The notes under the pieces: generated by a model | The model's database searches: none | What the model saw: the letters and a program-made list of their open reading frames with translations, nothing else | What the model was told of the DNA's origin: nothing | Part shown: in pieces, positions 1 through 64,000 of the stretch | Position numbering within the stretch: the stretch's first letter is position 1 | How the letters are laid out: every line of letters begins with the position of its first letter | Program-made: the position numbers and the translations under genes | Source: Psychrobacter sp. JB385 | GTDB lineage: Bacteria; Pseudomonadota; Gammaproteobacteria; Pseudomonadales; Moraxellaceae | NCBI RefSeq assembly: GCF_900163785.1 | Contig: NZ_FUKN01000013.1 | Coordinates: 1-64,000, forward strand | Direction: 5' to 3' | Length of the DNA: 64,000 bases

Positions 1-38
1 GTGGTTCGCCCATGTGAGAGTAGGTCATCGTCAGCTCT
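1..38 (+). rRNA. rrf: 5S rRNA, 3' end (partial)
   Basis: The first bases match the conserved 3' part of gammaproteobacterial 5S rRNA, including the GAGAGTAGG segment near the 3' strand of the closing helix. The 5' part lies before the window. A strong terminator follows within about 12 bases, as expected at the end of an rRNA operon. The exact mature 3' end, about position 38, is estimated by alignment from memory with E. coli 5S. Confidence 0.85.
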
Positions 39-49
39 CTATTCTGACT

Positions 50-83
50 AGCCCCCTGATACTAACGTATCAGGGGGCTTTTC
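50..83 (+). terminator. rRNA operon terminator
   Basis: A perfect 13-bp inverted repeat (50-62 and 67-79) with a TAAC loop is followed by a T-rich run. It sits directly behind the 5S gene and so closes the rRNA transcription unit. Confidence 0.9.
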
Positions 84-345
84 TTTGTGTGCTATTCTGA
101 TAATTCTGCGCTTTACACTTGCTGCCAATTATATTCGTTTTATTTACTATTTATATCTCATATGGTTGTTTCCATTATGCTGATATTCAGCATGTCTTTA
201 TCTTATGCTTTGTTTATTATCAGTCTTTCAGATATTCAGTTATTAATTGAATAAAGTCGATTCAAAGTTTGTATTTATATTGTTGCTCTGAGAGATTAGT
301 GCTAACTTTGGTTAATGCTACATTATCATTTCAAAGAACAAAACC

Positions 346-786
346 ATGAATACAGACAAACTCCCTCCTTATATCAGCGCTTCAGATAGAGTTATTCTCT
401 TTGATGATGTTTGCAAGCTGTGCAACGCATGGAGTAACTTCATCATCAAACATGATAAACACCGCCTTTTTAAGTTGTGTAGCGTACAGTCAGAAGAGGG
501 GCAAGCAATACTGCTTCATTTTGGCCTACCTATCGATTCTTATGAGACGATGCTCTATGTAGAAGGTAATCAGTCATTCCAAAAAAGCGATGCTTTTTTT
601 CAAGTAATGACAAAGCTAGGTTTTCCGTGGAAAATGGCTTGTATCTTTAACGTTATTCCAAGGCCAGTACGTGATTGGATGTATGATCGTATTGCGTTAA
701 ATCGCTATAGCCTCTTCGGTAAATATGACTATTGTACTTTGCCATCGCCAGATCATAAGACGCGCTTTTTAAATGCAAAACTATAA
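346..786 (+). CDS. DCC-family (DUF393) thiol-disulfide oxidoreductase-like protein
   Basis: The 146-residue protein starts its conserved region with VILFDDVCKLCNAW, the DxxCxxC signature that names the DCC family. These are small soluble proteins thought to have a thioredoxin-like fold and to act in thiol redox chemistry. The true substrate is not known. Length is normal for the family. The stop overlaps the start of the next gene, which encodes a DoxX-like membrane protein, so the two are probably translated together and may form a redox pair at the membrane. No strong ribosome binding site is visible before the ATG. Family assignment is fairly sure and function is inferred. Confidence 0.8.
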   Translation: MNTDKLPPYISASDRVILFDDVCKLCNAWSNFIIKHDKHRLFKLCSVQSEEGQAILLHFGLPIDSYETMLYVEGNQSFQKSDAFFQVMTKLGFPWKMACIFNVIPRPVRDWMYDRIALNRYSLFGKYDYCTLPSPDHKTRFLNAKL

Positions 787-1162
787 ACTTACTCATGTCT
801 CATTTATCAGCAGATTATCACTCGGCTTCTTATTTATTTATCATGGCTTAGTGCCCAAAATACTATGGCTAAGCTCAATTGAAATTCATTTAGCTTCACT
901 GAGTGGTCTTAATATCTCAGCTAATATTATTTCTCCAATAGTTGGCATAGGTGAGATGATTTTAGGCTGCTCAATTCTATTCTTTAAAAAATCTATTATT
1001 CCAGTTTATATAGCAGTGATCGTTTTATTGTTGCTACTACTCTTTGTAAGTTTGGTCAGTCCAAAATATTTAATTGATGCTTTCAATCCTGTTACTACCA
1101 ATGTATTAGGGCTGGGGTTTTGTTATCTAATCTGGTTTACGCATGACAATCAAAAGATCTAG
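773..1162 (+). CDS. DoxX-like small membrane protein
   Basis: The 129-residue product has four hydrophobic segments and an N-terminal SRLSLGFLFIYHGLVPK stretch typical of DoxX-like proteins, where an R and a YHG motif start the first helix. DoxX relatives are inner-membrane proteins linked to quinone or thiol redox processes, but this subgroup is uncharacterised. The ATG overlaps the end of the DCC gene by 14 bases, which suggests coupled translation. DCC and DoxX-like domains are often neighbours, which supports a shared role. It could also be annotated simply as a four-helix membrane protein. Confidence 0.7.
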   Translation: MQNYKLTHVSFISRLSLGFLFIYHGLVPKILWLSSIEIHLASLSGLNISANIISPIVGIGEMILGCSILFFKKSIIPVYIAVIVLLLLLLFVSLVSPKYLIDAFNPVTTNVLGLGFCYLIWFTHDNQKI

Positions 1163-1268
1163 TTGATAGATATTTGATCATTCGCTTTAATGTCTTATAT
1201 GTAGAACTTGAATAAAACCTTATTTAGCTTAGTATCGTATGTTTGAGAAGTATTTTAGGCGCAAAGCT

Positions 1269-1802
1269 ATGAAAAAAATCAATGTGGTAGGAACCAGTGG
1301 CAGTGGAAAATCTACTTTTAGCCTTATGCTAGCGAAAAAATTGGGTTATCGGTATCTTGAAATGGATGCGATGTTTTGGAAACCCAATTGGCAAGAATCT
1401 ACGGATGAAGAATTTTTTGCCAAACTTAAAAGTTGCCTTTCGCAGGACGCTTGGGTGCTCGATGGTAATTATAATAGGACAGTTGCTATAAAATGGGCTG
1501 ATATTGATCAGGTTATATGGATAGATTACTCGTTTCCTCGTACGGTCTATCAAGCAATCAAACGTGCCTTTATTCGCTCAATAACGAAAACTGAGCTTTG
1601 GGATGACACTGGAAATATTGAAACGTTCCGCAAATCATTTTTTAGTCGTGATTCAATCATCATTTGGACGCTAAAAACGTATAAGCGCAACCGTGTCCGT
1701 TATACTGAGATGTTCAATGATCCTAAATATAATCATATAGAATTTGTAAGATTGACAAGTCCAAAAATGGCTAAGAAATTTATAGATGAGTTAAACCTAT
1801 AG
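1269..1802 (+). CDS. P-loop kinase-like AAA-family ATPase (adenylate kinase-like)
   Basis: From the ATG at 1269 the protein begins MKKINVVGTSGSGKST. This is a Walker A loop (GTSGSGKST) at the very N-terminus, as in the family often labelled DNA topology modulation protein or adenylate kinase-like. LDGNY and IDYSFPRTVYQAIKRAF match later family blocks that form the nucleotide and lid regions. At 177 residues it has normal length. An upstream in-frame ATG at 1239 would add ten residues that do not fit the family, so 1269 is preferred. It is probably a small-molecule or nucleotide kinase with unknown substrate. It stands alone with gaps on both sides. Confidence 0.75.
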   Translation: MKKINVVGTSGSGKSTFSLMLAKKLGYRYLEMDAMFWKPNWQESTDEEFFAKLKSCLSQDAWVLDGNYNRTVAIKWADIDQVIWIDYSFPRTVYQAIKRAFIRSITKTELWDDTGNIETFRKSFFSRDSIIIWTLKTYKRNRVRYTEMFNDPKYNHIEFVRLTSPKMAKKFIDELNL

Positions 1803-1882
1803 CAGTAAGCTTAGTCGGGTTTATTTCATATTTAGCGCTACCATTAGTAAAAATTTTAATGCAGCTTTAACTACTTCTGGAA

Positions 1883-2233
1883 ATGATTATGAATGTTACT
1901 GATATAAAAGTGTTTGTACCTAGTAAGGACTATGAAATCTCAAGATCATTTTATGCAGACATTGGTTTTAAGCCTGAGTTCATAACCGATGATTTGACAC
2001 TCTTTCAAAACGGATCGTGTTCTTTATATTTGCAACGCTTTTATAATCAAGAATTGGCAGATAATTTTATGCTGCAAATCTGCGTTTCAGATATCGAAGA
2101 AGCCTTCAATATATGTTCAAGCTCTGAGCATAAGACAAGAATCGCGCCTATTGAACAAGAGGTGTGGGGCAAGGTGTTTTACTTGTGGGGACCCGCGAGT
2201 GAGCTGCTACATATTACGGAGTTTAGTAGTTAG
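1883..2233 (+). CDS. VOC-family (glyoxalase/bleomycin resistance) protein
   Basis: The 116-residue protein has the vicinal-oxygen-chelate pattern: an N-terminal beta strand (TDIKVFVPSKDYEISRSFY), a phenylalanine-rich centre, and a C-terminal VWGKVFYLWGPASELLHITEF block. VOC proteins bind metals or small ligands and include dioxygenases, isomerases and antibiotic-binding proteins. This one is short and single-domain, like the uncharacterised members. Two possible ATGs lie two codons apart (1883 and 1889). The activity cannot be told from sequence. Confidence 0.75.
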   Translation: MIMNVTDIKVFVPSKDYEISRSFYADIGFKPEFITDDLTLFQNGSCSLYLQRFYNQELADNFMLQICVSDIEEAFNICSSSEHKTRIAPIEQEVWGKVFYLWGPASELLHITEFSS

Positions 2234-2344
2234 CAGACGTATCTTTAAGGTAATTTCTAATATCTGATATATTACTCATGCGGTACTATATGTATTGTCG
2301 CATTTCAAAAAATAATAAAGCATCAAATTTTGAAGGAATGATTA

Positions 2345-2764
2345 ATGAAAGGTGAGTGTCTCTGCGGTAATGTAAAATTTGAGATTTCGGAGAAGATTCG
2401 AAACTTTTATCAATGCCACTGCTCCTTGTGTCGCAAAGCCACTGGAGCATCAGCCAACACTGCTACTTTTGTGCAGGACAAGGCTTTTCGTTGGATATCA
2501 GGTGAAAGCGACATTAAATCGTATAAAAAGCCGAGTGGTTACAGAAGTGATTTTTGCTCAGTGTGTGGCAGTCTGGTTCCGAATAGCTTAAGAGACAGTG
2601 GTATGGTTTGGGTTCCGGCGGGTTTGCTCAATGAACCAGTTGCTTCAAAAGTGTCTGTCCATCTGCATATAGAATCAGCCGCCACTTGGGAACAAGATGC
2701 TGTTGAGTGTGTTCGACTGGATGGTGGGCCTGAGAGTCTAGAAGCGCTTAATAGCTTGTTGTAG
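2345..2764 (+). CDS. GFA-family zinc protein (glutathione-dependent formaldehyde-activating-like)
   Basis: The 139-residue protein carries the cysteine pattern of the GFA fold: CLCG at residues 5-8, CHCSLCRKATG near residue 24, and CSVCGS near residue 72. These cysteines bind two zinc ions in the family. GFA members include S-(hydroxymethyl)glutathione synthase, but most, like this one, have no proven substrate. Start is ATG with upstream GAAGGAATG serving as a ribosome binding site. It is monocistronic as far as can be seen. Confidence 0.8.
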   Translation: MKGECLCGNVKFEISEKIRNFYQCHCSLCRKATGASANTATFVQDKAFRWISGESDIKSYKKPSGYRSDFCSVCGSLVPNSLRDSGMVWVPAGLLNEPVASKVSVHLHIESAATWEQDAVECVRLDGGPESLEALNSLL

Positions 2765-2951
2765 TTTACTTATATAAGATTGGTGTTCCAAGCTACGTCA
2801 GACAATCAGTCTAAAAATGATTAACTTACACTTATAAAACTTTAGGCAGAAAATTTGTTTTTCGGCTTCTTTCTTATCACTGGGTATAAATATAGTTTTA
2901 TTCCAGAGGCTACAGCTACTCTCTGCATTAGGTAATTGAGGTGAGGAAAAA

Positions 2952-3782
2952 GTGAAATCTAAATTTGCGGGTATTCAATATCTAGGTGACAGTGGTGTCA
3001 CACAGATATGTAAAGCAGCCATCATACAGCTTATACATGCTGGTGAAGACATAAAAGACGTAAAAATACTCACTTTTGAAGAAACTTACTCACATGCTCA
3101 TGCGCTATTGCTAACCCTGAGATATGATATTCAGGTCATTATTAAAGGTGGTTTTGCTTCTGGTTATAATGGAGAAGCCCCGAAAGGATATGCATTCGTC
3201 TTAAACCTATTGCGCAACTATACAGACAGTATTAATGAATACATCATTTCAAAGTCGATTTTTGAACGTATCTCCAATTCAAGTTTAACTGTGAAAGACT
3301 TAGAATATATCAATAGTATTAATCCAGTGCGTCCTGCTAGGTGGTATGAGTCTGTTTATCTCTATAAGGAACATGAGCGCAGTATTTTTAGTGAGTTTCC
3401 GCTTACTATTCCTATGGCACTTCTTGACCCACGACTGATCGAGCTAGCATTAGATTTTGATAAGAATCCAGACAATGCAATTATGGGTGCATACCGAAAG
3501 CTGGAATCTATCGTTAGAGAGCGTACAGGCTTGCATAATGAAAGCAGTACTAAGTTACTTAAGAAAGCCTTTCAAGTTAATGACTCAATATTGCATTGGA
3601 AGGACTTAAACTCAGGCGAATCTATAGGACGGGCTTCTTTATTTTCTGATACTTTTATGGCTTATCGCAACAATCGAGCACATCAAGAGCCTCGTCACAA
3701 TCTAAGTGATGATATTAGAGAGTTTATGTTGATTAATCAGTTGTTTGTTTTGGAAAGTGAGGCGGTTGTTAGATACGCGTAA
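2952..3782 (+). CDS. TIGR02391-like (Ymh) HEPN-type protein, candidate toxin or defence partner
   Basis: The start is a GTG preceded by GAGGAAAA. The C-terminal half (about residues 175-276) resembles the Ymh/TIGR02391 family and ends with YRNNRAH, giving an R239-x4-H244 pair that matches the RNase motif of HEPN domains. The N-terminal 170 residues are not recognised. The stop lies 18 bases before the next gene, a HEPN/RES-domain protein, so the two form a cassette. HEPN proteins are commonly RNases in toxin-antitoxin, abortive infection and other defence systems. The gene is AT-rich compared with the housekeeping genes, suggesting transfer. Function is inferred from the motif and the neighbour. 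Confidence 0.6.
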   Translation: MKSKFAGIQYLGDSGVTQICKAAIIQLIHAGEDIKDVKILTFEETYSHAHALLLTLRYDIQVIIKGGFASGYNGEAPKGYAFVLNLLRNYTDSINEYIISKSIFERISNSSLTVKDLEYINSINPVRPARWYESVYLYKEHERSIFSEFPLTIPMALLDPRLIELALDFDKNPDNAIMGAYRKLESIVRERTGLHNESSTKLLKKAFQVNDSILHWKDLNSGESIGRASLFSDTFMAYRNNRAHQEPRHNLSDDIREFMLINQLFVLESEAVVRYA

Positions 3783-3787
3783 TAGCG

Positions 3788-3803
3788 AAAGGAGGAAGAT
3801 TTG
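3788..3803 (+). promoter_or_regulatory. Strong ribosome binding site deciding a TTG start
   Basis: AAAGGAGGA at 3788-3796 is a near-perfect Shine-Dalgarno sequence placed four bases before TTG at 3801. It sets the start of the RES gene despite the rare codon. The next in-frame ATG is ten codons further and lacks such a site. Confidence 0.75.
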
Positions 3804-4976
3804 GGATATTTTTCAGACTTATCGATTACTATGCATGAGTCGCCTCAGCTTAGTGAGCTTAACAAATCGATATGTGCAGACTGTGTTTTAGATGATGAAC
3901 TCGTTAGTCTAGTCGCTAATAATCTTAGTTCAAACTCATGTTCCTATTGTGGAGAAGAGAATGAAGAAAGTGATTTGATCGCCGCTCCATATAATGTAGT
4001 GATGAAACGAATATATGACTCAATATTTCAGTATTATGCAGATGCGCAAGATGTAGGTATGCCATGGGTTGAAAAAGAATGGTTGATACCAGAAACGACT
4101 ATATCAGAAATTATTGAGCATTTTGACCCTGGTTGGTGTGGAGAGTTTTGCAAAGATTTAATAAGCAGCTCTGATTCGAGTATGTATTTAGTAGAGCATG
4201 TCAAAAATGACTGGTCTATTGAAAGTTCGTCTTCAGCATTATCATATGGTTGGTCGGCTTTTAAAAATCAAGTTCTATACAAAACGCGCTATTTATTTTT
4301 GTCTGAACCTGAAGATGAATACTCATCTGGTAGACCTGATTATATTTCTGTTTCAAGTATGCTAAATGCTCTTGGAACACTTTGTAATAAAGAAAAACTT
4401 GTTACTACTATTCCGGCTGGAACTGAGTTTTATCGAGTCAGGGTCAACCAAGAAAGGGATGATTTCACAAAATTTTGCGATATTGGCGTACCTCCAAAAG
4501 GAAAAGCTAGTGCTGGTCGTATGAATCCAGCTGGTATTTCTTATTTCTATGTGGCCTATGACCAAAATACAGCTGAAAAAGAAGTAATCACAGATGCGAC
4601 AGCATGGTCAATTGCTAAATTTAGGTTAATAAAAGATATTCAAGTTGTAGACTTTGTTGATATACCAGAAATACCAAGTATTTTCGAGCCTGAAAAGTAT
4701 GAGGCTAGGCAAAATATGTCATTTCTTCATTCGTTTGTAGATGAGTTGACGCTACCTGTTATAAAGGATGGTAGAGAGCATGTTGAATATGTACCGACAC
4801 AAATTGTATCAGAGTATTTTAGATTCAGATTCCAAACTGAAAATGCGCAGCCTATTTTAGGATTGCGTTATAGCAGTGTGAAGAATCCTAATGGTATTAA
4901 TATTGCGATATTTGATTCAGAGAATGAGTCACTAGAAAAGAGTTTTGAATTGGTATCTATCAAAAAAAATTGCTAA
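3801..4976 (+). CDS. HEPN/RES-domain protein, candidate NAD-targeting toxin
   Basis: This 391-residue protein begins at TTG. Residues 21-50 hold two CxxC pairs (C25/C28 and C47/C50), a zinc-ribbon-like module seen in the HEPN/RES N-terminal family. The middle is a helical HEPN-like region. Residues 208-365 form a RES domain with FYRVR (R212), the AGRMNPAGISYFYVAYD block, and the TAEKEV glutamates. RES toxins such as MbcT and ParT attack NAD+ or ADP-ribosylate a target. Those toxins are usually under 250 residues and paired with an Xre-type antitoxin. Here the RES is longer, and its partner is a HEPN-type protein just upstream. The reading frame after the stop stays open for 43 codons. Confidence 0.75.
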   Translation: MGYFSDLSITMHESPQLSELNKSICADCVLDDELVSLVANNLSSNSCSYCGEENEESDLIAAPYNVVMKRIYDSIFQYYADAQDVGMPWVEKEWLIPETTISEIIEHFDPGWCGEFCKDLISSSDSSMYLVEHVKNDWSIESSSSALSYGWSAFKNQVLYKTRYLFLSEPEDEYSSGRPDYISVSSMLNALGTLCNKEKLVTTIPAGTEFYRVRVNQERDDFTKFCDIGVPPKGKASAGRMNPAGISYFYVAYDQNTAEKEVITDATAWSIAKFRLIKDIQVVDFVDIPEIPSIFEPEKYEARQNMSFLHSFVDELTLPVIKDGREHVEYVPTQIVSEYFRFRFQTENAQPILGLRYSSVKNPNGINIAIFDSENESLEKSFELVSIKKNC

Positions 4977-5108
4977 CAAGTTAATTATTGGTACTTTGCA
5001 ACTCATGGCATTGCACTTGAATATAAGAAAGGTAATATCACACAACCTACGATAAGAGTTGTAAGCAATGATACTATTGATATTATCCCCGTGACTACTA
5101 TATTTTAA
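4977..5108 (+). other. Open frame continuing past the RES stop codon
   Basis: In the same frame as the RES gene, 43 sense codons follow the TAA at 4974-4976 before another TAA at 5106. The translated segment (from QVNYWYFATHGIALEY to VTTIF) looks protein-like. It may be a lost C-terminus, a remnant of another gene, or chance. There is no own start with a ribosome binding site. Confidence 0.3.
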
Positions 5109-5137
5109 TACTTAACTCCATTTACTAGAGAACCCCC

Positions 5138-5551
5138 ATGACCACATCAAACGTAACTTACCAAGGCGATTTGCGTACCACCGCCATTCATTTGCAATCG
5201 AACAATGAAATCATCACCGACGCACCAACGGACAACCAAGGCAAGGGCGAGGCATTTTCACCAACGGATTTGCTAGCCACCAGTTTAGCAAGTTGTATGC
5301 TGACCATTATCGGTATCAAAGCCCGTGACATGGATATTGACCTCACAGGCACCACGGCTGAAGTGACCAAAATCATGGCCGCTGATCCAAGACGCGTGAG
5401 CGAGATCCATATCATCGTGACGTTTAACAGAGAGCTTGATGATAGAACGCAAACGATCTTTTATAACACCGCATTGACTTGTCCAGTCGCCAACAGCATT
5501 CATCCTGATATCACGCAGAACCTCACATTCCGCACTGCGCGTGAACTCTAA
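5138..5551 (+). CDS. OsmC-family peroxiredoxin-like protein
   Basis: The 137-residue protein matches the OsmC fold: GKGEAFSPTDLLATSLASCM holds the first redox cysteine, and NTALTCPVANSIHP holds the second. OsmC proteins reduce organic peroxides with these two thiols in the cytoplasm. The ATG at 5138 fits the normal N-terminus (TYQGDLRTTAIHLQS). A flavodoxin-like gene starts a few bases after the stop, so the two are likely cotranscribed. Whether this is OsmC, Ohr or a YhfA-type homologue is not certain; the spacing and the SPTDLLATSLASCM block suggest a general OsmC member. Confidence 0.85.
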   Translation: MTTSNVTYQGDLRTTAIHLQSNNEIITDAPTDNQGKGEAFSPTDLLATSLASCMLTIIGIKARDMDIDLTGTTAEVTKIMAADPRRVSEIHIIVTFNRELDDRTQTIFYNTALTCPVANSIHPDITQNLTFRTAREL

Positions 5552-5555
5552 GACT

Positions 5556-6017
5556 ATGGCAAAAACGTTATTGATTGTCGCTCATGCACCATCACCCAAT
5601 ACTGAAAAGTTGGCTCAAGCAGCCTACAAGGGCGCCAATCATCCTGATATAGCTATCAATGTCATTTTCAAGTCACCGCAAGACACACAGCCAGAAGACG
5701 TGCTGGCTGCCGATGCGCTATTACTGGGAACGACTGAGAACCTTGCGTATATGGCAGGGCTGACCAAAGACTTTTTTGATCGTTGTTATTATCCTGTGTT
5801 AGAGGAGAAGCAGGGGTTGCCATTTGCTGTATACATTCGAGCAGGGCAGGATGGTACGGGTACTAAGCGTGCGCTAAAGACGATTACGACGGGTTTACGT
5901 TGGTCATGGATACAAGACGCGCTGATATTACAAGGCGCGTGGCAGGATGACTTCACCCAGCAAGTAGAGACGCTGGCGATGACACTTGCGGCGGGAGTAG
6001 AAGCTGGGATTTATTAG
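5556..6017 (+). CDS. Flavodoxin-family NAD(P)H-dependent reductase-like protein
   Basis: Starting at ATG 5556 the protein begins MAKTLLIVAHAPSPNTEKLAQ, a flavodoxin-type FMN phosphate loop (APSPNTEKL). TTENLAYMAGLTKDFFDR is the usual middle block contacting the isoalloxazine ring. An in-frame GTG at 5541 overlaps the OsmC gene, but the ATG gives the usual N-terminus. At 153 residues it is a typical short flavodoxin-fold protein. Its position next to OsmC suggests a role in thiol or peroxide stress, but the partner is unknown. Confidence 0.75.
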   Translation: MAKTLLIVAHAPSPNTEKLAQAAYKGANHPDIAINVIFKSPQDTQPEDVLAADALLLGTTENLAYMAGLTKDFFDRCYYPVLEEKQGLPFAVYIRAGQDGTGTKRALKTITTGLRWSWIQDALILQGAWQDDFTQQVETLAMTLAAGVEAGIY

Positions 6018-6074
6018 CATCATAAACATTGTTATCTATGTGGTGCCATTTGTCATATAAGAAGTGAAAATACG

Positions 6075-6716
6075 ATGATATATAGCAATACTGATTTTAT
6101 GCCCTCTGAGGCGTTACCGTTTTCTCAGGCTTGTGAAAACAACAAACAACCCATTTTATCGGTTTTACAAAAAGAATTGGCAGAGACGTCCCACGTGTTA
6201 GAAGTGGGTTCTGGAACGGGTCAGCATAGCGTGTATTTTGCGCCGAGACTCGCGCACCTAATATGGCAGACCAGTGATGTATTAGCCAATCACAGTGCCA
6301 TTCATGCATGGCATAACGCGTATCCTGCGTCTAACTTGTATGCGCCATTGGCATTTGACTTGTCTAGTGATCCCATACCGGTCAATACAGATAGTCATAC
6401 ACCTTATGATGCGCTGTTTACTGCCAATACCTTACATATCATTGCATGGTCGTTGGTAGAGCGCTTATTTGCGTTGGCAGGTGATACCTTGCCTATAGGT
6501 GGTAAACTCATTGCCTATGGCCCTTTTAACGAAAATGGTCATTATACGAGTGCCAGCAATCAACAGTTTGACATAAACCTGCGTCAGCGCGATCCAAAAA
6601 GCGGTATTCGTCATAAAGAAGATATTGTCGCATTAGCAAGTCAGCATGATCTGACGCTGAGCAATACTTATGCGTTGCCTGCCAATAATCAGATATTGGT
6701 CTTTCAAAAAGATTAA
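6075..6716 (+). CDS. DUF938 SAM-dependent methyltransferase-like protein
   Basis: The 213-residue protein has a methyltransferase motif I (HVLEVGSGTGQHSVYFA) near residue 42, and starts FSQACENNKQPIL as in DUF938 proteins. Later DALFTANTLHIIAWSLVERLF and GGKLIAYGPFNENGHYTS are family blocks. The family has a class I Rossmann fold and is thought to use S-adenosylmethionine, but no substrate is established. A strong hairpin terminator follows 14 bases after the stop. Confidence 0.85.
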   Translation: MIYSNTDFMPSEALPFSQACENNKQPILSVLQKELAETSHVLEVGSGTGQHSVYFAPRLAHLIWQTSDVLANHSAIHAWHNAYPASNLYAPLAFDLSSDPIPVNTDSHTPYDALFTANTLHIIAWSLVERLFALAGDTLPIGGKLIAYGPFNENGHYTSASNQQFDINLRQRDPKSGIRHKEDIVALASQHDLTLSNTYALPANNQILVFQKD

Positions 6717-6730
6717 ATAATTAAAAACGT

Positions 6731-6784
6731 AAAAAGACACCTCAGTGGATCGTTATAGGATCGTAATAGAGGTGTCTTTTTTTA
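6731..6784. terminator. Bidirectional terminator between convergent genes
   Basis: AAAAAGACACCT at 6731-6742 pairs perfectly with AGGTGTCTTTTT at 6770-6781, with T runs on both strands. It lies between the DUF938 gene (plus) and the dienelactone hydrolase gene (minus) and can end both transcripts. Confidence 0.85.
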
Positions 6785-6838
6785 AATTACTTATATAGTT
6801 ACTGATATACGATGCCTGATACTTTTTAGGCTGCTAAA

Positions 6839-7630
6839 TTATTTATATTCATCTGCCAAAAAATCCAAATACCGTTTCCAAGAACGCTCATCCGCACGTG
6901 CATCGTAACGATCACTTCCAAACACGCTAAAGGCATGTGGTGCGCCGCTGTAAGTAATCATTTCATGAGGTACTTTGGCTGCTTCTAACGTTTTGCCTAA
7001 AGTCGCAAAACTCTCTAGAGACACGGACTCATCGGCAGAACCATGAAATACCAAAATCTCTCCTGTGGTTTTACCATAGTTCTGTCCCGTTGGGATATCA
7101 AAAGCACCGTGGAAAGGCACAAAAGCTTTTTGCGGGAAACCTGAACGTGCCAACTCTAATGCCACCGTACCGCCAAAACAATATCCCATGGTCACACCTT
7201 CACGCACATCATTACCTTGTAATCGACCTGCATTCAACGCACCTTCTAGTATGCGGCGCATTTTACTACGGTCATCATATAGAGCACCCGTTAAGCGCTT
7301 GTTTTCTTCAACGGAGGTCGGACGAATACCTTGTCCAAACATATCTGCGGCCAGTACATTATAGCCTTCATTCGCTAACATATCCGCGCGTTTGCGCTCA
7401 TAGTCGGTCAGACCATCCCAATCATGAATCAGTAAGATAAAAGGGGCGTTGGGCTTGTCGGCTTTGGCATAATAGCCTTCATAGGCTTGGCCATCGACAG
7501 TATAAGTAACATTTTTGGTGGTGATGGCAGCTGCCGTCTGACTGAATGTCAATGCCATGACGCCCATTGATGCACTCGCCAGCAATGTGCAATAAGATTT
7601 TTTGGATAAAACATTTGATGTTGGTCGCAT
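6839..7630 (-). CDS. Secreted dienelactone hydrolase-family protein
   Basis: From ATG at 7630 the 263-residue protein starts with a Sec-type signal (MRPTSNVLSKKSYC, then a hydrophobic core, cut probably after SQTAAA), which points to the periplasm. The mature part is an alpha/beta hydrolase of the dienelactone hydrolase type: the nucleophile is cysteine in TMGYCFGG, with acid in GSADESV and histidine in GAPHAFSV. An open frame reaches back to 7696, but the extra 22 residues would bury the signal, so 7630 is preferred. It probably hydrolyses an ester or lactone in the periplasm. It is divergent from katE, sharing a 423-bp upstream region. Confidence 0.8.
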   Translation of the reverse strand: MRPTSNVLSKKSYCTLLASASMGVMALTFSQTAAAITTKNVTYTVDGQAYEGYYAKADKPNAPFILLIHDWDGLTDYERKRADMLANEGYNVLAADMFGQGIRPTSVEENKRLTGALYDDRSKMRRILEGALNAGRLQGNDVREGVTMGYCFGGTVALELARSGFPQKAFVPFHGAFDIPTGQNYGKTTGEILVFHGSADESVSLESFATLGKTLEAAKVPHEMITYSGAPHAFSVFGSDRYDARADERSWKRYLDFLADEYK

Positions 7631-8053
7631 AGTAGATAGCCTTATAGTTGTATAAGAAGGCGATAAAGAGATGGCTAAACACCATGCCACTATCATTATC
7701 GATAATTTTGGGACGTCATAAAAGCATACCTTAAAGAATAACTACATTACAAGATTGGATTGTTAATGTTTAGACGCGTTCAAAAGCCGTCAAGTGGTTG
7801 AGGGACTGCGCACGTAAACTTTAACCAAACATCAACAAGGTTCACTATATACGCAACTATAAGCGACTTAGTTTTTGGGTAAGATAAGCCGTATGCCTTT
7901 TATTCCTTTATCTTTTTTAATAATTGGTCATGCAGCAGCACAGACAAATAATCGACAGATGAAGTCAGTATTATCCCAAAGGATACAACACCTGTGTAAG
8001 CACAATTTTAATGGTCTAAAAACGACCATTTTACTCATTAGCTAGGATGTTTT
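7631..8053. other. Divergent promoter region between dlh-like gene and katE
   Basis: These 423 bp separate two divergent genes and must hold both promoters. No clear sigma-70 pair stands out. The only striking structure is a 7-bp inverted repeat close to katE (8010-8030). No convincing extra gene is seen. Confidence 0.6.
8010..8030. promoter_or_regulatory. Inverted repeat upstream of katE
   Basis: AATGGTC (8010-8016) and GACCATT (8024-8030) form a 7-bp palindrome around a 7-base spacer, 23 bases before the katE ATG. The position suits an operator or a 5' leader hairpin. No known regulator site is recognised. Confidence 0.35.
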
Positions 8054-10141
8054 ATGAATAATAATATCGATCATACCGACCCAGCCAAAGACATGAATTC
8101 TGAGCGTGGTAATGGTGGTGAAACCCATCAGCGCGCAGGCGATGACACCAAAGTATTAACGACGCAGCAAGGCGTGCCTATTTCTGACAATCAAAACTCT
8201 CTAAAAGCAGGTTCACGTGGACCTACGTTGTTAGAGGATTTTGTACTGCGTGAAAAGATCAACCACTTTGACCATGAGCGTGTCCCTGAGCGTATCGTCC
8301 ATGCTCGCGGTAGTGCGGCACATGGCTATTTTGAGCTGACGGAATCATTAGAAGAGTATACAACGGCCAAAATCCTTACCGAGACTGGTAAACAAACGCC
8401 ACTTTTTACCCGTTTTTCGACCGTTGCTGGTAACAAAGGCTCAAAAGACACGCCACGTGACGTGCGCGGATTTTCTGTAAAAGTCTATACCGAAGAGGGA
8501 AACTGGGATATCGTTGGTAACAACATGCCAATCTTCTTTATCCAAGATGCGATTAAGTTTCCAGATTTGATTCATGCGGTTAAGCCTGAGCCAGATCGCG
8601 GATTCCCGCAAGCGGCATCTGCCCATGATACGTTTTGGGATTTTGTCTCATTGAGCCCTGAAACCATGCACAACTTAATCTGGCTGATGAGTGATCGTGG
8701 TCTGCCACGTAGCTTACGTATGATGGAAGGTTTTGGTATTCACAGCTATCGTTTGATTGATAAAGACGGTAAGAGCACTTTTGTACGTTTCCATTGGAAA
8801 CCCGTACTTGGCGTACAGTCAACCACATGGGACGAAGCCGTAAAAATCTCTGGCGCAGATCCTGATTATCATCGCCGCGACTTGTTTGAGTCAATTGATA
8901 ATGGCATGTATCCTGAGTGGGAGTTTGGCGTTCAGTTATTTACTGAAGAAGAAGCGAATAACTTCCCATTTGACCATTTAGACGCGACCAAGCTCATTCC
9001 AGAAGAGCTAGTACCGGTGAAAATTGTTGGTAAAATGGTCTTGAATCGCAATGTAGATAATTTCTTTGCCGAAACAGAGCAAGTGGCGTTCTGTCCATCG
9101 CACGTAGTACCAGGTATCGACTACAGTAATGATCCTCTGCTTCAAGGTCGTCTATTTAGCTACCTAGACACGCAGTTGTCGCGTCTTGGTTCGCCAAACT
9201 TTGCGCAGATTCCAATCAATGCGCCAAAATGTCCGTTTGCCAACAACCAGCAAGACGGTCACATGCAAATGCAAGTACCAAAAACGCGCGTGATGTATGA
9301 GCCACAAAGCCTTGATCCAAGCCGTCCACGTGAAAGCGAAAAACGCGGCTATGCTTCTTTCCAAGAGCAGATGGATGATGGCGTAAAAGGTCGTATCCGT
9401 GCCGAAAGCTTTGCTGACCATTACAGCCAGCCACGTATGTTCTACCGCAGCCAGACTGACGCAGGCAAGGCACACATTGCCTCCGCTTATGCCTTTGAGC
9501 TGGGTAAAGTAGATACCGCGCATGTACGCACGCGGATGCTGAGCCATCTGCCGCATATCGATGACGACTTGGCAAACCGTGTGGCAAGCGCGCTTGGTAT
9601 GGAACTGCCAGAGCCAGCAGACGCCGCCGCTCCTGTACAGGATCTTGGCACCTCAAAAGCGCTGCAAACCATCGGTATCTCACCAAAGAGTTTGAAAGGC
9701 CGCTTGGTCGGTATCTTGGTTGCTGAAGGCTCAAGCCATAGCGAAGTTGAGAAGTTTGAAACTGCCGCAAAAGAAGCGGGTGCAACCGTGAAAATCGTCG
9801 CGCCTAACAAAGAAGTGACGTTAGATGATGGTACGCACATTCAAGCGGACGAACGTCTTGCTGGTGGCCCGTCTGTGCTCTTTGACGCTGTGGTCAGTAT
9901 CATTATGCATCCACCAGCCAAAAAGCTGGCTATGGACAGCGCAGCGCTAGATTGGTTCAATGATGCTTATGCACATTGCAAAGCGATTGCTTATTGCCCT
10001 GCGACTGAAGAACACATCTTGAGCAAACTACCTATCGAAAAAGATGCGTTTGTAACGCCGCTTGATGATGTTGCTGGTTTTATCGAAAACGCTAAGACCC
10101 GTCTGTGGGAGCGTGAGCCAAAGGTACGTGACTTGGCGTAA
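8054..10141 (+). CDS. katE: Large-subunit catalase HPII
   Basis: The 695-residue protein is a clade 2 catalase that breaks hydrogen peroxide into water and oxygen. The catalytic histidine is H83 in [10 protein letters not shown], the distal asparagine is N156 in DIVGNNMP, and the heme ligand is Y370 in [12 protein letters not shown]. After the catalase core there is an extra C-terminal flavodoxin/DJ-1-like domain (about 555-695, from [14 protein letters not shown]), which separates HPII types from small catalases. The N-terminal hydrophilic extension is also typical. It is transcribed alone and ends in a hairpin. Cytoplasmic stress enzyme. Confidence 0.95.
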
Positions 10142-10185
10142 TTGATGGCGCAGGCTTTGAATATATAAAACATACTTGTGATATA

Positions 10186-10214
10186 AAAAACCCAGCCTAA
10201 GTGCTGGGTTTTTG
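10186..10214 (+). terminator. katE terminator
   Basis: AAAAACCCAGC and GCTGGGTTTTT form a perfect stem with a six-base loop and a T run, about 45 bases after the katE stop. Confidence 0.88.
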
Positions 10215-10407
10215 CTTTTATACGAGCAGAAAGCAATCCGTTATTAGATGGAAGGTTGAGTTTTAATAAGGTCTATTTATGATTATCTTTTTCACTAATG
10301 GATATATATAGTCACAAGCGTTCACTCAAAGTCGTTTTTTTTGAATTGGCGGACGTTATACTAAAGATCGATTATAAAATTGAATAAAACCTCATAATAG
10401 TAATTAT

Positions 10408-10430
10408 AAAGGAGGTGAGGGGTACCAATG
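10408..10430 (+). promoter_or_regulatory. Near-perfect Shine-Dalgarno before the MBL hydrolase
   Basis: AAAGGAGGTGA at 10408-10418 matches the anti-SD end of 16S rRNA over about ten bases and lies nine bases before ATG 10428. It fixes the start and suggests strong translation. Confidence 0.75.
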
Positions 10431-11213
10431 AGTTTATGCAGAATTGTACGTCTAGAAGGGTATATACAAAGCACCTACCTTGCGATATATCCAGACAAGA
10501 TCATGCTGCTGGACGGTGGCTGCCGTGCTGATGTGCCGATGGTGCTCGATTATATCAAATCCACATTGCAACGACCCATCACGGATTTAAAAGTCGTCGT
10601 CGTCACACACATGCATCCTGATCATGCTGGTGGCGCAAATAAGTACCGAGAAAAGACAGGCTGCCTGATTGTCTCCTCTGATAAAAAACATCAGTGGTAC
10701 GGCGGCATTGCTGGACGTGCCATGCACTTTATAGATATAAATCTTGCGTATTATGTGGCGAGACGTCAAGGGCGCTCATTTAAAAACTTATATTACCCAG
10801 CAAATCTAAAACCAGACATTACCGTGACCGATGGCGATTACGTGCCAAGGTTTGAGGAGTGGCAAGTATTAGAAACGCCGGGGCACACCGATAGGGATTT
10901 GTCCTTGTTTCATGTGCCAAGTCGACAAATATATACCGCTGATTTGATCATCAAGCTGCGGCACAAATTTGTGGCACCTTTTCCTATTTATGATCCCAAC
11001 GTCTATACTCAGTCACTGACCAAAGTCAAAGAGTTAAAGCCTTCTATGGTGATGATGGCGCATGGGCGTGAGCTGGCTATCGACGAGGCGACTTTTGATG
11101 GGCTTATTGTTGGCGCGCCCAAACATCCTCGTACGATCAAAGACACAATCAAACACAAGCTATTGTGGCGAAAAAGTAGAAACCGTCATGTTTTTAAACA
11201 AAATCGCAGATAA
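10428..11213 (+). CDS. MBL-fold metallo-hydrolase
   Basis: The 261-residue protein contains VVVTHMHPDHAGG, the HxHxDH zinc site of metallo-beta-lactamase-fold hydrolases. A histidine in LETPGHTDRDLSLF, an aspartate in IYTADLIIK and a late histidine in MMAHGREL complete a two-metal site. The fold covers many substrates (lactones, thioesters, phosphodiesters), and nothing here tells which. The basic C-terminal tail (IKHKLLWRKSRNRHVFKQNRR, residues 241-261) is unusual and could bind nucleic acid or membrane. The gene is monocistronic, with a very strong ribosome binding site. Confidence 0.8.
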   Translation: MSLCRIVRLEGYIQSTYLAIYPDKIMLLDGGCRADVPMVLDYIKSTLQRPITDLKVVVVTHMHPDHAGGANKYREKTGCLIVSSDKKHQWYGGIAGRAMHFIDINLAYYVARRQGRSFKNLYYPANLKPDITVTDGDYVPRFEEWQVLETPGHTDRDLSLFHVPSRQIYTADLIIKLRHKFVAPFPIYDPNVYTQSLTKVKELKPSMVMMAHGRELAIDEATFDGLIVGAPKHPRTIKDTIKHKLLWRKSRNRHVFKQNRR

Positions 11214-11227
11214 CAAAAAATAAAGTC

Positions 11228-11265
11228 AAAAAAAAGCCCCGTGACGATATTGTCATGGGGCTTTC
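11228..11265. terminator. Terminator between MBL gene and tRNA-Lys genes
   Basis: AAAGCCCCGTGAC and GTCATGGGGCTTT pair with one wobble around a six-base loop. On the minus strand the stem is followed by a run of nine Ts, so it mainly ends the tRNA-Lys transcript. It may also stop the MBL transcript from the other side. Confidence 0.8.
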
Positions 11266-11271
11266 TAAATA

Positions 11272-11347
11272 TGGTGGGCCGACCGCGACTCGAACGCGGG
11301 ACCAATTGATTAAAAGTCAACTGCTCTACCAACTGAGCTATCGGCCC
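11272..11347 (-). tRNA. tRNA-Lys (anticodon TTT), copy 2
   Basis: Read on the minus strand, this is a 76-base cloverleaf with the usual GGGCCGA acceptor start, the AGCTCAGTTGGTAGAGC D arm, the anticodon loop CTTTTAA (anticodon TTT), GGTTCGA-like T arm (GCGTTCGAGTCGC) and an encoded CCA end. It is identical to the copy at 11491-11566 and is transcribed after it. Confidence 0.95.
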
Positions 11348-11490
11348 TGAGAAGCATTAAAAACTTAGCTTCACAAGATAAATTTCCTTAAAGGCAAACT
11401 TATTAAAACTGGATACCTTAACGATATCTTTTAAACTTGTTAATCAACCACCGGATAGGGCAGAACGATTAATAAGCATCAAACTAAATA

Positions 11491-11566
11491 TGGTGGGCCG
11501 ACCGCGACTCGAACGCGGGACCAATTGATTAAAAGTCAACTGCTCTACCAACTGAGCTATCGGCCC
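11491..11566 (-). tRNA. tRNA-Lys (anticodon TTT), copy 1
   Basis: Same 76-base sequence as the copy at 11272-11347, with an encoded CCA and anticodon TTT. The duplicated unit is 219 bp and includes about 55 bases of nearly identical upstream flank, so the pair arose by a recent tandem duplication. Confidence 0.95.
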
Positions 11567-11888
11567 TGAGAAGCATTAAACATTAGCTTCACAAGATAAA
11601 TTTCCTTAAAGGCAAATTTATTAAAATAAGACATCTAATACATGTCTTAAAACTTAATGCTTTACATATTGAGCTGTCAATAATAAAAGAGACATTAAGC
11701 TTTTATCATCGTTTTGAGAATTTGTATCCCTAAACGTGAGAGCACATTATATATATAATTCTGACAATTGCAACCCTGCATCGTAAAAAAAGTGCAATTC
11801 TTACGTAAAAAGCCCAATTTTTCTAGAATTTTATAAATATGCGTATTTTGACTCCCATTTTGAGCAAAAACACGCTCTTGATTGGTTA
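11567..11888. other. Intergenic leader of the tRNA-Lys pair
   Basis: This 322-bp stretch between the tRNA genes and macB is very AT-rich. Its first 55 bases repeat the flank found between the two tRNA genes. It holds a plausible minus-strand promoter but no convincing gene. Confidence 0.55.
11746..11773 (-). promoter_or_regulatory. Putative promoter for the tRNA-Lys genes
   Basis: On the minus strand TTGCAA (11773-11768) and TATAAT (11751-11746) are separated by 16 bases. The -10 is a consensus match. The distance to the first tRNA is about 180 bases, which is long, so a nearer promoter is also possible. Confidence 0.35.
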
Positions 11889-13886
11889 TTAATCTCTAGA
11901 GAGTGCTTCAACAGGATCTAGTTTTGCGGCATTGCGGGCGGGCAAGAAGCCAAAAACCACGCCAATGAGTGTCGAGCAAACAAAAGCTGCGATGATGGAG
12001 GTCATTGAATAAATCACTTTGAAACTATCGCCACCCACACGGTTGATCAATTCGCCAATAGCGAATGCCATCCCAATACCAATTAGTCCTCCTAGGACAC
12101 AGACCAAAACGGCTTCGATCAAAAACTGCTGCATGATATCGCTTTGGCGTGCGCCAACCGCCATACGTACACCAATCTCATTGGTACGCTCGGTCACGGA
12201 TACCAGCATGATGTTCATGACGCCAATACCACCGACTACTAATGAGATAATGGCAATAGAGGATATCAAGAGCGTCATGGCGGTTGTGGTAGACTCAATG
12301 GTTTGGCGAATAGAGTCTGAATTACGTATGCGAAAATCATCCGTACCGTGGCGACTTTCCATCAACTGATAGATGGCAGACTCAGCGGCTGAAGAAGATA
12401 TCTTGTCATCAATGAGCGCGACGAAGCTTTCAATATTATCACTGCCTTTGATGCGTGACATCATGGTGGTATAGGGCATATATAATGTCGGGGTGTCGAC
12501 CTCGCCGCCGAACCCACTGTTGTTGGGCTCAAGCACACCAATCACTCGTCCCGGTACGCTACCAATCAATACCACTTCACCAATAGGATCAGCATCATTT
12601 GGAAAAAAAGTGTTTTTGGCATTGTCATCAATAATGATGTCTTGCGTACGACGTAAAATGCTTTGATCATCAAAGCCTTGACCTTGCGCCAGTGTCTCGC
12701 CACTGACGCTCAGATAGTCTTGTCCGACACCACTAATACTTGCAGCCTCTTGTATGTTGCGATAGCGCACATTCATATTGGCGTCAAGTTGAGGACTGAC
12801 ACTAATGACGTAAGGTTGGTCTTCGACTGCCTGAGCGTCTTGTGGGGTCAAATTCTCATCGTTGTATTGTCGCCTTGGGTCACCATAAGGATACCCATCA
12901 CGAACGGTAATTGTATTGGTACCAAGTGAGCTAATATTGGTGAGGATTTGTGCTTGTGAGCCTTTACCCAGACCCACGACGGATACCACTGAAGCAATAC
13001 CGATGATAATACCAAGCATGGTAAGCAAGGTACGCATTTTATGGGCACGCATGGCCAGTAGTGACATTTTAAACGCTTCAAGCAAACGATCGATAAAGCT
13101 GCTAAAAACACTCTTGCGATTGTTGTCTAAGATAGGCGCGGGTTGAGTGGTCGTTGATTTATAATGATCGTTTTTATAGTCTGCAATCACATAACCATCT
13201 TTTAGCTCAATCACACGCTCAGCTTGGGCAGCGAGGCCTGGGTCATGAGTCACCATGATGATGGTATGACCTTGAGCGTTTAGGTCATATAGGATTTTCA
13301 TCACATCTTCGCCAGACTTGCTGTCAAGCGCCCCTGTGGGTTCATCGGCTAAGATGATATCGCCCCCATTCATGAGCGCCCGTGCAATGGACACACGCTG
13401 CTGCTGTCCACCTGAGAGTTGGTTAGGACGATTATTTACTTTTGCGCCCAAACCCAAATCTGCTAATAGTTTTTCAGCACGCTCACTACGGGCTTGTCCA
13501 TCCATACCCGCATAAACGGCAGGGACAGAGACATTGTCTCGAGCACTGATATCGCCAAGCAAATGATAACGCTGAAAAATAAAACCAAAATGCTCACGGC
13601 GTAGCTTAGCCAACTCATCAGCGTCTAAGCGACTGACTGACTGACCATAAATTTTATATTCACCAGCAGTCGCTTGATCTAAGCAGCCAAGAATATTCAT
13701 CAGGGTTGACTTACCTGAACCTGACTGACCGATGATAGCAACCATTTCACCTTGGTTGATGGTCAGATCGATATCATGGAGCACCCGAATGGTTTGTTCA
13801 CCAGCTTTGAACTCTCGTATCAATCCTTTGACCTGCATCAATGGAGTATCTGCTGCGGTAGTAGGGCTGGACTCTTTGCTATTCAT
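11889..13886 (-). CDS. macB: MacB-type ABC transporter, fused ATPase and permease
   Basis: The 665-residue protein joins an N-terminal ABC ATPase to a MacB-type permease. The ATPase shows Walker A GQSGSGKST, the signature LSGGQQQRVSIA and Walker B IILADEPTGALD. The permease has a first membrane helix (MRTLLTMLGIIIGIASVVSV), a large periplasmic domain, and three C-terminal helices. With MacA and an outer-membrane channel it exports macrolides or other substrates from the periplasm. The open frame reaches a TTG at 13907, but ATG 13886 (MNSKESS) is a better start. It lies 97 bases downstream of macA. No channel gene is next to it. Confidence 0.9.
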   Translation of the reverse strand: MNSKESSPTTAADTPLMQVKGLIREFKAGEQTIRVLHDIDLTINQGEMVAIIGQSGSGKSTLMNILGCLDQATAGEYKIYGQSVSRLDADELAKLRREHFGFIFQRYHLLGDISARDNVSVPAVYAGMDGQARSERAEKLLADLGLGAKVNNRPNQLSGGQQQRVSIARALMNGGDIILADEPTGALDSKSGEDVMKILYDLNAQGHTIIMVTHDPGLAAQAERVIELKDGYVIADYKNDHYKSTTTQPAPILDNNRKSVFSSFIDRLLEAFKMSLLAMRAHKMRTLLTMLGIIIGIASVVSVVGLGKGSQAQILTNISSLGTNTITVRDGYPYGDPRRQYNDENLTPQDAQAVEDQPYVISVSPQLDANMNVRYRNIQEAASISGVGQDYLSVSGETLAQGQGFDDQSILRRTQDIIIDDNAKNTFFPNDADPIGEVVLIGSVPGRVIGVLEPNNSGFGGEVDTPTLYMPYTTMMSRIKGSDNIESFVALIDDKISSSAAESAIYQLMESRHGTDDFRIRNSDSIRQTIESTTTAMTLLISSIAIISLVVGGIGVMNIMLVSVTERTNEIGVRMAVGARQSDIMQQFLIEAVLVCVLGGLIGIGMAFAIGELINRVGGDSFKVIYSMTSIIAAFVCSTLIGVVFGFLPARNAAKLDPVEALSRD

Positions 13887-13983
13887 TTGCGATGCTGCCT
13901 GTATCAATGCTGCTTATATAATTGCTCTTATCGCAAGTCATGTGCTTGGCGATGAAGATTGGTACCAAATGCTTCTCTAGGTA

Positions 13984-15315
13984 TTAAAACCCTCTCATGC
14001 CTCTACCGCCTTGTTGCTTTTTTTGTCCTTCTTCTCCCAATATCACCTCATCGCCTTGATTTAAACCACTTAGAATCTGTACGCTAACCCGGTTATTAAT
14101 ACCTGTTGTTACGGTTTGCTCGACTACTTGACCATCCGCTTTGAGCACGCGTACCATCGCCGTTTTGGTATTAGGATCTGTATTGGCGTCACGAGACTTA
14201 TTGGTTTTACTGACAGGTTGTAGGGCCGCTGCTGGTATAAGGAGGGCGTCTTTTGCTTGATCGATGACAATATAAACCTGCGCTGTCATGTCAATACGAA
14301 AACGTCGTTCAGTATTTGGCACTTCGATATAACCAACATAATAAATAGCAGAGTCGGTTGAGCTGGTATCACTGATGACTTCAGGAGCAGGTTCGACAGC
14401 TTTTAGGACAGAGTCAAACTTTTGATCGGGGTTACCAATAATATTAAAATAAACGGGCATACCAGCGTTGACGTTGATGACGTCAGCTTCTGATATTTGA
14501 GCATTGATTCTCACCGTGGACAAGTCGGCCAAGGTCACGATAGTCGGTGCAGTTTGGTTGGCGTTAACGGTCGTGCCTTGCTCTGTGGTAATTGAGACGA
14601 CAGTGCCTGACATAGGCGCACGGATGGTGGTATAGCTAAGGTCTTCTTCAGCTGTATTGACGTTGGTCTGTGATTTGCGCAAAGCTGCTTCTTGGCTGTT
14701 GATATTGGCCTCAGTCGTTGCAATTGCAGCTTTGGCAGTATCGATAGCAGCAAGGGCATTGGCTACCGCAGCCTTGGCTGTCTCTACGCTGGTTGCTTGA
14801 GTGTCATATTCTTGCTGAGAAATCGCGTTAATGGCGACCAAAGATTTCAAACGAGTAAAGTCCGACTGCGCTTGTTTGAGCTCAGACTGGCGGCTGGCAA
14901 GATCGGCATAAGCACTTTTTAAGCTGGCCTGCCGGCTCAAAGATTCGGCCTTAGCGCTTTGTATGGCGGCCACGCTTTGCTCGAGACTGGCTTGCTCGTT
15001 ACTTAGATTGTTCTTTTGCGTGACTTGATCGATTTGGGCAATCAAATCGCCTTGCTGCACCTCATCACCAACGTCCACATAAAGACGTTTTACTTCACCT
15101 GAGACTTGAGCACCAACATCAACCGTGTTCAGGGCTTTGACCTTACCAGACGCCATGACATTGTTTTCGATATCACCAATCTCAGCCGTTGCTGTCAAAT
15201 AATTGGGCGTGACTTCTTTTGGTTTTAAGAAATGATAAGCCAAGGCCGCGAGTGCTATGACAATTAAGGCGATAACCCCCCATTTAATAGCAGATTTTTT
15301 GCTCATTTTGCGCAT
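13984..15315 (-). CDS. macA: MacA-type periplasmic adaptor (HlyD family)
   Basis: The 443-residue protein has an N-terminal membrane anchor (WGVIALIVIALAALAYHFL), then a lipoyl-like half (VMASGKVKALNTVDVGAQVSG), a long coiled coil (about residues 95-215, rich in alanine, glutamine and serine), and the second lipoyl half (RAPMSGTVVSI). A beta-barrel and membrane-proximal region follow. These are the parts of an adaptor that links MacB to a TolC-like channel. The C-terminus ends in a glycine- and glutamine-rich tail. It is the first gene of a macA-macB operon. The ATG at 15315 is preferred, with a second ATG three codons in. Confidence 0.9.
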   Translation of the reverse strand: MRKMSKKSAIKWGVIALIVIALAALAYHFLKPKEVTPNYLTATAEIGDIENNVMASGKVKALNTVDVGAQVSGEVKRLYVDVGDEVQQGDLIAQIDQVTQKNNLSNEQASLEQSVAAIQSAKAESLSRQASLKSAYADLASRQSELKQAQSDFTRLKSLVAINAISQQEYDTQATSVETAKAAVANALAAIDTAKAAIATTEANINSQEAALRKSQTNVNTAEEDLSYTTIRAPMSGTVVSITTEQGTTVNANQTAPTIVTLADLSTVRINAQISEADVINVNAGMPVYFNIIGNPDQKFDSVLKAVEPAPEVISDTSSTDSAIYYVGYIEVPNTERRFRIDMTAQVYIVIDQAKDALLIPAAALQPVSKTNKSRDANTDPNTKTAMVRVLKADGQVVEQTVTTGINNRVSVQILSGLNQGDEVILGEEGQKKQQGGRGMRGF

Positions 15316-15571
15316 AACAACAGTCCAATCACAATTAAATCAAATGTAGCTATAGTAGAGGCTTCATCAGTAAAAGGGAATGGGAATTAGTTTAAGAAAG
15401 GTTAAGGTAACGTGAGACAAGGTAAGGATGTAGTGGCAAAACAGGCGTCAAGTAGCCAATTGCCGTAAACATTTAGGAAAAATAATATTTGTGTAGGCGC
15501 GATGATGAGAAGAAAGGTTGTACAAGAGAGTCAGTAAATACTCAAAGTCAGCAAGAGGAGTAAAAGGAAGT

Positions 15572-16648
15572 TTATCTTGTGATAAACAAACGCTTTCCAG
15601 CCAGCTCAAGTGCGGTTTGCAGTAGTAATTCCCATGCAGGCTGGCGAATAAGTCCTTTAATAGCTTGGTCACAACGATAAAGTAAGGCGGGCCACTCGGC
15701 AGTTCGTACTTTTGATTGCCTACGACAGGCCTGCTGATACAATCCCTGTTTACTACGCCAAATGCCAAGCGCTTGCGGGTCTTGTCCATCCATCAATTGT
15801 ATGATTTGACGCATGTCTTTACTGATTGCCCATAACACCAAAGTCGTTGGTTCATCTGTGGCTTTAAGCTGAAACATAATCTTTGCCACCTGAGCGCTGT
15901 TGCCCATCAGCATGGCGTCTGATAAATCAAACACGCTAAACTGGGCATCACTGACCAAGGCCGCTTGTAGATCATTTATGTCCAGCGCGACACTGGTATC
16001 AGACGGGTGCGATGTACGACTGGTTTGCACAGTGTTTTCATTTTGACTGACAAGTTGCGGTGCAAACAAATAAGACAGCCGCCACAAGGTTTGGTAAGCG
16101 CTCAACAGATGATGCTCAGTATGGGACATAAGCAGCTGCCATGCTTCTTGTGACAAGCGTAATCCAAATTGCTGGGCTTGTATTTGTAAAAGCTGTTGTC
16201 GCTGCTGTTCGTTGTATAAATTACAGTCGATCACGTGACCATATTGAGCAAATGGCGCAAACCATTTGCTACTTTGACTGCGTTTGTCTTGCTTTGGTGT
16301 TAGCCATAACACGCTATGAGTATGGGCGCCCGTTTGCGCCTCTTGGGCAAAACGCTCTAACGCCTCAATCACTGCTTTATCTGGTTTATGATTGCCAGTC
16401 ACAATCAACGCACTGGCATCATCAAATAGGGATTGACTGCCAAGCTCTGACAATACCTCTTGCCAACTCTTGACTGATATCAGCTCGATACGTTTGACGG
16501 CGTAGTTTTGCGCTCGCCAGTGTGGCCGTAACGCATCAATAAGCCATTGACTCAATAGCGGCTCATCTCCATGAGCCAGCCACAAGCCTGCTACCACAAC
16601 AGAAGAGTGTAGTAGTTTTGGATAGGCTTGTATAAAGGTATCTTGCAT
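15572..16648 (-). CDS. holA: DNA polymerase III delta subunit
   Basis: The 358-residue product follows lptE, the usual place for holA. It begins with a delta-type P-loop-like region (GLWLAHGDEPLLSQWLIDALR), where the conserved GDEP is seen. LFDDASALIVTGNHKPDKAVIEAL and the C-terminal ALVSDAQFSVFDLSDAMLMGN block match delta subunits. Delta opens the sliding clamp within the clamp loader. The start is 42 bases after the lptE stop, so the genes are cotranscribed. Confidence 0.9.
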   Translation of the reverse strand: MQDTFIQAYPKLLHSSVVVAGLWLAHGDEPLLSQWLIDALRPHWRAQNYAVKRIELISVKSWQEVLSELGSQSLFDDASALIVTGNHKPDKAVIEALERFAQEAQTGAHTHSVLWLTPKQDKRSQSSKWFAPFAQYGHVIDCNLYNEQQRQQLLQIQAQQFGLRLSQEAWQLLMSHTEHHLLSAYQTLWRLSYLFAPQLVSQNENTVQTSRTSHPSDTSVALDINDLQAALVSDAQFSVFDLSDAMLMGNSAQVAKIMFQLKATDEPTTLVLWAISKDMRQIIQLMDGQDPQALGIWRSKQGLYQQACRRQSKVRTAEWPALLYRCDQAIKGLIRQPAWELLLQTALELAGKRLFITR

Positions 16649-16689
16649 AGAGTAGAGAGACGCAGGTTAAGAAAAATGAACGTGAGACG

Positions 16690-17409
16690 TTAAGGGGTTG
16701 GCACCACAACGGTTGTTGAGCCTACATTATTACTAACGGGTATTGGTTTGCTAGCACCGTTTGAGGTCACTTTAGGTAAAGAGATGGCGACATATTGATC
16801 CGTGATGCGGCGTGCCAGACTGTCATAGAGCCAATCACGAATCTGATCACCCTGTAGATCGTCTGTACTGACCGAGGCTTCATTATACTGATAGCTACGC
16901 TCAACTTGAATCGGGTTGGTTAAGGTAACGGGTTTGCCATTTTCAGTCGTTTGGTAAGTGACATTGGCTGATAATACCAAGCGTATTTCTGTCAAAACAC
17001 CCACCAGCTCATAACGTTTAAAGCGCACGTTACTGATATTGATGGCGGCAATTGGATCAGTATTGACGTTTTTATTATTCGCCATCACATCAGATACCGT
17101 CATGTTATCAATAACCTCGACACCTAACGTTTCTAGACGATGCGTCAACGGCAGTTTGAGAGGAAACGAGATTCTATTGTCCTCAATAATCACTGCTGTT
17201 TTGGCGGCATCAAACAACATTGGAGAATCATAACCACGAAGCTGAAAACCGCAGCCACTAAGCCCAGCGGTTGCACCAACGACACCAAACATCGGCAAGG
17301 CAGCAAGTAGGGCGGCTGCCAGCTTCTGTTTGCTTGATGATTTGGCAAGATGGGCGGGTGCGCTCAATTTGATATGAGGTGACTGCCCAGCTCTCTGCTT
17401 ATACCACAT
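16690..17409 (-). CDS. lptE: LPS-assembly lipoprotein LptE
   Basis: The 239-residue protein has a lipobox LSGC with the lipidated cysteine at residue 53, followed by GFQLRGYD, the typical mature start of LptE. LptE plugs the LptD barrel in the outer membrane and helps insert lipopolysaccharide. The signal region is longer than usual, with about 25 hydrophilic residues before the hydrophobic stretch. There is no nearer ATG before residue 40, so the start may be a GTG or TTG inside. It is located between leuS and holA, as in other gammaproteobacteria. Confidence 0.88.
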   Translation of the reverse strand: MWYKQRAGQSPHIKLSAPAHLAKSSSKQKLAAALLAALPMFGVVGATAGLSGCGFQLRGYDSPMLFDAAKTAVIIEDNRISFPLKLPLTHRLETLGVEVIDNMTVSDVMANNKNVNTDPIAAINISNVRFKRYELVGVLTEIRLVLSANVTYQTTENGKPVTLTNPIQVERSYQYNEASVSTDDLQGDQIRDWLYDSLARRITDQYVAISLPKVTSNGASKPIPVSNNVGSTTVVVPTP

Positions 17410-17502
17410 AATCGCTATCCTTAAATGTTAAGAAGGCTTAGAGAGCCAAGGCTAAAATACTCAGCTCAATGTGCTTATTTTACAGTACTCAATTTAAAGC
17501 AC

Positions 17503-20232
17503 TTAGCCTGCAACCACGATATTCACCAATTTATTAGGAACGACGATTTCTTTTTTAATGTCGCCCGTAATGAATTTTGCCACACTTTCCATCGTACGTG
17601 CTTGTACTTTTAGCTGCTCAGGATCGCTGTTCGGTGCCACATCCATCTTACCGCGCATCTTACCATTGACCTGTACCACCATCGTAATGGTATCTTGTAC
17701 GAGCGCATTCTCATCAACGGCTGGGTAAGTTAGGGCGCTACTCTCAAGACCAAGCGCTTCAAGTAAATGCTCGCCCACATGCGGCGCATAGACAGATAAC
17801 ATGGTTAGCAAATCAACCAAGGCTTCATGTTGTACGCGCAAATCTTGCTCATTACTGGCTTTGAAGCTTGCAAGCTCATTAGAAAGCTCCATCAAGCTAG
17901 ACACTGGCGTGTTCAATGCCAAACGATCGCCCAAATCATTATCAATCTTGGCAATAGTTTCATGTGTTTTACGGCGCAAGTTTTTGGCTTCTTTGCTCAA
18001 ATCGTCTGTATTCAAGGCATCGTTGTTTAGCGAATCGAGGCTTAAGTTTGCATCAGCAAGTGCTTGCATGTGTTCAGTTGCAATGCGCCACACTTTTTTC
18101 ACAAAGTTGTAAGGGCCTTTTAACGCGTCATCTGACCATTCAAGCGTTTGGTCAGCAGGTGCGGTGAATAACGTGTACAAGCGTACGGTGTCAGCACCAT
18201 ATTTATCGATGGTAAGCTGTGGATCAACACCATTGTTTTTTGACTTAGACATTTTTTCAATTTTACCAATCGTCACAGGTTGTCCATCTGCTTTTAACAG
18301 TGCCTTGATGGGTTGTCCGCGCTCATCGAATTCAATGTCGATGTCTTCTGCAAAATAGTAAGTCGTACTGCCATCCGCATTGACGCGATAGAACGTGCCA
18401 GCGAGTACCATTCCTTGGGTCATTAGATTGGCAAAAGGCTCGTCGCCTGTGACTAAGTTTTCGTCACGCATCAGCTTGTGGAAGAAACGCGCATACAATA
18501 GATGCATCACCGCATGCTCGACACCGCCCACATATTGATCAACAGGCAGCCATTTATTGGCAGCAGACTTGTTGACCATGTTTTGCGCATCGTTTGGGCT
18601 AGCAAAGCGCGCATAGTACCAGCTTGACTCAACAAAGGTATCAAAGGTATCAGTTTCACGCTCAGCAGGATTGCCACATTTTGGACAAGTGGTGTTTACG
18701 AACTCTGGAATGTTTTTGAGTGGGTTGCCGCGGCCATCAGGCACGACATCAGTCGGCAACACAACTGGTAAGTCTTGCTCTTCAACAGGCACCGTACCGC
18801 AATGCTCACAGTTGACCATTGGAATAGGGCAACCCCAGTAACGCTGGCGCGATACGCCCCAGTCACGCAGACGATATTGGATTTTTTTCTTAGCCAATTC
18901 TTGTGGCTCAAGCTTGTTCAGCATCGCTTCAAACGCTTGCTCAAAAGCTAACCCGTCAAATTCACCTGAATTGACCAGTGTATTGCGTTCGGTATAAGCA
19001 AGATTGGCTTGAGTATCGTTGGCCTTGGCATCAGCTTCTATCTCATCAAAATAACCGTTTGGAATATCGATTACTTGTTTGATAGGGAGGTTATATTTGG
19101 TCGCAAACTCATAGTCACGTTCGTCGTGTGCTGGTACTGCCATCACTGCACCTGAGCCATAACTCATCAATACATAGTTGGCTACCCAAACAGGCACTTC
19201 TTCACCAGTTAAAGGATGCGTTACGGTAAGACCCGTATCCATACCGATTTTCTCAGCTTTGGCAAGATCCGCTTCAGCCACTGAACCTTTTTTGCATAGG
19301 GCACAGAACTGCGCGATGACGTCGTCTTGTTCAGAAGCGTACTGTGCAAGTGGGTGCTCTGCTGCCACGGCAACATAAGTCACACCCATCAAGGTGTCAG
19401 GACGAGTGGTGAACACATCTAGCGTGTTTTCTTGACCAGCAAGCTCATAAGGGAAGTGTACTTCCATGCCTGAGCTACGACCAATCCAGTTGCGCTGCAT
19501 CGTCAATACTTCAGACGGCCAATGACCTTCTAGTTGATCCAAATCGTCTAGTAGCTCATCAGCATAATCGGTGATGTTGAAGTAATACATAGGAATGTCA
19601 CGTTTTTCGACTGGTGCACCACTACGCCAGCCTTTACCATCAATGACTTGCTCGTTTGCTAATACGGTATTATCAATCGGATCCCAGTTAACGGTAGACA
19701 GCTTTTTATAGACCAAGCCTTTTTTGTACAACTGCAAAAATAACCACTGCTCCCACTGATAATACTCAGGGCTACAGGTGGCAAATTCGCGCGACCAGTC
19801 AATGGATAAGCCCAATAGCTTTAGCTGTGCGCGCATATTGTCAATATTGGCAAACGTCCATGCCGCAGGCGGGGTCTGATTGGCAATCGCCGCATTTTCT
19901 GCTGGCAAACCAAAACCATCCCAGCCCATTGGCTGCATGACCTCAAAACCTTTGAGACGGTAGTAACGGCTTAACACATCAGAGATGGTATAGTTACGCA
20001 CGTGCCCCATGTGCAGCTTGCCACTTGGGTACGGGAACATCGACAGCATGTAACGACTTGGCTTATCGCTTGGCTCATTACCCACTTCATAGCGCTTATC
20101 ATTTGCCCATTTGGCCTGCTGCGCAGCTTCGATCAGTTGTGGCTGATACTGGTTGCTGTTATTAGAAGTGCCATTTGCGCTGATAGGGCTGTTGTTAGTA
20201 TTAGATTGGTCTGCTGTCACGGCATTGCTCAT
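17503..20232 (-). CDS. leuS: Leucyl-tRNA synthetase
   Basis: The 909-residue class I synthetase has the HIGH-type motif in PYPSGKLHMGHVRNY and the KMSKS loop in KMSKSKNNG. The CP1 editing domain is visible by TTRPDTLMGVTYVAVA, and zinc-type CxxC pairs appear in CPIPMVNCEHCG and TTCPKCGNP. It charges tRNA-Leu and edits wrong amino acids. The first 45 residues are asparagine- and serine-rich and longer than in E. coli LeuS (860 residues). ATG at 20232. It heads a leuS-lptE-holA operon. Confidence 0.97.
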   Translation of the reverse strand: MSNAVTADQSNTNNSPISANGTSNNSNQYQPQLIEAAQQAKWANDKRYEVGNEPSDKPSRYMLSMFPYPSGKLHMGHVRNYTISDVLSRYYRLKGFEVMQPMGWDGFGLPAENAAIANQTPPAAWTFANIDNMRAQLKLLGLSIDWSREFATCSPEYYQWEQWLFLQLYKKGLVYKKLSTVNWDPIDNTVLANEQVIDGKGWRSGAPVEKRDIPMYYFNITDYADELLDDLDQLEGHWPSEVLTMQRNWIGRSSGMEVHFPYELAGQENTLDVFTTRPDTLMGVTYVAVAAEHPLAQYASEQDDVIAQFCALCKKGSVAEADLAKAEKIGMDTGLTVTHPLTGEEVPVWVANYVLMSYGSGAVMAVPAHDERDYEFATKYNLPIKQVIDIPNGYFDEIEADAKANDTQANLAYTERNTLVNSGEFDGLAFEQAFEAMLNKLEPQELAKKKIQYRLRDWGVSRQRYWGCPIPMVNCEHCGTVPVEEQDLPVVLPTDVVPDGRGNPLKNIPEFVNTTCPKCGNPAERETDTFDTFVESSWYYARFASPNDAQNMVNKSAANKWLPVDQYVGGVEHAVMHLLYARFFHKLMRDENLVTGDEPFANLMTQGMVLAGTFYRVNADGSTTYYFAEDIDIEFDERGQPIKALLKADGQPVTIGKIEKMSKSKNNGVDPQLTIDKYGADTVRLYTLFTAPADQTLEWSDDALKGPYNFVKKVWRIATEHMQALADANLSLDSLNNDALNTDDLSKEAKNLRRKTHETIAKIDNDLGDRLALNTPVSSLMELSNELASFKASNEQDLRVQHEALVDLLTMLSVYAPHVGEHLLEALGLESSALTYPAVDENALVQDTITMVVQVNGKMRGKMDVAPNSDPEQLKVQARTMESVAKFITGDIKKEIVVPNKLVNIVVAG

Positions 20233-20402
20233 AGTCGGCTCGGAAGAATTGGTTAATACTGATAAAAATAGGTGGAATTTGACAATGCCATAGCATAGCG
20301 TAATTTGGCAAAAATTGCGACGATATGATGTATTTGCTTGTCAGGTTTACCGCTAAACATGTGATAGCAGAGACAGTATGTCTACATATGGTCAGTGTTA
20401 GG

Positions 20403-20408
20403 TATAAT
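20403..20408 (+). promoter_or_regulatory. Possible -10 box of the ArsC/Spx-like gene
   Basis: A TATAAT hexamer lies 44 bases before the ATG of the ArsC-like gene. No clear -35 is seen at the right distance, so this is a weak call. Confidence 0.35.
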
Positions 20409-20451
20409 GCAGCGACATTCTTATAAATAATCGCATTGAGTTGGAGTAAAT

Positions 20452-20823
20452 ATGACCATCACCATTTACGGTATAAAGTCTTGTAGCACCATGAAAAAAG
20501 CGTTCAATAAGCTCGATGAACTAGGCGTCAGCTACGAATTTCATGATTATAAAAAACAAGGCATCGATAAAGCAACGGTGCAGCGCTGGGTTAACGAACT
20601 TGGTATTGAAAAAGTACTCAATAAGCGCGGTACGACATGGCGCAAACTCGATGACAATCAAAAGCAAGCGGCTGATGCCAGCGTGGACAATGCCATTGAG
20701 CTACTGGTTGAAAACACCAGTATGATTAAGCGTCCCATAGTAGAGGGTTCGCTTGATGATCAAAATGCGTCGATACTTGTATGTGGTTATGATGAAGCGG
20801 TATTCGACACCAGTCTTTGTTAA
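20452..20823 (+). CDS. ArsC/Spx-family reductase-like protein (YffB type)
   Basis: The 123-residue protein starts MTITIYGIKSCSTMKKAFN, which has a single CxxxM site rather than the CxxC of thioredoxins. EFHDYKKQGIDKATVQRWV and LNKRGTTWRKL match the YffB group of the ArsC family. Members have a thioredoxin fold and may use glutathione, but true arsenate reduction is unproved for this group. The conserved IKRPIVEG near the end is the ArsC family block. The gene is monocistronic. Confidence 0.85.
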   Translation: MTITIYGIKSCSTMKKAFNKLDELGVSYEFHDYKKQGIDKATVQRWVNELGIEKVLNKRGTTWRKLDDNQKQAADASVDNAIELLVENTSMIKRPIVEGSLDDQNASILVCGYDEAVFDTSLC

Positions 20824-20925
20824 TAAAATTTTCATAAATATGCTATGCCTTTTGCTCATTATAACTTATGCTACTTTTAATGGAATTATGTTTAGTAGTT
20901 AAGCATGTACAATGACGAGGATAAA

Positions 20926-21288
20926 ATGATGAAAAAATGGTTAATAATAGCGGCTTTGGCAGTCGCACCCTTGATGGTGACCAGCGTGCAGGCGGCTGAT
21001 TCATCCACTAAGATAACCTTTGCAAAAGACAGTTATTGCGGTAGCTTTACTGGCAATATCAAAGACGGAAAAGTATTTCGCTTGTGGCTCATGCCAGATC
21101 AGAACTTAATCATTCGTAATGTGGGCGACGATCAAATCAATGTCGCTTATGTGACAGGGCCTAATGGGCGCTTGAGTGGTGATCGCTATGATAAGGAAAA
21201 CTCTTATTTTATTCAGCGTAAAGGCAATCATCATATGAAAGTATATGGTAACAGCAGCCATAGCGCTGTTGAGTTCTGTGCTTACTAG
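20926..21288 (+). CDS. Small secreted protein of unknown function
   Basis: The protein has a clear signal peptide (MMKKWLIIAALAVAPLMVTS, then VQA as the likely cleavage site) and a mature part of about 95 residues. It holds two cysteines, one in SYCGSFTGN and one in EFCAY at the end, that could form a disulfide in the periplasm. GAGG-like bases at 20917-20920 before ATG 20926 support this start over ATG 20905. No family is recognised. It could be a beta-rich binding or inhibitor protein, but that is a guess. Confidence 0.7.
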   Translation: MMKKWLIIAALAVAPLMVTSVQAADSSTKITFAKDSYCGSFTGNIKDGKVFRLWLMPDQNLIIRNVGDDQINVAYVTGPNGRLSGDRYDKENSYFIQRKGNHHMKVYGNSSHSAVEFCAY

Positions 21289-21351
21289 ATTTTTTAGACT
21301 TATATTTTTAAAATTAGTTTTTTAAACTAAGATTGATACATAACATGTGAA

Positions 21352-21385
21352 AAACCCAAGCTTAGCTCCATCTAAGCTCGGGTTT
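21352..21385. terminator. Bidirectional terminator overlapping a gene end
   Basis: AAACCCAAGCTTAG (21352-21365) pairs with CTAAGCTCGGGTTT (21372-21385) except for one mismatch. It can end the plus-strand secreted-protein gene. On the other strand the stem overlaps the last codons and stop of the small membrane-protein gene. Confidence 0.75.
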
Positions 21386-21595
21386 TATGATGCCAGCAAT
21401 AAACCAAATCAAACTTGCCAGCCATATAATTAATACGTAGAGACGAATCTGCTCGGCGTTCCAGTTTAGAGCAAACCATTCAATCATAAAAAAGGATTTC
21501 CAGCCTTCTATCCATCTTGCGCCACCATAGCTGATAATCCACCAACAATATATGCTTTCTAATACGAAAAGCAGACACCATAGCGCTAATGACAT
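21362..21595 (-). CDS. Small tryptophan-rich membrane protein
   Basis: The 77-residue protein has two hydrophobic helices (LALWCLLFVLESIYCWWII and YVLIIWLASLIWFIAGII) with a short polar, aromatic loop between. It is unusually rich in tryptophan. ATG 21595 follows argB by about 24 bases, so it is probably the last gene of the dut-pgm-argB group. The stop lies inside a terminator stem. No family is recognised. Confidence 0.65.
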   Translation of the reverse strand: MSLALWCLLFVLESIYCWWIISYGGARWIEGWKSFFMIEWFALNWNAEQIRLYVLIIWLASLIWFIAGIIKPELRWS

Positions 21596-21619
21596 GGTTA
21601 TCTCCTACTGCTCGCTCGA

Positions 21620-22531
<912 letters not shown>

Positions 22532-22596
22532 CTAAAGGGTGGGTTTTAAATGGGTTGTTCTTTTTAGCATATTCAATTGATGCCCGCTCAATACAG

Positions 22597-24312
22597 CTAT
22601 TCAGCGGGCATGGTGGCAATTTGCTCTGCTAGCTGCTGATCAAATGGGCGACACAGTGCCGCAAACTTTGCTTGAATGTCTTTTAAATCAGCCAAGGTAT
22701 TACCAGCGAAGCGCGCTGTCAAATTATGACTGGTGTTTGATTGACGTAGTACACCAAAACCGTGTGCAAAATCTAAACGTACGCCATCAATGCAGCTCAG
22801 CTTTGTACCTGCTGGCAGTAGATGCTGAGCTTGTTCAAGCGTTATGTGATGCGTGTTTATTGAACACTCACACAGTGATGGTGGACACGTCTCTAACGGA
22901 TAATAACCAAAATCGCTCTCGGTAGTAGTCGCTACAAGCTTACGTAAATAATGACAAAGCCTCGCCAATTGCTCTACAACAGGGCACTCTTGGTCAGCAG
23001 TGCTGGGCATTGGCAAATAATGATCCGCCGTACTGACTGTGGCTGGCAAGGATCGAGTGATATTAACCAAAACATCCTTGCTGTCAATGGCTGCTAACCA
23101 ATGTAGTAAACGTAAAGCCGCGTACATGGCGTCATCATAAATAATAAAATGGCCGTCGTTAAATATAAAATGCCCCGACAACTCACCTGCAAAAATAATC
23201 GGGCTGTCGGCATGTTGCATGCGTTGACGCATAAAACTGCTGCCTGTCTTGCTGAGTATAGGTGTTGAGCCAAGCTGAGACAGCAAGGTTGGCAGATGAT
23301 GAGAGCACTTGATATCAAATAAAACTTGCGGTGTGGGCCGAGAGTCCATTAGCGATTGTGGGCGTTCAGCCAATGCAACTTGTGCCAATAAATAGAGCAT
23401 GTGATCAGAGCTGACAATGTTACCGTGATTGTCGACCATCATCAAACGGTCGCCATCACCATCAAACGCCATACCTAAGTCCGCGTGGTGAGCAATTACG
23501 CTTTGCTGTAACTGAATCAGACGATAAGGTTCAGTCGGGTCAGGGTTACCAGTAGGAAAATTGCCATCTGGTGTGTCATTAAGCATGATGACTTGTCGGC
23601 AAAAACGCTCAAATAAGCGCTGCGCAAGTGTGCTGGTCGCGCCATGCATACAGTCAATGACAATGACCAAATCAAGCTGATGGGGTAAATGGCTGTCAGC
23701 TTGTTTATCGGAGGGATAAATCTTTGCAAACACTTGAGTAATGGCAGTCATATAAGCTGTGGCAACATGCTCACTGGTTAAATCAATGGGTTTCTGACTG
23801 AGGACTGAGTCTATTGTGTGTAGATGTGTGTGTTGATCTGGGCAGTGTGCTTGACGATTGAGACGGTTTTTTGTTTCGTTGATGATGAGCTGTTGATAAA
23901 GGGACTGAATTTGTCTGCTGTCAGGAGATTTGTGGTCTACTAGCCATTTCATACCCAAAATGTCTTTGGCAGAATGACTGGCTGTCACAACAATACCATG
24001 ACCCTGATATTGCTGCGCCCAAAAAGCCATCATAGGGGTGGTGATCAACCCAAGCTGGATGACTTGTATGCCATATCGAGTCAAGATGTGGGCCAGTCCT
24101 TGAGCAATGCGGTCGCTACCGCAGCGCACGTCATGACCAATCACGATGATAAGGGATTTAGAGTGCGTTTGTTGTTGGTCGTTGGAATTAGCTGTATAGA
24201 GAGTAGCAAAAGCCCTGCCCAATGCTTCTATAAAACAAGGCGTAAACAGCTTGTACGATCCGCGGATATCATACGCACGAAATAAGGATTGCTGCGCAGC
24301 AAAAGGGGGCAT
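22597..24312 (-). CDS. Phosphomannomutase/phosphoglucomutase
   Basis: The 571-residue protein is an alpha-D-phosphohexomutase. LFRAYDIRG is the usual start, VTASHSAKDILGMKW holds the phosphoserine loop (TASHS), and FDGDGDRLMMVD is the metal loop. GELSGHFIF is the sugar-binding loop. It turns mannose-6-P or glucose-6-P into the 1-phosphate for polysaccharide and LPS sugars. It is more than 100 residues longer than AlgC-type enzymes, with insertions around residues 40-50, 120-180 and 400-470. Next to dut and argB, a common order in related bacteria. The exact sugar preference is not clear. Confidence 0.88.
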   Translation of the reverse strand: MPPFAAQQSLFRAYDIRGSYKLFTPCFIEALGRAFATLYTANSNDQQQTHSKSLIIVIGHDVRCGSDRIAQGLAHILTRYGIQVIQLGLITTPMMAFWAQQYQGHGIVVTASHSAKDILGMKWLVDHKSPDSRQIQSLYQQLIINETKNRLNRQAHCPDQHTHLHTIDSVLSQKPIDLTSEHVATAYMTAITQVFAKIYPSDKQADSHLPHQLDLVIVIDCMHGATSTLAQRLFERFCRQVIMLNDTPDGNFPTGNPDPTEPYRLIQLQQSVIAHHADLGMAFDGDGDRLMMVDNHGNIVSSDHMLYLLAQVALAERPQSLMDSRPTPQVLFDIKCSHHLPTLLSQLGSTPILSKTGSSFMRQRMQHADSPIIFAGELSGHFIFNDGHFIIYDDAMYAALRLLHWLAAIDSKDVLVNITRSLPATVSTADHYLPMPSTADQECPVVEQLARLCHYLRKLVATTTESDFGYYPLETCPPSLCECSINTHHITLEQAQHLLPAGTKLSCIDGVRLDFAHGFGVLRQSNTSHNLTARFAGNTLADLKDIQAKFAALCRPFDQQLAEQIATMPAE

Positions 24313-24631
24313 TGCTTACTCTCCTTATCGTCGTAATCTGTATGGTTGTAGCCAGTTATTTTAAATCATTATTGCGAATAAATAGGGCTGCCAGTGATAA
24401 TGGCAAAGCCCTCATCGATACTATGAGCCGATGTGAATATTAGCACTCTACGATGAGTCGTCACTGTTTAATCTGGTAAAATTGCTAGGCTAATAGTATT
24501 GATGACTTATTAGTATTGATGACTTATTAGTATTGATGACTTATTAGTATTGATGACTTATTAGTATTGATGACTTATTAGTATTGATGACTTATTAGTA
24601 TTGATGACTTATTAGTATTAACGACTGACCA
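24313..24631. other. Intergenic region between dut and the mutase gene
   Basis: This 319-bp stretch is filled for more than a third by the 17-bp tandem array at 24496-24618. No gene is seen in the rest, and no terminator stem is obvious. Confidence 0.6.
24496..24618. repeat. 17-bp tandem repeat, seven copies (VNTR)
   Basis: The unit ATTGATGACTTATTAGT recurs with exact 17-base period; the GATGAC core appears at 24501, 24518, 24535, 24552, 24569, 24586 and 24603. The copies are identical. A degenerate version reaches the dut stop at 24632. On the minus strand every unit carries TAA stops. Such an array can change length by slippage. Confidence 0.95.
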
Positions 24632-25096
24632 CTATTGACGACCAGAGTGGCCGAAACCACCAGCACCGCGTGCGCTTTCGTCACTGAATTCTGTGACCAC
24701 TTCAAACTCAGGACGAGCCACTGGTACGACCACATACTGCGCCATACGCTCTGCTGGATTGAGAATAAAGTCGTCTTGGCTGCGATTCCAAATACTGACC
24801 ATCAGCTCGCCCTGATAATCGGCATCAATGAGTCCAACCAAGTTGCCTAAAACAATACCGTGTTTATGACCCAAACCTGAGCGCGGTAAAATCATGCCTG
24901 CATAGTTAGGATCTTGGATATAAACAGCGAGGCCTGTACCGATTAAATGCGTGGTACCTGCCTTAATGATTAAAGGCTCATCGATACAAGCACGCAAATC
25001 AATACCAGCACTACCATCGGTGGCGCGAGTAGGCAGAGAAAAAGCCTCATCTTCGATGATTTTAGGGTTTACTACTTTAACTTGTACAGCTTGCAT
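24632..25096 (-). CDS. dut: dUTP diphosphatase
   Basis: The 154-residue enzyme turns dUTP into dUMP, keeping uracil out of DNA and feeding thymidylate synthesis. Motifs in order: [30 protein letters not shown] (catalytic aspartate in IDAD) and RMAQYVVVP, with the C-terminal [12 protein letters not shown] flexible lid. ATG at 25096; the upstream TTG at 25114 would add six residues. The stop is next to a tandem array. Confidence 0.96.
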
Positions 25097-25165
25097 AACG
25101 CACTCTCTTAACAATTTAATGGTTTTATAGATAGAAAATATGAGTTTTAATGTTGCAAATTTTTA

Positions 25166-26569
25166 TCAAAGTATCAGCACACTGGCTAAGCCCAAAAATG
25201 ACATAAAGCCAATGATATCAGTGACCGTTGTCAAGATAACGGAAGCAGATAGAGCAGGGTCGATATTCATACGTTTTAATAACAATGGAATACTGATGCC
25301 TGAGACATTGGCAACCGTCATGTTAATGGCAATAGCAAAACCGATCACCGCACTGATTTTAGCATCATGAAACCATAATTGCGCAATAAACGCCATGATT
25401 ATCGCCCATATGATACCGTTTATCGCGCCAACCCACAGCTCTTTATTGAGCAGCCACAAACGGTTAGACCCCCCGATTTGACCCATTGCCATACCACGAA
25501 TCACGACAGTCAGTGTCTGTGAGCCTGCAATACCGCCCATACTGGCGACCACAGGCATAAGAATGGCAAGCGCGACCACTTCTGCTAGTACGGCCTCAAA
25601 CTGACCAATCACTGCGGCAGCCAGCAATGCTGTTCCCAAGTTAATACCCAGCCAAACGCTCCGACTTTTGGCACTGGTCAGAATCGGCGCAAACAGCTCT
25701 TCGTCTTGACTAACACCAGCCAAGCTCTTCATGGTGCTATCGACATCGTCTTGGATAATCTCCATGATGTCTTCACCATTTAATTGACCAACCAGCTCAC
25801 CATGACTATTAATGACAGGGGCAAAACGTATGTCTTCTGAGCGAAAAATCGCGGCGGCATCTTGAATGTCTAAGCGATCATTGATCGTAATGGCAGGATC
25901 AATCAGCTCTGAAACCAAAGTGCTTTGAGTGTGTTTAATCAAATCAACCAAACTGAGCAGTCCAAGTAACTGTTGACTCTGATCGACCACCAATAGCTCT
26001 TGGCTTTCATCATCGAGCAACTCATCGTTTTCTCGTAGCCAATTTTGTACTTCAAACAGACTCACATCTTCTCTGACTTGAATTAGGTCAGGGTCCATAT
26101 AGCTACCCACTTCCCAGTCTTCATAAGTGTCGAGCTTATTGACCTGTATACGGATGTCTTCGTCCAAGGTCGCCATGACCGAGGTACGAACGCTTTCAGT
26201 GACCGTATCTAAAATCTCGGAGATGTCTTGAGCATCAAGGTCTTGGGTGAATAAAGAGATTTCTTTTGATGAGATATTTTCCATCAATGGCTGGCGCGTA
26301 TCAAAATCCAGCTCAGCCAGTACTTCACCTTTGAGATGCTCAGGCACTTGCGCCCAAATCAGTAGGCGGTTTTGGGGAGGGAAAGATTCTAATAAGCTGG
26401 CGATTTCATATTCTGACTGCTTTTCTAAAAACTCAGTGATGGCATCGTAGGCCTTGTCAGCTACTAACCCCTGCAAGTAAAGGAGCTTATACTCGGCACT
26501 GTATTCTGCCGGATTGTAGTCTCCTTGTAGCGTCGAGGGGCGTTCCTGATCAGGCATAGGGGTAGACAT
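25166..26569 (-). CDS. mgtE: Magnesium transporter MgtE
   Basis: The 467-residue protein has the MgtE N-terminal superhelical domain (about residues 30-135), a pair of CBS domains (about 140-265) and a five-helix membrane domain with PVVASMGGIAGSQTLTVVIRG and GFAIAINMTVANVSGISIPLLLKR. In the family the cytoplasmic domains sense Mg2+ and close the pore when the ion is plentiful. ATG 26569 (MSTPMPDQ) is preferred over the TTG at 26611. Located between rep and dut, with a terminator-like hairpin upstream. No M-box-like leader is seen. Confidence 0.93.
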   Translation of the reverse strand: MSTPMPDQERPSTLQGDYNPAEYSAEYKLLYLQGLVADKAYDAITEFLEKQSEYEIASLLESFPPQNRLLIWAQVPEHLKGEVLAELDFDTRQPLMENISSKEISLFTQDLDAQDISEILDTVTESVRTSVMATLDEDIRIQVNKLDTYEDWEVGSYMDPDLIQVREDVSLFEVQNWLRENDELLDDESQELLVVDQSQQLLGLLSLVDLIKHTQSTLVSELIDPAITINDRLDIQDAAAIFRSEDIRFAPVINSHGELVGQLNGEDIMEIIQDDVDSTMKSLAGVSQDEELFAPILTSAKSRSVWLGINLGTALLAAAVIGQFEAVLAEVVALAILMPVVASMGGIAGSQTLTVVIRGMAMGQIGGSNRLWLLNKELWVGAINGIIWAIIMAFIAQLWFHDAKISAVIGFAIAINMTVANVSGISIPLLLKRMNIDPALSASVILTTVTDIIGFMSFLGLASVLIL

Positions 26570-26612
26570 AAGGGTTCCCGTATTTTTAGAAGATGAAAAT
26601 AAGTACAACAAT

Positions 26613-26650
26613 AAAAATCAGTATTGAAAAAAATCGCTACTGATTTTTTT
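26613..26650 (-). terminator. Likely terminator of rep
   Basis: AAAAATCAGTA (26613-26623) and TACTGATTTTT (26638-26648) form an 11-bp stem. On the minus strand the stem ends in TTTTTATTG. It lies between rep and mgtE, so the two genes are probably separate units. Confidence 0.6.
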
Positions 26651-26681
26651 ATTAAGTAGTGAGTGCTCGATACCGCTTTTA

Positions 26682-28715
26682 CTAGCGTTTGCCAAGTAGT
26701 GCTCGAATATTGGCCAAGTATTCATCTGCGACTTTTGCTGGATCTTTGGTCGCTTGTTTCTTTTTGGCTTTGGCAGGCCAGTCGATATGATCTTCTGGCA
26801 GCTCCTCTAAGAAGCGTGACTCTGAGGTGACGCGCATCTGACCACCAGCTCGGCGCTGAGTGGCTAAAGTCAAAGTTAATTCGCGGCGCGCTCGGGTGAT
26901 ACCCACATACATGAGACGGCGTTCTTCTTCGATCGTCTCGCTCAAGATAGAGTTGCGATGTGGCAGCATCTCTTCTTCAAGTCCCATGATATAGACGTAA
27001 TCAAACTCCAGACCTTTTGCCGCATGCAGCGTCATTAGATTGACTTTATTGGTATTTTCTTCTTCTTGCTGCTGCTCTAGCATATCCAGCAACACCAGTT
27101 TGCGAATGATGGTGTCAATCGTCCGATCTTCGTCCTCTTCAGCACGATTGATGAGCGACTGAATACTGGTGTATAGCATATCGATATTATCAATGCGATT
27201 TTTTTCTTGCTGCGGGGTTTTGGCATCGCTACGGACAAAATCGATGTAACCTGTCTCATCAATCATTTGACGGACGATAGGGACGGGGTCAGGGTGTTGA
27301 TCCAGCTCACGCGTATAGTGCTCGATAAACTCACCAAACTCTTTGATCGTGCCATACGCTTTTGACGGCAACACATGAGCCAAGCCCGCATGAGTGCAAG
27401 AGGCCAATAGCGAGATACTATGCTCTTGTGCAAATAAGCCAAGCTTTTCTAGCGTTGCCGGTCCCATACCGCGCTTGGGTGTATTAATAATACGCAAAAA
27501 CGCACTGTCGTCTTCAGGATTCAATATCAGGCGCAAGTAACCCATGATGTCTTTGATTTCACTACGGGCAAAGAACGACTGACCACCCGATAATTTATAA
27601 GGCACTTGGAGTTGACGCAATTGCGCCTCTAGCATACGCGCTTGAAAATTACTGCGGTAGAGTACGGCATATTGCTCCCACTCATTGCCAAAGCGCAGTT
27701 TATGCGTAACGATTTCTTTGGCGACGCGCTCAGATTCATCATCATCATTACGGCAGTTAATGATGCGGATCTTTTCGCCTTGTCCTTTATCGGACCATAG
27801 CTTCTTTTCAAATAAATGCTCGTTGTTGAGAATAACGGCATTGGCGGAAGTCAAAATACGCGTGGTAGAACGATAATTTTGCTCAAGCATGACAATTTTT
27901 AGTTTAGGGAAATCTTCTTTTAGCAATGCCATATTTTCAGGTTTGGCACCGCGCCATGCATAGATAGATTGATCATCATCACCTACCACGGTAAACCGAC
28001 CTTGTGGCCCAACCAAGTATTTAATCATTTCATACTGAGCCGTATTGGTATCTTGATACTCATCGACCAGCAGATAGCGGATACGGTTTTGCCATTTGTC
28101 TCGCAGCTCTCTGTTTTCTCGTAGGATTTTGGTCGGTAATACAATCAAGTCATCAAAATCGACCGCATTATAAGCGCGCAGGTTACGCTCATATAAGGCA
28201 TAGAGCGTCGCAAAAATCATATCTTCTGGGTCGTCTAACGTTTCCATCGCCTTATCTGGCTCAATCAGATCGTTTTTCCAATCAGAAATCATCTTGATGG
28301 CTTTTCCAACCAGCTCACGACTTTCAGCGCCACTCAAATTGTCACGCATCATCAGCTCCATCAAGAGGCGTTTACTATCATCACTGTCCATGATAGAAAA
28401 GTTACCCTTTAGCGGAGTATGAATCAGCTCATAACGTAAGAACTGAAGACCAAACTGGTGAAAGGTAGACACCGTCAGACCGCGCATTTTTTCGCTTGGC
28501 AACAATTTACTGACACGAGCCTTCATCTCACGCGCCGCTTTATTGGTAAAAGTCACCGCTGTGATGCGCTCAGCTGGCATGTTACATTCTTCGATGAGAT
28601 AGGCAATTTTGCGTGTAATAACAGACGTCTTACCAGAGCCTGCTCCTGCTAGTACCAGCAATGGACCGGAGACGTAGAGCATGGCTTCTTGTTGTTTGGG
28701 ATTCAGTTGACTCAT
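26682..28715 (-). CDS. rep: ATP-dependent DNA helicase Rep
   Basis: The 677-residue protein is a UvrD/Rep-type SF1A 3'-5' helicase. Motif Ia/I is LVLAGAGSGKTSVITRK, motif Ib ITAVTFTNKAAREMK, motif II YLLVDEYQDTN, motif III VVGDDDQSIYAWRGA, motif IV EQNYRS, and motif V/VI VNLMTLHAAKGLEFDYVY and RRLMYVGITRARREL. It starts at ATG 28715 (MSQLNPKQQEAML), which matches the Rep N-terminus better than the upstream start at 28769. Length matches Rep (673 in E. coli) rather than the longer UvrD. It helps replication forks pass bound proteins. Confidence 0.92.
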   Translation of the reverse strand: MSQLNPKQQEAMLYVSGPLLVLAGAGSGKTSVITRKIAYLIEECNMPAERITAVTFTNKAAREMKARVSKLLPSEKMRGLTVSTFHQFGLQFLRYELIHTPLKGNFSIMDSDDSKRLLMELMMRDNLSGAESRELVGKAIKMISDWKNDLIEPDKAMETLDDPEDMIFATLYALYERNLRAYNAVDFDDLIVLPTKILRENRELRDKWQNRIRYLLVDEYQDTNTAQYEMIKYLVGPQGRFTVVGDDDQSIYAWRGAKPENMALLKEDFPKLKIVMLEQNYRSTTRILTSANAVILNNEHLFEKKLWSDKGQGEKIRIINCRNDDDESERVAKEIVTHKLRFGNEWEQYAVLYRSNFQARMLEAQLRQLQVPYKLSGGQSFFARSEIKDIMGYLRLILNPEDDSAFLRIINTPKRGMGPATLEKLGLFAQEHSISLLASCTHAGLAHVLPSKAYGTIKEFGEFIEHYTRELDQHPDPVPIVRQMIDETGYIDFVRSDAKTPQQEKNRIDNIDMLYTSIQSLINRAEEDEDRTIDTIIRKLVLLDMLEQQQEEENTNKVNLMTLHAAKGLEFDYVYIMGLEEEMLPHRNSILSETIEEERRLMYVGITRARRELTLTLATQRRAGGQMRVTSESRFLEELPEDHIDWPAKAKKKQATKDPAKVADEYLANIRALLGKR

Positions 28716-29536
28716 AACGTGACCTGTAAGACAAAAACGAAAAGAATAAAGCGGAGAGTGCTGGTTCAAAATGTATCAATAAATATCGTGAAATATCGTA
28801 TATCTCATCAAAATTGACATTGGAACGGTATTTTTAATAAAAAATCTTATAGTAAAAGCAAGTTAATTTTGTGCTCAGTGATATTTTTATTGTCATAAGA
28901 TATTGAATTTAGGTGGGCTATTATAAAGCAAAAACCACATCTTTAGGGCATCAGTTGCGTGCTGATATTAGCAGATTGGATGACAGATCAAGGTCTTATG
29001 AAAGGGTAATGTGAGTGATAAGTCAAATGCATGGATTTGGGGTTAATATAAGGTAACGTCTATATCATAATTTATATGCAAAAAAATACAGTTTTTTTGC
29101 ATATAAAGTGACCGTTCAATACAGTTAAAAACTAGCTTTTAAGCGCCAAAATGCGTATAGTACGTAAATAATTTATGCCAGTTGTCACGTCATTATTAAC
29201 CACGTGTAATGAGCTATTAAATCAATTAAATAAACTATCGGATATGATATTGATTTAATACGTTGATCTTACGTTGTTATGAGATGCGTTAGGCGACCAG
29301 CCATTTATCCGCGTGCGTACCGGAATATGTTTAGTTGGTCATGTCTGACACCGTCGTTGATAAGCTTGATAATTGGTTATTACCAGCACAGTACCTAAAA
29401 TAGTTACTTAAATGCAGTGGCTCAATGACAGTCGCTTTGTGTTTTCGTCTGCGTTAAGCCTGTCGCCAGACGACCTTGAATGGGTCGATTCTTGCGCTTG
29501 GTTTAACACGCTATTGGGTGAGGAGCACGTATTATC
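28716..29536. other. Long region upstream of the nuo operon
   Basis: This 821-bp region before nuoA is AT-rich and unusually long. It holds a perfect 15-bp inverted repeat at 29072-29106 and a 54-codon open frame overlapping nuoA. The promoter for the complex I operon must lie here or upstream, but no clear pair of boxes is seen. Confidence 0.6.
29072..29106. repeat. Perfect 15-bp inverted repeat upstream of nuo
   Basis: TTATATGCAAAAAAA (29072-29086) and its exact reverse complement (29092-29106) flank a five-base loop TACAG. The stem is AT-rich with one GC pair of bases on each side. It may be an operator, a terminator for something upstream, or a mobile-element footprint. Confidence 0.8.
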
Positions 29537-29576
29537 ATGTCTGCTTTTAATTGGTCAGCAGTTGCTTTTATTCTAG
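29412..29576 (+). CDS. Candidate 54-codon upstream ORF overlapping nuoA
   Basis: An ATG at 29412 opens 54 sense codons ending in TAG at 29574-29576, overlapping the first 40 bases of nuoA in another frame. The predicted peptide (MQWLNDSRFVFSSALSLSPD and onward) has a plausible amino-acid mix. No ribosome binding site precedes it. It may be a regulatory or chance frame. Confidence 0.25.
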   Translation: MQWLNDSRFVFSSALSLSPDDLEWVDSCAWFNTLLGEEHVLSCLLLIGQQLLLF

Positions 29577-30160
29577 CCGCCATTGGGTTAGTTGTCTTTA
29601 TGCTGGTCGTTCCGCGCTTACTTGGCGGTCGTTCTCAGGGCTCACAAAAAGAAGAGATATTTGAAGCGGGTGTTGTCGGAGCTGGCAACGCCCGTATTCG
29701 TTTGTCTGCCAAATTCTATTTGGTGGCGATTTTCTTTGTGATTTTCGATCTAGAAGCTCTCTATCTCTATGCTTATGCCGTTTCAGTACGAGAAGCTGGC
29801 TGGCTTGGCTTTGCCGCCGCTGCTGTGTTTATTACCATCCTAATCATCGGTTTGATATACGAGCTGAGTTTGGGGGCGATGAACTGGGCACCTGCTGATA
29901 AGCGTCGCAAAAAAGCACGTCTATATGCCGCGCCTGCTGGCTTCAATTTGGCAGACATCACAGGCTTTGATGGTGTTGATGAGCTGGTGGTTGATCCGAC
30001 AGGCAAGATACCAGCACAGTCCTCTGGACAGATTAATGTCTCAAACAATATTGAGACCAATCGTCGTCACCTACAAAACATCGATCATATTAATACCACA
30101 GGTAATGTTACGTCCGTGGATTTTGTGTCGTCTTTGCCCCAAGATCACGTTGGACGCTAA
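29537..30160 (+). CDS. nuoA: NADH-quinone oxidoreductase subunit A
   Basis: NuoA is a small membrane subunit of complex I near the quinone site. Three helices are seen (AVAFILAAIGLVVFMLVVP; FYLVAIFFVIFDLEALYLYAYAV, with the conserved FDLEALYLY; and FAAAAVFITILIIGLIYELS). The protein has 207 residues, about 60 more than E. coli NuoA (147), because of a soluble polar tail from about residue 135. The tail has no recognised fold. It begins the 13-gene nuo operon (A to N with C and D fused). Confidence 0.93.
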   Translation: MSAFNWSAVAFILAAIGLVVFMLVVPRLLGGRSQGSQKEEIFEAGVVGAGNARIRLSAKFYLVAIFFVIFDLEALYLYAYAVSVREAGWLGFAAAAVFITILIIGLIYELSLGAMNWAPADKRRKKARLYAAPAGFNLADITGFDGVDELVVDPTGKIPAQSSGQINVSNNIETNRRHLQNIDHINTTGNVTSVDFVSSLPQDHVGR

Positions 30161-30343
30161 CTACTTTTGCCTGCCTTTGTCTAAGCTTTCGATAGCTTGG
30201 ACAGATGGACGGTGAGGGTATGATCACAAAATTCTGTTTGTATACTACATTTGTATTGATGACCATTTATTCATAATAGAAGTTAAGGCAGTGGTGATGA
30301 CAAGAAGATTGTCACGCTAGGCCTAATAAAAAGGTTGTATGTT

Positions 30344-31012
30344 ATGAAATACACATTAACAAAAGCCAACCCTGATGCAGATGTCTATCCTGCACAGACC
30401 AGCCAAACGGTCAATGATCCTATCGAAGACGAAGTCAATAAAAACGTCTTTATGGGTCGTCTAGAAGACCTCGTTCATTCGACAGCAAACTGGGGACGCA
30501 AGCACTCACTTTGGCCATTTAACTTTGGTACCTCTTGCTGCTATGTCGAATATGCCACTACCTTAACGGCCGTGCACGATTTATCCCGCTTCGGGGCAGA
30601 AGTCATTCGCGCCTCGCCCCGTCAGGCAGACGTCATGATCGTGGCTGGTACTTGTTTTGTCAAAATGGCCCCTGTTATACAGCGTCTTTATGAGCAAATG
30701 CTTGAGCCAAAATGGGTGATTTCGATGGGTGCCTGTGCCAACTCAGGCGGTATGTATGATATCTACTCTGTTGTACAAGGCGTGGATAAAATCATCCCTG
30801 TCGATGTGTATGTACCAGGCTGCCCCCCGCGTCCAGAAGCGTTGATTCAAGGCTTGATGTTATTGCAAGAATCTATCACCAAAGAGCGTCGTCCGTTAGG
30901 TATCCATGTCAATGAGCAGGGTGTCTATCAGCCGCAAATGACGCCTGAACGTGACCGTAAGCAAGCAGATCGTATCGCAGTCAAAAACTTGCGTAGTCCA
31001 GATAGCATCTAA
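30344..31012 (+). CDS. nuoB: NADH-quinone oxidoreductase subunit B
   Basis: NuoB carries cluster N2, the last iron-sulfur centre before quinone. The cysteines are in [18 protein letters not shown] and [11 protein letters not shown], all present. ATG 30344 (MKYTLTKAN) is preferred; the upstream TTG at 30335 would add three residues. 222 residues. It follows nuoA after a 183-base gap, which is long for a nuo operon. Confidence 0.96.
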
Positions 31013-31065
31013 GTTTAGATAGCATTTAGATTCACAGCAATAACTTCAATATTTTATGCGCTTAT

Positions 31066-31125
31066 CATAGTTCGGTTATGATTAACATAGCTCAGTTATG
31101 GTTGACATAGTTTAGTTATGATTAA
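31066..31125 (+). repeat. Triplicate 20-bp imperfect repeat before nuoCD
   Basis: Three head-to-tail copies of CATAGTTCGGTTATGATTAA-like units occupy 31066-31085, 31086-31105 and 31106-31125, with a few changes among them. They sit 18 bases before the nuoCD ATG, just upstream of its AAGGA site. Confidence 0.85.
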
Positions 31126-31143
31126 TGAAGGAATACGTCATTC

Positions 31144-32919
31144 ATGGTCACGGTAGTCGAAAACATAGATCCTAAGATTAAGCCCGTCCCAGCAGTCATC
31201 ACAGAGCTTACGCAGAAGTATGCTGGCAAGTTTGTGATACAGCACACTGTGGATGAGATTCCAACAGTTTGGGTGGCTCGTGCTGACTTGCTCGATGTGC
31301 TTTTATTCTTGCGCAAGCTTCCTAAACCTTACGTCATGCTGTTTGATTTATCAGCGATAGATGAGCGCCTGCGCCAGCATCGCGCAGGGTTGCCTGACAG
31401 TGACTTTACGGTGTTTTATCATTTGATGTCGCTTGAGCGCAATAGTGATGTGCGTATCAAGGTCGCGCTGAGCGAAGACGACCTCAATGTGCCAAGCGCC
31501 ACCCAGATTTGGCCCAATGCCAACTGGTACGAGCGCGAAGTGTGGGATATGTTTGGTATCGTCTTTACAGGTCATCCGCATTTGACCCGTATTTTATTAC
31601 CAAAATATTGGGAAGGTCATCCACTGCGTAAAGAGTATCATGCGCGTGCGACGGAATTTACCCCGTACTTCTTGAACACCGCCAAGCAGCAATACGAGCA
31701 AGAAAACTTGCGTTTTGTCCCAGAAGAGTGGGGCATGAAGCGCTCAGGTCGTGATGAAGACTTTATGTTCTTGAACATCGGTCCTAACCATCCCTCTGCT
31801 CATGGAGCCTTCCGTTTAGTGCTACAGCTAGATGGTGAAGAAGTCGTCGATTGTATTCCTGATATCGGCTATCACCATCGCGGCGCCGAAAAGATGGCTG
31901 AGCGTCAAACATGGCATTCATTTATTCCTTATACCGACCGTATTGATTATCTTGGCGGCGTAATGAATGAGCTGCCATATATCATGTCAGTCGAAAAGCT
32001 GGCAGGTATTACCGTGCCCCCACGTGCTGAAACCATCCGCGTGATGATGAGCGAGTTTTTCCGAATCACTAATAACTTACTGTATGTCGGTACGTTCATT
32101 CAGGATGCAGGCGGTATGACCCCTGTATTCTATATGTTTACCGATCGCCAAAAAGCCTATGACGTTATCGAGGCTGTGACAGGCTATCGTATGCATCCAG
32201 CATGGTTCCGCATTGGCGGTACGGCAGCTGACTTGCCACGCGGTTGGCAGCGATTGGTTCGTGAGTTCCTAGATTGGATGCCAAAGCGTCTGGATGAGTA
32301 TGTCAAAGCCGCTCTACAAAATAGTGTATTAAAAGGCCGTACCCAAGGTATTGCTCAGTACAATGCCAAGCAAGCATTGGCTTGGGGTGTGACCGGTGCA
32401 GGTCTGCGTGCAACAGGTGTGGATTTTGATTTACGTAAAGCGCGTCCGTATATGGGCTATGAGAATTACGATTTTGAAATACCGGTTGGTTACAACGGTG
32501 ATGCCTATGATCGTTGTATGGTAAAAGTCGAAGAGATGCGTCAGTCACTACGTATTATCCGTCAATGCATGGACAATATGCCACAAGGCCCTTATAAAGC
32601 GGATCATCCGCTGGCCGTACCACCGCCAAAAGACCGTACATTAAATGATATTGAGACGCTGATTAATCACTTTATCTCAGTATCTTGGGGTCCTGTGATG
32701 CCAGCGGGTGAGTGTACGACGATTGTAGAGGCAACCAAAGGTCTGAACAGTTATTACATTACCTCAGACAAGGCCACGATGAGCTATCGTACCCGTATTC
32801 GTACGCCGACATTTGCACATTTACAACAGATGCCATCGGTCATCAATGGCTCGCTGGTTTCTGATGCCATTATGTACCTAGCATCGATCGATATTGTGAT
32901 GGCGGATTGCGATCGTTAA
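31144..32919 (+). CDS. nuoCD: NADH-quinone oxidoreductase subunit C/D (fused)
   Basis: The 591-residue protein fuses NuoC (about residues 1-180) to NuoD (about 200-591), as in E. coli. The NuoC part contains [17 protein letters not shown]. The NuoD part has [29 protein letters not shown] and the last block with [14 protein letters not shown]. NuoD forms the quinone cavity with NuoB and NuoH, and NuoC bridges to the N-module. ATG at 31144. Confidence 0.97.
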
Positions 32920-33074
32920 GGTTGTGATTGTTGTCACAGTTATTAAGGTTAAAGCCGCCGCGTCAAAAGTAGTTGTTCATCAATATATTATTGCCTGATG
33001 GCACACCAAAATGCTGTCACTTGTCGATATAACCCAGTTGCAATCAGACTGATATTGCCTAGTGATAGAGCAGG

Positions 33075-33608
33075 ATGAGTGAGGAAAGACAGAAGATTAT
33101 GAAAATTGTTTCCGACAAAATGCCAAAAGTAGATGTGGAAAGCATCCTTACCACTGAGGAAATCGCTGCCATTCACGAGTTTATGCATCATTATCCGCAA
33201 GCGCGTGCCGCCTCACTGGATGCCCTAAAAATCGTGCAGAAGCGTAACGGCTGGGTCAATGATGCGCAAGCAAACGCCATTGCCAATATCCTAGATATTC
33301 CGATGTCAGATATGGATGGGGTTGCGACGTTCTTTAACCGTATCTATCGTCAGCCTGTTGGTCGTCATGTGATTCTCATTTGTGATTCTGTGGCTTGTTA
33401 TTTGACAGGTTATGAAGCGCTATCAGCTGAGCTCAGATCGCAGCTGGGTATTGAGTATGGTCAGACCACAACTGATGGACGCTTTACGCTGTTGCCAATT
33501 TGCTGCTTGGGCAATTGTGATAAAGGCCCTGCAGTACTGATTGATGAAGACACTTACGGCCCTGTCCAGCCATCTGAGGTCGCGCAATTATTGGAGCTAT
33601 ACGCATGA
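33075..33608 (+). CDS. nuoE: NADH-quinone oxidoreductase subunit E
   Basis: NuoE binds a [2Fe-2S] centre (N1a). Cysteines are in [13 protein letters not shown] and [17 protein letters not shown]. 177 residues, normal length. A four-base overlap (ATGA) with nuoF indicates coupled translation. The start at 33075 is preceded by AGAGCAGG, but an ATG eight codons in (MKIVSDKM) is also possible. Confidence 0.96.
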
Positions 33609-35029
33609 GTTTAACGATTTCAGAGCAGATTGCTCGTCGCGGTCAAGGCCAAGCGCCAAGCCAGCTAAATGCACAGCGTGTTCCAATCTATGGTGATAAA
33701 GCGACAGCCACTAGCGAAACCAAGCCATTGACTTGGCGTTTGGCGCATCATGACGCCGTGCTTGATTTATCTACTTATGAATCTTTAAAAGGCTTTACGG
33801 GTCTAAAAGAAGCGCTATCTAAGTCGCCTAAAGACGTCGGCAATATGATTAAAGCGGCCAATGTCCGAGGTCGTGGTGGTGCAGGCTTTAACGCAGGTCT
33901 CAAATGGTCATTCATGTCGCCGCCAGATGGTTTGCCGCGTTATCTTATCTGTAATGCTGATGAAATGGAGCCGGGTACGTTTAAAGATCGCTTATTGATG
34001 GAGCGTTTACCGTTTCAGCTGATCGAAGGGATGCTGATTACCGCTCATGCGATTGGAGCAACTGACGGCTACATCTTTATCCGTGGTGAGTATATTTTGG
34101 CAGCGCAGCGTTTGGTGACGGCTATCGAAGAATGCTTGGCCAACAATCTCATGGGCGATAATATTTTAGGCTCAGATTTTAGCTTTAATTTACATGTACA
34201 TACCGGTGCTGGACGTTATATCTGCGGTGAAGAAACCGCATTGATTAACTGTCTAGAAGGTCGCCGTGCTAACCCACGTACTAAGCCACCGTTTCCACAA
34301 ATCTCTGGCGCATGGGGTCGTCCAACGGTGGTTAACAACGTTGAGACTTTGTGTAATATGCCAGCGATTTTGAATCACGGCGTTGAATGGTATCAGTCGT
34401 TGTCTGAAATCAAAGGCAAAAGCAAAACACCAGGCACCAAACTATTCGGCTGCTCAGGACTGGTCAACGATCCAGGCCTGTGGGAATTACCGTTTGGCTA
34501 TACGGCGCGCGAAATCATTGAGGATTTAGCGGGCGGCATGAAAGACGGGAAAACGCTGAAAGCATGGCTGCCAGGCGGCGCATCGACAGACTTTTTGACC
34601 GCTGATCATCTAGACGTAGTCGTAGACTTTGACCCAATTCAAGAAGCGGGTAGCCGTATGGGTACTGGTCTGATTATGGTCGTTGATGAATCACAAGACA
34701 TGGTGCCATTATTGCGCAACCTTGAGATTTTCTTTCAACGCGAGTCGTGCGGTTGGTGTACACCATGCCGTGATGGCTTACCGTGGGGCGTTAAACTACT
34801 TACCGCCATAAATGATGGTGAAGGGCAAGTGGGCGATGTAGAAAAACTAGAAGGCCTGACGCGTGATTTATGGATTGGTAAAACATTCTGTGCGCATGCC
34901 CCAGGTGCGATGGAACCACTAATGAGTGCGATTAAATATTTCCGTCCAGAGTTTGATCAAAAAATCGCGCAGGCGGTTGGTGTCGATGTTATTGATGCTG
35001 CAGCCAACCAACAGCCAGTAGTGAAATAA
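33605..35029 (+). CDS. nuoF: NADH-quinone oxidoreductase subunit F
   Basis: NuoF holds the NADH site, FMN and a [4Fe-4S] cluster (N3). [13 protein letters not shown] is the NADH/FMN glycine-rich loop, [13 protein letters not shown] binds FMN, and [12 protein letters not shown] together with FCAHAPGA carries the cluster cysteines. 474 residues. Its start overlaps nuoE. Confidence 0.97.
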
Positions 35030-35039
35030 GGAGAGCGGC

Positions 35040-38000
35040 ATGGCAGTCATACATATTGATGGAACCACTGTCGAAGTAGATAGCGCAGATAACTTGCTAC
35101 AAGCCTGCTTATCACTCGGCATTGATGTGCCGTATTTTTGTTATCATCCAGCGCTTGGCTCAGTAGGCTCGTGCCGTCAGTGCGCGGTCAAGCAATTCCA
35201 GAATAAAGACGATATGGAAGCGGGTCGCGGTCGCCTAGTCATGTCATGTATGGTCGCTCCTGGCGATGATATGTACATCTCTGTGACTGACGATGAAGCC
35301 AAAGCATTCCGCAAGTCGATGGTTGAGCTACTTATGACCAACCATCCGCATGACTGTCCAACTTGTGAAGAAGGTGGACATTGTCACTTGCAAGACATGA
35401 CCTATATGTCAGGTCATAGCCGTCGTCGCTATCGCTTTACCAAGCGCACGCACCACAACCAAGAGCTTGGTCCATTCATCGCGCATGAGATGAACCGCTG
35501 CATCGCTTGCTATCGCTGTGTACGTTTTTACAAAGACTATGCGGGCGGCGAAGATTTGGGCGTTTATGGCTCAAACAATCGTGTTTACTTTGGCCGTGAT
35601 ACCGATGGTCAGTTTGAAAGCGAATTTTCAGGTAACTTGACGGAAGTGTGTCCAACAGGCGTGTTTACTGATAAAACACATTCTGAGCGCTATAACCGTA
35701 AATGGGATATGCAGTATGCCCCTAGCATTTGTCATGGCTGCTCGGCGGGCTGTAATACCTCACCAGGTGAGCGTTATGGTGAATTGCGCCGTATTGAGAA
35801 CCGTTATAACGGCGAAGTAAACCGTTATTTCTTATGTGACCGTGGACGCTTTGGTTACGGCTATGTCAACCGCGCGGATCGCCCAACCCAAGCGCTTGAG
35901 CGTATCAATGACAAGCATGTCAAAATCAATATCGACTATGCACTTGATGAAACCATTAAGCGTATCAAGGATAAAAAAGTCATCGGTATTGGCTCACCAC
36001 GTGCCAGCCTAGAAACCAACTTTGCCCTAAAGAACTTAGTTGGCTTTAATAACTTTTCAACTGGTCTGAACCATCAGCAGCAAGCTTTGGTCAGTAAATG
36101 TATCGAAGTACTTAGCACTGATGGTATCTATAACCCAAGTATGACCGATATCGAAACGCATGACGCGGTGCTCGTATTGGGTGAAGATATCACGCAAACA
36201 TCATCAAGAGTCGCGCTGTCAGTACGTCAAGCCGCAAAAAATGAAGGCTTGAAAATGGCAGCGGCGTTGCAAACGCAGCCGTGGCTTGCTGAACCAGTTA
36301 AGCGTATTGCCCAAGATGCGCTCAGCCCCGTTTATGTCATTGATGTCACTCAAACCAAGCTCGAAGATATCAGTAAAGTGAGTGTGGTAGCAACGCCTGA
36401 AGATATTACCAAACTTGGTTTTAAAGTCGCTGATGAGATTGCAAGCTTCGCTGATGATTTAGCAGACATAGTAGACCCACAAAATACTGATGCCAGTGGG
36501 GATGTTGATGGTATGCAAGCGCTTGCTCAGCAAATCGCTTATGACTTGATTCAAGCTGATAAGCCGCTAGTCATCTCAGGCACGGGTCTGTCGTCTATTA
36601 CCTTAATAGAAGCCGCTGCACAAATCACACAAGCATTGACCCAAAAACGTGCCGCCATTCAAGCGACAGAGCAGCAGCAGGTTGAGGCACATAATGCCAA
36701 AGTACAAGCAGCTCAAGCAAAAGCGGCTAATGACCAACCTGAAGAAGACCAAGATTTATCTGCCAAGCCGAACAAACCTGAAACGGGCGTAAATACAGAA
36801 GCGCAGGATGATGTCGAGCGTGAGCCAGCAGAAAACCTTGAGTTAAAAGAAGTAAACAAACAGTATCAAGCACAAGCAGGTATTTATCTAACGGTTCCTG
36901 ATGCCAATAGCATGGGCGTTTGTATGCTTGGCGGTCAATCAGTCGAAGAGCTGCTAGCAAGTGACTTTGAGGTTGTCATCGTCGCTGAAAACCAGCTGAC
37001 CGATGCGATTGATGCTAGTAAATTAACACAGCTATTGACGGATAAAACCGTGATTGCGCTTGACCATCAATTGCTTGATTGGCACAAAGCTGTCGACATC
37101 GTATTACCAGCGGCAAGCTTTGCAGAGGCAGACGGTACATTGATATCAGCTGAAGGTCGTGCTCAGCGTTTCTTCCAAGTTTATGATAATAATTACTATC
37201 ACCCAATGAGCAGTATCAAAGAAGGCTGGCGCTGGCTGCATGCGGTGCATAGCAGCTTAGAAGGCAGAGAGGTCGATTGGACGCAGCTAGACGATGTGAT
37301 CAATGCGTTGATTGCCACGCATCCTAAGCTTGCAGGTATCAAAGGCGCCGCACCAGAGGCGGATTACCGCATTACTGGTCTTAAAATTGCCCGTCAACCG
37401 CGGCGCTATTCAGGCCGTACTGCCATGCGCGCACCGATATCCGTCCATGAGCCAATGCAGCCAAAAGATTTAGACACAGGTTTAACTTTCTCGATGGAAG
37501 GTTATAGCGGCAAACAAACCCCAAGCTCGATGATTCCGTTTGCCAATGCGGCAGGTTGGAACTCACCGCAAGCATGGAACAAATATCAAGACAAAGTGGG
37601 TGGTCATCTAAGAAATGGTGATCCAGGTGTGCGCCTGTTCGATCGATTAGAACGTCTAGCCACTCGTCAGTATGTGGCACCTGAAGCCATGTCTACAAGC
37701 ACAACGAATATGCAGCAAGGCCAAGCCAAGCTGGTCCCTATCTACAATATTTATGCCAGCTCAATAATGGCATCACGTAGCCCAATCGTCGCCGAGCAAT
37801 TACCAGTAGCTGCATGGCGGATCGGTCTTGATGATGCCAGAGACTGGAATATTGCTGCTGGTGATTATCTAGCGATTGAAATCGATAATCAACAAATCAC
37901 TCTACCAGTACAGCTTGTTGGTTATTTGGCAGAAGGTTGTATCGGTTATCCAGTCGGGCAGGTGGGTATCATTCACCCATCAATGCCAGCGTCAGTACGT

Positions 38001-38126
38001 AAAGTAGATGCACCAGTGACTATGATGGGTAGTATGGCTGAAGATATGACGAACGATAATGACATGATTAACGATAGTGACACTGCGCAAATGAACACAG
38101 CGCCGACCACCACACAGGAGGTGTAA
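35040..38126 (+). CDS. nuoG: NADH-quinone oxidoreductase subunit G, enlarged
   Basis: NuoG is the big peripheral subunit with several Fe-S centres. The N-terminal [2Fe-2S] site is [15 protein letters not shown], the next centres are in [14 protein letters not shown] and [13 protein letters not shown], and a further set is [14 protein letters not shown] plus a later C in [10 protein letters not shown]. At 1028 residues it is about 120 longer than E. coli NuoG (908). Most of the extra is a charged, low-complexity stretch (about 538-613) rich in Q, A, E and D, plus an acidic C-terminal tail. The rest is a molybdopterin-oxidoreductase-like domain that has lost its cofactor in this family. Confidence 0.95.
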
Positions 38127-38127
38127 T

Positions 38128-39171
38128 ATGCAAGTTACCCGTATTATCCCTGATGTGCCAAGCTTTTTGGCCAGTAGTATGAGCTTTGATACTTGGTCTA
38201 TTCTGTTTTTGGTGGGTCAATCATTAGTCATCTTTTTGGTCGTGGTATTGGTTGCCGCGATGATGATTGTTTATGAGCGCCGCATGCTCGCCTTATGGCA
38301 AGATCGTTATGGTCCAAACCGCGTTGGACCTTTTGGTTCGTTGCAGTTAGTTGCGGATATGCTCAAAATCTTCTTTAAAGAAGACTGGACGCCAAACTTT
38401 ACCGATAAGTTTATGTTCACTTTGGCACCTGCGGTCGCGATGTTCACGGCACTGGCCTCGTTTGCCATTATTCCTATCTCGCCAACGCTAGGTGTGGTTG
38501 ATTGGGATATTGGTATTTTATTCTTCTTTGCCATGGCAGGTATCGCGGTTTATGCGGTGATGTTCGGTGGTTGGGCCTCTGCCAACAAATTCTCGTTACT
38601 TGGTGGTTTGCGCTCAGCGGCACAAACGATCAGTTATGAAGTGTTTTTGGGTTTATCGCTGATGGGCGTTGTTGCGCTAACAGGCTCATTTAACTTGCGT
38701 GCCATTGTTGAATCACAAATTGATGGCTGGTACATCATTCCGCAGTTTTTTGGCTTTTTGACTTTTGTGGTCGCTGGTGTGGCAGTGACGCACAGACATC
38801 CATTTGACCAACCAGAAGCAGAGCAAGAACTGGCTGAAGGTTATCATGTTGAATATTCTGGCATGAAGTTCGGTATGTTCTTCATTGGCGAGTATGTCAA
38901 CGTTGTCTTGATTTCTGCCTTGATGACTTGCTTGTTCTTTGGTGGTTGGCTTGCACCTTTTAATTTAGATATTCCATTTATTCCACCAGCTTTTTGGTTC
39001 ATGATTAAAACGCTGTTTTTTATGACCATGTTTATTTTGGCTCGAGGCTCACTCATGCGTCCGCGTTATGATCAAGTGATGAATTTTGGCTGGAAAGTAT
39101 GTCTGCCAGTAACGCTGATTAATCTATTAATCACTGCTGCAGTCATTTTGATCTTTTCCCCAACGTTGTAA
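38128..39171 (+). CDS. nuoH: NADH-quinone oxidoreductase subunit H
   Basis: NuoH is the membrane subunit that lines the quinone channel. Eight hydrophobic helices are seen. [21 protein letters not shown] and [21 protein letters not shown] are family blocks with conserved charged residues. SD CAGGAGGTG lies at 38115-38123. 347 residues. The start is two bases after the nuoG stop. Confidence 0.97.
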
Positions 39172-39226
39172 TCGTCACTAGCCATCACTGATGAACTAGG
39201 GTAAAGCTGATAAGGATAATAATCCC

Positions 39227-39775
39227 ATGTTTACTACCATAAAAAAGACCGTCATTGGTATTTTTACCATTGTCCGCAGCATGTGGATGGTCAACAGTCA
39301 TGCGCTCAGACCGCGTGACACCATTCTTTATCCTGAAGAGCCGGTACCGGTACCGCCGCGTTTTCGTGGACGCATTGTGCTCACGCGTGATCCTGATGGA
39401 GACGAGCGCTGTGTGGCTTGTAATTTGTGTGCGGTGGCCTGTCCGGTCGGGTGTATCTCATTACAAAAAGCCGAGCGTGACGATGGACGCTGGTATCCAG
39501 AGTTTTTTCGGATTAACTTTTCGCGCTGCATATTTTGCGGATTGTGTGAAGAAGCCTGTCCAACGACAGCCATTCAAATGACCCCAGATTTTGAATTGGG
39601 TGAATATAAGCGCCAAGATTTGGTCTATGAAAAAGAGCATTTGCTTATTTCAGGACCGGGTAAATATCCTGATTATAACTATTATCGTGTGACGGGTATG
39701 GCGGTAGCGGACAAACCAAAAGGCGCCGCGCAAAATGAAGCGGCACCGATTGATCTAAGGAGCTTGCTGCCATGA
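39227..39775 (+). CDS. nuoI: NADH-quinone oxidoreductase subunit I
   Basis: NuoI binds two [4Fe-4S] clusters (N6a, N6b) with [16 protein letters not shown] and [16 protein letters not shown], both complete. 182 residues, with an N-terminal amphipathic helix for membrane contact. AAGGATAATAATCCC precedes the ATG at 39227. Its end overlaps nuoJ in an ATGATGA junction. Confidence 0.97.
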
Positions 39776-40488
39776 TGAATATTTTGAACCATCCTGAACT
39801 GGCTGGGTTTTATTCACTTGCAGCAGTGGCGATATTTGCCAGTCTGCGCGTCGTGACTCAGGCCAATCCAGTGCATGCTATCTTATCGATGATTGTGTCG
39901 TTGCTAGCCATCGCGGGGATATTTTTTGTACTGGGTGCGCCATTTGCGGGTGCGCTTGAGATTGTCGTCTATGCTGGTGCCATTATGGTGCTGTTTGTCT
40001 TCGTTATCATGATGCTCAATTTGGGTATGAGTAATGACGAGCGCGAAGAACGTTGGCTCGATGCGGGCACTTGGGCGATACCGACAGGTTTGACCATCAT
40101 AATTGCTGTGATTCTTTATGCACTGATCGGTCTTAATGATGACGGTACGGCTATGATTGGTGGTACCACTGTATCTGCCAAAGCCGTTGGCACTGTGTTA
40201 TTTACCAAATATGTGATGCTAATAGAAGTAGCAGCTTTATTACTGTTGGCAGCTTTAGTAGCCGCTTATCATTTGGGCAAAGAAGCCAATGATGACGAGA
40301 TTGTCAGTCATGACAGCCAAAAACTGCATTCAAATGCTGACTTGATGAAATCCTACAATCACAATGGCTCTCATGTAGAAGACGACGCAGCAAAAACTTA
40401 TGAATATAAAGATGTTGATCCACGTGACTACGTGGGTGCAAAAAGAGTCGTGGATATGAAACGAGTCACGCGCAAGGAGTCAGACTGA
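39772..40488 (+). CDS. nuoJ: NADH-quinone oxidoreductase subunit J
   Basis: NuoJ is a five-helix membrane subunit; [22 protein letters not shown] is the central helix, which in the family contains a pi-bulge. It has 238 residues against 184 in E. coli; the extra is a charged C-terminal tail (from about 175). Start at 39772 overlaps nuoI, end overlaps nuoK by one base. Confidence 0.95.
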
Positions 40489-40895
40489 TGGTACTAGCAG
40501 CGAGCGTGGCACAAGACGTATCGAATGTGCCGTTTGCCCATGAAGTGGCAGGTTTAGTACAGCCTGCTGCTGAGGCACAAAACTTGTTGGGAATGATACC
40601 GATGAGCCATGGATTGATTTTGGCAGGTATTTTATTTGCCATTGGTTTGTGCGGTGTCATGGTACGGCGTAATTTCTTATTTATGTTAATGAGCCTTGAG
40701 ATCATGATGAATGCCGCAGCACTGGCATTTGTCATAGCAGGTAGTCGCTGGGTCGATCCTGATGGACAAATTATGTTTATCTTTATTTTGACATTGGCAG
40801 CAGCAGAGGCCGCCATTGGTTTGGCAATATTATTGCGGTTTTATCATAAGCGTGGGCATCTAGATGTCGATAGCGCCAATGAGATGAAAGGATGA
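40488..40895 (+). CDS. nuoK: NADH-quinone oxidoreductase subunit K
   Basis: NuoK is a three-helix membrane subunit. The family start is [12 protein letters not shown] (residue 36 here), and glutamates in [14 protein letters not shown] and [12 protein letters not shown] sit in the proton path. ATG 40488 overlaps the nuoJ stop (TGATG) and has a strong AAGGAGT site, so 35 extra N-terminal residues are probably translated. An internal start at the MIPM codon would give the usual 100 residues. Confidence 0.95.
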
Positions 40896-40899
40896 TGTC

Positions 40900-42774
40900 A
40901 TGAGTTTATTACCATTAACCTTTATATTCCCGCTCGTTGGCTTTTTGATTTTAGCCTTTATGCGCGACAAGTTAACGGAGCAGGTAGCAGCGATTGTCGG
41001 TGTTGGTAGCATGCTGCTATCGGCATTGTGCACACTGGTGGTCAGTTATACCTTTTTGACCACGAGTCCTGCCGGCACGGTTATAGAGATACCGCTATGG
41101 ACATGGTTCCAAGTGGGCGATTTTGCGCCAAGTTTTGGACTGAGCTTTGATGGCTTGGCATTGACCATGACAGGTGTTATTACTGGCATTGGCTTTTTAA
41201 TCCATTTATTTGCTGCTTGGTACATGAAAGGTGATACTGGCTTTGCGCGTTTCTTTAGCTATATGAATTTGTTCGTGGCCAGCATGTTATTGCTGGTATT
41301 GGCAGATAATTTGTTCTTACTTTATCTTGGCTGGGAGGGTGTGGGTATCTGCTCGTACTTGCTCATCGGTTACTATTATCATGATAGAGCCAATGGTCGT
41401 GCGGCGATAAAAGCCTTTACGGTCACGCGTGTGGGTGACGTATTCTTAGCCTTTGGTTTATTTTTATTGTTCCGCGAGTTTGGTACGCTCAATATCCAAG
41501 ACATTATCACGCGCGCGCCAGAAGTTTTTGACATCAATAATCCAATCATGATGTTAACTACTATGATGCTAGTCGGTGGTGCAATGGGTAAATCAGCCCA
41601 GTTGCCACTACATACATGGCTTGCCGATGCAATGGCAGGACCGACGCCCGTATCAGCACTGATTCACGCCGCGACGATGGTGACAGCAGGGGTATATCTA
41701 ATTGCTCGTCTACACCCATTGTTTGAGCTGACGCCAGGTATTTTATTGTATTGGGTTGGTGGTGGTGGTGCCTTGACGTTGGTCGTTGCTGGATTCTGTG
41801 CACTCGCGCAAACAGACATCAAACGTATCCTTGCGTATTCAACCATGAGTCAGATTGGATATATGTTCTTAGCGCTTGGCGTAGGGGCATGGCAAGGTGC
41901 GATCTTCCATTTGATGACACATGCTTTCTTTAAAGCCTTACTATTCTTATCATCAGGTGCGGTCATTCTTTCGGTACATCATGAGCAAGACATTTTTAAG
42001 ATGGGCGGTTTGCGTAAAAAGATACCATTGGTATTTTGGTGCTATATCGTCGGTGGTGGTGCGCTCGCTGCGATACCTTGGGTTACCGTTGGTTTTTATT
42101 CTAAAGAAGCGATTCTTTGGGAGACTTATGCCACAGGTCATCTTGTCTTGTTCTACATGGGTGTGTTCGGCGCGTTCTTAACGGCAATTTATACCTTCCG
42201 TATGATTTGGATCATATTCTTTGGCGAAGAAAAAACCCATGCGCATAAGCTATCAGGGGTGTCTTATTGGTTGCCTTTGACGGTATTACTTGTATTGTCT
42301 ACCGCTGTTGGTGCGTGGATCACGCCGCCATTAAATGGGGTATTACCAGAGAGCGTTGGTCATCTATTGGAAGTGGCAGGACAAGATCACGCTAAGCATA
42401 CCGCAGAGTATATTGCGATGGGTGCGATGGCAGCTGGTTTGATTATCGCTGCGCTGCTTTATGTGGTCAATAAAGGTCGTATGCTAACCAGCTTTAAACG
42501 GTCACGTATAGGCGGGGCGCTATATCACTGGTGCTATCACGGTCTAGGCTTTGATGCGTTATATGATCTAATTTTTGTAAAACCCTTTTTATTCATCGGC
42601 CGCTTATTTAAAGCCGACCCTATTGATAAAACGTGGTATGTATTACCCAAGCTGGCTTCAGCAGGTAATAAGATATTGTCTGCGACGCAAACAGGGTCAC
42701 TTCGAGGTTATGCAACAAGCTTTGGCTTGGGTATGGCTGTATTGCTCGTGCTGGTAATGATGACGGTGGTATAA
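40900..42774 (+). CDS. nuoL: NADH-quinone oxidoreductase subunit L
   Basis: NuoL is an antiporter-like proton-pumping subunit with many helices and a long lateral helix at the C-terminal end. The proton-path glutamate is in LFLLYLGWEGVGICSYLLIG, and the lysine in GGAMGKSAQLPLHTWLADAM. 624 residues, normal. Confidence 0.97.
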   Translation: MSLLPLTFIFPLVGFLILAFMRDKLTEQVAAIVGVGSMLLSALCTLVVSYTFLTTSPAGTVIEIPLWTWFQVGDFAPSFGLSFDGLALTMTGVITGIGFLIHLFAAWYMKGDTGFARFFSYMNLFVASMLLLVLADNLFLLYLGWEGVGICSYLLIGYYYHDRANGRAAIKAFTVTRVGDVFLAFGLFLLFREFGTLNIQDIITRAPEVFDINNPIMMLTTMMLVGGAMGKSAQLPLHTWLADAMAGPTPVSALIHAATMVTAGVYLIARLHPLFELTPGILLYWVGGGGALTLVVAGFCALAQTDIKRILAYSTMSQIGYMFLALGVGAWQGAIFHLMTHAFFKALLFLSSGAVILSVHHEQDIFKMGGLRKKIPLVFWCYIVGGGALAAIPWVTVGFYSKEAILWETYATGHLVLFYMGVFGAFLTAIYTFRMIWIIFFGEEKTHAHKLSGVSYWLPLTVLLVLSTAVGAWITPPLNGVLPESVGHLLEVAGQDHAKHTAEYIAMGAMAAGLIIAALLYVVNKGRMLTSFKRSRIGGALYHWCYHGLGFDALYDLIFVKPFLFIGRLFKADPIDKTWYVLPKLASAGNKILSATQTGSLRGYATSFGLGMAVLLVLVMMTVV

Positions 42775-42775
42775 G

Positions 42776-44401
42776 ATGATTGAGTTACAACAAACGTGGA
42801 TGCTACCAGCATTAATCGCAATTCCTTTTATTGCAGGGTTGCTGTGTTGGTTGGTTGAGCGATTTAATAAGCGTCTGCCACGCTGGATTGCGTTGGTCGG
42901 TATGATATTGACCTTTGCACTATCACTGATGCTCTGGCAGTACGGCAATTTTAGCGGTATGAGCAAGCAAGTCATTGCACCAGATTCAGCCGTGCCTTGG
43001 GTGGCTGAATTTAGTGTGCCTTGGATTCCAAGCTTTGGTATCAGCTTTCATTTGGCGCTAGATGGTCTATCACTACTAATGGTGGCCTTGACAGGTCTGC
43101 TAGGTATTGCCGCTGTGGCCTGTTCATGGAATGAGATTCAACGTCGCGTTGGCTTCTTCCACCTGAACTTGCTATGGAGTCTGGGCGGCGTCATTGGTGT
43201 TTTCTTAGCCATTGATTTGTTCTTATTCTTCTTCTTTTGGGAGATGATGCTGGTTCCTATCTATTTCTTGATCGCTATTTGGGGTCATGATGTGGTTGGC
43301 AAAACCAAAGAATACGCGGCCACCAAGTTCTTTATCTATACCCAAGCCTCTGGTCTTATCATGCTGATTGGTATTTTGATATTGGTCATTATCAGCTACG
43401 CACAAAAAGGCGTGGTGAGCTTTAACTATAATGATTTACTCGGTACGTCACTTGGCGGCTGGGAATATCCAATCATGCTGTGTTTCTTTATTGGCTTTGC
43501 CGTTAAGTTGCCGATTATTCCGTTCCATGGCTGGTTGCCAGACGCGCATGCGCAGGCACCAACAGCAGGTTCGGTGGATTTGGCAGGGGTTTTGATTAAG
43601 ACTGCGGCTTATGGTTTGATTCGATTTGTTTTGCCGTTATTTCCTGTGGCATCTCAAGAGTTTGCGCCGATTGCAATGACGTTGGGTACGATTGGTATCT
43701 TTTACGGCGCATGGTTGGCCTTTATGCAAACCGATATGAAGCGTTTGCTGGCGTATACCAGTATCTCGCACATGGGTTTTGTGGTATTGGCTATTTATGC
43801 TGGTACGCTACTCAGCCTACAAGGCCTGATGATTCAGATGCTGGCGCATGGCTTAAGCTCGGCGGCACTCTTCATTATGGCGGGGCAGTTATATGAGCGT
43901 CTGCATACTCGCGATTTGACCTTGATGGGCGGTATGTGGGGTCAGTTCCGTTACTATGCACCGATATTAATGTTCTTCTGTGCTGCGCTGCTGGGTATCC
44001 CTGGTACAGGTAACTTCATCGGTGAGTTCATGATTTTATTTGGCTCGTTTGCTCAATATCCGATGTTCGTGGTATTTGCAACGTTTAGCTTGGTATTGGC
44101 AGGATTGTACTCGCTGATACTGATCCACCGTGCGTTATTTGGAACAAACAATATTGCCGAACTGGCGCTCGAAGAGACCAAATCACATGGGTTACCCACG
44201 CGTAGACTTAAAGATTTGGGTAAGCGTGAGCTGTCATTATTACTGGTATTGGCCGCTGGACTGGTATGGCTTGGACTTTATCCGCAGCCGTTCCTCGATA
44301 CGTCGAGTCACGCGATGCAGTGGATCAATAATGCGTATGTATACAGTCAAGTAACACAGGTAGATGCATCGCAGTTGCTTGATGCAATGGAGGCACGTTA
44401 A
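42776..44401 (+). CDS. nuoM: NADH-quinone oxidoreductase subunit M
   Basis: NuoM is the second antiporter-like subunit; FFFFWEMMLVPIYFLIAIWG holds the conserved glutamate and FAVKLPIIPFHGWLPDAHAQ the lysine. 541 residues, slightly longer than E. coli (509). It starts one base after nuoL's stop. Confidence 0.97.
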   Translation: MIELQQTWMLPALIAIPFIAGLLCWLVERFNKRLPRWIALVGMILTFALSLMLWQYGNFSGMSKQVIAPDSAVPWVAEFSVPWIPSFGISFHLALDGLSLLMVALTGLLGIAAVACSWNEIQRRVGFFHLNLLWSLGGVIGVFLAIDLFLFFFFWEMMLVPIYFLIAIWGHDVVGKTKEYAATKFFIYTQASGLIMLIGILILVIISYAQKGVVSFNYNDLLGTSLGGWEYPIMLCFFIGFAVKLPIIPFHGWLPDAHAQAPTAGSVDLAGVLIKTAAYGLIRFVLPLFPVASQEFAPIAMTLGTIGIFYGAWLAFMQTDMKRLLAYTSISHMGFVVLAIYAGTLLSLQGLMIQMLAHGLSSAALFIMAGQLYERLHTRDLTLMGGMWGQFRYYAPILMFFCAALLGIPGTGNFIGEFMILFGSFAQYPMFVVFATFSLVLAGLYSLILIHRALFGTNNIAELALEETKSHGLPTRRLKDLGKRELSLLLVLAAGLVWLGLYPQPFLDTSSHAMQWINNAYVYSQVTQVDASQLLDAMEAR

Positions 44402-44404
44402 GTC

Positions 44405-45883
44405 ATGAATAATATTACAATGAATGATTTGATGGAATTGTTGCCTTACGCGCCAATTATTATCGTAGTCATTACGGTATTGGCAGTTATGATTGCCATT
44501 GCAATCAAGCGCTCGCATATGGTCACTGCGGCAATCACGGTTGCTGGTTTAAATATCGGCTTATTTACCTTAATTGGTCAAATGCTGGGTATTGTGAATA
44601 GTGGCAATATCATGCCAAACGCTGAGCAGTTATTTGTGATTGATAACTTCGCTCAGTTTAATATGGTGGTTATTTTTATCTGTGCATTGGCCTGCTGTAC
44701 GCTATCGTATGCGTATTTGGCCAATTTAAAAGACAATAAAGACGAACTATATTTGCTCATGTTGCTATCGACGATTGGTGCGTTACTCATGGTAAGCGCT
44801 CAGCACATGGCATCATTCTTTATGAGTTTAGAGATGCTATCAGTGCCGCTCTATGGATTGCTAGCTTATACGTATATGCGTAGCCGCTCGCTTGAGTCTG
44901 GGTTGAAGTATCTGGTATTGTCTGCAACTGCATCGGCAACGTTGCTTATGGGCATGGCCTTTATTTACGCAGAGGTTGGCTCGTTGGCTTTCAAGCCCAT
45001 CAGTATGATGCTGACCAATCTATTTGAGTCGCCACTATTGATTCTTGGTGCGGCAATGATGATGTTCGGTATAGCTTTTAAACTGTCAGCGGCGCCATTT
45101 CATATGTGGACGCCCGATGTTTATGAAGGCGCACCAGCACCTATTGCGACTTTCCTAGCGTCAGTCTCAAAAGTGGCGATGATGGCACTTGCGGTTCGCT
45201 TCTTAATTGATACGTCTTTATTGGCATTGCCCTCGGTACAGATGTTACTGATGGTCATGGCAACCTTATCAATCTTGGTGGGTAACTTATTAGCCATACG
45301 TCAAACCAGTCTCAAACGCCTGCTTGGTTACTCTTCGATTGCCCATATGGGTTATGTGCTGATCGTTATCGTGAGTATTGGTGCAGCAGCTGATAGTATC
45401 TCTAGTATGTACATGGCAATTTATGCGTTCACATCTATTGGTGCCTTTGGGGTTGTGACCTTGATGTCGAGTCCGTATCGCTTGTCTGGTGAAGCGGATG
45501 AGTTGACGCATTATCAAGGACTGTTTTGGCGTCGTCCTGTCCTGACCGCTGTGATGACGATTATGATGTTATCGTTGGCAGGTATTCCTTTGACAGCAGG
45601 TTTTATTACTAAGCTATTTGCGATATTGTCTGCGGTACAAGGCACGCATTGGTTCTTAGCAGCGATGATTATTTTGGGTAGTGCCATCGGCTTGTTCTAT
45701 TATTTGCGCGTGATGCTCACGTTGTTCAAACGTCCTAAGCAGTTTATTGAATTTGACGTGTCTGGACAATGGGGTATTCGCATGGGCGGCATTATGGTAA
45801 TTGCGGTAACAGCGATTATTGTTTTCTTCGGTGTTTTACCTAACAGCATGATTGAGTGGGCAAGTCTGGCGCGCATTTGGTAG
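44405..45883 (+). CDS. nuoN: NADH-quinone oxidoreductase subunit N
   Basis: NuoN is the third antiporter-like subunit and last gene of the operon. MSLEMLSVPLYGLLAYTYMR holds the conserved glutamate and GIAFKLSAAPFHMWTPDVYE the lysine. 492 residues. The stop lies about 85 bases before the operon terminator. Confidence 0.97.
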   Translation: MNNITMNDLMELLPYAPIIIVVITVLAVMIAIAIKRSHMVTAAITVAGLNIGLFTLIGQMLGIVNSGNIMPNAEQLFVIDNFAQFNMVVIFICALACCTLSYAYLANLKDNKDELYLLMLLSTIGALLMVSAQHMASFFMSLEMLSVPLYGLLAYTYMRSRSLESGLKYLVLSATASATLLMGMAFIYAEVGSLAFKPISMMLTNLFESPLLILGAAMMMFGIAFKLSAAPFHMWTPDVYEGAPAPIATFLASVSKVAMMALAVRFLIDTSLLALPSVQMLLMVMATLSILVGNLLAIRQTSLKRLLGYSSIAHMGYVLIVIVSIGAAADSISSMYMAIYAFTSIGAFGVVTLMSSPYRLSGEADELTHYQGLFWRRPVLTAVMTIMMLSLAGIPLTAGFITKLFAILSAVQGTHWFLAAMIILGSAIGLFYYLRVMLTLFKRPKQFIEFDVSGQWGIRMGGIMVIAVTAIIVFFGVLPNSMIEWASLARIW

Positions 45884-46198
45884 TGGTCAGGTCTGGTCAT
45901 TTGTTTTTATAGAGACAAGATGAGTCACTGCATACGGTGGCTTGTTGGTTGTTACGGTTAGAAAACCAAGATGCGCCTGCTTTGTGATAAGCTTGGCGCA
46001 TCTTTTCGTTTGTGGCGTCTAAAAATTCAATAAGTATAAATATCATAGTCATTGAAAGGTAATATCCATACAACACATATTGCTGATGCAGTTTTTCTTG
46101 TTTACTGTCTCTTCGCAAGCAGAGACTGCAAAAAATTTACACCAGCAATACCGTCGCGATTTTAAAGTATTCCAATTATAGGTAAGTGAAGCATTATT
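45884..46198. other. Intergenic region between nuoN and fpr
   Basis: This 315-bp region holds the nuo terminator and presumably the promoter for the reductase gene. A 73-codon frame on the minus strand runs through the terminator stem and is not credited. Confidence 0.6.
45968..46006 (+). terminator. nuo operon terminator
   Basis: AAGATGCGCC (45968-45977) pairs with GGCGCATCTT (45995-46004), with an inner GCTT/AAGC stem, and T run after. It lies 85 bases after the nuoN stop. Confidence 0.8.
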
Positions 46199-47041
46199 AT
46201 GAGTGACAATATTCAAAAGGTAACCGTGCTCAGTAAAACCACATGGACACCAAATCTATTTAGCTTTACGGTGAGCCGCCCTGATAGTTTTAAATTTACC
46301 GCAGGTCAGTTTGTACGTTTGGGCGTGAATCCTAGCCAATTACAGTACTATAAACAGCAAAACGCCGTCGCTGATAACGGTCATGATGAGGCAGCTAATA
46401 CAGCACTGAACGAAGATATTTTTCGTGCTTATTCGATAGTGTCGTCGCCTTTTGACGAAGTATTAGAGTTCTTCTCTATTGTGATTCCTGATGGCGCGTT
46501 TACCTCGCAGCTCCAGCATTTACAAGTAGGCGATGAGTTACTACTCAATACAATGCCTTTTGGTTTTCTAACCTTAGCGCGTTATCAAAAACCGTTGCCA
46601 AAAGATTTATGGCTATTAGCGACTGGCACAGGTTTGGCCCCTTTCTTATCAATGCTGCAAGATTTAAAGACATGGGAAGATTACGAGCACATTGTACTTG
46701 CCTACAGCGCACGCTCGACGGAGGAGCTTGCTTATGTGGAGAAAATTGAACGTTTGCAAGAAGAATTTGGTTCGTTGGTAGACAACCCAGCGACATTGAC
46801 TTTTATACCTATTGTCACTCGTGAGTCTGTCGAAGGCGCATTAACAGAACGGTTACCAAAGCTGTTGTTAGAGGGTACGTTGCAGGCGCGAGCAGGTATC
46901 GAGCTAAACATCGATAGTACGCACGTCATGCTATGTGGCAATCCAGATATGGTAGAAGATACCAAAGAGACATTGAAATCGTTGGGGCTGGTTATGAATC
47001 GACGCGGCGAGGGCAATATTGCGGTAGAAAACTATTGGTAA
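46199..47041 (+). CDS. fpr: Ferredoxin--NADP+ reductase
   Basis: The 280-residue flavoprotein has the FAD block RAYSIVSSPFD, NADP loop ATGTGLAPFLSML and the C-terminal GEGNIAVENYW that stacks on the flavin. It passes electrons between NADPH and ferredoxin or flavodoxin, in oxidative stress and Fe-S assembly. A short insertion near residues 55-70 is asparagine- and alanine-rich. It is separated from nuo by a terminator and so is probably an independent unit. Confidence 0.92.
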   Translation: MSDNIQKVTVLSKTTWTPNLFSFTVSRPDSFKFTAGQFVRLGVNPSQLQYYKQQNAVADNGHDEAANTALNEDIFRAYSIVSSPFDEVLEFFSIVIPDGAFTSQLQHLQVGDELLLNTMPFGFLTLARYQKPLPKDLWLLATGTGLAPFLSMLQDLKTWEDYEHIVLAYSARSTEELAYVEKIERLQEEFGSLVDNPATLTFIPIVTRESVEGALTERLPKLLLEGTLQARAGIELNIDSTHVMLCGNPDMVEDTKETLKSLGLVMNRRGEGNIAVENYW

Positions 47042-47103
47042 GTATCAGTTGCGAGCAGGCACAGGGTTGATATCGACCATTTTTAAGTTACTTTGTGAAA
47101 AAT

Positions 47104-47145
47104 AAGGCGGTCTTTAAAAGTGAATAATCTTTTAAAGACCGCCTT
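47104..47145. terminator. Bidirectional terminator after fpr
   Basis: A perfect 17-bp stem (47104-47120 with 47129-47145) with an eight-base loop lies between convergent fpr and the minus-strand unknown gene. The AT-rich flanks suit either direction. Confidence 0.8.
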
Positions 47146-47169
47146 AAAGTATAAAAAAGTAAATATACT

Positions 47170-47943
47170 TTAAGCTTGGCTGGGTTCGGTAGCATCTTCT
47201 ATTGGTCTGATCGGACCTTGCATCAGCTGAGGTTCATCATCATCGCTAATGATGTCTTCATTGCTACTGGCTGCCAGCAAATCTCGATAGTTGATCTGCG
47301 TTTTTAAAATCATCTGTTCTTCTTCAAGCTCGCCATAATTCACCTGAACCTTATGCAGCGTGCTGATGATTTTCTTATTACTCTTGAGCCAGCGATTGAT
47401 ATCAAGATAAATGATTTCATCTTTGGTACGCGCAATATTGATGTAGGAGAGGATAAAGCCTAGCGGGTCTTTTTTGAGTATACTATGATAGAACCAGATA
47501 AAAAGCTTAACGCCTTGACGTTTGAGAAACGACTCACAGCGTAGGTTGAGCACATCAGTATAAGTCTGCTGCCCAAAGACAAAGCGCTGCACATTGCGAT
47601 CAAGCTGCACATGAACCAAGCTAAAATTACTGGCGATCTCAGCATAAATGCCACTGGTATTGACCGTACAAAATAAGCGAAACCAGTCGTCATGCATCTC
47701 AACACGCAACTCTAAAATGGCTTTTACGTTATCAGTGACGAATTTTTGCAGGGCATCGTTGACGTATTTTTGGGCAACGGGTAGGGCGATTTCGTCTTCG
47801 AGTTTGTCAGTCGTTTTGTTATATATTTGCTTAATCGACTGAGTAAGGCGCTCCCAGCCTCCACTAAATGACTCGTCAAAACGGTCACCCATGTTTTCGA
47901 AAAACTCATCGAAATTCTCTGAATTATTTACGTTATCACTCAT
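47170..47943 (-). CDS. Unknown acidic soluble protein
   Basis: From ATG 47943 the 257-residue protein begins MSDNVNNSENFDEFFENMGD, an acidic, helical N-terminus. The middle (VRFGQQTYTDVLNLRCESFL region) is mixed, and the C-terminus after about residue 205 is acidic (NEDIISDDDEPQLM). No signal or membrane segment is seen. The family is not recognised, but the intact frame and normal base use suggest a real gene. An upstream start at 47994 is less likely. Confidence 0.7.
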   Translation of the reverse strand: MSDNVNNSENFDEFFENMGDRFDESFSGGWERLTQSIKQIYNKTTDKLEDEIALPVAQKYVNDALQKFVTDNVKAILELRVEMHDDWFRLFCTVNTSGIYAEIASNFSLVHVQLDRNVQRFVFGQQTYTDVLNLRCESFLKRQGVKLFIWFYHSILKKDPLGFILSYINIARTKDEIIYLDINRWLKSNKKIISTLHKVQVNYGELEEEQMILKTQINYRDLLAASSNEDIISDDDEPQLMQGPIRPIEDATEPSQA

Positions 47944-48331
47944 GTTATCAAAGCCACTCAAACTTATTATCCTTATAATAATAGGGGTCGTCATTGAATA
48001 CTTATAAAACAGTATATAGCAAATATAACGGCTTCAAAATAAACACCTACACTTTGTAGTAATTCATTTGAGGACGACTGCGCCTAATGTAAAACAAACA
48101 TTGCCATAATAAAAATATCATTGTACCGATCTATTTTCTTTTGAGCTGCTCAGCCTACTCATAGGTCGATTACAGCTACTGGTATGGCAAAATGGGATGA
48201 AAATACGGCATCACAGTTATACTGGCAGTGTAATTCTATGTCATGTTATGATAGCACTGGCATTGTTTTAGGCTCTGTAGCAATAGTGCTTTTTATTTGT
48301 TTGACTTGATTTTTATCCGCTGAGACCTATT
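47944..48331. other. Divergent promoter region
   Basis: This 388-bp stretch lies between the minus-strand unknown gene and the TonB-like gene. A TATGAT hexamer at 48247-48252 could be a -10 box for the latter, without a good -35. No gene is seen. Confidence 0.5.
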
Positions 48332-49219
48332 GTGGCCTATATCAAAGATTCACAAAGTTACCATTTTTCTGCTCAAGCGCCCAAGCGTGATTTGGGTTTG
48401 CCTATCGCGATTGTGATTGCGGTTGCGATACATGTGTTCATTATTTTTGGTATCAGCTTTTCGATGGGCAAAGATCCTGCTGCAATGATGCAAGACGTCG
48501 CAAAAGCCCTCACGGACAATATGAAACCAAATGAAGACGCGCATTTCATTGCCAATGCGTCACAACAAGGTGGTGGCACAATAGAGGAGACGCTGCGGCA
48601 AGAGACTGATCAAACCAGTCCTTTGTCTGCTGAACAAATGAGTGAGACGCAAGACGTCATTAATTTACAGCGGCAAGTTCGTCAGCAGCGCTATCAAGAA
48701 AGTTACCTACGTACCACGTTGAGTTGGCGTCAAGCAGCGGTTGAGTCTGATAATGATAGCAAACAAGCACAAGACGATGCCATGGCGCAAGAAGAGCGGC
48801 TGCGCAAACAAATTGCCACGTTAGAGGCACAGCTCTCTCAGCGTCAGCAAGTCTATGCGACCAAATCAAAAGTCGTGACGATGGATAGCAATTCGACCAC
48901 GCGCGGTGTCGCAGCAGATTATATCAATACCTTTCGTGAGCATGTTGAGCGTGTTGGTAACTTGCATTACCCAGCACAAGCTCGTGCTCAAGGCATCACA
49001 GGTGATGTGCGCTTGATGGTCATCATCAATAACGATGGTAACATTAAAGCCATTCGTCTGCTAGAGAGCTCAAACTCGACCATATTAGACGAGGCAGCCA
49101 AACAGTCGGTGCGTCAGGCCGCGCCTTTTGGTCCATTTACCAAAGATATGAAAAACATTGTGGAGTTGCGTTTGATACGCACCTATCGCTATAGTGACAA
49201 AGTCGATGTGACTTATTAA
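48332..49219 (+). CDS. TonB-family energy transducer
   Basis: The 295-residue protein starts at GTG. It has an N-terminal membrane helix (LGLPIAIVIAVAIHVFIIFG), an alpha-helical, glutamine-rich periplasmic spacer (about 85-185) in place of the usual proline-rich one, and a C-terminal TonB domain with VGNLHYPAQARAQGITGDVRLMVIINNDGN. TonB domains carry proton-motive energy to outer-membrane receptors. No exbB or exbD is beside it, so it may use partners elsewhere. The helical spacer suggests a TolA-like or special-purpose transducer. Confidence 0.85.
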   Translation: MAYIKDSQSYHFSAQAPKRDLGLPIAIVIAVAIHVFIIFGISFSMGKDPAAMMQDVAKALTDNMKPNEDAHFIANASQQGGGTIEETLRQETDQTSPLSAEQMSETQDVINLQRQVRQQRYQESYLRTTLSWRQAAVESDNDSKQAQDDAMAQEERLRKQIATLEAQLSQRQQVYATKSKVVTMDSNSTTRGVAADYINTFREHVERVGNLHYPAQARAQGITGDVRLMVIINNDGNIKAIRLLESSNSTILDEAAKQSVRQAAPFGPFTKDMKNIVELRLIRTYRYSDKVDVTY

Positions 49220-49303
49220 TACTTGTAGTGAAATATCACAAAAACAGACATCAAAAAATATTAACATGAGTTTATCAATACATTTATAGAATAAAGAGTC
49301 AGT

Positions 49304-50179
49304 ATGGAATTTTTAGGTTTTACCGTGGATATCGCAACGCTCACCGCCAGTGCGGTCGTATTAACAACCAAGCTAGTGTTGGCCATTCTAATATTCGTCA
49401 TTGGATTGTGGTTGGCCAAAAAAGCAGTAAGCATCGCTCACAAGGTCATGCTAAAAAGTCGTTTGGATGACACCGTTGCCAGCTTTTTAGGTCGTCTGTT
49501 GTATGGCGTCTTACTGGTCGTGGTTACTCTAGCGGCGTTAAGTAAGGTTGGCGTACAGACAACATCTGTCGTTGCGATCTTGGGTGGTGCAGCGGTTGCC
49601 ATTGGTTTGTCACTAAAAGATCAGTTATCAAACTTTGCAGCTGGCATTATGATTGTGACTTTTCGACCGTTTGTAAGCGGCGACTATGTCCAAATCAACG
49701 GCTTCACTGGTACAGTGGGCGAAATTACTTTGGTCAATACGCATTTAACGACAACCAATAACCACGATATCATCATTCCAAACGGCAATATCACAACGTC
49801 AGCGATCACCAATTATTCGTCACTGCCCAATCGCCGTGTTGATATCACCGTTGGTATTGGTTACGACGCAGATATTAAAGCGGCTAAAACCGTCATGCTC
49901 AACTTGGCACGAAATAACCCATTGGCCTTTACTGATCCTGAACCGATCGTGCGTGTCACCAACTTGGGCGATAATTCGGTGGATTTGACTTTGAATGTTT
50001 GGACCACCAATGCTGACTGGTGGTCAATGCAGTGTGAGTTGTTAGAACAATTCAAAGTGGCATTAGACGATGAGAAGATTGAGATTCCATTCCCGCAGCG
50101 TAGTGTCCATGTCAAAGGTCTGGATCAAATGATTAACCAAATGGGTGAATCACAAAAACTATCGATGAAAAAAGACTAA
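49304..50179 (+). CDS. mscS: Mechanosensitive channel, MscS family
   Basis: The 291-residue protein matches the small MscS type: three membrane helices, the pore helix with AILGGAAVAIGLSLKDQLSNFAAG, then the beta domain with NGFTGTVGEITLVNTHLTTT and a cytoplasmic cage. It opens on membrane tension to relieve osmotic pressure. E. coli MscS has 286 residues, so it is full length. It lies 84 bases after the TonB-like gene. Confidence 0.92.
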   Translation: MEFLGFTVDIATLTASAVVLTTKLVLAILIFVIGLWLAKKAVSIAHKVMLKSRLDDTVASFLGRLLYGVLLVVVTLAALSKVGVQTTSVVAILGGAAVAIGLSLKDQLSNFAAGIMIVTFRPFVSGDYVQINGFTGTVGEITLVNTHLTTTNNHDIIIPNGNITTSAITNYSSLPNRRVDITVGIGYDADIKAAKTVMLNLARNNPLAFTDPEPIVRVTNLGDNSVDLTLNVWTTNADWWSMQCELLEQFKVALDDEKIEIPFPQRSVHVKGLDQMINQMGESQKLSMKKD

Positions 50180-50236
50180 AGCATGTCCTCAATTTAAAGA
50201 TGGGACCGTAAAAGGTCCCCAATCTAGACATATGGA

Positions 50237-50842
50237 CTAGATGTACGGATTCGGCAAACCCAGCTTTGCTAAAATAGCGATCTCAAATTTCTCCATCTCA
50301 TCTTGTTCGGTCTGTCCAAGCTCATGATCGAAGCCTAGTAGGTGCAGTATCCCATGTATCAATAGATGGCTGATGTGCTGCTCTACTGCCTTGTTTTGCG
50401 CTTTGGCTTCACGCACCATGACGTCATGACAGATGATAAGCTCACCAAGCGGTAGTGTGGGCATTAGCTCAATGATAGCAAGGGGCAAATCGCTTGGGTA
50501 AGATAAGATATTGGTGGCATAGTCTTTATTACGTGCTTCCAAATTTAATGCCTGTCCCTCAATCTCATCAGTAATATATATGTCTAGCGCTTTTGTTTTC
50601 GACTGCCAGCGCTCAGGCTCAATGTCCTCAAAGTAGGGCAGCGTCAAACCTTGATGGATACGCTCATCTATATAATCTAACGTCGCCATCATAATCGTGC
50701 GTAGTTTATCCTGAGGATAAAAGGTATCCATTATCTCGTCATCGATACTTTCAGCTGCATTAATATCGAGTGCGACTAAGTCTGCATCATTATTGGTCAT
50801 GTCATCATTTGCGTGATCTTTACCATCGGTAGACTGACTCAT
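50237..50842 (-). CDS. ybeY: Endoribonuclease YbeY
   Basis: The zinc motif HGILHLLGFDH with surrounding LLIHG is complete. YbeY is an rRNA-processing and quality-control RNase. At 201 residues it has an acidic N-terminal extension of about 40 residues compared with E. coli (155). It lies downstream of the phoH-like gene on the same strand, but a terminator hairpin between them suggests separate transcripts. Confidence 0.93.
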   Translation of the reverse strand: MSQSTDGKDHANDDMTNNDADLVALDINAAESIDDEIMDTFYPQDKLRTIMMATLDYIDERIHQGLTLPYFEDIEPERWQSKTKALDIYITDEIEGQALNLEARNKDYATNILSYPSDLPLAIIELMPTLPLGELIICHDVMVREAKAQNKAVEQHISHLLIHGILHLLGFDHELGQTEQDEMEKFEIAILAKLGLPNPYI

Positions 50843-51028
50843 GTCATTGTCCTTTTATCAGTTGATGAGACGATGTCTCTAAGTATTAGTATCTCAAACA
50901 TTTCAGTTATTGCCTGACTGTTTTATAGTCAATCCAATATAAAATAAATACCGTGCTGCCAACGGTATATTTTTTTACTTGCTCTGGCTAATTAGACATC
51001 AGGCTAAAATGGATTGATCCATCATCGC

Positions 51029-51065
51029 AAAAAACCGGACTACTCGAAAAGTAATCCGGTTTTTT
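51029..51065 (-). terminator. Terminator between phoH-like gene and ybeY
   Basis: AAAAAACCGGA (51029-51039) and TCCGGTTTTTT (51055-51065) form an 11-bp stem with an inner TACT/AGTA stem. T runs on both strands. It follows the minus-strand phoH-like gene by 31 bases. Confidence 0.88.
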
Positions 51066-51095
51066 ATTGTGGAGTGACCGCTTAATCTCGCCAGT

Positions 51096-52226
51096 TTATA
51101 ATTTAGCCGCTGCGTTAGCAATCACTTGTCTACGTTCTTGCTCTTTGATGCGCTCAAACTTGCGTTTTTCTTCTAGTATCAATTGCTCTTCATCAAACAC
51201 ATCATAAGCTTCGACGATTTTTTGTACCAACTGATGGCGTACCACGTCTTTTGAATCAAACTTGGTGATATGAATCTCTTCAATACCGCTTAGAATCTCC
51301 ATCGCTTGTGCCAAGCCTGATTTGTGACCACGCGGTAAATCGACCTGAGTGATATCACCTGTAATGACAGCACGTGAGCCAAAGCCCAAGCGCGTCAAAA
51401 ACATTTTCATCTGTTCAGGGGTGGTGTTCTGAGCTTCATCTAGAATAACAAACGAGTTGTTGAGCGTACGACCACGCATGTAAGCAAGTGGCGCAATTTC
51501 AATGATTTGACGTTCAATCATCTTGCCCACTTTTTCAAAGCCAAGCATCTCATACAACGCATCGTATAATGGGCGCAAATATGGATCGATTTTTTGGGTC
51601 AAATCACCTGGTAAAAAACCAAGCTTTTCACCCGCTTCTACTGCTGGGCGTACCAATAAAATACGCTCAATCTCATTACGCTCAAGCATGTCGACTGCAC
51701 AGGCAACCGCTAGATACGTCTTACCTGTACCAGCAGGCCCAATACCGAACGACACATCAGAGCTCAGTACGTTTTTTACATAGCGCTGCTGATTGCCGCC
51801 TCGAGGGACGATGCGGCCTTTACGCGTACGTAAGCTAATAGGCGTAAATTCACTGGCTTCTAGCTCGTCTTCGTACTCTGCATCGTCTTCTTCTTGTTCA
51901 TCGGCTTCCATGTCTTCATCACGAGAGATGCTCGATTGGATAATGAGGTGCAATTCTTCTGCACTGATGTCTTTTGAGTTTTGGGCTTCGTCTACCATTT
52001 TATATATAATGCGTTCACCGCGCTCGACACCAGTCACATCGCCACTGAGGCAAAAGTCACCTTGGCGTTGGCTGATTTTGATGTCGAGGCGTTCTTGGAT
52101 ATATTTCATGTGATTGTTGTATTCACCAAGTACAGTTTTTAGCTGGGCTGGTGTCAATGATTCAAACTTTATACGGCGGCTCATAGAATCAGTCAAGCGA
52201 TTATCCTTATGTTGTGTACCCGACAC
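51096..52226 (-). CDS. phoH: PhoH-family ATPase
   Basis: The 376-residue protein has Walker A FGIGPAGTGKTYLAV and Walker B NSFVILDEAQNTTPEQMK, with the RLGFGSRAVITGDITQVDLP block typical of PhoH/YbeZ. The N-terminal region before about residue 130 includes a KH-like RNA-binding part. PhoH-like proteins work with YbeY in rRNA handling. The start may be GTG 52226 or ATG 52184 (MSRRIKFESL), and neither has a clear ribosome binding site. Confidence 0.93.
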   Translation of the reverse strand: MSGTQHKDNRLTDSMSRRIKFESLTPAQLKTVLGEYNNHMKYIQERLDIKISQRQGDFCLSGDVTGVERGERIIYKMVDEAQNSKDISAEELHLIIQSSISRDEDMEADEQEEDDAEYEDELEASEFTPISLRTRKGRIVPRGGNQQRYVKNVLSSDVSFGIGPAGTGKTYLAVACAVDMLERNEIERILLVRPAVEAGEKLGFLPGDLTQKIDPYLRPLYDALYEMLGFEKVGKMIERQIIEIAPLAYMRGRTLNNSFVILDEAQNTTPEQMKMFLTRLGFGSRAVITGDITQVDLPRGHKSGLAQAMEILSGIEEIHITKFDSKDVVRHQLVQKIVEAYDVFDEEQLILEEKRKFERIKEQERRQVIANAAAKL

Positions 52227-52333
52227 TAGGATGTATTTTTAATAAAGTGACGGGTTTAAACGGAAAATAGTTAATAGGTTTATATAAATTTCAGATCGTA
52301 GAGATAAAAATAACGGCTATGTTTTAAAAATTA

Positions 52334-52375
52334 TTATTGGTTATTGGTTATTGGTTATTGGTTATTGGTTATTGG
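52334..52375. repeat. TTATTGG heptamer, six copies
   Basis: Six exact head-to-tail copies of TTATTGG occupy 42 bases. Being a heptamer in non-coding DNA, it can vary in length by slippage. Confidence 0.95.
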
Positions 52376-52680
52376 AAATAAAGAGAAATAAGCGTCTTGC
52401 CTTTATTATGGTAGATAGTTTTTAAATTTCAAGCAGTACATCCGCCAGATAGCCCTGTTTTTGTATGACGATTGCAACTACCTCAAGTGGTTTTTGTTTT
52501 GTACGACTCAAGAGAGGGTATCTCAAATCTTCTATATTTGACATGTGCTTACTACACGTTTTATGTACGGTTAAGAGCATAAAGGAAAAGGCAATTTATG
52601 GTAATCTACGAGTCATATCACTCCTTTTATAATTGGGTATAAAGCTGGCGTACAATGATAAAATCATGAGAGAACAATAA

Positions 52681-52818
52681 TATAGTTAGGTCGATATAAA
52701 ATAGATACGTGAATAGCCACGTGCTACTGATATAAATGTTCCTTGCGTGCTGCTAAACAGAGGCTGCGCAACATTCATCTCAGTAGCACTGTATCGGTTT
52801 TAAAGTAAATCGACTATA
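52681..52818. mobile_element. Palindromic MITE-like element (138 bp)
   Basis: The segment begins TATAGT and ends ACTATA. Its arms are imperfect inverted repeats (GTCGAT...AGATAC against GTATCGG...ATCGACTATA). Inside, GTGCTACTGA (52721-52730) pairs exactly with TCAGTAGCAC (52780-52789), and AATGTT..TTGCG pairs with GCGCAACATT. It has no coding frame. The shape suggests a non-autonomous element or a dispersed regulatory repeat. Confidence 0.5.
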
Positions 52819-52880
52819 GCTGAGCGTATTTGGTGCGCAGACTCAATCAATAGCAATAGGCATAACAATTAGGAACAACA

Positions 52881-54179
52881 ATGATGCAAAAAACGGATTC
52901 AAGTCTATCGCAGGCTACAACGAAAGAGGCAGTCACTGAGCAGCAGGTGCTTATCGCTGGAGGGGGGCATGTAGGCATGTCCTTTGCTTTGCTATTGGCA
53001 CATCATGGCATCGCTAGCACTTTATTAGAAAAAAACAGGTATCCAAACATTAGCCCTACGGATGATAAAACCCGCAGTCATTACTTAGACAGTCGCAATA
53101 CCGCACTATCACGCCGTACGGTACAGATTTATCAAGAAATTGGTCTGTGGGATGAGTTACAAAGCCATGCGTGTCGCATTGATACGGTGCAGATTAGTGA
53201 GCAGGGTAGCTTTGGACGTGCACAACTGAATAAAGCAGAAGAAAAAGTCGAATCGTTTGGACAAGTGATCGAAAATGCGTGGCTCGGGCGTAAGCTGTTA
53301 TTAGCAGCTCAACAAGAGCCATTGATTACGCTGATTGATGGTGCCAATGTGATAGCGGTTGAACAGCATGTCAACAGTGTCACACTCAGCTTTAACCAAG
53401 ATGGCGAAGAGCAAACTGAGCAGCAATTGCAAGCCAGCGTTTTGGTTGCTTGTGATGGACGAGACTCTACGGTGCGTCAACTGCTAGATATCGGTACGAC
53501 GACTTATGATTATGGACAAAGCGCGATTGTGGGCGTGGTTGAGACAGACAAACCTCATCTCCATACCGCCATTGAACGCTTTAGTCCAGCAGGCCCGTTA
53601 GCGGTGCTACCACTGACAGATCCAGAGGGCGATGGCAACAATGAGCATCAAGAAGGTTATAGACGCTCAGTCGTTTGGATATGCCCAAAAGGGGAAGAGA
53701 CGCAGTATCTAGAAGATGACGCGCATTTTTTGACGACGTTACAGCAAGGATTTGGACAACGGGCAGGTACGTTTAAGGCTGCTGGTCGACGCGGCGCGTA
53801 TCCATTAACCCGAGTCTTAGCAGACAGGCAGGTGCTAGGGCGCTGCGTCATTATGGGTAATGCCGCTCATACTTTGCATCCTGTGGCAGGTCAAGGTTTT
53901 AACCTTTGTATGAGAGACGCTCATGTCTTGGCGCAAATGATGAATGCGCAAGTACTAAGAGGTGATGACATTGGCAACGCACAATTGCTGCAACGCTATG
54001 AGAAAGCCAGAAAAGCGGATCAAAAGCGAGTTATTCGCTTCTGTGATGCTGTGGTACATGGTTTTACGCACACCAACCCAGCCGTGAAGCTGGCGCGAAA
54101 CGTGGCTTTGGTTGCGTTTGACAAACTACCGAATATCAAACCATTAGTGGCTACTTATGCGATGGGTCTAAAATCTTAA
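52881..54179 (+). CDS. ubiH: UbiH-type FAD monooxygenase
   Basis: The 432-residue flavoprotein has an N-terminal FAD fold (VLIAGGGHVGMSFALLLAHHG), a middle DGRDSTVRQL loop, and GNAAHTLHPVAGQGFNLCMRDA near the end. TVQISEQGSFG followed by FGQVIE fits UbiH better than UbiF or UbiI. UbiH hydroxylates the ring of ubiquinone precursors at the membrane. AGGAACAACA precedes ATG 52881. It is followed 94 bases later by a second related gene, so both likely serve ubiquinone synthesis. Confidence 0.85.
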   Translation: MMQKTDSSLSQATTKEAVTEQQVLIAGGGHVGMSFALLLAHHGIASTLLEKNRYPNISPTDDKTRSHYLDSRNTALSRRTVQIYQEIGLWDELQSHACRIDTVQISEQGSFGRAQLNKAEEKVESFGQVIENAWLGRKLLLAAQQEPLITLIDGANVIAVEQHVNSVTLSFNQDGEEQTEQQLQASVLVACDGRDSTVRQLLDIGTTTYDYGQSAIVGVVETDKPHLHTAIERFSPAGPLAVLPLTDPEGDGNNEHQEGYRRSVVWICPKGEETQYLEDDAHFLTTLQQGFGQRAGTFKAAGRRGAYPLTRVLADRQVLGRCVIMGNAAHTLHPVAGQGFNLCMRDAHVLAQMMNAQVLRGDDIGNAQLLQRYEKARKADQKRVIRFCDAVVHGFTHTNPAVKLARNVALVAFDKLPNIKPLVATYAMGLKS

Positions 54180-54272
54180 CTTCGAAGTAATAAAAGCCTA
54201 TCGTCGTAGATTGTGTTAAAAAATGAAGCGATACATACTATGAGCAGACCACCGCTCAATAAAGGATATTCC

Positions 54273-55532
54273 ATGAAAAACAACCATACATTGATTATAG
54301 GTAGCGGTATCGTTGGTGCCACGCTTGCGTTAAAGCTGGCGCAAGCAAAAATGCCAGTGACTTTGATTGATGCTCATCCTGCGCGTGATGAAGCAATGTG
54401 GCAAGAAGTATTGAGTCAACGCGATGCCCGTGTGTATGCGCTGAGCTTAGCCAGTATTCATCTGCTAGAAGACGTAGGAGCATGGCAAAAAATTGTGGCC
54501 CCCAAACGTAAAGCAGACTATTCGCAAATGCAAGTATGGCAATTGAATGGCATGGGCGAGTTGCTGTTCGGCGAGAATAATAACCAAAATGCCGAACCTG
54601 ATATATTGGGCAGTATGGTTGAGCCAGCTGTCATAGAACATGCACTGTGGCAGCGCGTCAATGACGACACAGTCAGTGACTATCTTACCGTTATCGCGGG
54701 TCAAAAAGTAGTGAACATGGATTGGCATGGCGCTGATAAAGGCTATCGTGTGACTTTAGATAACGGCACAATCATTGAGGCCGCGCTAGTGGTTGGTGCT
54801 GATGGGCGTGGATCATTTGTCCGTCAGCAAGCAGGAATTGGGCTTGATACCTTGGACTATCATCAAACCGCGATTTGCTGTGCGATTCAAACGGAAAAAC
54901 CGCATCAAGCGACGGCGCGCCAAGCTATGCTGCCGACAGGCACGCTAGCTTTATTACCGTTGGCTGATATTACAGAGACTGATAAAGTCAATCCAAACTA
55001 TTGGCAGTCAGTGGTTTGGACATTGCCGCGCAATCAAGCATTGTCATTATTAGAGGAAGAAGATCGCTTTATCGCGGATAAGCTTGCGGCTGCGACGAAC
55101 TATGAGCTTGGTGCTATCCGACAAATTGAGTCTATCGCCAGCTTCCCACTAACGGCTCAACAAGCAAAAAGCTACGTCGCTGATAACTTGGTGCTCATTG
55201 GTGATGCCGCGCATGGCGTCCATCCGCTGGCAGGTCAGGGGTTAAACCTCGGTATGCTCGATGTGCAAGTATTGAGTAAGCAGTTAACTCATGATTTTGC
55301 TCGTAGTGGCGGTAAAATTTGGGGCAGCAATCAGACATTACGTGCTTATGAGCGCTCACGCCGTCCGCACAATAGCCTGATGATGCATAGCTTCTCTGCG
55401 CTTAACTGGCTGTTTGCAGGATCGCTTGCTCAAGCGCGTCCTGTGCAGCAAATTCGTAATGAAGGCATGTACCGCGTGGGTAAAATTAAGCCGCTCATGC
55501 GTTTATTTGCTAAGCAGGCAAGTGGGGTTTAG
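54273..55532 (+). CDS. UbiF/UbiI-type FAD monooxygenase
   Basis: The 419-residue protein is a paralogue of the preceding gene: HTLIIGSGIVGATLALKLAQ, GADGRGSFVRQQAG, and GDAAHGVHPLAGQGLNLGML. RVYALSLASIHLLEDVGAW and GSMVEPAVIEHALWQRV are nearer to UbiF/UbiI/Coq6 than to UbiH. It hydroxylates another ring position of the ubiquinone precursor. ATG 54273 with AAAGGATATTCC is preferred over GTG 54213. Exact position specificity is not clear. Confidence 0.85.
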   Translation: MKNNHTLIIGSGIVGATLALKLAQAKMPVTLIDAHPARDEAMWQEVLSQRDARVYALSLASIHLLEDVGAWQKIVAPKRKADYSQMQVWQLNGMGELLFGENNNQNAEPDILGSMVEPAVIEHALWQRVNDDTVSDYLTVIAGQKVVNMDWHGADKGYRVTLDNGTIIEAALVVGADGRGSFVRQQAGIGLDTLDYHQTAICCAIQTEKPHQATARQAMLPTGTLALLPLADITETDKVNPNYWQSVVWTLPRNQALSLLEEEDRFIADKLAAATNYELGAIRQIESIASFPLTAQQAKSYVADNLVLIGDAAHGVHPLAGQGLNLGMLDVQVLSKQLTHDFARSGGKIWGSNQTLRAYERSRRPHNSLMMHSFSALNWLFAGSLAQARPVQQIRNEGMYRVGKIKPLMRLFAKQASGV

Positions 55533-55607
55533 CTTGCTTATTTTTATTGACATAGATTTAGTGACATAGTGTAAGTATGAGCTATCATAACCAGTAAGGC
55601 GTTCGCT

Positions 55608-56225
55608 ATGACGACGTTTAAAACAATAAAAGTCTCCACTGCCTTATGGATGATAGGGGTTGTGTTAATAGCAGGCTGCCAATCAGTGAATCCAACCACA
55701 AGTAACATGGCACAAGAGGTTTTAAAGCCATCCGTTTGCGTGGTTGAACCGCCACCTGTTGATGAAAATGGCAAACCTATGCCAGTGGATTTGGACGATA
55801 AATTATCTATGGAGTTACGAGTATTTTTCGATAAAGATAGTGCAGAAATAAAGGAACAATATACTCCAGAATTAAATAAGATCATAGAGTTCGCAGATCG
55901 CTGTCCTAATCTGACTTTTTTTGTCCAAGGGCATACATCTGAAATTGAACAGGAGTCTATAAACGATAAGACTCTACCTTTTAAAGATTCGTCTCAGATA
56001 ATGGGCTTTATTCCACTATCAAATGCTCGTGCACAAAGTATTAAAGATTATTTGGTTAATCTTGACTTGCCAGCGCATAGAATTCGCACCTTTGATTGTA
56101 GCGCTGATAATCCTATTGCCCCTAATGATACTGAGGAGGGAGCACGTATGAATCAGCGAGTGTTTGGCTGGATATCAGCACGAGATATTTATTATTATAC
56201 ACTCTTAGAGTGTAGAGAGTTTTAA
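55608..56225 (+). CDS. OmpA-domain lipoprotein 1
   Basis: The 205-residue protein has a lipobox with signal VVLIAGC (cysteine at about residue 24) and a C-terminal OmpA-like domain. In that domain the usual peptidoglycan-binding residues are partly kept (GHTSEIEQ, LSNARAQSIKDYLV and NQRVFGW). It probably sits at the outer membrane and holds peptidoglycan. It is a diverged paralogue of the next gene, 12 bases downstream. An insertion near 120-135 is unusual. Function is inferred. Confidence 0.75.
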   Translation: MTTFKTIKVSTALWMIGVVLIAGCQSVNPTTSNMAQEVLKPSVCVVEPPPVDENGKPMPVDLDDKLSMELRVFFDKDSAEIKEQYTPELNKIIEFADRCPNLTFFVQGHTSEIEQESINDKTLPFKDSSQIMGFIPLSNARAQSIKDYLVNLDLPAHRIRTFDCSADNPIAPNDTEEGARMNQRVFGWISARDIYYYTLLECREF

Positions 56226-56237
56226 AGGCAAAATGCT

Positions 56238-56828
56238 ATGAAAACTCAATTAAGAAATACATTTCTAATCTTGGTAAGCGCTTTAGCGCTATCAGCCTGC
56301 CAAACATCTGTTTCACAAAATCAAAAAACTGATTTACCAGTTGCTAAAGTTATTTTAGACAGCGATAGTGATGGCATACCTGACGATATAGACGAGTGTC
56401 CAGCTACTCCAGAAAATGTAGTAGTAGATGAAAGAGGCTGTCCTTTTACGGGTATGGGAGTAGGTCTAAAAATGGAGTATCGGGCCTTTTTTACAAAGGG
56501 TAGTAGTGAGTTATCGAAAGAATACCAGCTTGATCTTGATAAAGTAGCAAAAAAGCTGAAAGAGTATGAGACAGCAACGATGCGTATTGAGGGACACGCT
56601 TCAACAGATGAAGTACCAGCTGTTGATGCAGTCTTACAATCAAATGCTCTATCGAGAAATAGGGCACTTATCGTCAAAAACTATCTAATAATGCAGCATC
56701 AAATCGATCCTAATCGCTTGATCATCGCTAGTTATGGTGCTGAGCAACCTATCGCGCCCTCTGACACTAAAGAAGGTAAGTCTATGAACCGCCGCGTTTA
56801 TGGACTGGCTCAGGAGCCTGAAGACTAA
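56238..56828 (+). CDS. OmpA-domain lipoprotein 2 with calcium-type repeat
   Basis: The 196-residue protein has lipobox LALSAC (cysteine about residue 21), a thrombospondin type-3-like segment DSDSDGIPDDIDECP, and an OmpA domain with RIEGHASTDEVP, LSRNRALIVKNYL and MNRRVYG. The type-3 repeat can bind calcium. It is likely a periplasmic, peptidoglycan-binding lipoprotein. It overlaps in role with the preceding gene and is probably cotranscribed. Confidence 0.82.
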   Translation: MKTQLRNTFLILVSALALSACQTSVSQNQKTDLPVAKVILDSDSDGIPDDIDECPATPENVVVDERGCPFTGMGVGLKMEYRAFFTKGSSELSKEYQLDLDKVAKKLKEYETATMRIEGHASTDEVPAVDAVLQSNALSRNRALIVKNYLIMQHQIDPNRLIIASYGAEQPIAPSDTKEGKSMNRRVYGLAQEPED

Positions 56829-56879
56829 TTACTCAATCAGCAGATTTTGACTTAAAACAACTATCCCAAGGTCAACCCT

Positions 56880-58094
56880 ATGCTCATCCCGAAATACTGG
56901 GCGCAATATAAGCAGCGCTTTGACTCAAAAACTGAGTTTAATAAATCTCCTAAGCAGGTCACCATCAAGCGTTATGGGTGGTCGGATATTAGTCCAGAAG
57001 CGGCTTTGGTCCACGCTAATGCGCGTGTTGCTAATGCGCATAGTCGTTGGTTAGCTGGTGAAGACATTGTTAGAAGTGAGCGTAGGGAAGAGTATAACAC
57101 CAGTAATGGCATCCCTATTCGTGAAGCCATTATTTCGGAATATGGTTTTTCAGAGAATGGCTTAATAGAAGGCAATCTAGAAAATAGATTGGCTGATAGC
57201 CAGCTCATTATCACGCGTAACAGTTACGGTGCGAAGGTTGCCAATGTCAATAATATTGCGATTATTGATGTTGATCATGATGATTTATTGCCTCAAAAAT
57301 TTCCTGATAGCTATGATAAGCAAGGTTTCATGGGTGTATCTATTATTGATAAAAGCCAACCATCGTCAATGAAAATAAAAGTTTGGTCTTTTGTTCTTGT
57401 CTTTATACTTATTGCCAGTAGCATCGCTTGGCTGGGTTTATCATGGTTTTGGCTGTTGGTGATTATGGTCGGTGTAACCGCATATCTATGGCAACAAGCC
57501 AGTAAAAAAGATAAAGCACGTGCGCAAAAATATGCTGATGACCTTGCCTCATTACTGCCTTTTATAACGGATTTAATCAAAAAGCGCGTTGCCAGTCATC
57601 CAAAGGAATCCTTTCGTTTGTATGAGACGCCAGCAGGATTTCGTATTATTGCCACCCACGATACCGCTGTACCAAATGATGATCTGGTCACACAGTGGTT
57701 TGCGTGTTTCCATGCCGATGCTAATTATGTACGTCTTTGTCAGGCGCAGCAGTGCTTTCGAGCGCGGCTCACTGCCAAGCCATGGCGCATGAGTGAGGTT
57801 GAAAATAATAAGTTGGCTAAAGACATTCCCGCAAAAGACTTTTGGTTCGCTAATGATAACGCTGTTGATAATAAAGATTTGCAACAAAGCAAAGAGCTAG
57901 CGTTAGACAAAGAGTCACGCAAGCAATGGATTACCTATTACGATGAGTATGCCAAAAACTACCAAGCCTGTCGGTATATTGAGAGCTTTTCTGGTTTTGA
58001 TGCGGATTATCAGTTAAAGCATAACGCCATACAGACGTTTATTGATTGGCATGATAAAGCTTGTCAGGCGAATGAAGAGCTACAGTTGGCTTGA
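56880..58094 (+). CDS. Unknown membrane protein with primase-like motifs
   Basis: The 404-residue protein has two adjacent membrane helices at about 168-204. Before them, NIAIIDVDHDD (125-135) looks like the hhhDhD motif I of archaeo-eukaryotic primases. After them, FRLYETPAGFRIIATH (245-260) ends in an sxH-like triad, and CFRARLTAKPWR (292-303) is strongly basic. A coil of K, A and D residues follows the helices. The overall family is not recognised by name. Relatives with the later motifs but without membrane helices are recalled from other proteobacteria, but this is from memory. Functional class is uncertain. Confidence 0.6.
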   Translation: MLIPKYWAQYKQRFDSKTEFNKSPKQVTIKRYGWSDISPEAALVHANARVANAHSRWLAGEDIVRSERREEYNTSNGIPIREAIISEYGFSENGLIEGNLENRLADSQLIITRNSYGAKVANVNNIAIIDVDHDDLLPQKFPDSYDKQGFMGVSIIDKSQPSSMKIKVWSFVLVFILIASSIAWLGLSWFWLLVIMVGVTAYLWQQASKKDKARAQKYADDLASLLPFITDLIKKRVASHPKESFRLYETPAGFRIIATHDTAVPNDDLVTQWFACFHADANYVRLCQAQQCFRARLTAKPWRMSEVENNKLAKDIPAKDFWFANDNAVDNKDLQQSKELALDKESRKQWITYYDEYAKNYQACRYIESFSGFDADYQLKHNAIQTFIDWHDKACQANEELQLA

Positions 58095-58125
58095 TGGATT
58101 TAAAATTGTGACTTAAGGACTATCT

Positions 58126-59370
58126 ATGAGTGAAAGCAACTTTCAAGAAATTGTGAGAAATGTTGATAAAAGATCTATTACTCTAATAAAAATGGATATT
58201 GAAAAATCTATTGCTTTGAAAGAAACTGCAGGTAATCGAGAACATATAACTCTTGCCCTTCGCCATAATTTTTTTGAAAAAACAAGAAAAAATAGTATAT
58301 GTATTTTAGAGCTAAACTATAAGAATGATTTAAGCGTGACAGAGTATCTATTGGGAGTAGTGACCAACAAGGCAGCAATTACAACCTTTGAAACAAGAGT
58401 ATCTATTAGTAGTTTAAGTAGAATATACATGTCATCTTTTGTTGATTTATCTTTAAAATTTAAAGATGAAAAAATAGAAAAAACCTTTAGGAATAAGCTG
58501 TCTTCAGAGTTAGAAGTAATAAATCTCACTTCTGCCACTAGCAGGGCTACTATTCATGCATTACTTGAAGATAAAAATAATCACTATGCTCTAATTAAAA
58601 TTTCTAAGATATTAAATATATCTAAGTCAAAAGATTATATAGATCTAGTTCAAGAAGATGCTGAAAATATGGCATTAAAAATCTTCGGGATTAATGTGAA
58701 TAAAAAGACTAGATATGAAAGTAGACTATATGAAGATAATATAATTCAAACCGATCTTAATAATTTAGAAGGTTTCACTAAGGTTGCAGCAGATTATACA
58801 GGTAAAGTTTGTTATATTAAAAATCAAGAGCGGTTAACCATATATCATTCTAATAAATTGCCTTTAGAGAAAATGCTTGGTGTAGATTTAATTTACATCA
58901 ATGAAACGATGGATTCTGTAGTAATGATTCAGTATAAAATGCTTGAGAGACAGTATGAAGACTGGGTTTTTAGACCTGATCTACAAATGACAAAAGAAAT
59001 ATCAAGAATGAAGCTGCCGGACTCTTCAGGAAATCACGAAGGCTATAGATTGAATAGCAACCCATTCTTTTTTAAATTTATAAAAAGAGAAGCCGAGGGG
59101 TTAGGTTCTTCGTTTGTGATTTCCTTACAGCATTATCAGCATTATATTTCTACAGAAAATGCTAAAGGTCCTAGAGGCGGCGAACGAATAGGGTTTGAAA
59201 CACTTAAACGTAACTATTTAACTTCAAGTGACATTATAAATTTGATTCGTTCTGGTTATGTTGGTACTCATGTTCAAGAAACTAAAGCGATAAAAATTAT
59301 TGTTGATGAAGTCGCAAAAGGAAATAAAGAAGTAATAATTGCATGGCAAGATAAACTTGAGCAAAGTTAA
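58126..59370 (+). CDS. AT-rich gene with D...QxK nuclease-like motif
   Basis: The 414-residue protein is encoded by markedly AT-rich DNA, unlike its neighbours. Residues 252-271 (GVDLIYINETMDSVVMIQYK) fit the PD-(D/E)XK nuclease pattern: D254, then Q269 and K271 in QxK form, with a hydrophobic strand before each. E248 could be the extra helix glutamate. The N-terminal 220 residues are not recognised. AAGGAC precedes ATG 58126. Its stop is only three bases from the convergent lysO stop. It is probably horizontally acquired. Nuclease or defence role is an inference. Confidence 0.55.
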   Translation: MSESNFQEIVRNVDKRSITLIKMDIEKSIALKETAGNREHITLALRHNFFEKTRKNSICILELNYKNDLSVTEYLLGVVTNKAAITTFETRVSISSLSRIYMSSFVDLSLKFKDEKIEKTFRNKLSSELEVINLTSATSRATIHALLEDKNNHYALIKISKILNISKSKDYIDLVQEDAENMALKIFGINVNKKTRYESRLYEDNIIQTDLNNLEGFTKVAADYTGKVCYIKNQERLTIYHSNKLPLEKMLGVDLIYINETMDSVVMIQYKMLERQYEDWVFRPDLQMTKEISRMKLPDSSGNHEGYRLNSNPFFFKFIKREAEGLGSSFVISLQHYQHYISTENAKGPRGGERIGFETLKRNYLTSSDIINLIRSGYVGTHVQETKAIKIIVDEVAKGNKEVIIAWQDKLEQS

Positions 59371-59373
59371 TTC

Positions 59374-60285
59374 TCAACCCAACGCCGAAAAGAACACCAT
59401 CAATACTGGCGATACGATGTTAATAATAAAGCCAAAACTGATGGCCAGCGGCACAACTTTGAGACCACCTGATTGCTGGATAATCGGCAAAGTAAAATCC
59501 AAGCTGGTCGCGCCCCCAAGCCCAACAGCAGCGGAAGGGTATTTGTGCATAAAAACAGGGATGAATAGTAACGCAAAAAACTCACGTACCAAATCATTAA
59601 ATAGCGCGACACTACCCCAAACTGCGCCATAAGCATCCGTCATCACAATCGCTGAGAGCGAATACCAGCCAAATCCTGACGCCAACGCTAAGCCTTTCGT
59701 CCATGACACATCTGTGAACATTAATGCAAAAATCAGTCCGCCGACCAATACTGACAGCGTAAAGATAATGCTCATCTCCACACCGCGTCTATTCAGTAGC
59801 ACTTCTTTTAGGGTAATGCCTGACCCTTTTAAACCAATACCGACCAATAAAATCAATATCATCAATAGCACAGTCATGGTGTTTTCAGGTGGCATATAGT
59901 CAGCGGGTAATAAATAGCCGATTATCATACCAATCGCCACACAAAACACTTGCGCTAAGCTGCCACGAATACTGACGCGATGCGCTTTTGATTTTACGCT
60001 GGGTTTTTTAGCATGCCACGGGCGCACGTGGTCAAACAACATAAGCGCGAGTAAACCCGTGCCAACCGTGAGTATGGATAAAACTGTCACATATAAAGTG
60101 ATCTCACCAACCTGACTGCCTAAGCCTTCCACTTGTGACAGCTCAATACCAATCAGCCCTAATATCACAAACACCAAATAAGACAAGCCTTTATCTGCAA
60201 ACTTGGTCATGGTTGGGTTAGAAGGAATGGCAAAACCAACAAACATTGGCATCAATACCAGAACAAGAGTGATTAAGCTTTGCAT
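59374..60285 (-). CDS. lysO: LysO-family exporter (lysine exporter-like)
   Basis: The 303-residue membrane protein has eight or more helices. GFGWYSLSAIVMTDAYGAVWGSVALFNDLVREF and GGATSLDFTLPIIQQSGG are the two LysO/YbjE signature blocks, with inward polar residues. E. coli LysO exports lysine. The region between helices near residue 90 is longer and basic. Substrate could differ. ATG 60285. Confidence 0.88.
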   Translation of the reverse strand: MQSLITLVLVLMPMFVGFAIPSNPTMTKFADKGLSYLVFVILGLIGIELSQVEGLGSQVGEITLYVTVLSILTVGTGLLALMLFDHVRPWHAKKPSVKSKAHRVSIRGSLAQVFCVAIGMIIGYLLPADYMPPENTMTVLLMILILLVGIGLKGSGITLKEVLLNRRGVEMSIIFTLSVLVGGLIFALMFTDVSWTKGLALASGFGWYSLSAIVMTDAYGAVWGSVALFNDLVREFFALLFIPVFMHKYPSAAVGLGGATSLDFTLPIIQQSGGLKVVPLAISFGFIINIVSPVLMVFFSALG

Positions 60286-60486
60286 GGTGATAGGCTCGCA
60301 GCATTTTTAATAGGCGTTTTTGACAAGCCGACGATTGTAGCACAATGGGTCATCATGATGGCACATGCGTTAAAGGGTAATGCGCACGCCCCAGTTGATT
60401 GATAAAGGAAGAATATAATAATGACAAGCATTTACCTGACAAACATTTGTTGCTACATTAGAGCATTCAGATAGCTGATTTTGATT

Positions 60487-63270
60487 ATGTCACTTTACCA
60501 ACTCAAGTCTCAATTCCAGAATCAGCTGCGCCCCATTAGCGATATGCTGGTCGAGCATCACTGTACCGCAAATCAAGTGACGATCAGCGCGGTCGTATTA
60601 AGTGTGGGTACCGCTTATGTGATTGCGACGCGGGCAGGAGAGAGACCACGTTTATGGTTGTCACTGCCTTTGTCTTTGTTCATGCGTATGGCGCTAAATG
60701 CAATCGATGGCATGATGGCGCGTGAGCATGGACAGGCATCGACAATGGGTGCGGTACTCAATGAAGCAGGCGATCTGGTAGCAGATACGGCATTTTTTAT
60801 CAGCATTTTGCCGCATCTGAATCAGACAACAATATCGACCAATCACACTCATGGCCCTTATCAGCAGCATATTGTCAGTTTATCTTTACTAAGCATCAGT
60901 ACAGAACTGTTGGCAATCGCTAGCAATGTCAGCTTTCGAGAGCGAGCCAATCAAGGGCCACTAGGAAAAAGTGATCGTGCGTTATTGCTTGGGGTGCTTG
61001 GGACGGTAATAGGAATGAAGTTACCGCTCACGCGCTTGAATGCTTGTCTGTTCCCATTGTTCCTCATCTCAGAAGCGTTGCTCATCAAAACATGTCTAAA
61101 CCGCTTACGGTTTATCGCTGAGCTTTATCTGCGAAGTAATCCACCACAACTTCGGTCAAACTCTTTGGGTCATACTAATGACAATGTATTCGAGCAACTG
61201 TCTGCTACAAGAATACAGTTACCTTTAAAGAATGCTTCATCAAGATCAGATAATCTCTCAGAGATAACTCACGCATCGACCCTCCATCATTTGGATATTC
61301 AAACCATGTCTAAGTCTTCAACACCTCACTCTTTTCAGCAGTCGGCATGTAATCAGGCGCTGCCTATTAGCGGCGAAAGCTGTTTTAATGCCTACGATGG
61401 TACGGCGATTTATTACCGTTATTGGTTGACCATGTCGATAGCTGACATAAAATCACAAGCAGCCACTCAGTCATTACGCCAAGTGATTTTATTACACCGT
61501 GGGCATGAACATTCGGGCCGATTGGCAGAGCTTGGTGTGCAGTTTGCAAAGGCAGGTTATCAGGTATTTGCATGGGATGCGCGTGGTAATGGGCGCTCAG
61601 GTGGTATCAAAGATCATGCTGATAGCGTCATAGAGCTTGAACGAGATTTGAATGATTTTGTGCAGTTGGTCAGAGCGCAAACGGGCATAGCTATCGAAGA
61701 CACGTTGATTGTGGCCAGCAGCATAGGGGCTGTGTTAGCAGCAGCATGGGTACATGATTATGCGCCCAATATTCGCGGGATGATATTGGGCACACCTGCG
61801 CTCAATATTCGCTTGTATATGCCGTTTGCCATTCCGACGCTAAAAGTGGCACGAACCTTTGGAATGATGTCTCGCGTAAGCAGTTATGTCAAGGCGCAAG
61901 TGCTCACTCACGATAAGGACGCGCAGGAAGCATATAATGCCGATCCGCTAATATCGAGTAGTATCTCAACGGATTTATTGATTGACACTCACGCCACAGG
62001 GCAGCGTTTGCTCGACGATGCTGCTGCTATCACCGCACCTGTTTTTGTGTTGTGTGCTGGCAAAGATTACGTGGTAGATAAACAAGCTGAGCGTGATTTT
62101 TATGAAGCCATTAATACACCTATCAAGCGCTGGCAGCTATATCCAGACAGCTATCATGCGATTTTTCATGAAAACAATAAAGCGGATGTGTTTGCAGATT
62201 GTCTTGATTTTGCTGAGCAAGTATTTGCAACGTCAGTACAAATACCAGATTTAAATAATGCGCATCTTACCAGTGCCAGCAAGGACAAAGTCGATCGTTT
62301 AGCGATTAAGCCATTTAATCCAAGCTTTGCTATCACACGCTTTGCCATGCAAAAATTTGGTCATGTCAGTCAAGCCATCTCGGCAGGACTTGAACATGGC
62401 TTTGATTCTGGTAGCTCATTGGATCAAGTGTACAGTAATACCCCAAGCGGACGTGGTGGAGTTGGACGTGCCATAGATAAGTTCTATTTAAACAATATTG
62501 GTTGGCAAGGAATTCGAGTAAGACGCGAGCACTTATTAGAATTAGCAGGAGAGGCGATCATGCATCTACAAATGCAAAAAGAGGCTCAAGACGGTCAGCA
62601 TGCCTTTATCTCTGAACAGCCAAACCATGTCCCAAGATCATACACCCCAAAACTATTAGATATTGCGAGTGGTCATGGCGCTTATGTATTTGATTTGCTA
62701 GAAAAGTTTGACAATTTACATGCTGAGCTGCGTGATTATGAAACCCATAATGTACAGGCACTACAATCCAAAGCAGAGCGTTTGAATATGGGCAATCGCG
62801 TGGTAACTTATCAAAAAGATGCGTTTGATAGCAGTAGTTATCATAACAGTGATGCTGATACACTTGCATTTGATATTGCGATTGCGTCAGGAGTGTTTGA
62901 GCTGTTTTCTGATAACACATTACTTGCGACGGCGTTGGCAGGGATGTACGCCAGTCTTCAGGCGGGTGGCTATCTTGTTTATACCAATCAACCTTGGCAT
63001 CCTGAGCAAGAATTTATCAGTAAAACCCTAAACAATCATCGCGGCAGTAGTTGGGTGATGCGTTGCCGCTCACAGGCAGAAATGGATCAATTGGTTGAGC
63101 GTGCAGGTTTTGAGAAAGTATCTATGCGTATCGATAAGTTTGGTATTTTTACGGTGTCATTGGCAAAAAAACCGCTCTCTGCTGATACAAGTGCCGCTGA
63201 CAAAGATAGCGGAGCATCCCTACAAGACGGTAAGACTGAGCCTACTAAGCCTAATGAGAGCCAGCAATGA
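60487..63270 (+). CDS. Fused CDP-alcohol phosphotransferase / alpha-beta hydrolase / methyltransferase
   Basis: The 927-residue protein joins three domains. At 15-200 a CDP-alcohol phosphotransferase motif is seen with two changes: N71-x2-D74-G75...A78-R79-x8-G88-x3-N92-x3-D96, where the first and third aspartates of the classic motif are asparagine. At 305-590 is an alpha/beta hydrolase: S412 in VASSIG, D527 in AGKDYV and H557 in DSYHAIFHE. At 690-905 is a class I methyltransferase with LLDIASGHG at 723-731. It likely builds and remodels a lipid at the inner membrane. Elsewhere these domains are more often separate genes. ATG 60487; TTG 60481 would add two residues. It overlaps the patatin gene by four bases. 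Confidence 0.75.
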   Translation: MSLYQLKSQFQNQLRPISDMLVEHHCTANQVTISAVVLSVGTAYVIATRAGERPRLWLSLPLSLFMRMALNAIDGMMAREHGQASTMGAVLNEAGDLVADTAFFISILPHLNQTTISTNHTHGPYQQHIVSLSLLSISTELLAIASNVSFRERANQGPLGKSDRALLLGVLGTVIGMKLPLTRLNACLFPLFLISEALLIKTCLNRLRFIAELYLRSNPPQLRSNSLGHTNDNVFEQLSATRIQLPLKNASSRSDNLSEITHASTLHHLDIQTMSKSSTPHSFQQSACNQALPISGESCFNAYDGTAIYYRYWLTMSIADIKSQAATQSLRQVILLHRGHEHSGRLAELGVQFAKAGYQVFAWDARGNGRSGGIKDHADSVIELERDLNDFVQLVRAQTGIAIEDTLIVASSIGAVLAAAWVHDYAPNIRGMILGTPALNIRLYMPFAIPTLKVARTFGMMSRVSSYVKAQVLTHDKDAQEAYNADPLISSSISTDLLIDTHATGQRLLDDAAAITAPVFVLCAGKDYVVDKQAERDFYEAINTPIKRWQLYPDSYHAIFHENNKADVFADCLDFAEQVFATSVQIPDLNNAHLTSASKDKVDRLAIKPFNPSFAITRFAMQKFGHVSQAISAGLEHGFDSGSSLDQVYSNTPSGRGGVGRAIDKFYLNNIGWQGIRVRREHLLELAGEAIMHLQMQKEAQDGQHAFISEQPNHVPRSYTPKLLDIASGHGAYVFDLLEKFDNLHAELRDYETHNVQALQSKAERLNMGNRVVTYQKDAFDSSSYHNSDADTLAFDIAIASGVFELFSDNTLLATALAGMYASLQAGGYLVYTNQPWHPEQEFISKTLNNHRGSSWVMRCRSQAEMDQLVERAGFEKVSMRIDKFGIFTVSLAKKPLSADTSAADKDSGASLQDGKTEPTKPNESQQ

Positions 63271-64000
63271 AAACCGAGCACCCTTATGAGCGTGTTCAGC
63301 TTTTTTCTGGTGGTGGTTCGCGCTTTGGGTATTATTTGGGCAGCTATGCCGCGCTGGTTGAGCATGACCTCAAGCCGGACTTAATCATTGGAACTTGCGG
63401 TGGTAGTTTGTCCGCTCTTTTGGTACAGCTTGCGCCTGACCCTATTGCCCTCAAACAGCTTATTGAAAGTCAGGCGCTGTATAAAGTAATTGGCAATATC
63501 ACCCATGTCCCTCCTAATGAGGTTAGCACTCGCCATAAATGGCGTTATGCCAGTCAGGCATTTAACCGTTGGCGTACTTCTCATCTAGGGGTGCGCCAGT
63601 CTGCCAATATGCATGCTGATCTTTTAGAAGAGTTACAGCAGCTGGCTATGTTTCGTATCGAAAACGATAATCAATGGCTTGATGCGTTGATACACTTGGC
63701 AAATGCAAATGAGCAGACAGCAATTACTCCAATGACGCCTGATATTGCGATTATTGCCAGTCGTCTTTATCAAGGGCAAACCGTACAGGCCGCCCTTGGC
63801 CAGCCGCAGCTACAAGAAGTTTTATTTGCGCCGCCACCTTTGGCTCATCGGTATCAGGCTCAGCTAATATCAAGTTCTACTACCGAGCCAACAGCAGGTT
63901 CTACGTTTGATAAGCTCATTTCTCCAGTCAATACACTGGCGCGTACGCGTATTCATCAAAAGGTGGCCGTACTACAAAAATGGGACATAGCCACCGCAGT
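63267..64000 (+). CDS. Patatin-like protein (partial), cysteine at nucleophile position
   Basis: An ATG at 63267 overlaps the fusion gene's stop (ATGA) and the frame stays open to the window end, giving about 244 codons of an incomplete gene. SGGGSRFGYYLGSYAAL is the patatin oxyanion loop (GGGxR). The usual nucleophile GxSxG appears as G42-T43-C44-G45-G46, with cysteine in place of serine. Patatins hydrolyse acyl groups of lipids. The acid residue would lie beyond the edge. The coupling suggests it works with the lipid-modifying fusion. Confidence 0.75.
   Translation, partial: MKTEHPYERVQLFSGGGSRFGYYLGSYAALVEHDLKPDLIIGTCGGSLSALLVQLAPDPIALKQLIESQALYKVIGNITHVPPNEVSTRHKWRYASQAFNRWRTSHLGVRQSANMHADLLEELQQLAMFRIENDNQWLDALIHLANANEQTAITPMTPDIAIIASRLYQGQTVQAALGQPQLQEVLFAPPPLAHRYQAQLISSSTTEPTAGSTFDKLISPVNTLARTRIHQKVAVLQKWDIATA

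Follow-up and report, generated by a model that had tools for sequence, protein, structure and literature searches.

Four motif aspartates (D1 to D4) are regarded as essential in the CDP-alcohol phosphotransferase superfamily. The described system closest to the Psychrobacter protein analysed here is the ynbABCD cluster of E. coli, in which ynbA and ynbC are separate genes. YnbA has been predicted to be a diacylglycerol cholinephosphotransferase, a prediction repeated in the available text of PMC12871917, and, again according to partial texts, YnbD was unable to substitute for a PGP phosphatase (PMC7413402) and YnbB for CdsA (PMC6362211, with the data not shown in the paper). Among the matches listed in literature searches for ynbA, ynbB, ynbC, ynbD and the operon, which covered mostly sources outside the subscription journals, none contained a demonstrated reaction for YnbA or YnbC.

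In Psychrobacter the counterparts of ynbA and ynbC are fused. The fusion shares with the E. coli proteins the domains, the pair of asparagines at D1 and D3 (N/N) and the presence of YnbB in the cluster; its YnbA part matches the E. coli record (L027) at 37% identity and its YnbC part at 40-41%. However, the Psychrobacter genome analysed here has patatin and SDR genes where E. coli has YnbD, its YnbB gene is convergent, and the second asparagine (Asn3) is followed by an acid (E93) rather than by Lys. The PIP synthases of mycobacteria and Renibacterium have in common with the fusion the fold (Z 18-20), D2, D4, the Asp at D4+4 and the phosphate-binding arginines, but the fusion differs from them in having Asn at D1/D3 and other residues elsewhere in the inositol site, and in scoring below the NCBIfam cut-off. 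The human and mycobacterial monoglyceride lipases share the hydrolase fold (Z 35-36) and the triad at 21-23% identity, whereas in the fusion the hydrolase is joined to a methyltransferase and a membrane domain.

The fusion gene and its domains

The window (the whole stretch of 64,000 nucleotides from Psychrobacter sp. JB385 that was analysed) carries the YnbA-YnbC fusion gene at 60487..63270, on the + strand like all features described below. It encodes 927 aa plus stop, from the ATG at 60487 to the TGA ending at 63270, with an alternative in-frame start (TTG at 60481) two codons upstream; the stop-to-stop frames of unbroken copies in the genus range from 826 to 1027 aa. Three Pfam domains score above their cut-offs: CDP-OH_P_transf (PF01066) at aa 27-172 (25.7 bits, cut-off 22), Hydrolase_4 (PF12146) at aa 331-563 (187.8 bits, cut-off 27) and Methyltransf_20 (PF12147) at aa 574-895 (295.6 bits, cut-off 21). 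The latter two, together with the triad, identify the YnbC part. From PF01066, AlphaFold2 and the fold match we delimit a YnbA-type CDP-alcohol phosphotransferase domain at aa 1-225 (60487..61161), which is followed, by the residue numbering of the frame, by a linker leading into the YnbC part at aa 226-296 (61162..61374). The monoglyceride-lipase-like hydrolase, placed by PF12146, the triad and the fold match, spans aa 297-575 (61375..62211), and the Methyltransf_20 domain, placed by PF12147, spans aa 575-895 (62209..63171) and contains at aa 725 the loop DIASGHG, which we take to be a SAM-binding-like loop by its likeness to class I methyltransferases. The best reading of the sequence and the models is a single membrane-bound three-domain lipid enzyme, YnbA joined to YnbC. 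The preliminary description of this DNA had likewise recognized three enzymes in one polypeptide and an intact S-D-H triad, which we locate at S412 (61720-61722), D527 (62065-62067) and H557 (62155-62157) and find invariant across 44 YnbC sequences. Judged in this way, the hydrolase triad and the methyltransferase core are intact.

The model of the hydrolase domain resembles the mycobacterial monoglyceride lipase 7ozm (Z 36.1, rmsd 2.1, 275 aligned residues). All matches listed in the fold search with the YnbC model concern this domain, and the methyltransferase domain gave weak sequence matches to solved methyltransferases. With its monoglyceride-lipase-type fold, the hydrolase more likely removes or transfers an acyl chain than trims a headgroup. 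Thus, of the series of synthesis, trimming and methylation of a headgroup that had been suggested previously, the multi-step lipid pathway remains plausible, as relatives lie in lipid gene clusters, while the headgroup trimming is the less likely step.

The rebuilt motif and the acceptor site of the YnbA domain

The motif (60697..60786) reads N71-x2-D74-G75-x2-A78-R79-x8-G88-x3-N92-x3-D96-x3-D100. N71 (60697-60699) and N92 (60760-60762) replace D1 and D3 of the four-aspartate motif of the PF01066 superfamily, as had been noticed before, and D74, D96 and D100 are retained; on this basis we would file the domain as a divergent clade of the superfamily rather than as a canonical member. It carries every element of the signature that we define here for YnbA, R-x3-N-x2-DG...G-x3-N-acid-x2-D-x3-D, namely R67, N71, D74, N92, E93, D96 and D100. 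In an alignment of 115 rows, which contains repeats (L001 and L002 are both the window's own gene) and whose loci were found via YnbC or the whole protein, the YnbA domain inside being picked by a profile built from N/N sequences, Asn occupies D1 in 113/113 aligned letters (2 further rows are gapped) and D3 in 112/114 (1 further row is gapped, and the other two have Ser and His), while D2, D4 and D100 are retained in every aligned letter.

The remainder of the signature separates N/N from D/D sequences, counted as motif strings that differ from one another, flanks of 10 residues per side included, many of them from close relatives. Arg at D1-4 is present in 135/136 N/N and 0/52 D/D sequences, an acid right after Asn3 likewise in 135/136 and 0/52, and Asp at D4+4 in 136/136 and 3/52. 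None of these 136 and 52 sequences is an N/D mixture under a pattern restricted to N or D at both positions; outside this pattern fall two weak second copies from Xanthomonas/Lysobacter loci, in which N is paired with S or H, and L198, which has Ala with Asn. The Asn pair is not a general feature of the superfamily: 45 of the 52 PF01066 loci taken from our genome and others of a 36-genome class sample (L115-L166, chosen from the match list as its best and its weak entries) are D/D, three lack the motif, and four are N/N, comprising the window's own gene, one YnbA and two genes of a sister group; there was one spurious extra match. Nor is it a peculiarity of the fusion, as comparison with stand-alone homologues, advised in the preliminary description, finds N/N fixed clade-wide, including in the stand-alone YnbA of E. 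coli. In a tree of chosen sequences the N/N sequences form a single clade with support 99/97, or 96/89 when the two trait residues are masked and six long D/D branches are left out. In one search, read down to about 39 bits, the scores of the two types overlap near 50 bits (one D/D at 51.0, one N/N at 50.1). The conservation of the whole rebuilt motif, together with the kept D2 and D4, speaks for catalysis rather than decay, as far as sequence can indicate.

Structure prediction also places the domain in the CDP-alcohol phosphotransferase fold. The AlphaFold2 model (pLDDT 93.1) matches the PIP synthase 5d91 with a VIA-align Z of 19.9 (rmsd 2.9, 198 aligned residues), and a PIP synthase is the best solved match both by sequence and by fold. 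R164 (60976..60978) aligns with R155 of the mycobacterial PIP synthase and is Arg in 114/114 rows having a letter, and R206 (61102..61104) aligns with R195 and is Arg in 108/109; the available text of PMC4634129 describes R155 and R195 as binding inositol phosphate. On the other hand, alignments inspected by eye show that, at the positions of mycobacterial S132, K135, R94 and R137, the fusion has A143, S146, L97 and V148. Because these other residues of the inositol site are not kept, inositol phosphate is disfavoured, and the acceptor is probably a different one.

Gene neighbourhood and a proposed pathway

A patatin-like gene (PF01734; 63267..64000) overlaps the fusion by 4 bases and extends beyond the end of the window, to 395 aa in the genome, where it is followed by an SDR gene and then by a convergent gene for a YnbB-type CDP-DAG synthase, about 2.3 kb past the stop codon of the fusion. 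YnbA is thus fused to YnbC, with a YnbB-type gene nearby. Among the best 80 of 574 confirmed YnbC-profile loci, which lean towards close relatives (15 are from Psychrobacter, L048 and L049 are a duplicate pair, and L024 and L051 score identically), all 80 have a YnbA-like protein, 66 YnbB and 58 YnbD, an acyltransferase occurs in 39, and a patatin and an SDR in 18 each; YnbB is absent from the stretch examined in the other 14. YnbD and the acyltransferase are both absent within the 7-kb flanks of all 15 Psychrobacter loci in this set, leaving the pathway here incomplete. A single query for a YnbD homologue in our genome returned one marginal match full of stops and nothing convincing; three other PAP2 proteins are encoded elsewhere in it. 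The fusion does not make up the entire pathway: patatin-like, SDR and YnbB-type genes adjoin it, and the loci of other bacteria add an acyltransferase and a PAP2/dual-specificity phosphatase.

The sister N/N group, stand-alone and found without YnbC, has the same motif. A YnbB-type CDP-DAG synthase lies near it in 18/18 loci compared to 2/20 D/D controls, and an acyltransferase in 18/18 compared to 1/20, all D/D controls being from Pseudomonadota. The genome of the fusion also encodes an ordinary CdsA as well as ordinary D/D proteins resembling PgsA and PssA, so that the fusion stands apart from the housekeeping route.

We propose, with a probability of about 45%, that the YnbA domain, though rebuilt, is an active CDP-lipid transferase that serves a dedicated lipid pathway and is joined to its downstream lipase and methyltransferase. 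YnbB, encoded close by, would make the CDP-lipid, and the YnbA domain would move the phosphatidyl group onto a phosphate-bearing acceptor, with D96 as the base and with two neutral Asn ligands in a metal site that probably holds one or differently placed metal ions. The fused lipase would then take off or shift an acyl chain and the methyltransferase would methylate the product, the intermediate being passed along inside one membrane-tethered protein; the order of the reactions and the channelling are purely conjectural. More tentatively, the N/N proteins could represent a separate transferase class with a rebuilt site and its own acyltransferase and YnbB, serving in many bacteria, including E. 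coli, a parallel phospholipid pathway of which the donor, the product or both are undescribed, and in which Psychrobacter has fused the transferase, lipase and methyltransferase steps. The N/N clade would be a natural case of either a repurposed fold or a different metal mechanism, two options between which E. coli K-12 would make it easy to decide. A dedicated lipid pathway is indicated as well, one whose genes (ynbABCD) have no demonstrated product in the literature that we found, and the fusion would tell which two steps go together.

Alternative readings and the spread of the fusion

The YnbA domain could instead be non-catalytic, binding a CDP-lipid or another phospholipid and anchoring or presenting it to the lipase and the methyltransferase. 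Two metal-binding carboxylates are lost, and the available text of PMC8633023 reports that in MjPSS, a PS synthase belonging to this superfamily, changing any motif aspartate cut or abolished activity and that D62N, the D3-to-N change, was not rescued by metal, so the YnbA site could be dead. We nonetheless consider this unlikely, since the retention of D2, D4 and D100 and, nearly everywhere, of the phosphate-binding arginines, and the stand-alone N/N group with the same motif and its neighbouring CDP-DAG synthase gene, are as expected for a catalyst. It is similarly doubtful that the domain is an ordinary CDP-alcohol phosphotransferase, whose Asn ligands hold Mg sufficiently for it to make PI-phosphate, PG-phosphate or another known lipid. 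The top solved match and the retained arginines agree with this, but the scores against the curated models are far under the cut-offs (46.9 bits against 170 for PIP synthase NF045883 and 47.8 against 180 for archaetidylinositol phosphate synthase), the remaining inositol-site positions differ, and neither of the failed substitutions, by YnbD and by YnbB, fits such a role. A third possibility, which we regard as improbable, is that the N/N site serves a branch of MPIase-type glycolipid synthesis in which the CDP-lipid is attacked by a phosphate instead of an alcohol, yielding sugar-PP-DAG. In E. coli, MPIase rises when YnbB is overproduced, and CdsA-rich membranes as well as partially purified CdsA8 form GlcNAc-PP-DAG with GlcNAc-1-phosphate; however, the same partial text (PMC6362211) assigns the step to CdsA/YnbB itself and finds MPIase not significantly changed by ynbB deletion. 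Moreover, the fusion retains D96, which would be the base for an alcohol, and the lipase and the methyltransferase would be left without a role.

That a sequencing error merged separate genes, a concern raised in the preliminary description, can be practically dismissed, even though the genes are separate in related genera. The protein is carried by 23/36 genomes of the genus, with the best piece of each 66-79% identical, and in 21/23 it is a single frame that includes the linker, as it is in 20/20 matching genomes of a second genus sample, which shares 8 genomes with the first and among whose 12 new ones five doubtful cases were read out individually. In two other genera of the family both genes are separate yet adjacent in 11/11 matching genomes. 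An apparent third fusion in G493 (an 807-aa frame) was dismissed as two genes in separate frames. Among the loci collected here, to which the search for fusions was confined, 1/65 outside Psychrobacter in the best 80 of 574 is fused: this second, separate fusion of YnbA and YnbC, with a short linker, is present in a MAG of Acetobacteraceae (L095).

The fusion protein and its distribution

The forward-strand frame 60487-63270 encodes 927 amino acids and comprises three domains, each above its Pfam cut-off: CDP-OH_P_transf (aa 27-172), Hydrolase_4 (aa 331-563) and Methyltransf_20 (aa 574-895). Residues N71 and N92 occupy the positions of the first and third of the four aspartates (D1-D4) of the CDP-alcohol phosphotransferase superfamily; D74, D96 and an additional D100 are retained, and S412-D527-H557 form the triad of the hydrolase domain. 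The three-domain polypeptide, the two asparagines and the intact S-D-H triad of the preliminary description are therefore borne out by Pfam and by reading of the motifs. The gene genuinely joins two known protein families, YnbA and YnbC.

A tblastn search matched 35 plasmid records, among which the parts of the fusion occur as adjoining genes. The E. coli record has ynbA, ynbB, ynbC and ynbD as neighbours; in Citrobacter, Burkholderia and Rhizobium the parts are annotated as "CDP-alcohol phosphatidyltransferase" and "bifunctional alpha/beta hydrolase/class I SAM-dependent methyltransferase", and in Fusobacterium both are present as frames without annotation. Identity to the window protein is 36-40% for YnbA (six sequences) and 38-43% for YnbC (five sequences).

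In a sample of 57 genomes, the protein is present in 23 of the 36 from the genus (own included), with both parts in one stop-free frame in 21 and a broken frame in two (G003, G035). According to a family-level search (149 genomes, 31 matching at 1e-20), all 20 matching genomes of the genus, eight of them common to the first sample, carry a single-frame fusion, five doubtful ones having been checked by reading sequence stretches. These counts contradict a sequencing error that joins separate genes, the case named earlier as a refutation. Two adjacent genes are found instead of the fusion in 4/4 matching genomes of a second genus and 7/7 of a third; G493 of the third genus was suggested as a further fusion by frame length, but its stretch reads as two separate frames. 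Of 15 named Psychrobacter loci, 14 carry the two parts complete in a single frame; in L051 the break lies within the hydrolase. Outside the Psychrobacter lineage, one of 65 loci is fused (the rest of the best 80 of 574 YnbC-profile candidates); the fused frame of L095, an Acetobacteraceae MAG, is stop-free, 1045 aa long and has a short linker. The fusion by itself is a lineage-level variant, and the separate joining of the same two proteins on two occasions argues that YnbA and YnbC act together. The fused copy on a Moraxella osloensis plasmid (L028) is interrupted by an in-frame stop inside the hydrolase domain, and in L024 and L051 of Psychrobacter the break in that domain results from a change of frame; in all three, both halves remain similar in sequence.

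The asparagine signature

The motif "defect" characterises a whole clade of proposed CDP-lipid transferases that come with partner enzymes of their own, a point of more interest than the fusion; the overall odds of this reading depend on motif and gene context and are unaffected by the rejection of a G493 fusion. A YnbC profile served to select the best 80 of 574 candidate loci, so that the YnbA motif had no role in their selection, and a YnbA-like gene is present in 80/80. The YnbA domain within them was chosen by a profile made from N/N sequences (Asn at both D1 and D3), a mild bias. In an alignment of 115 domains from all loci collected up to that stage, D1 is Asn in 113/113 letters and D3 is Asn in 112/114, while no letter other than Asp occurs at D2, D4 or D100. 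The check proposed earlier, comparison with stand-alone homologues, accordingly finds N/N in stand-alone YnbA-type genes as well. Of 52 control loci with a PF01066 match, 45 are D/D, three lack the motif and four are N/N, namely the window gene, one YnbA and two sister-group members.

In 299 genomes of the phylum, a profile search followed by reading of the best-matching loci yielded at 170 bits or more 28 YnbA-type N/N sequences (own included) and one Ala/Asn case, and at 50-82 bits 16 sister-group N/N sequences with the motif RLxxNxxDGxVA...N-acid-x-PDR-x-x-D; D/D sequences appear from 51 bits down (5/20 of the mid-range loci read). The distinct sequences over 260 loci comprise 136 N/N and 52 D/D, with no N/D mixture among them. 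Arg four residues before D1 and an acid after D3 are each found in 135/136 N/N versus 0/52 D/D sequences, and Asp four residues after D4 (D4+4) in 136/136 versus 3/52; the N/N exceptions are L061, with Ser before D1, and the E. coli record L027, with Lys after D3.

In two trees built from selected rows (83 and 77), N/N falls on one side of a single branch with 99/97 support, which becomes 96/89 when the two trait residues are masked and six long D/D branches omitted. On the simplest reading, the Asn change arose once, as a block, and was then retained. The sister N/N group also takes in YnbA-like genes adjoining YnbC from Verrucomicrobiota, Planctomycetota and a deltaproteobacterial MAG.

In the YnbA relative of L198 (G317, 1498-2727), D1 is replaced by Ala and D3 by Asn, and D4+4 is Glu; YnbC, YnbB and acyltransferase matches are all absent within the 3.6 kb examined. 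A second, weak YnbA-like gene directly precedes the acyltransferase and YnbB genes in Xanthomonas and Lysobacter loci (L058 11953-12645, L064 8123-9070, L082 11379-12665); in two of these three genes, Asn at D1 is combined with Ser or His at D3.

Predicted chemistry and published data

In a PS synthase, the four aspartates bind two metal ions, D1 and D3 contacting both, every motif mutant suffers strong activity loss, and Mg gave no rescue of D3-to-Asn (PMC8633023). On these grounds a plain double D-to-N change should kill the canonical mechanism. The acid gained after Asn3, together with R67 and the retained D4, suggests a rebuilt site; in PIP synthase D4 is proposed as the base (PMC4634129, PMC6506517). 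The structure prediction called for earlier agrees with this family: the AlphaFold2 model of the YnbA domain (pLDDT 93.1) has the PIP synthase fold, with 6h5a as the best Foldseek match and Z 19.9 to 5d91, and Asp at D4+4 is common to both. In alignments read by eye, the two phosphate-binding arginines of PIP synthase correspond to R164 and R206 of the fusion, whereas S132, K135, R94 and R137 align with differing residues; the acceptor would therefore be expected to bear a phosphate and not to be inositol phosphate.

In the accessible portions of the literature on ynbA, ynbB, ynbC and ynbD, we found no demonstrated reaction of YnbA or YnbC. Published work reports that YnbB overproduction raises the glycolipid MPIase and that YnbB does not replace CdsA (PMC6362211), and that YnbD, assayed as a PAP2 phosphatase, rescues neither strains short of PGP phosphatase nor those short of undecaprenyl-pyrophosphate phosphatase (PMC7413402). 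An insertion in ynbC renders a group II intron protein diffuse, and such disruptants accumulate polyphosphate, polar effects being possible (PMC2435150). The gene ynbA is termed a predicted diacylglycerol cholinephosphotransferase, reportedly activated by BglJ-RcsB (PMC12871917, citing other work), and is mentioned as down-regulated following plutonium exposure (PMC10134817).

Gene neighbourhood

Among the best 80 of 574 YnbC-profile loci, a YnbB-type (CDP-DAG-synthase-like) gene accompanies 66, YnbD 58, an acyltransferase 39, a patatin 18 and an SDR 18. YnbD and the acyltransferase are absent from 15/15 Psychrobacter loci within the stretches examined, and patatin, SDR and YnbB are all present in 13/15. 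In the genome of the window, the fusion is followed by the patatin (4-base overlap), the SDR and a convergent YnbB in which a CDP-DAG-synthase-like signature is preserved. Elsewhere this genome encodes a canonical CdsA as well as a PgsA-like and a PssA-like CDP-alcohol phosphotransferase, both of them D/D.

A YnbB-type synthase and an acyltransferase are present in 18/18 sister N/N loci found without YnbC (17 of which lack a YnbC-profile match, L220 having a weak one of 94 bits). Of 20 D/D control loci, a few with stretches below 14 kb, two match the YnbB profile (at 212 and 66 bits) and one matches the acyltransferase profile (at 31 bits). The 18/18 versus 2/20 ratio for YnbB indicates that the N/N transferase tends to come with its own CDP-lipid supply. 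The clearest exception among the controls is L242 (G058), where a D/D phosphotransferase lies near the 212-bit synthase.

In Vibrio xiamenensis L048, separate ynbA and ynbC are surrounded by patatin, SDR, YnbB and YnbD, and this ynb-type arrangement, patatin and SDR genes included, occurs on two different contigs of that genome (L048, L049). On a Pseudanabaena plasmid (L031), a ynb-type cluster adjoins nif genes and comprises YnbA, YnbB, an acyltransferase and a methyltransferase annotated without the hydrolase part.
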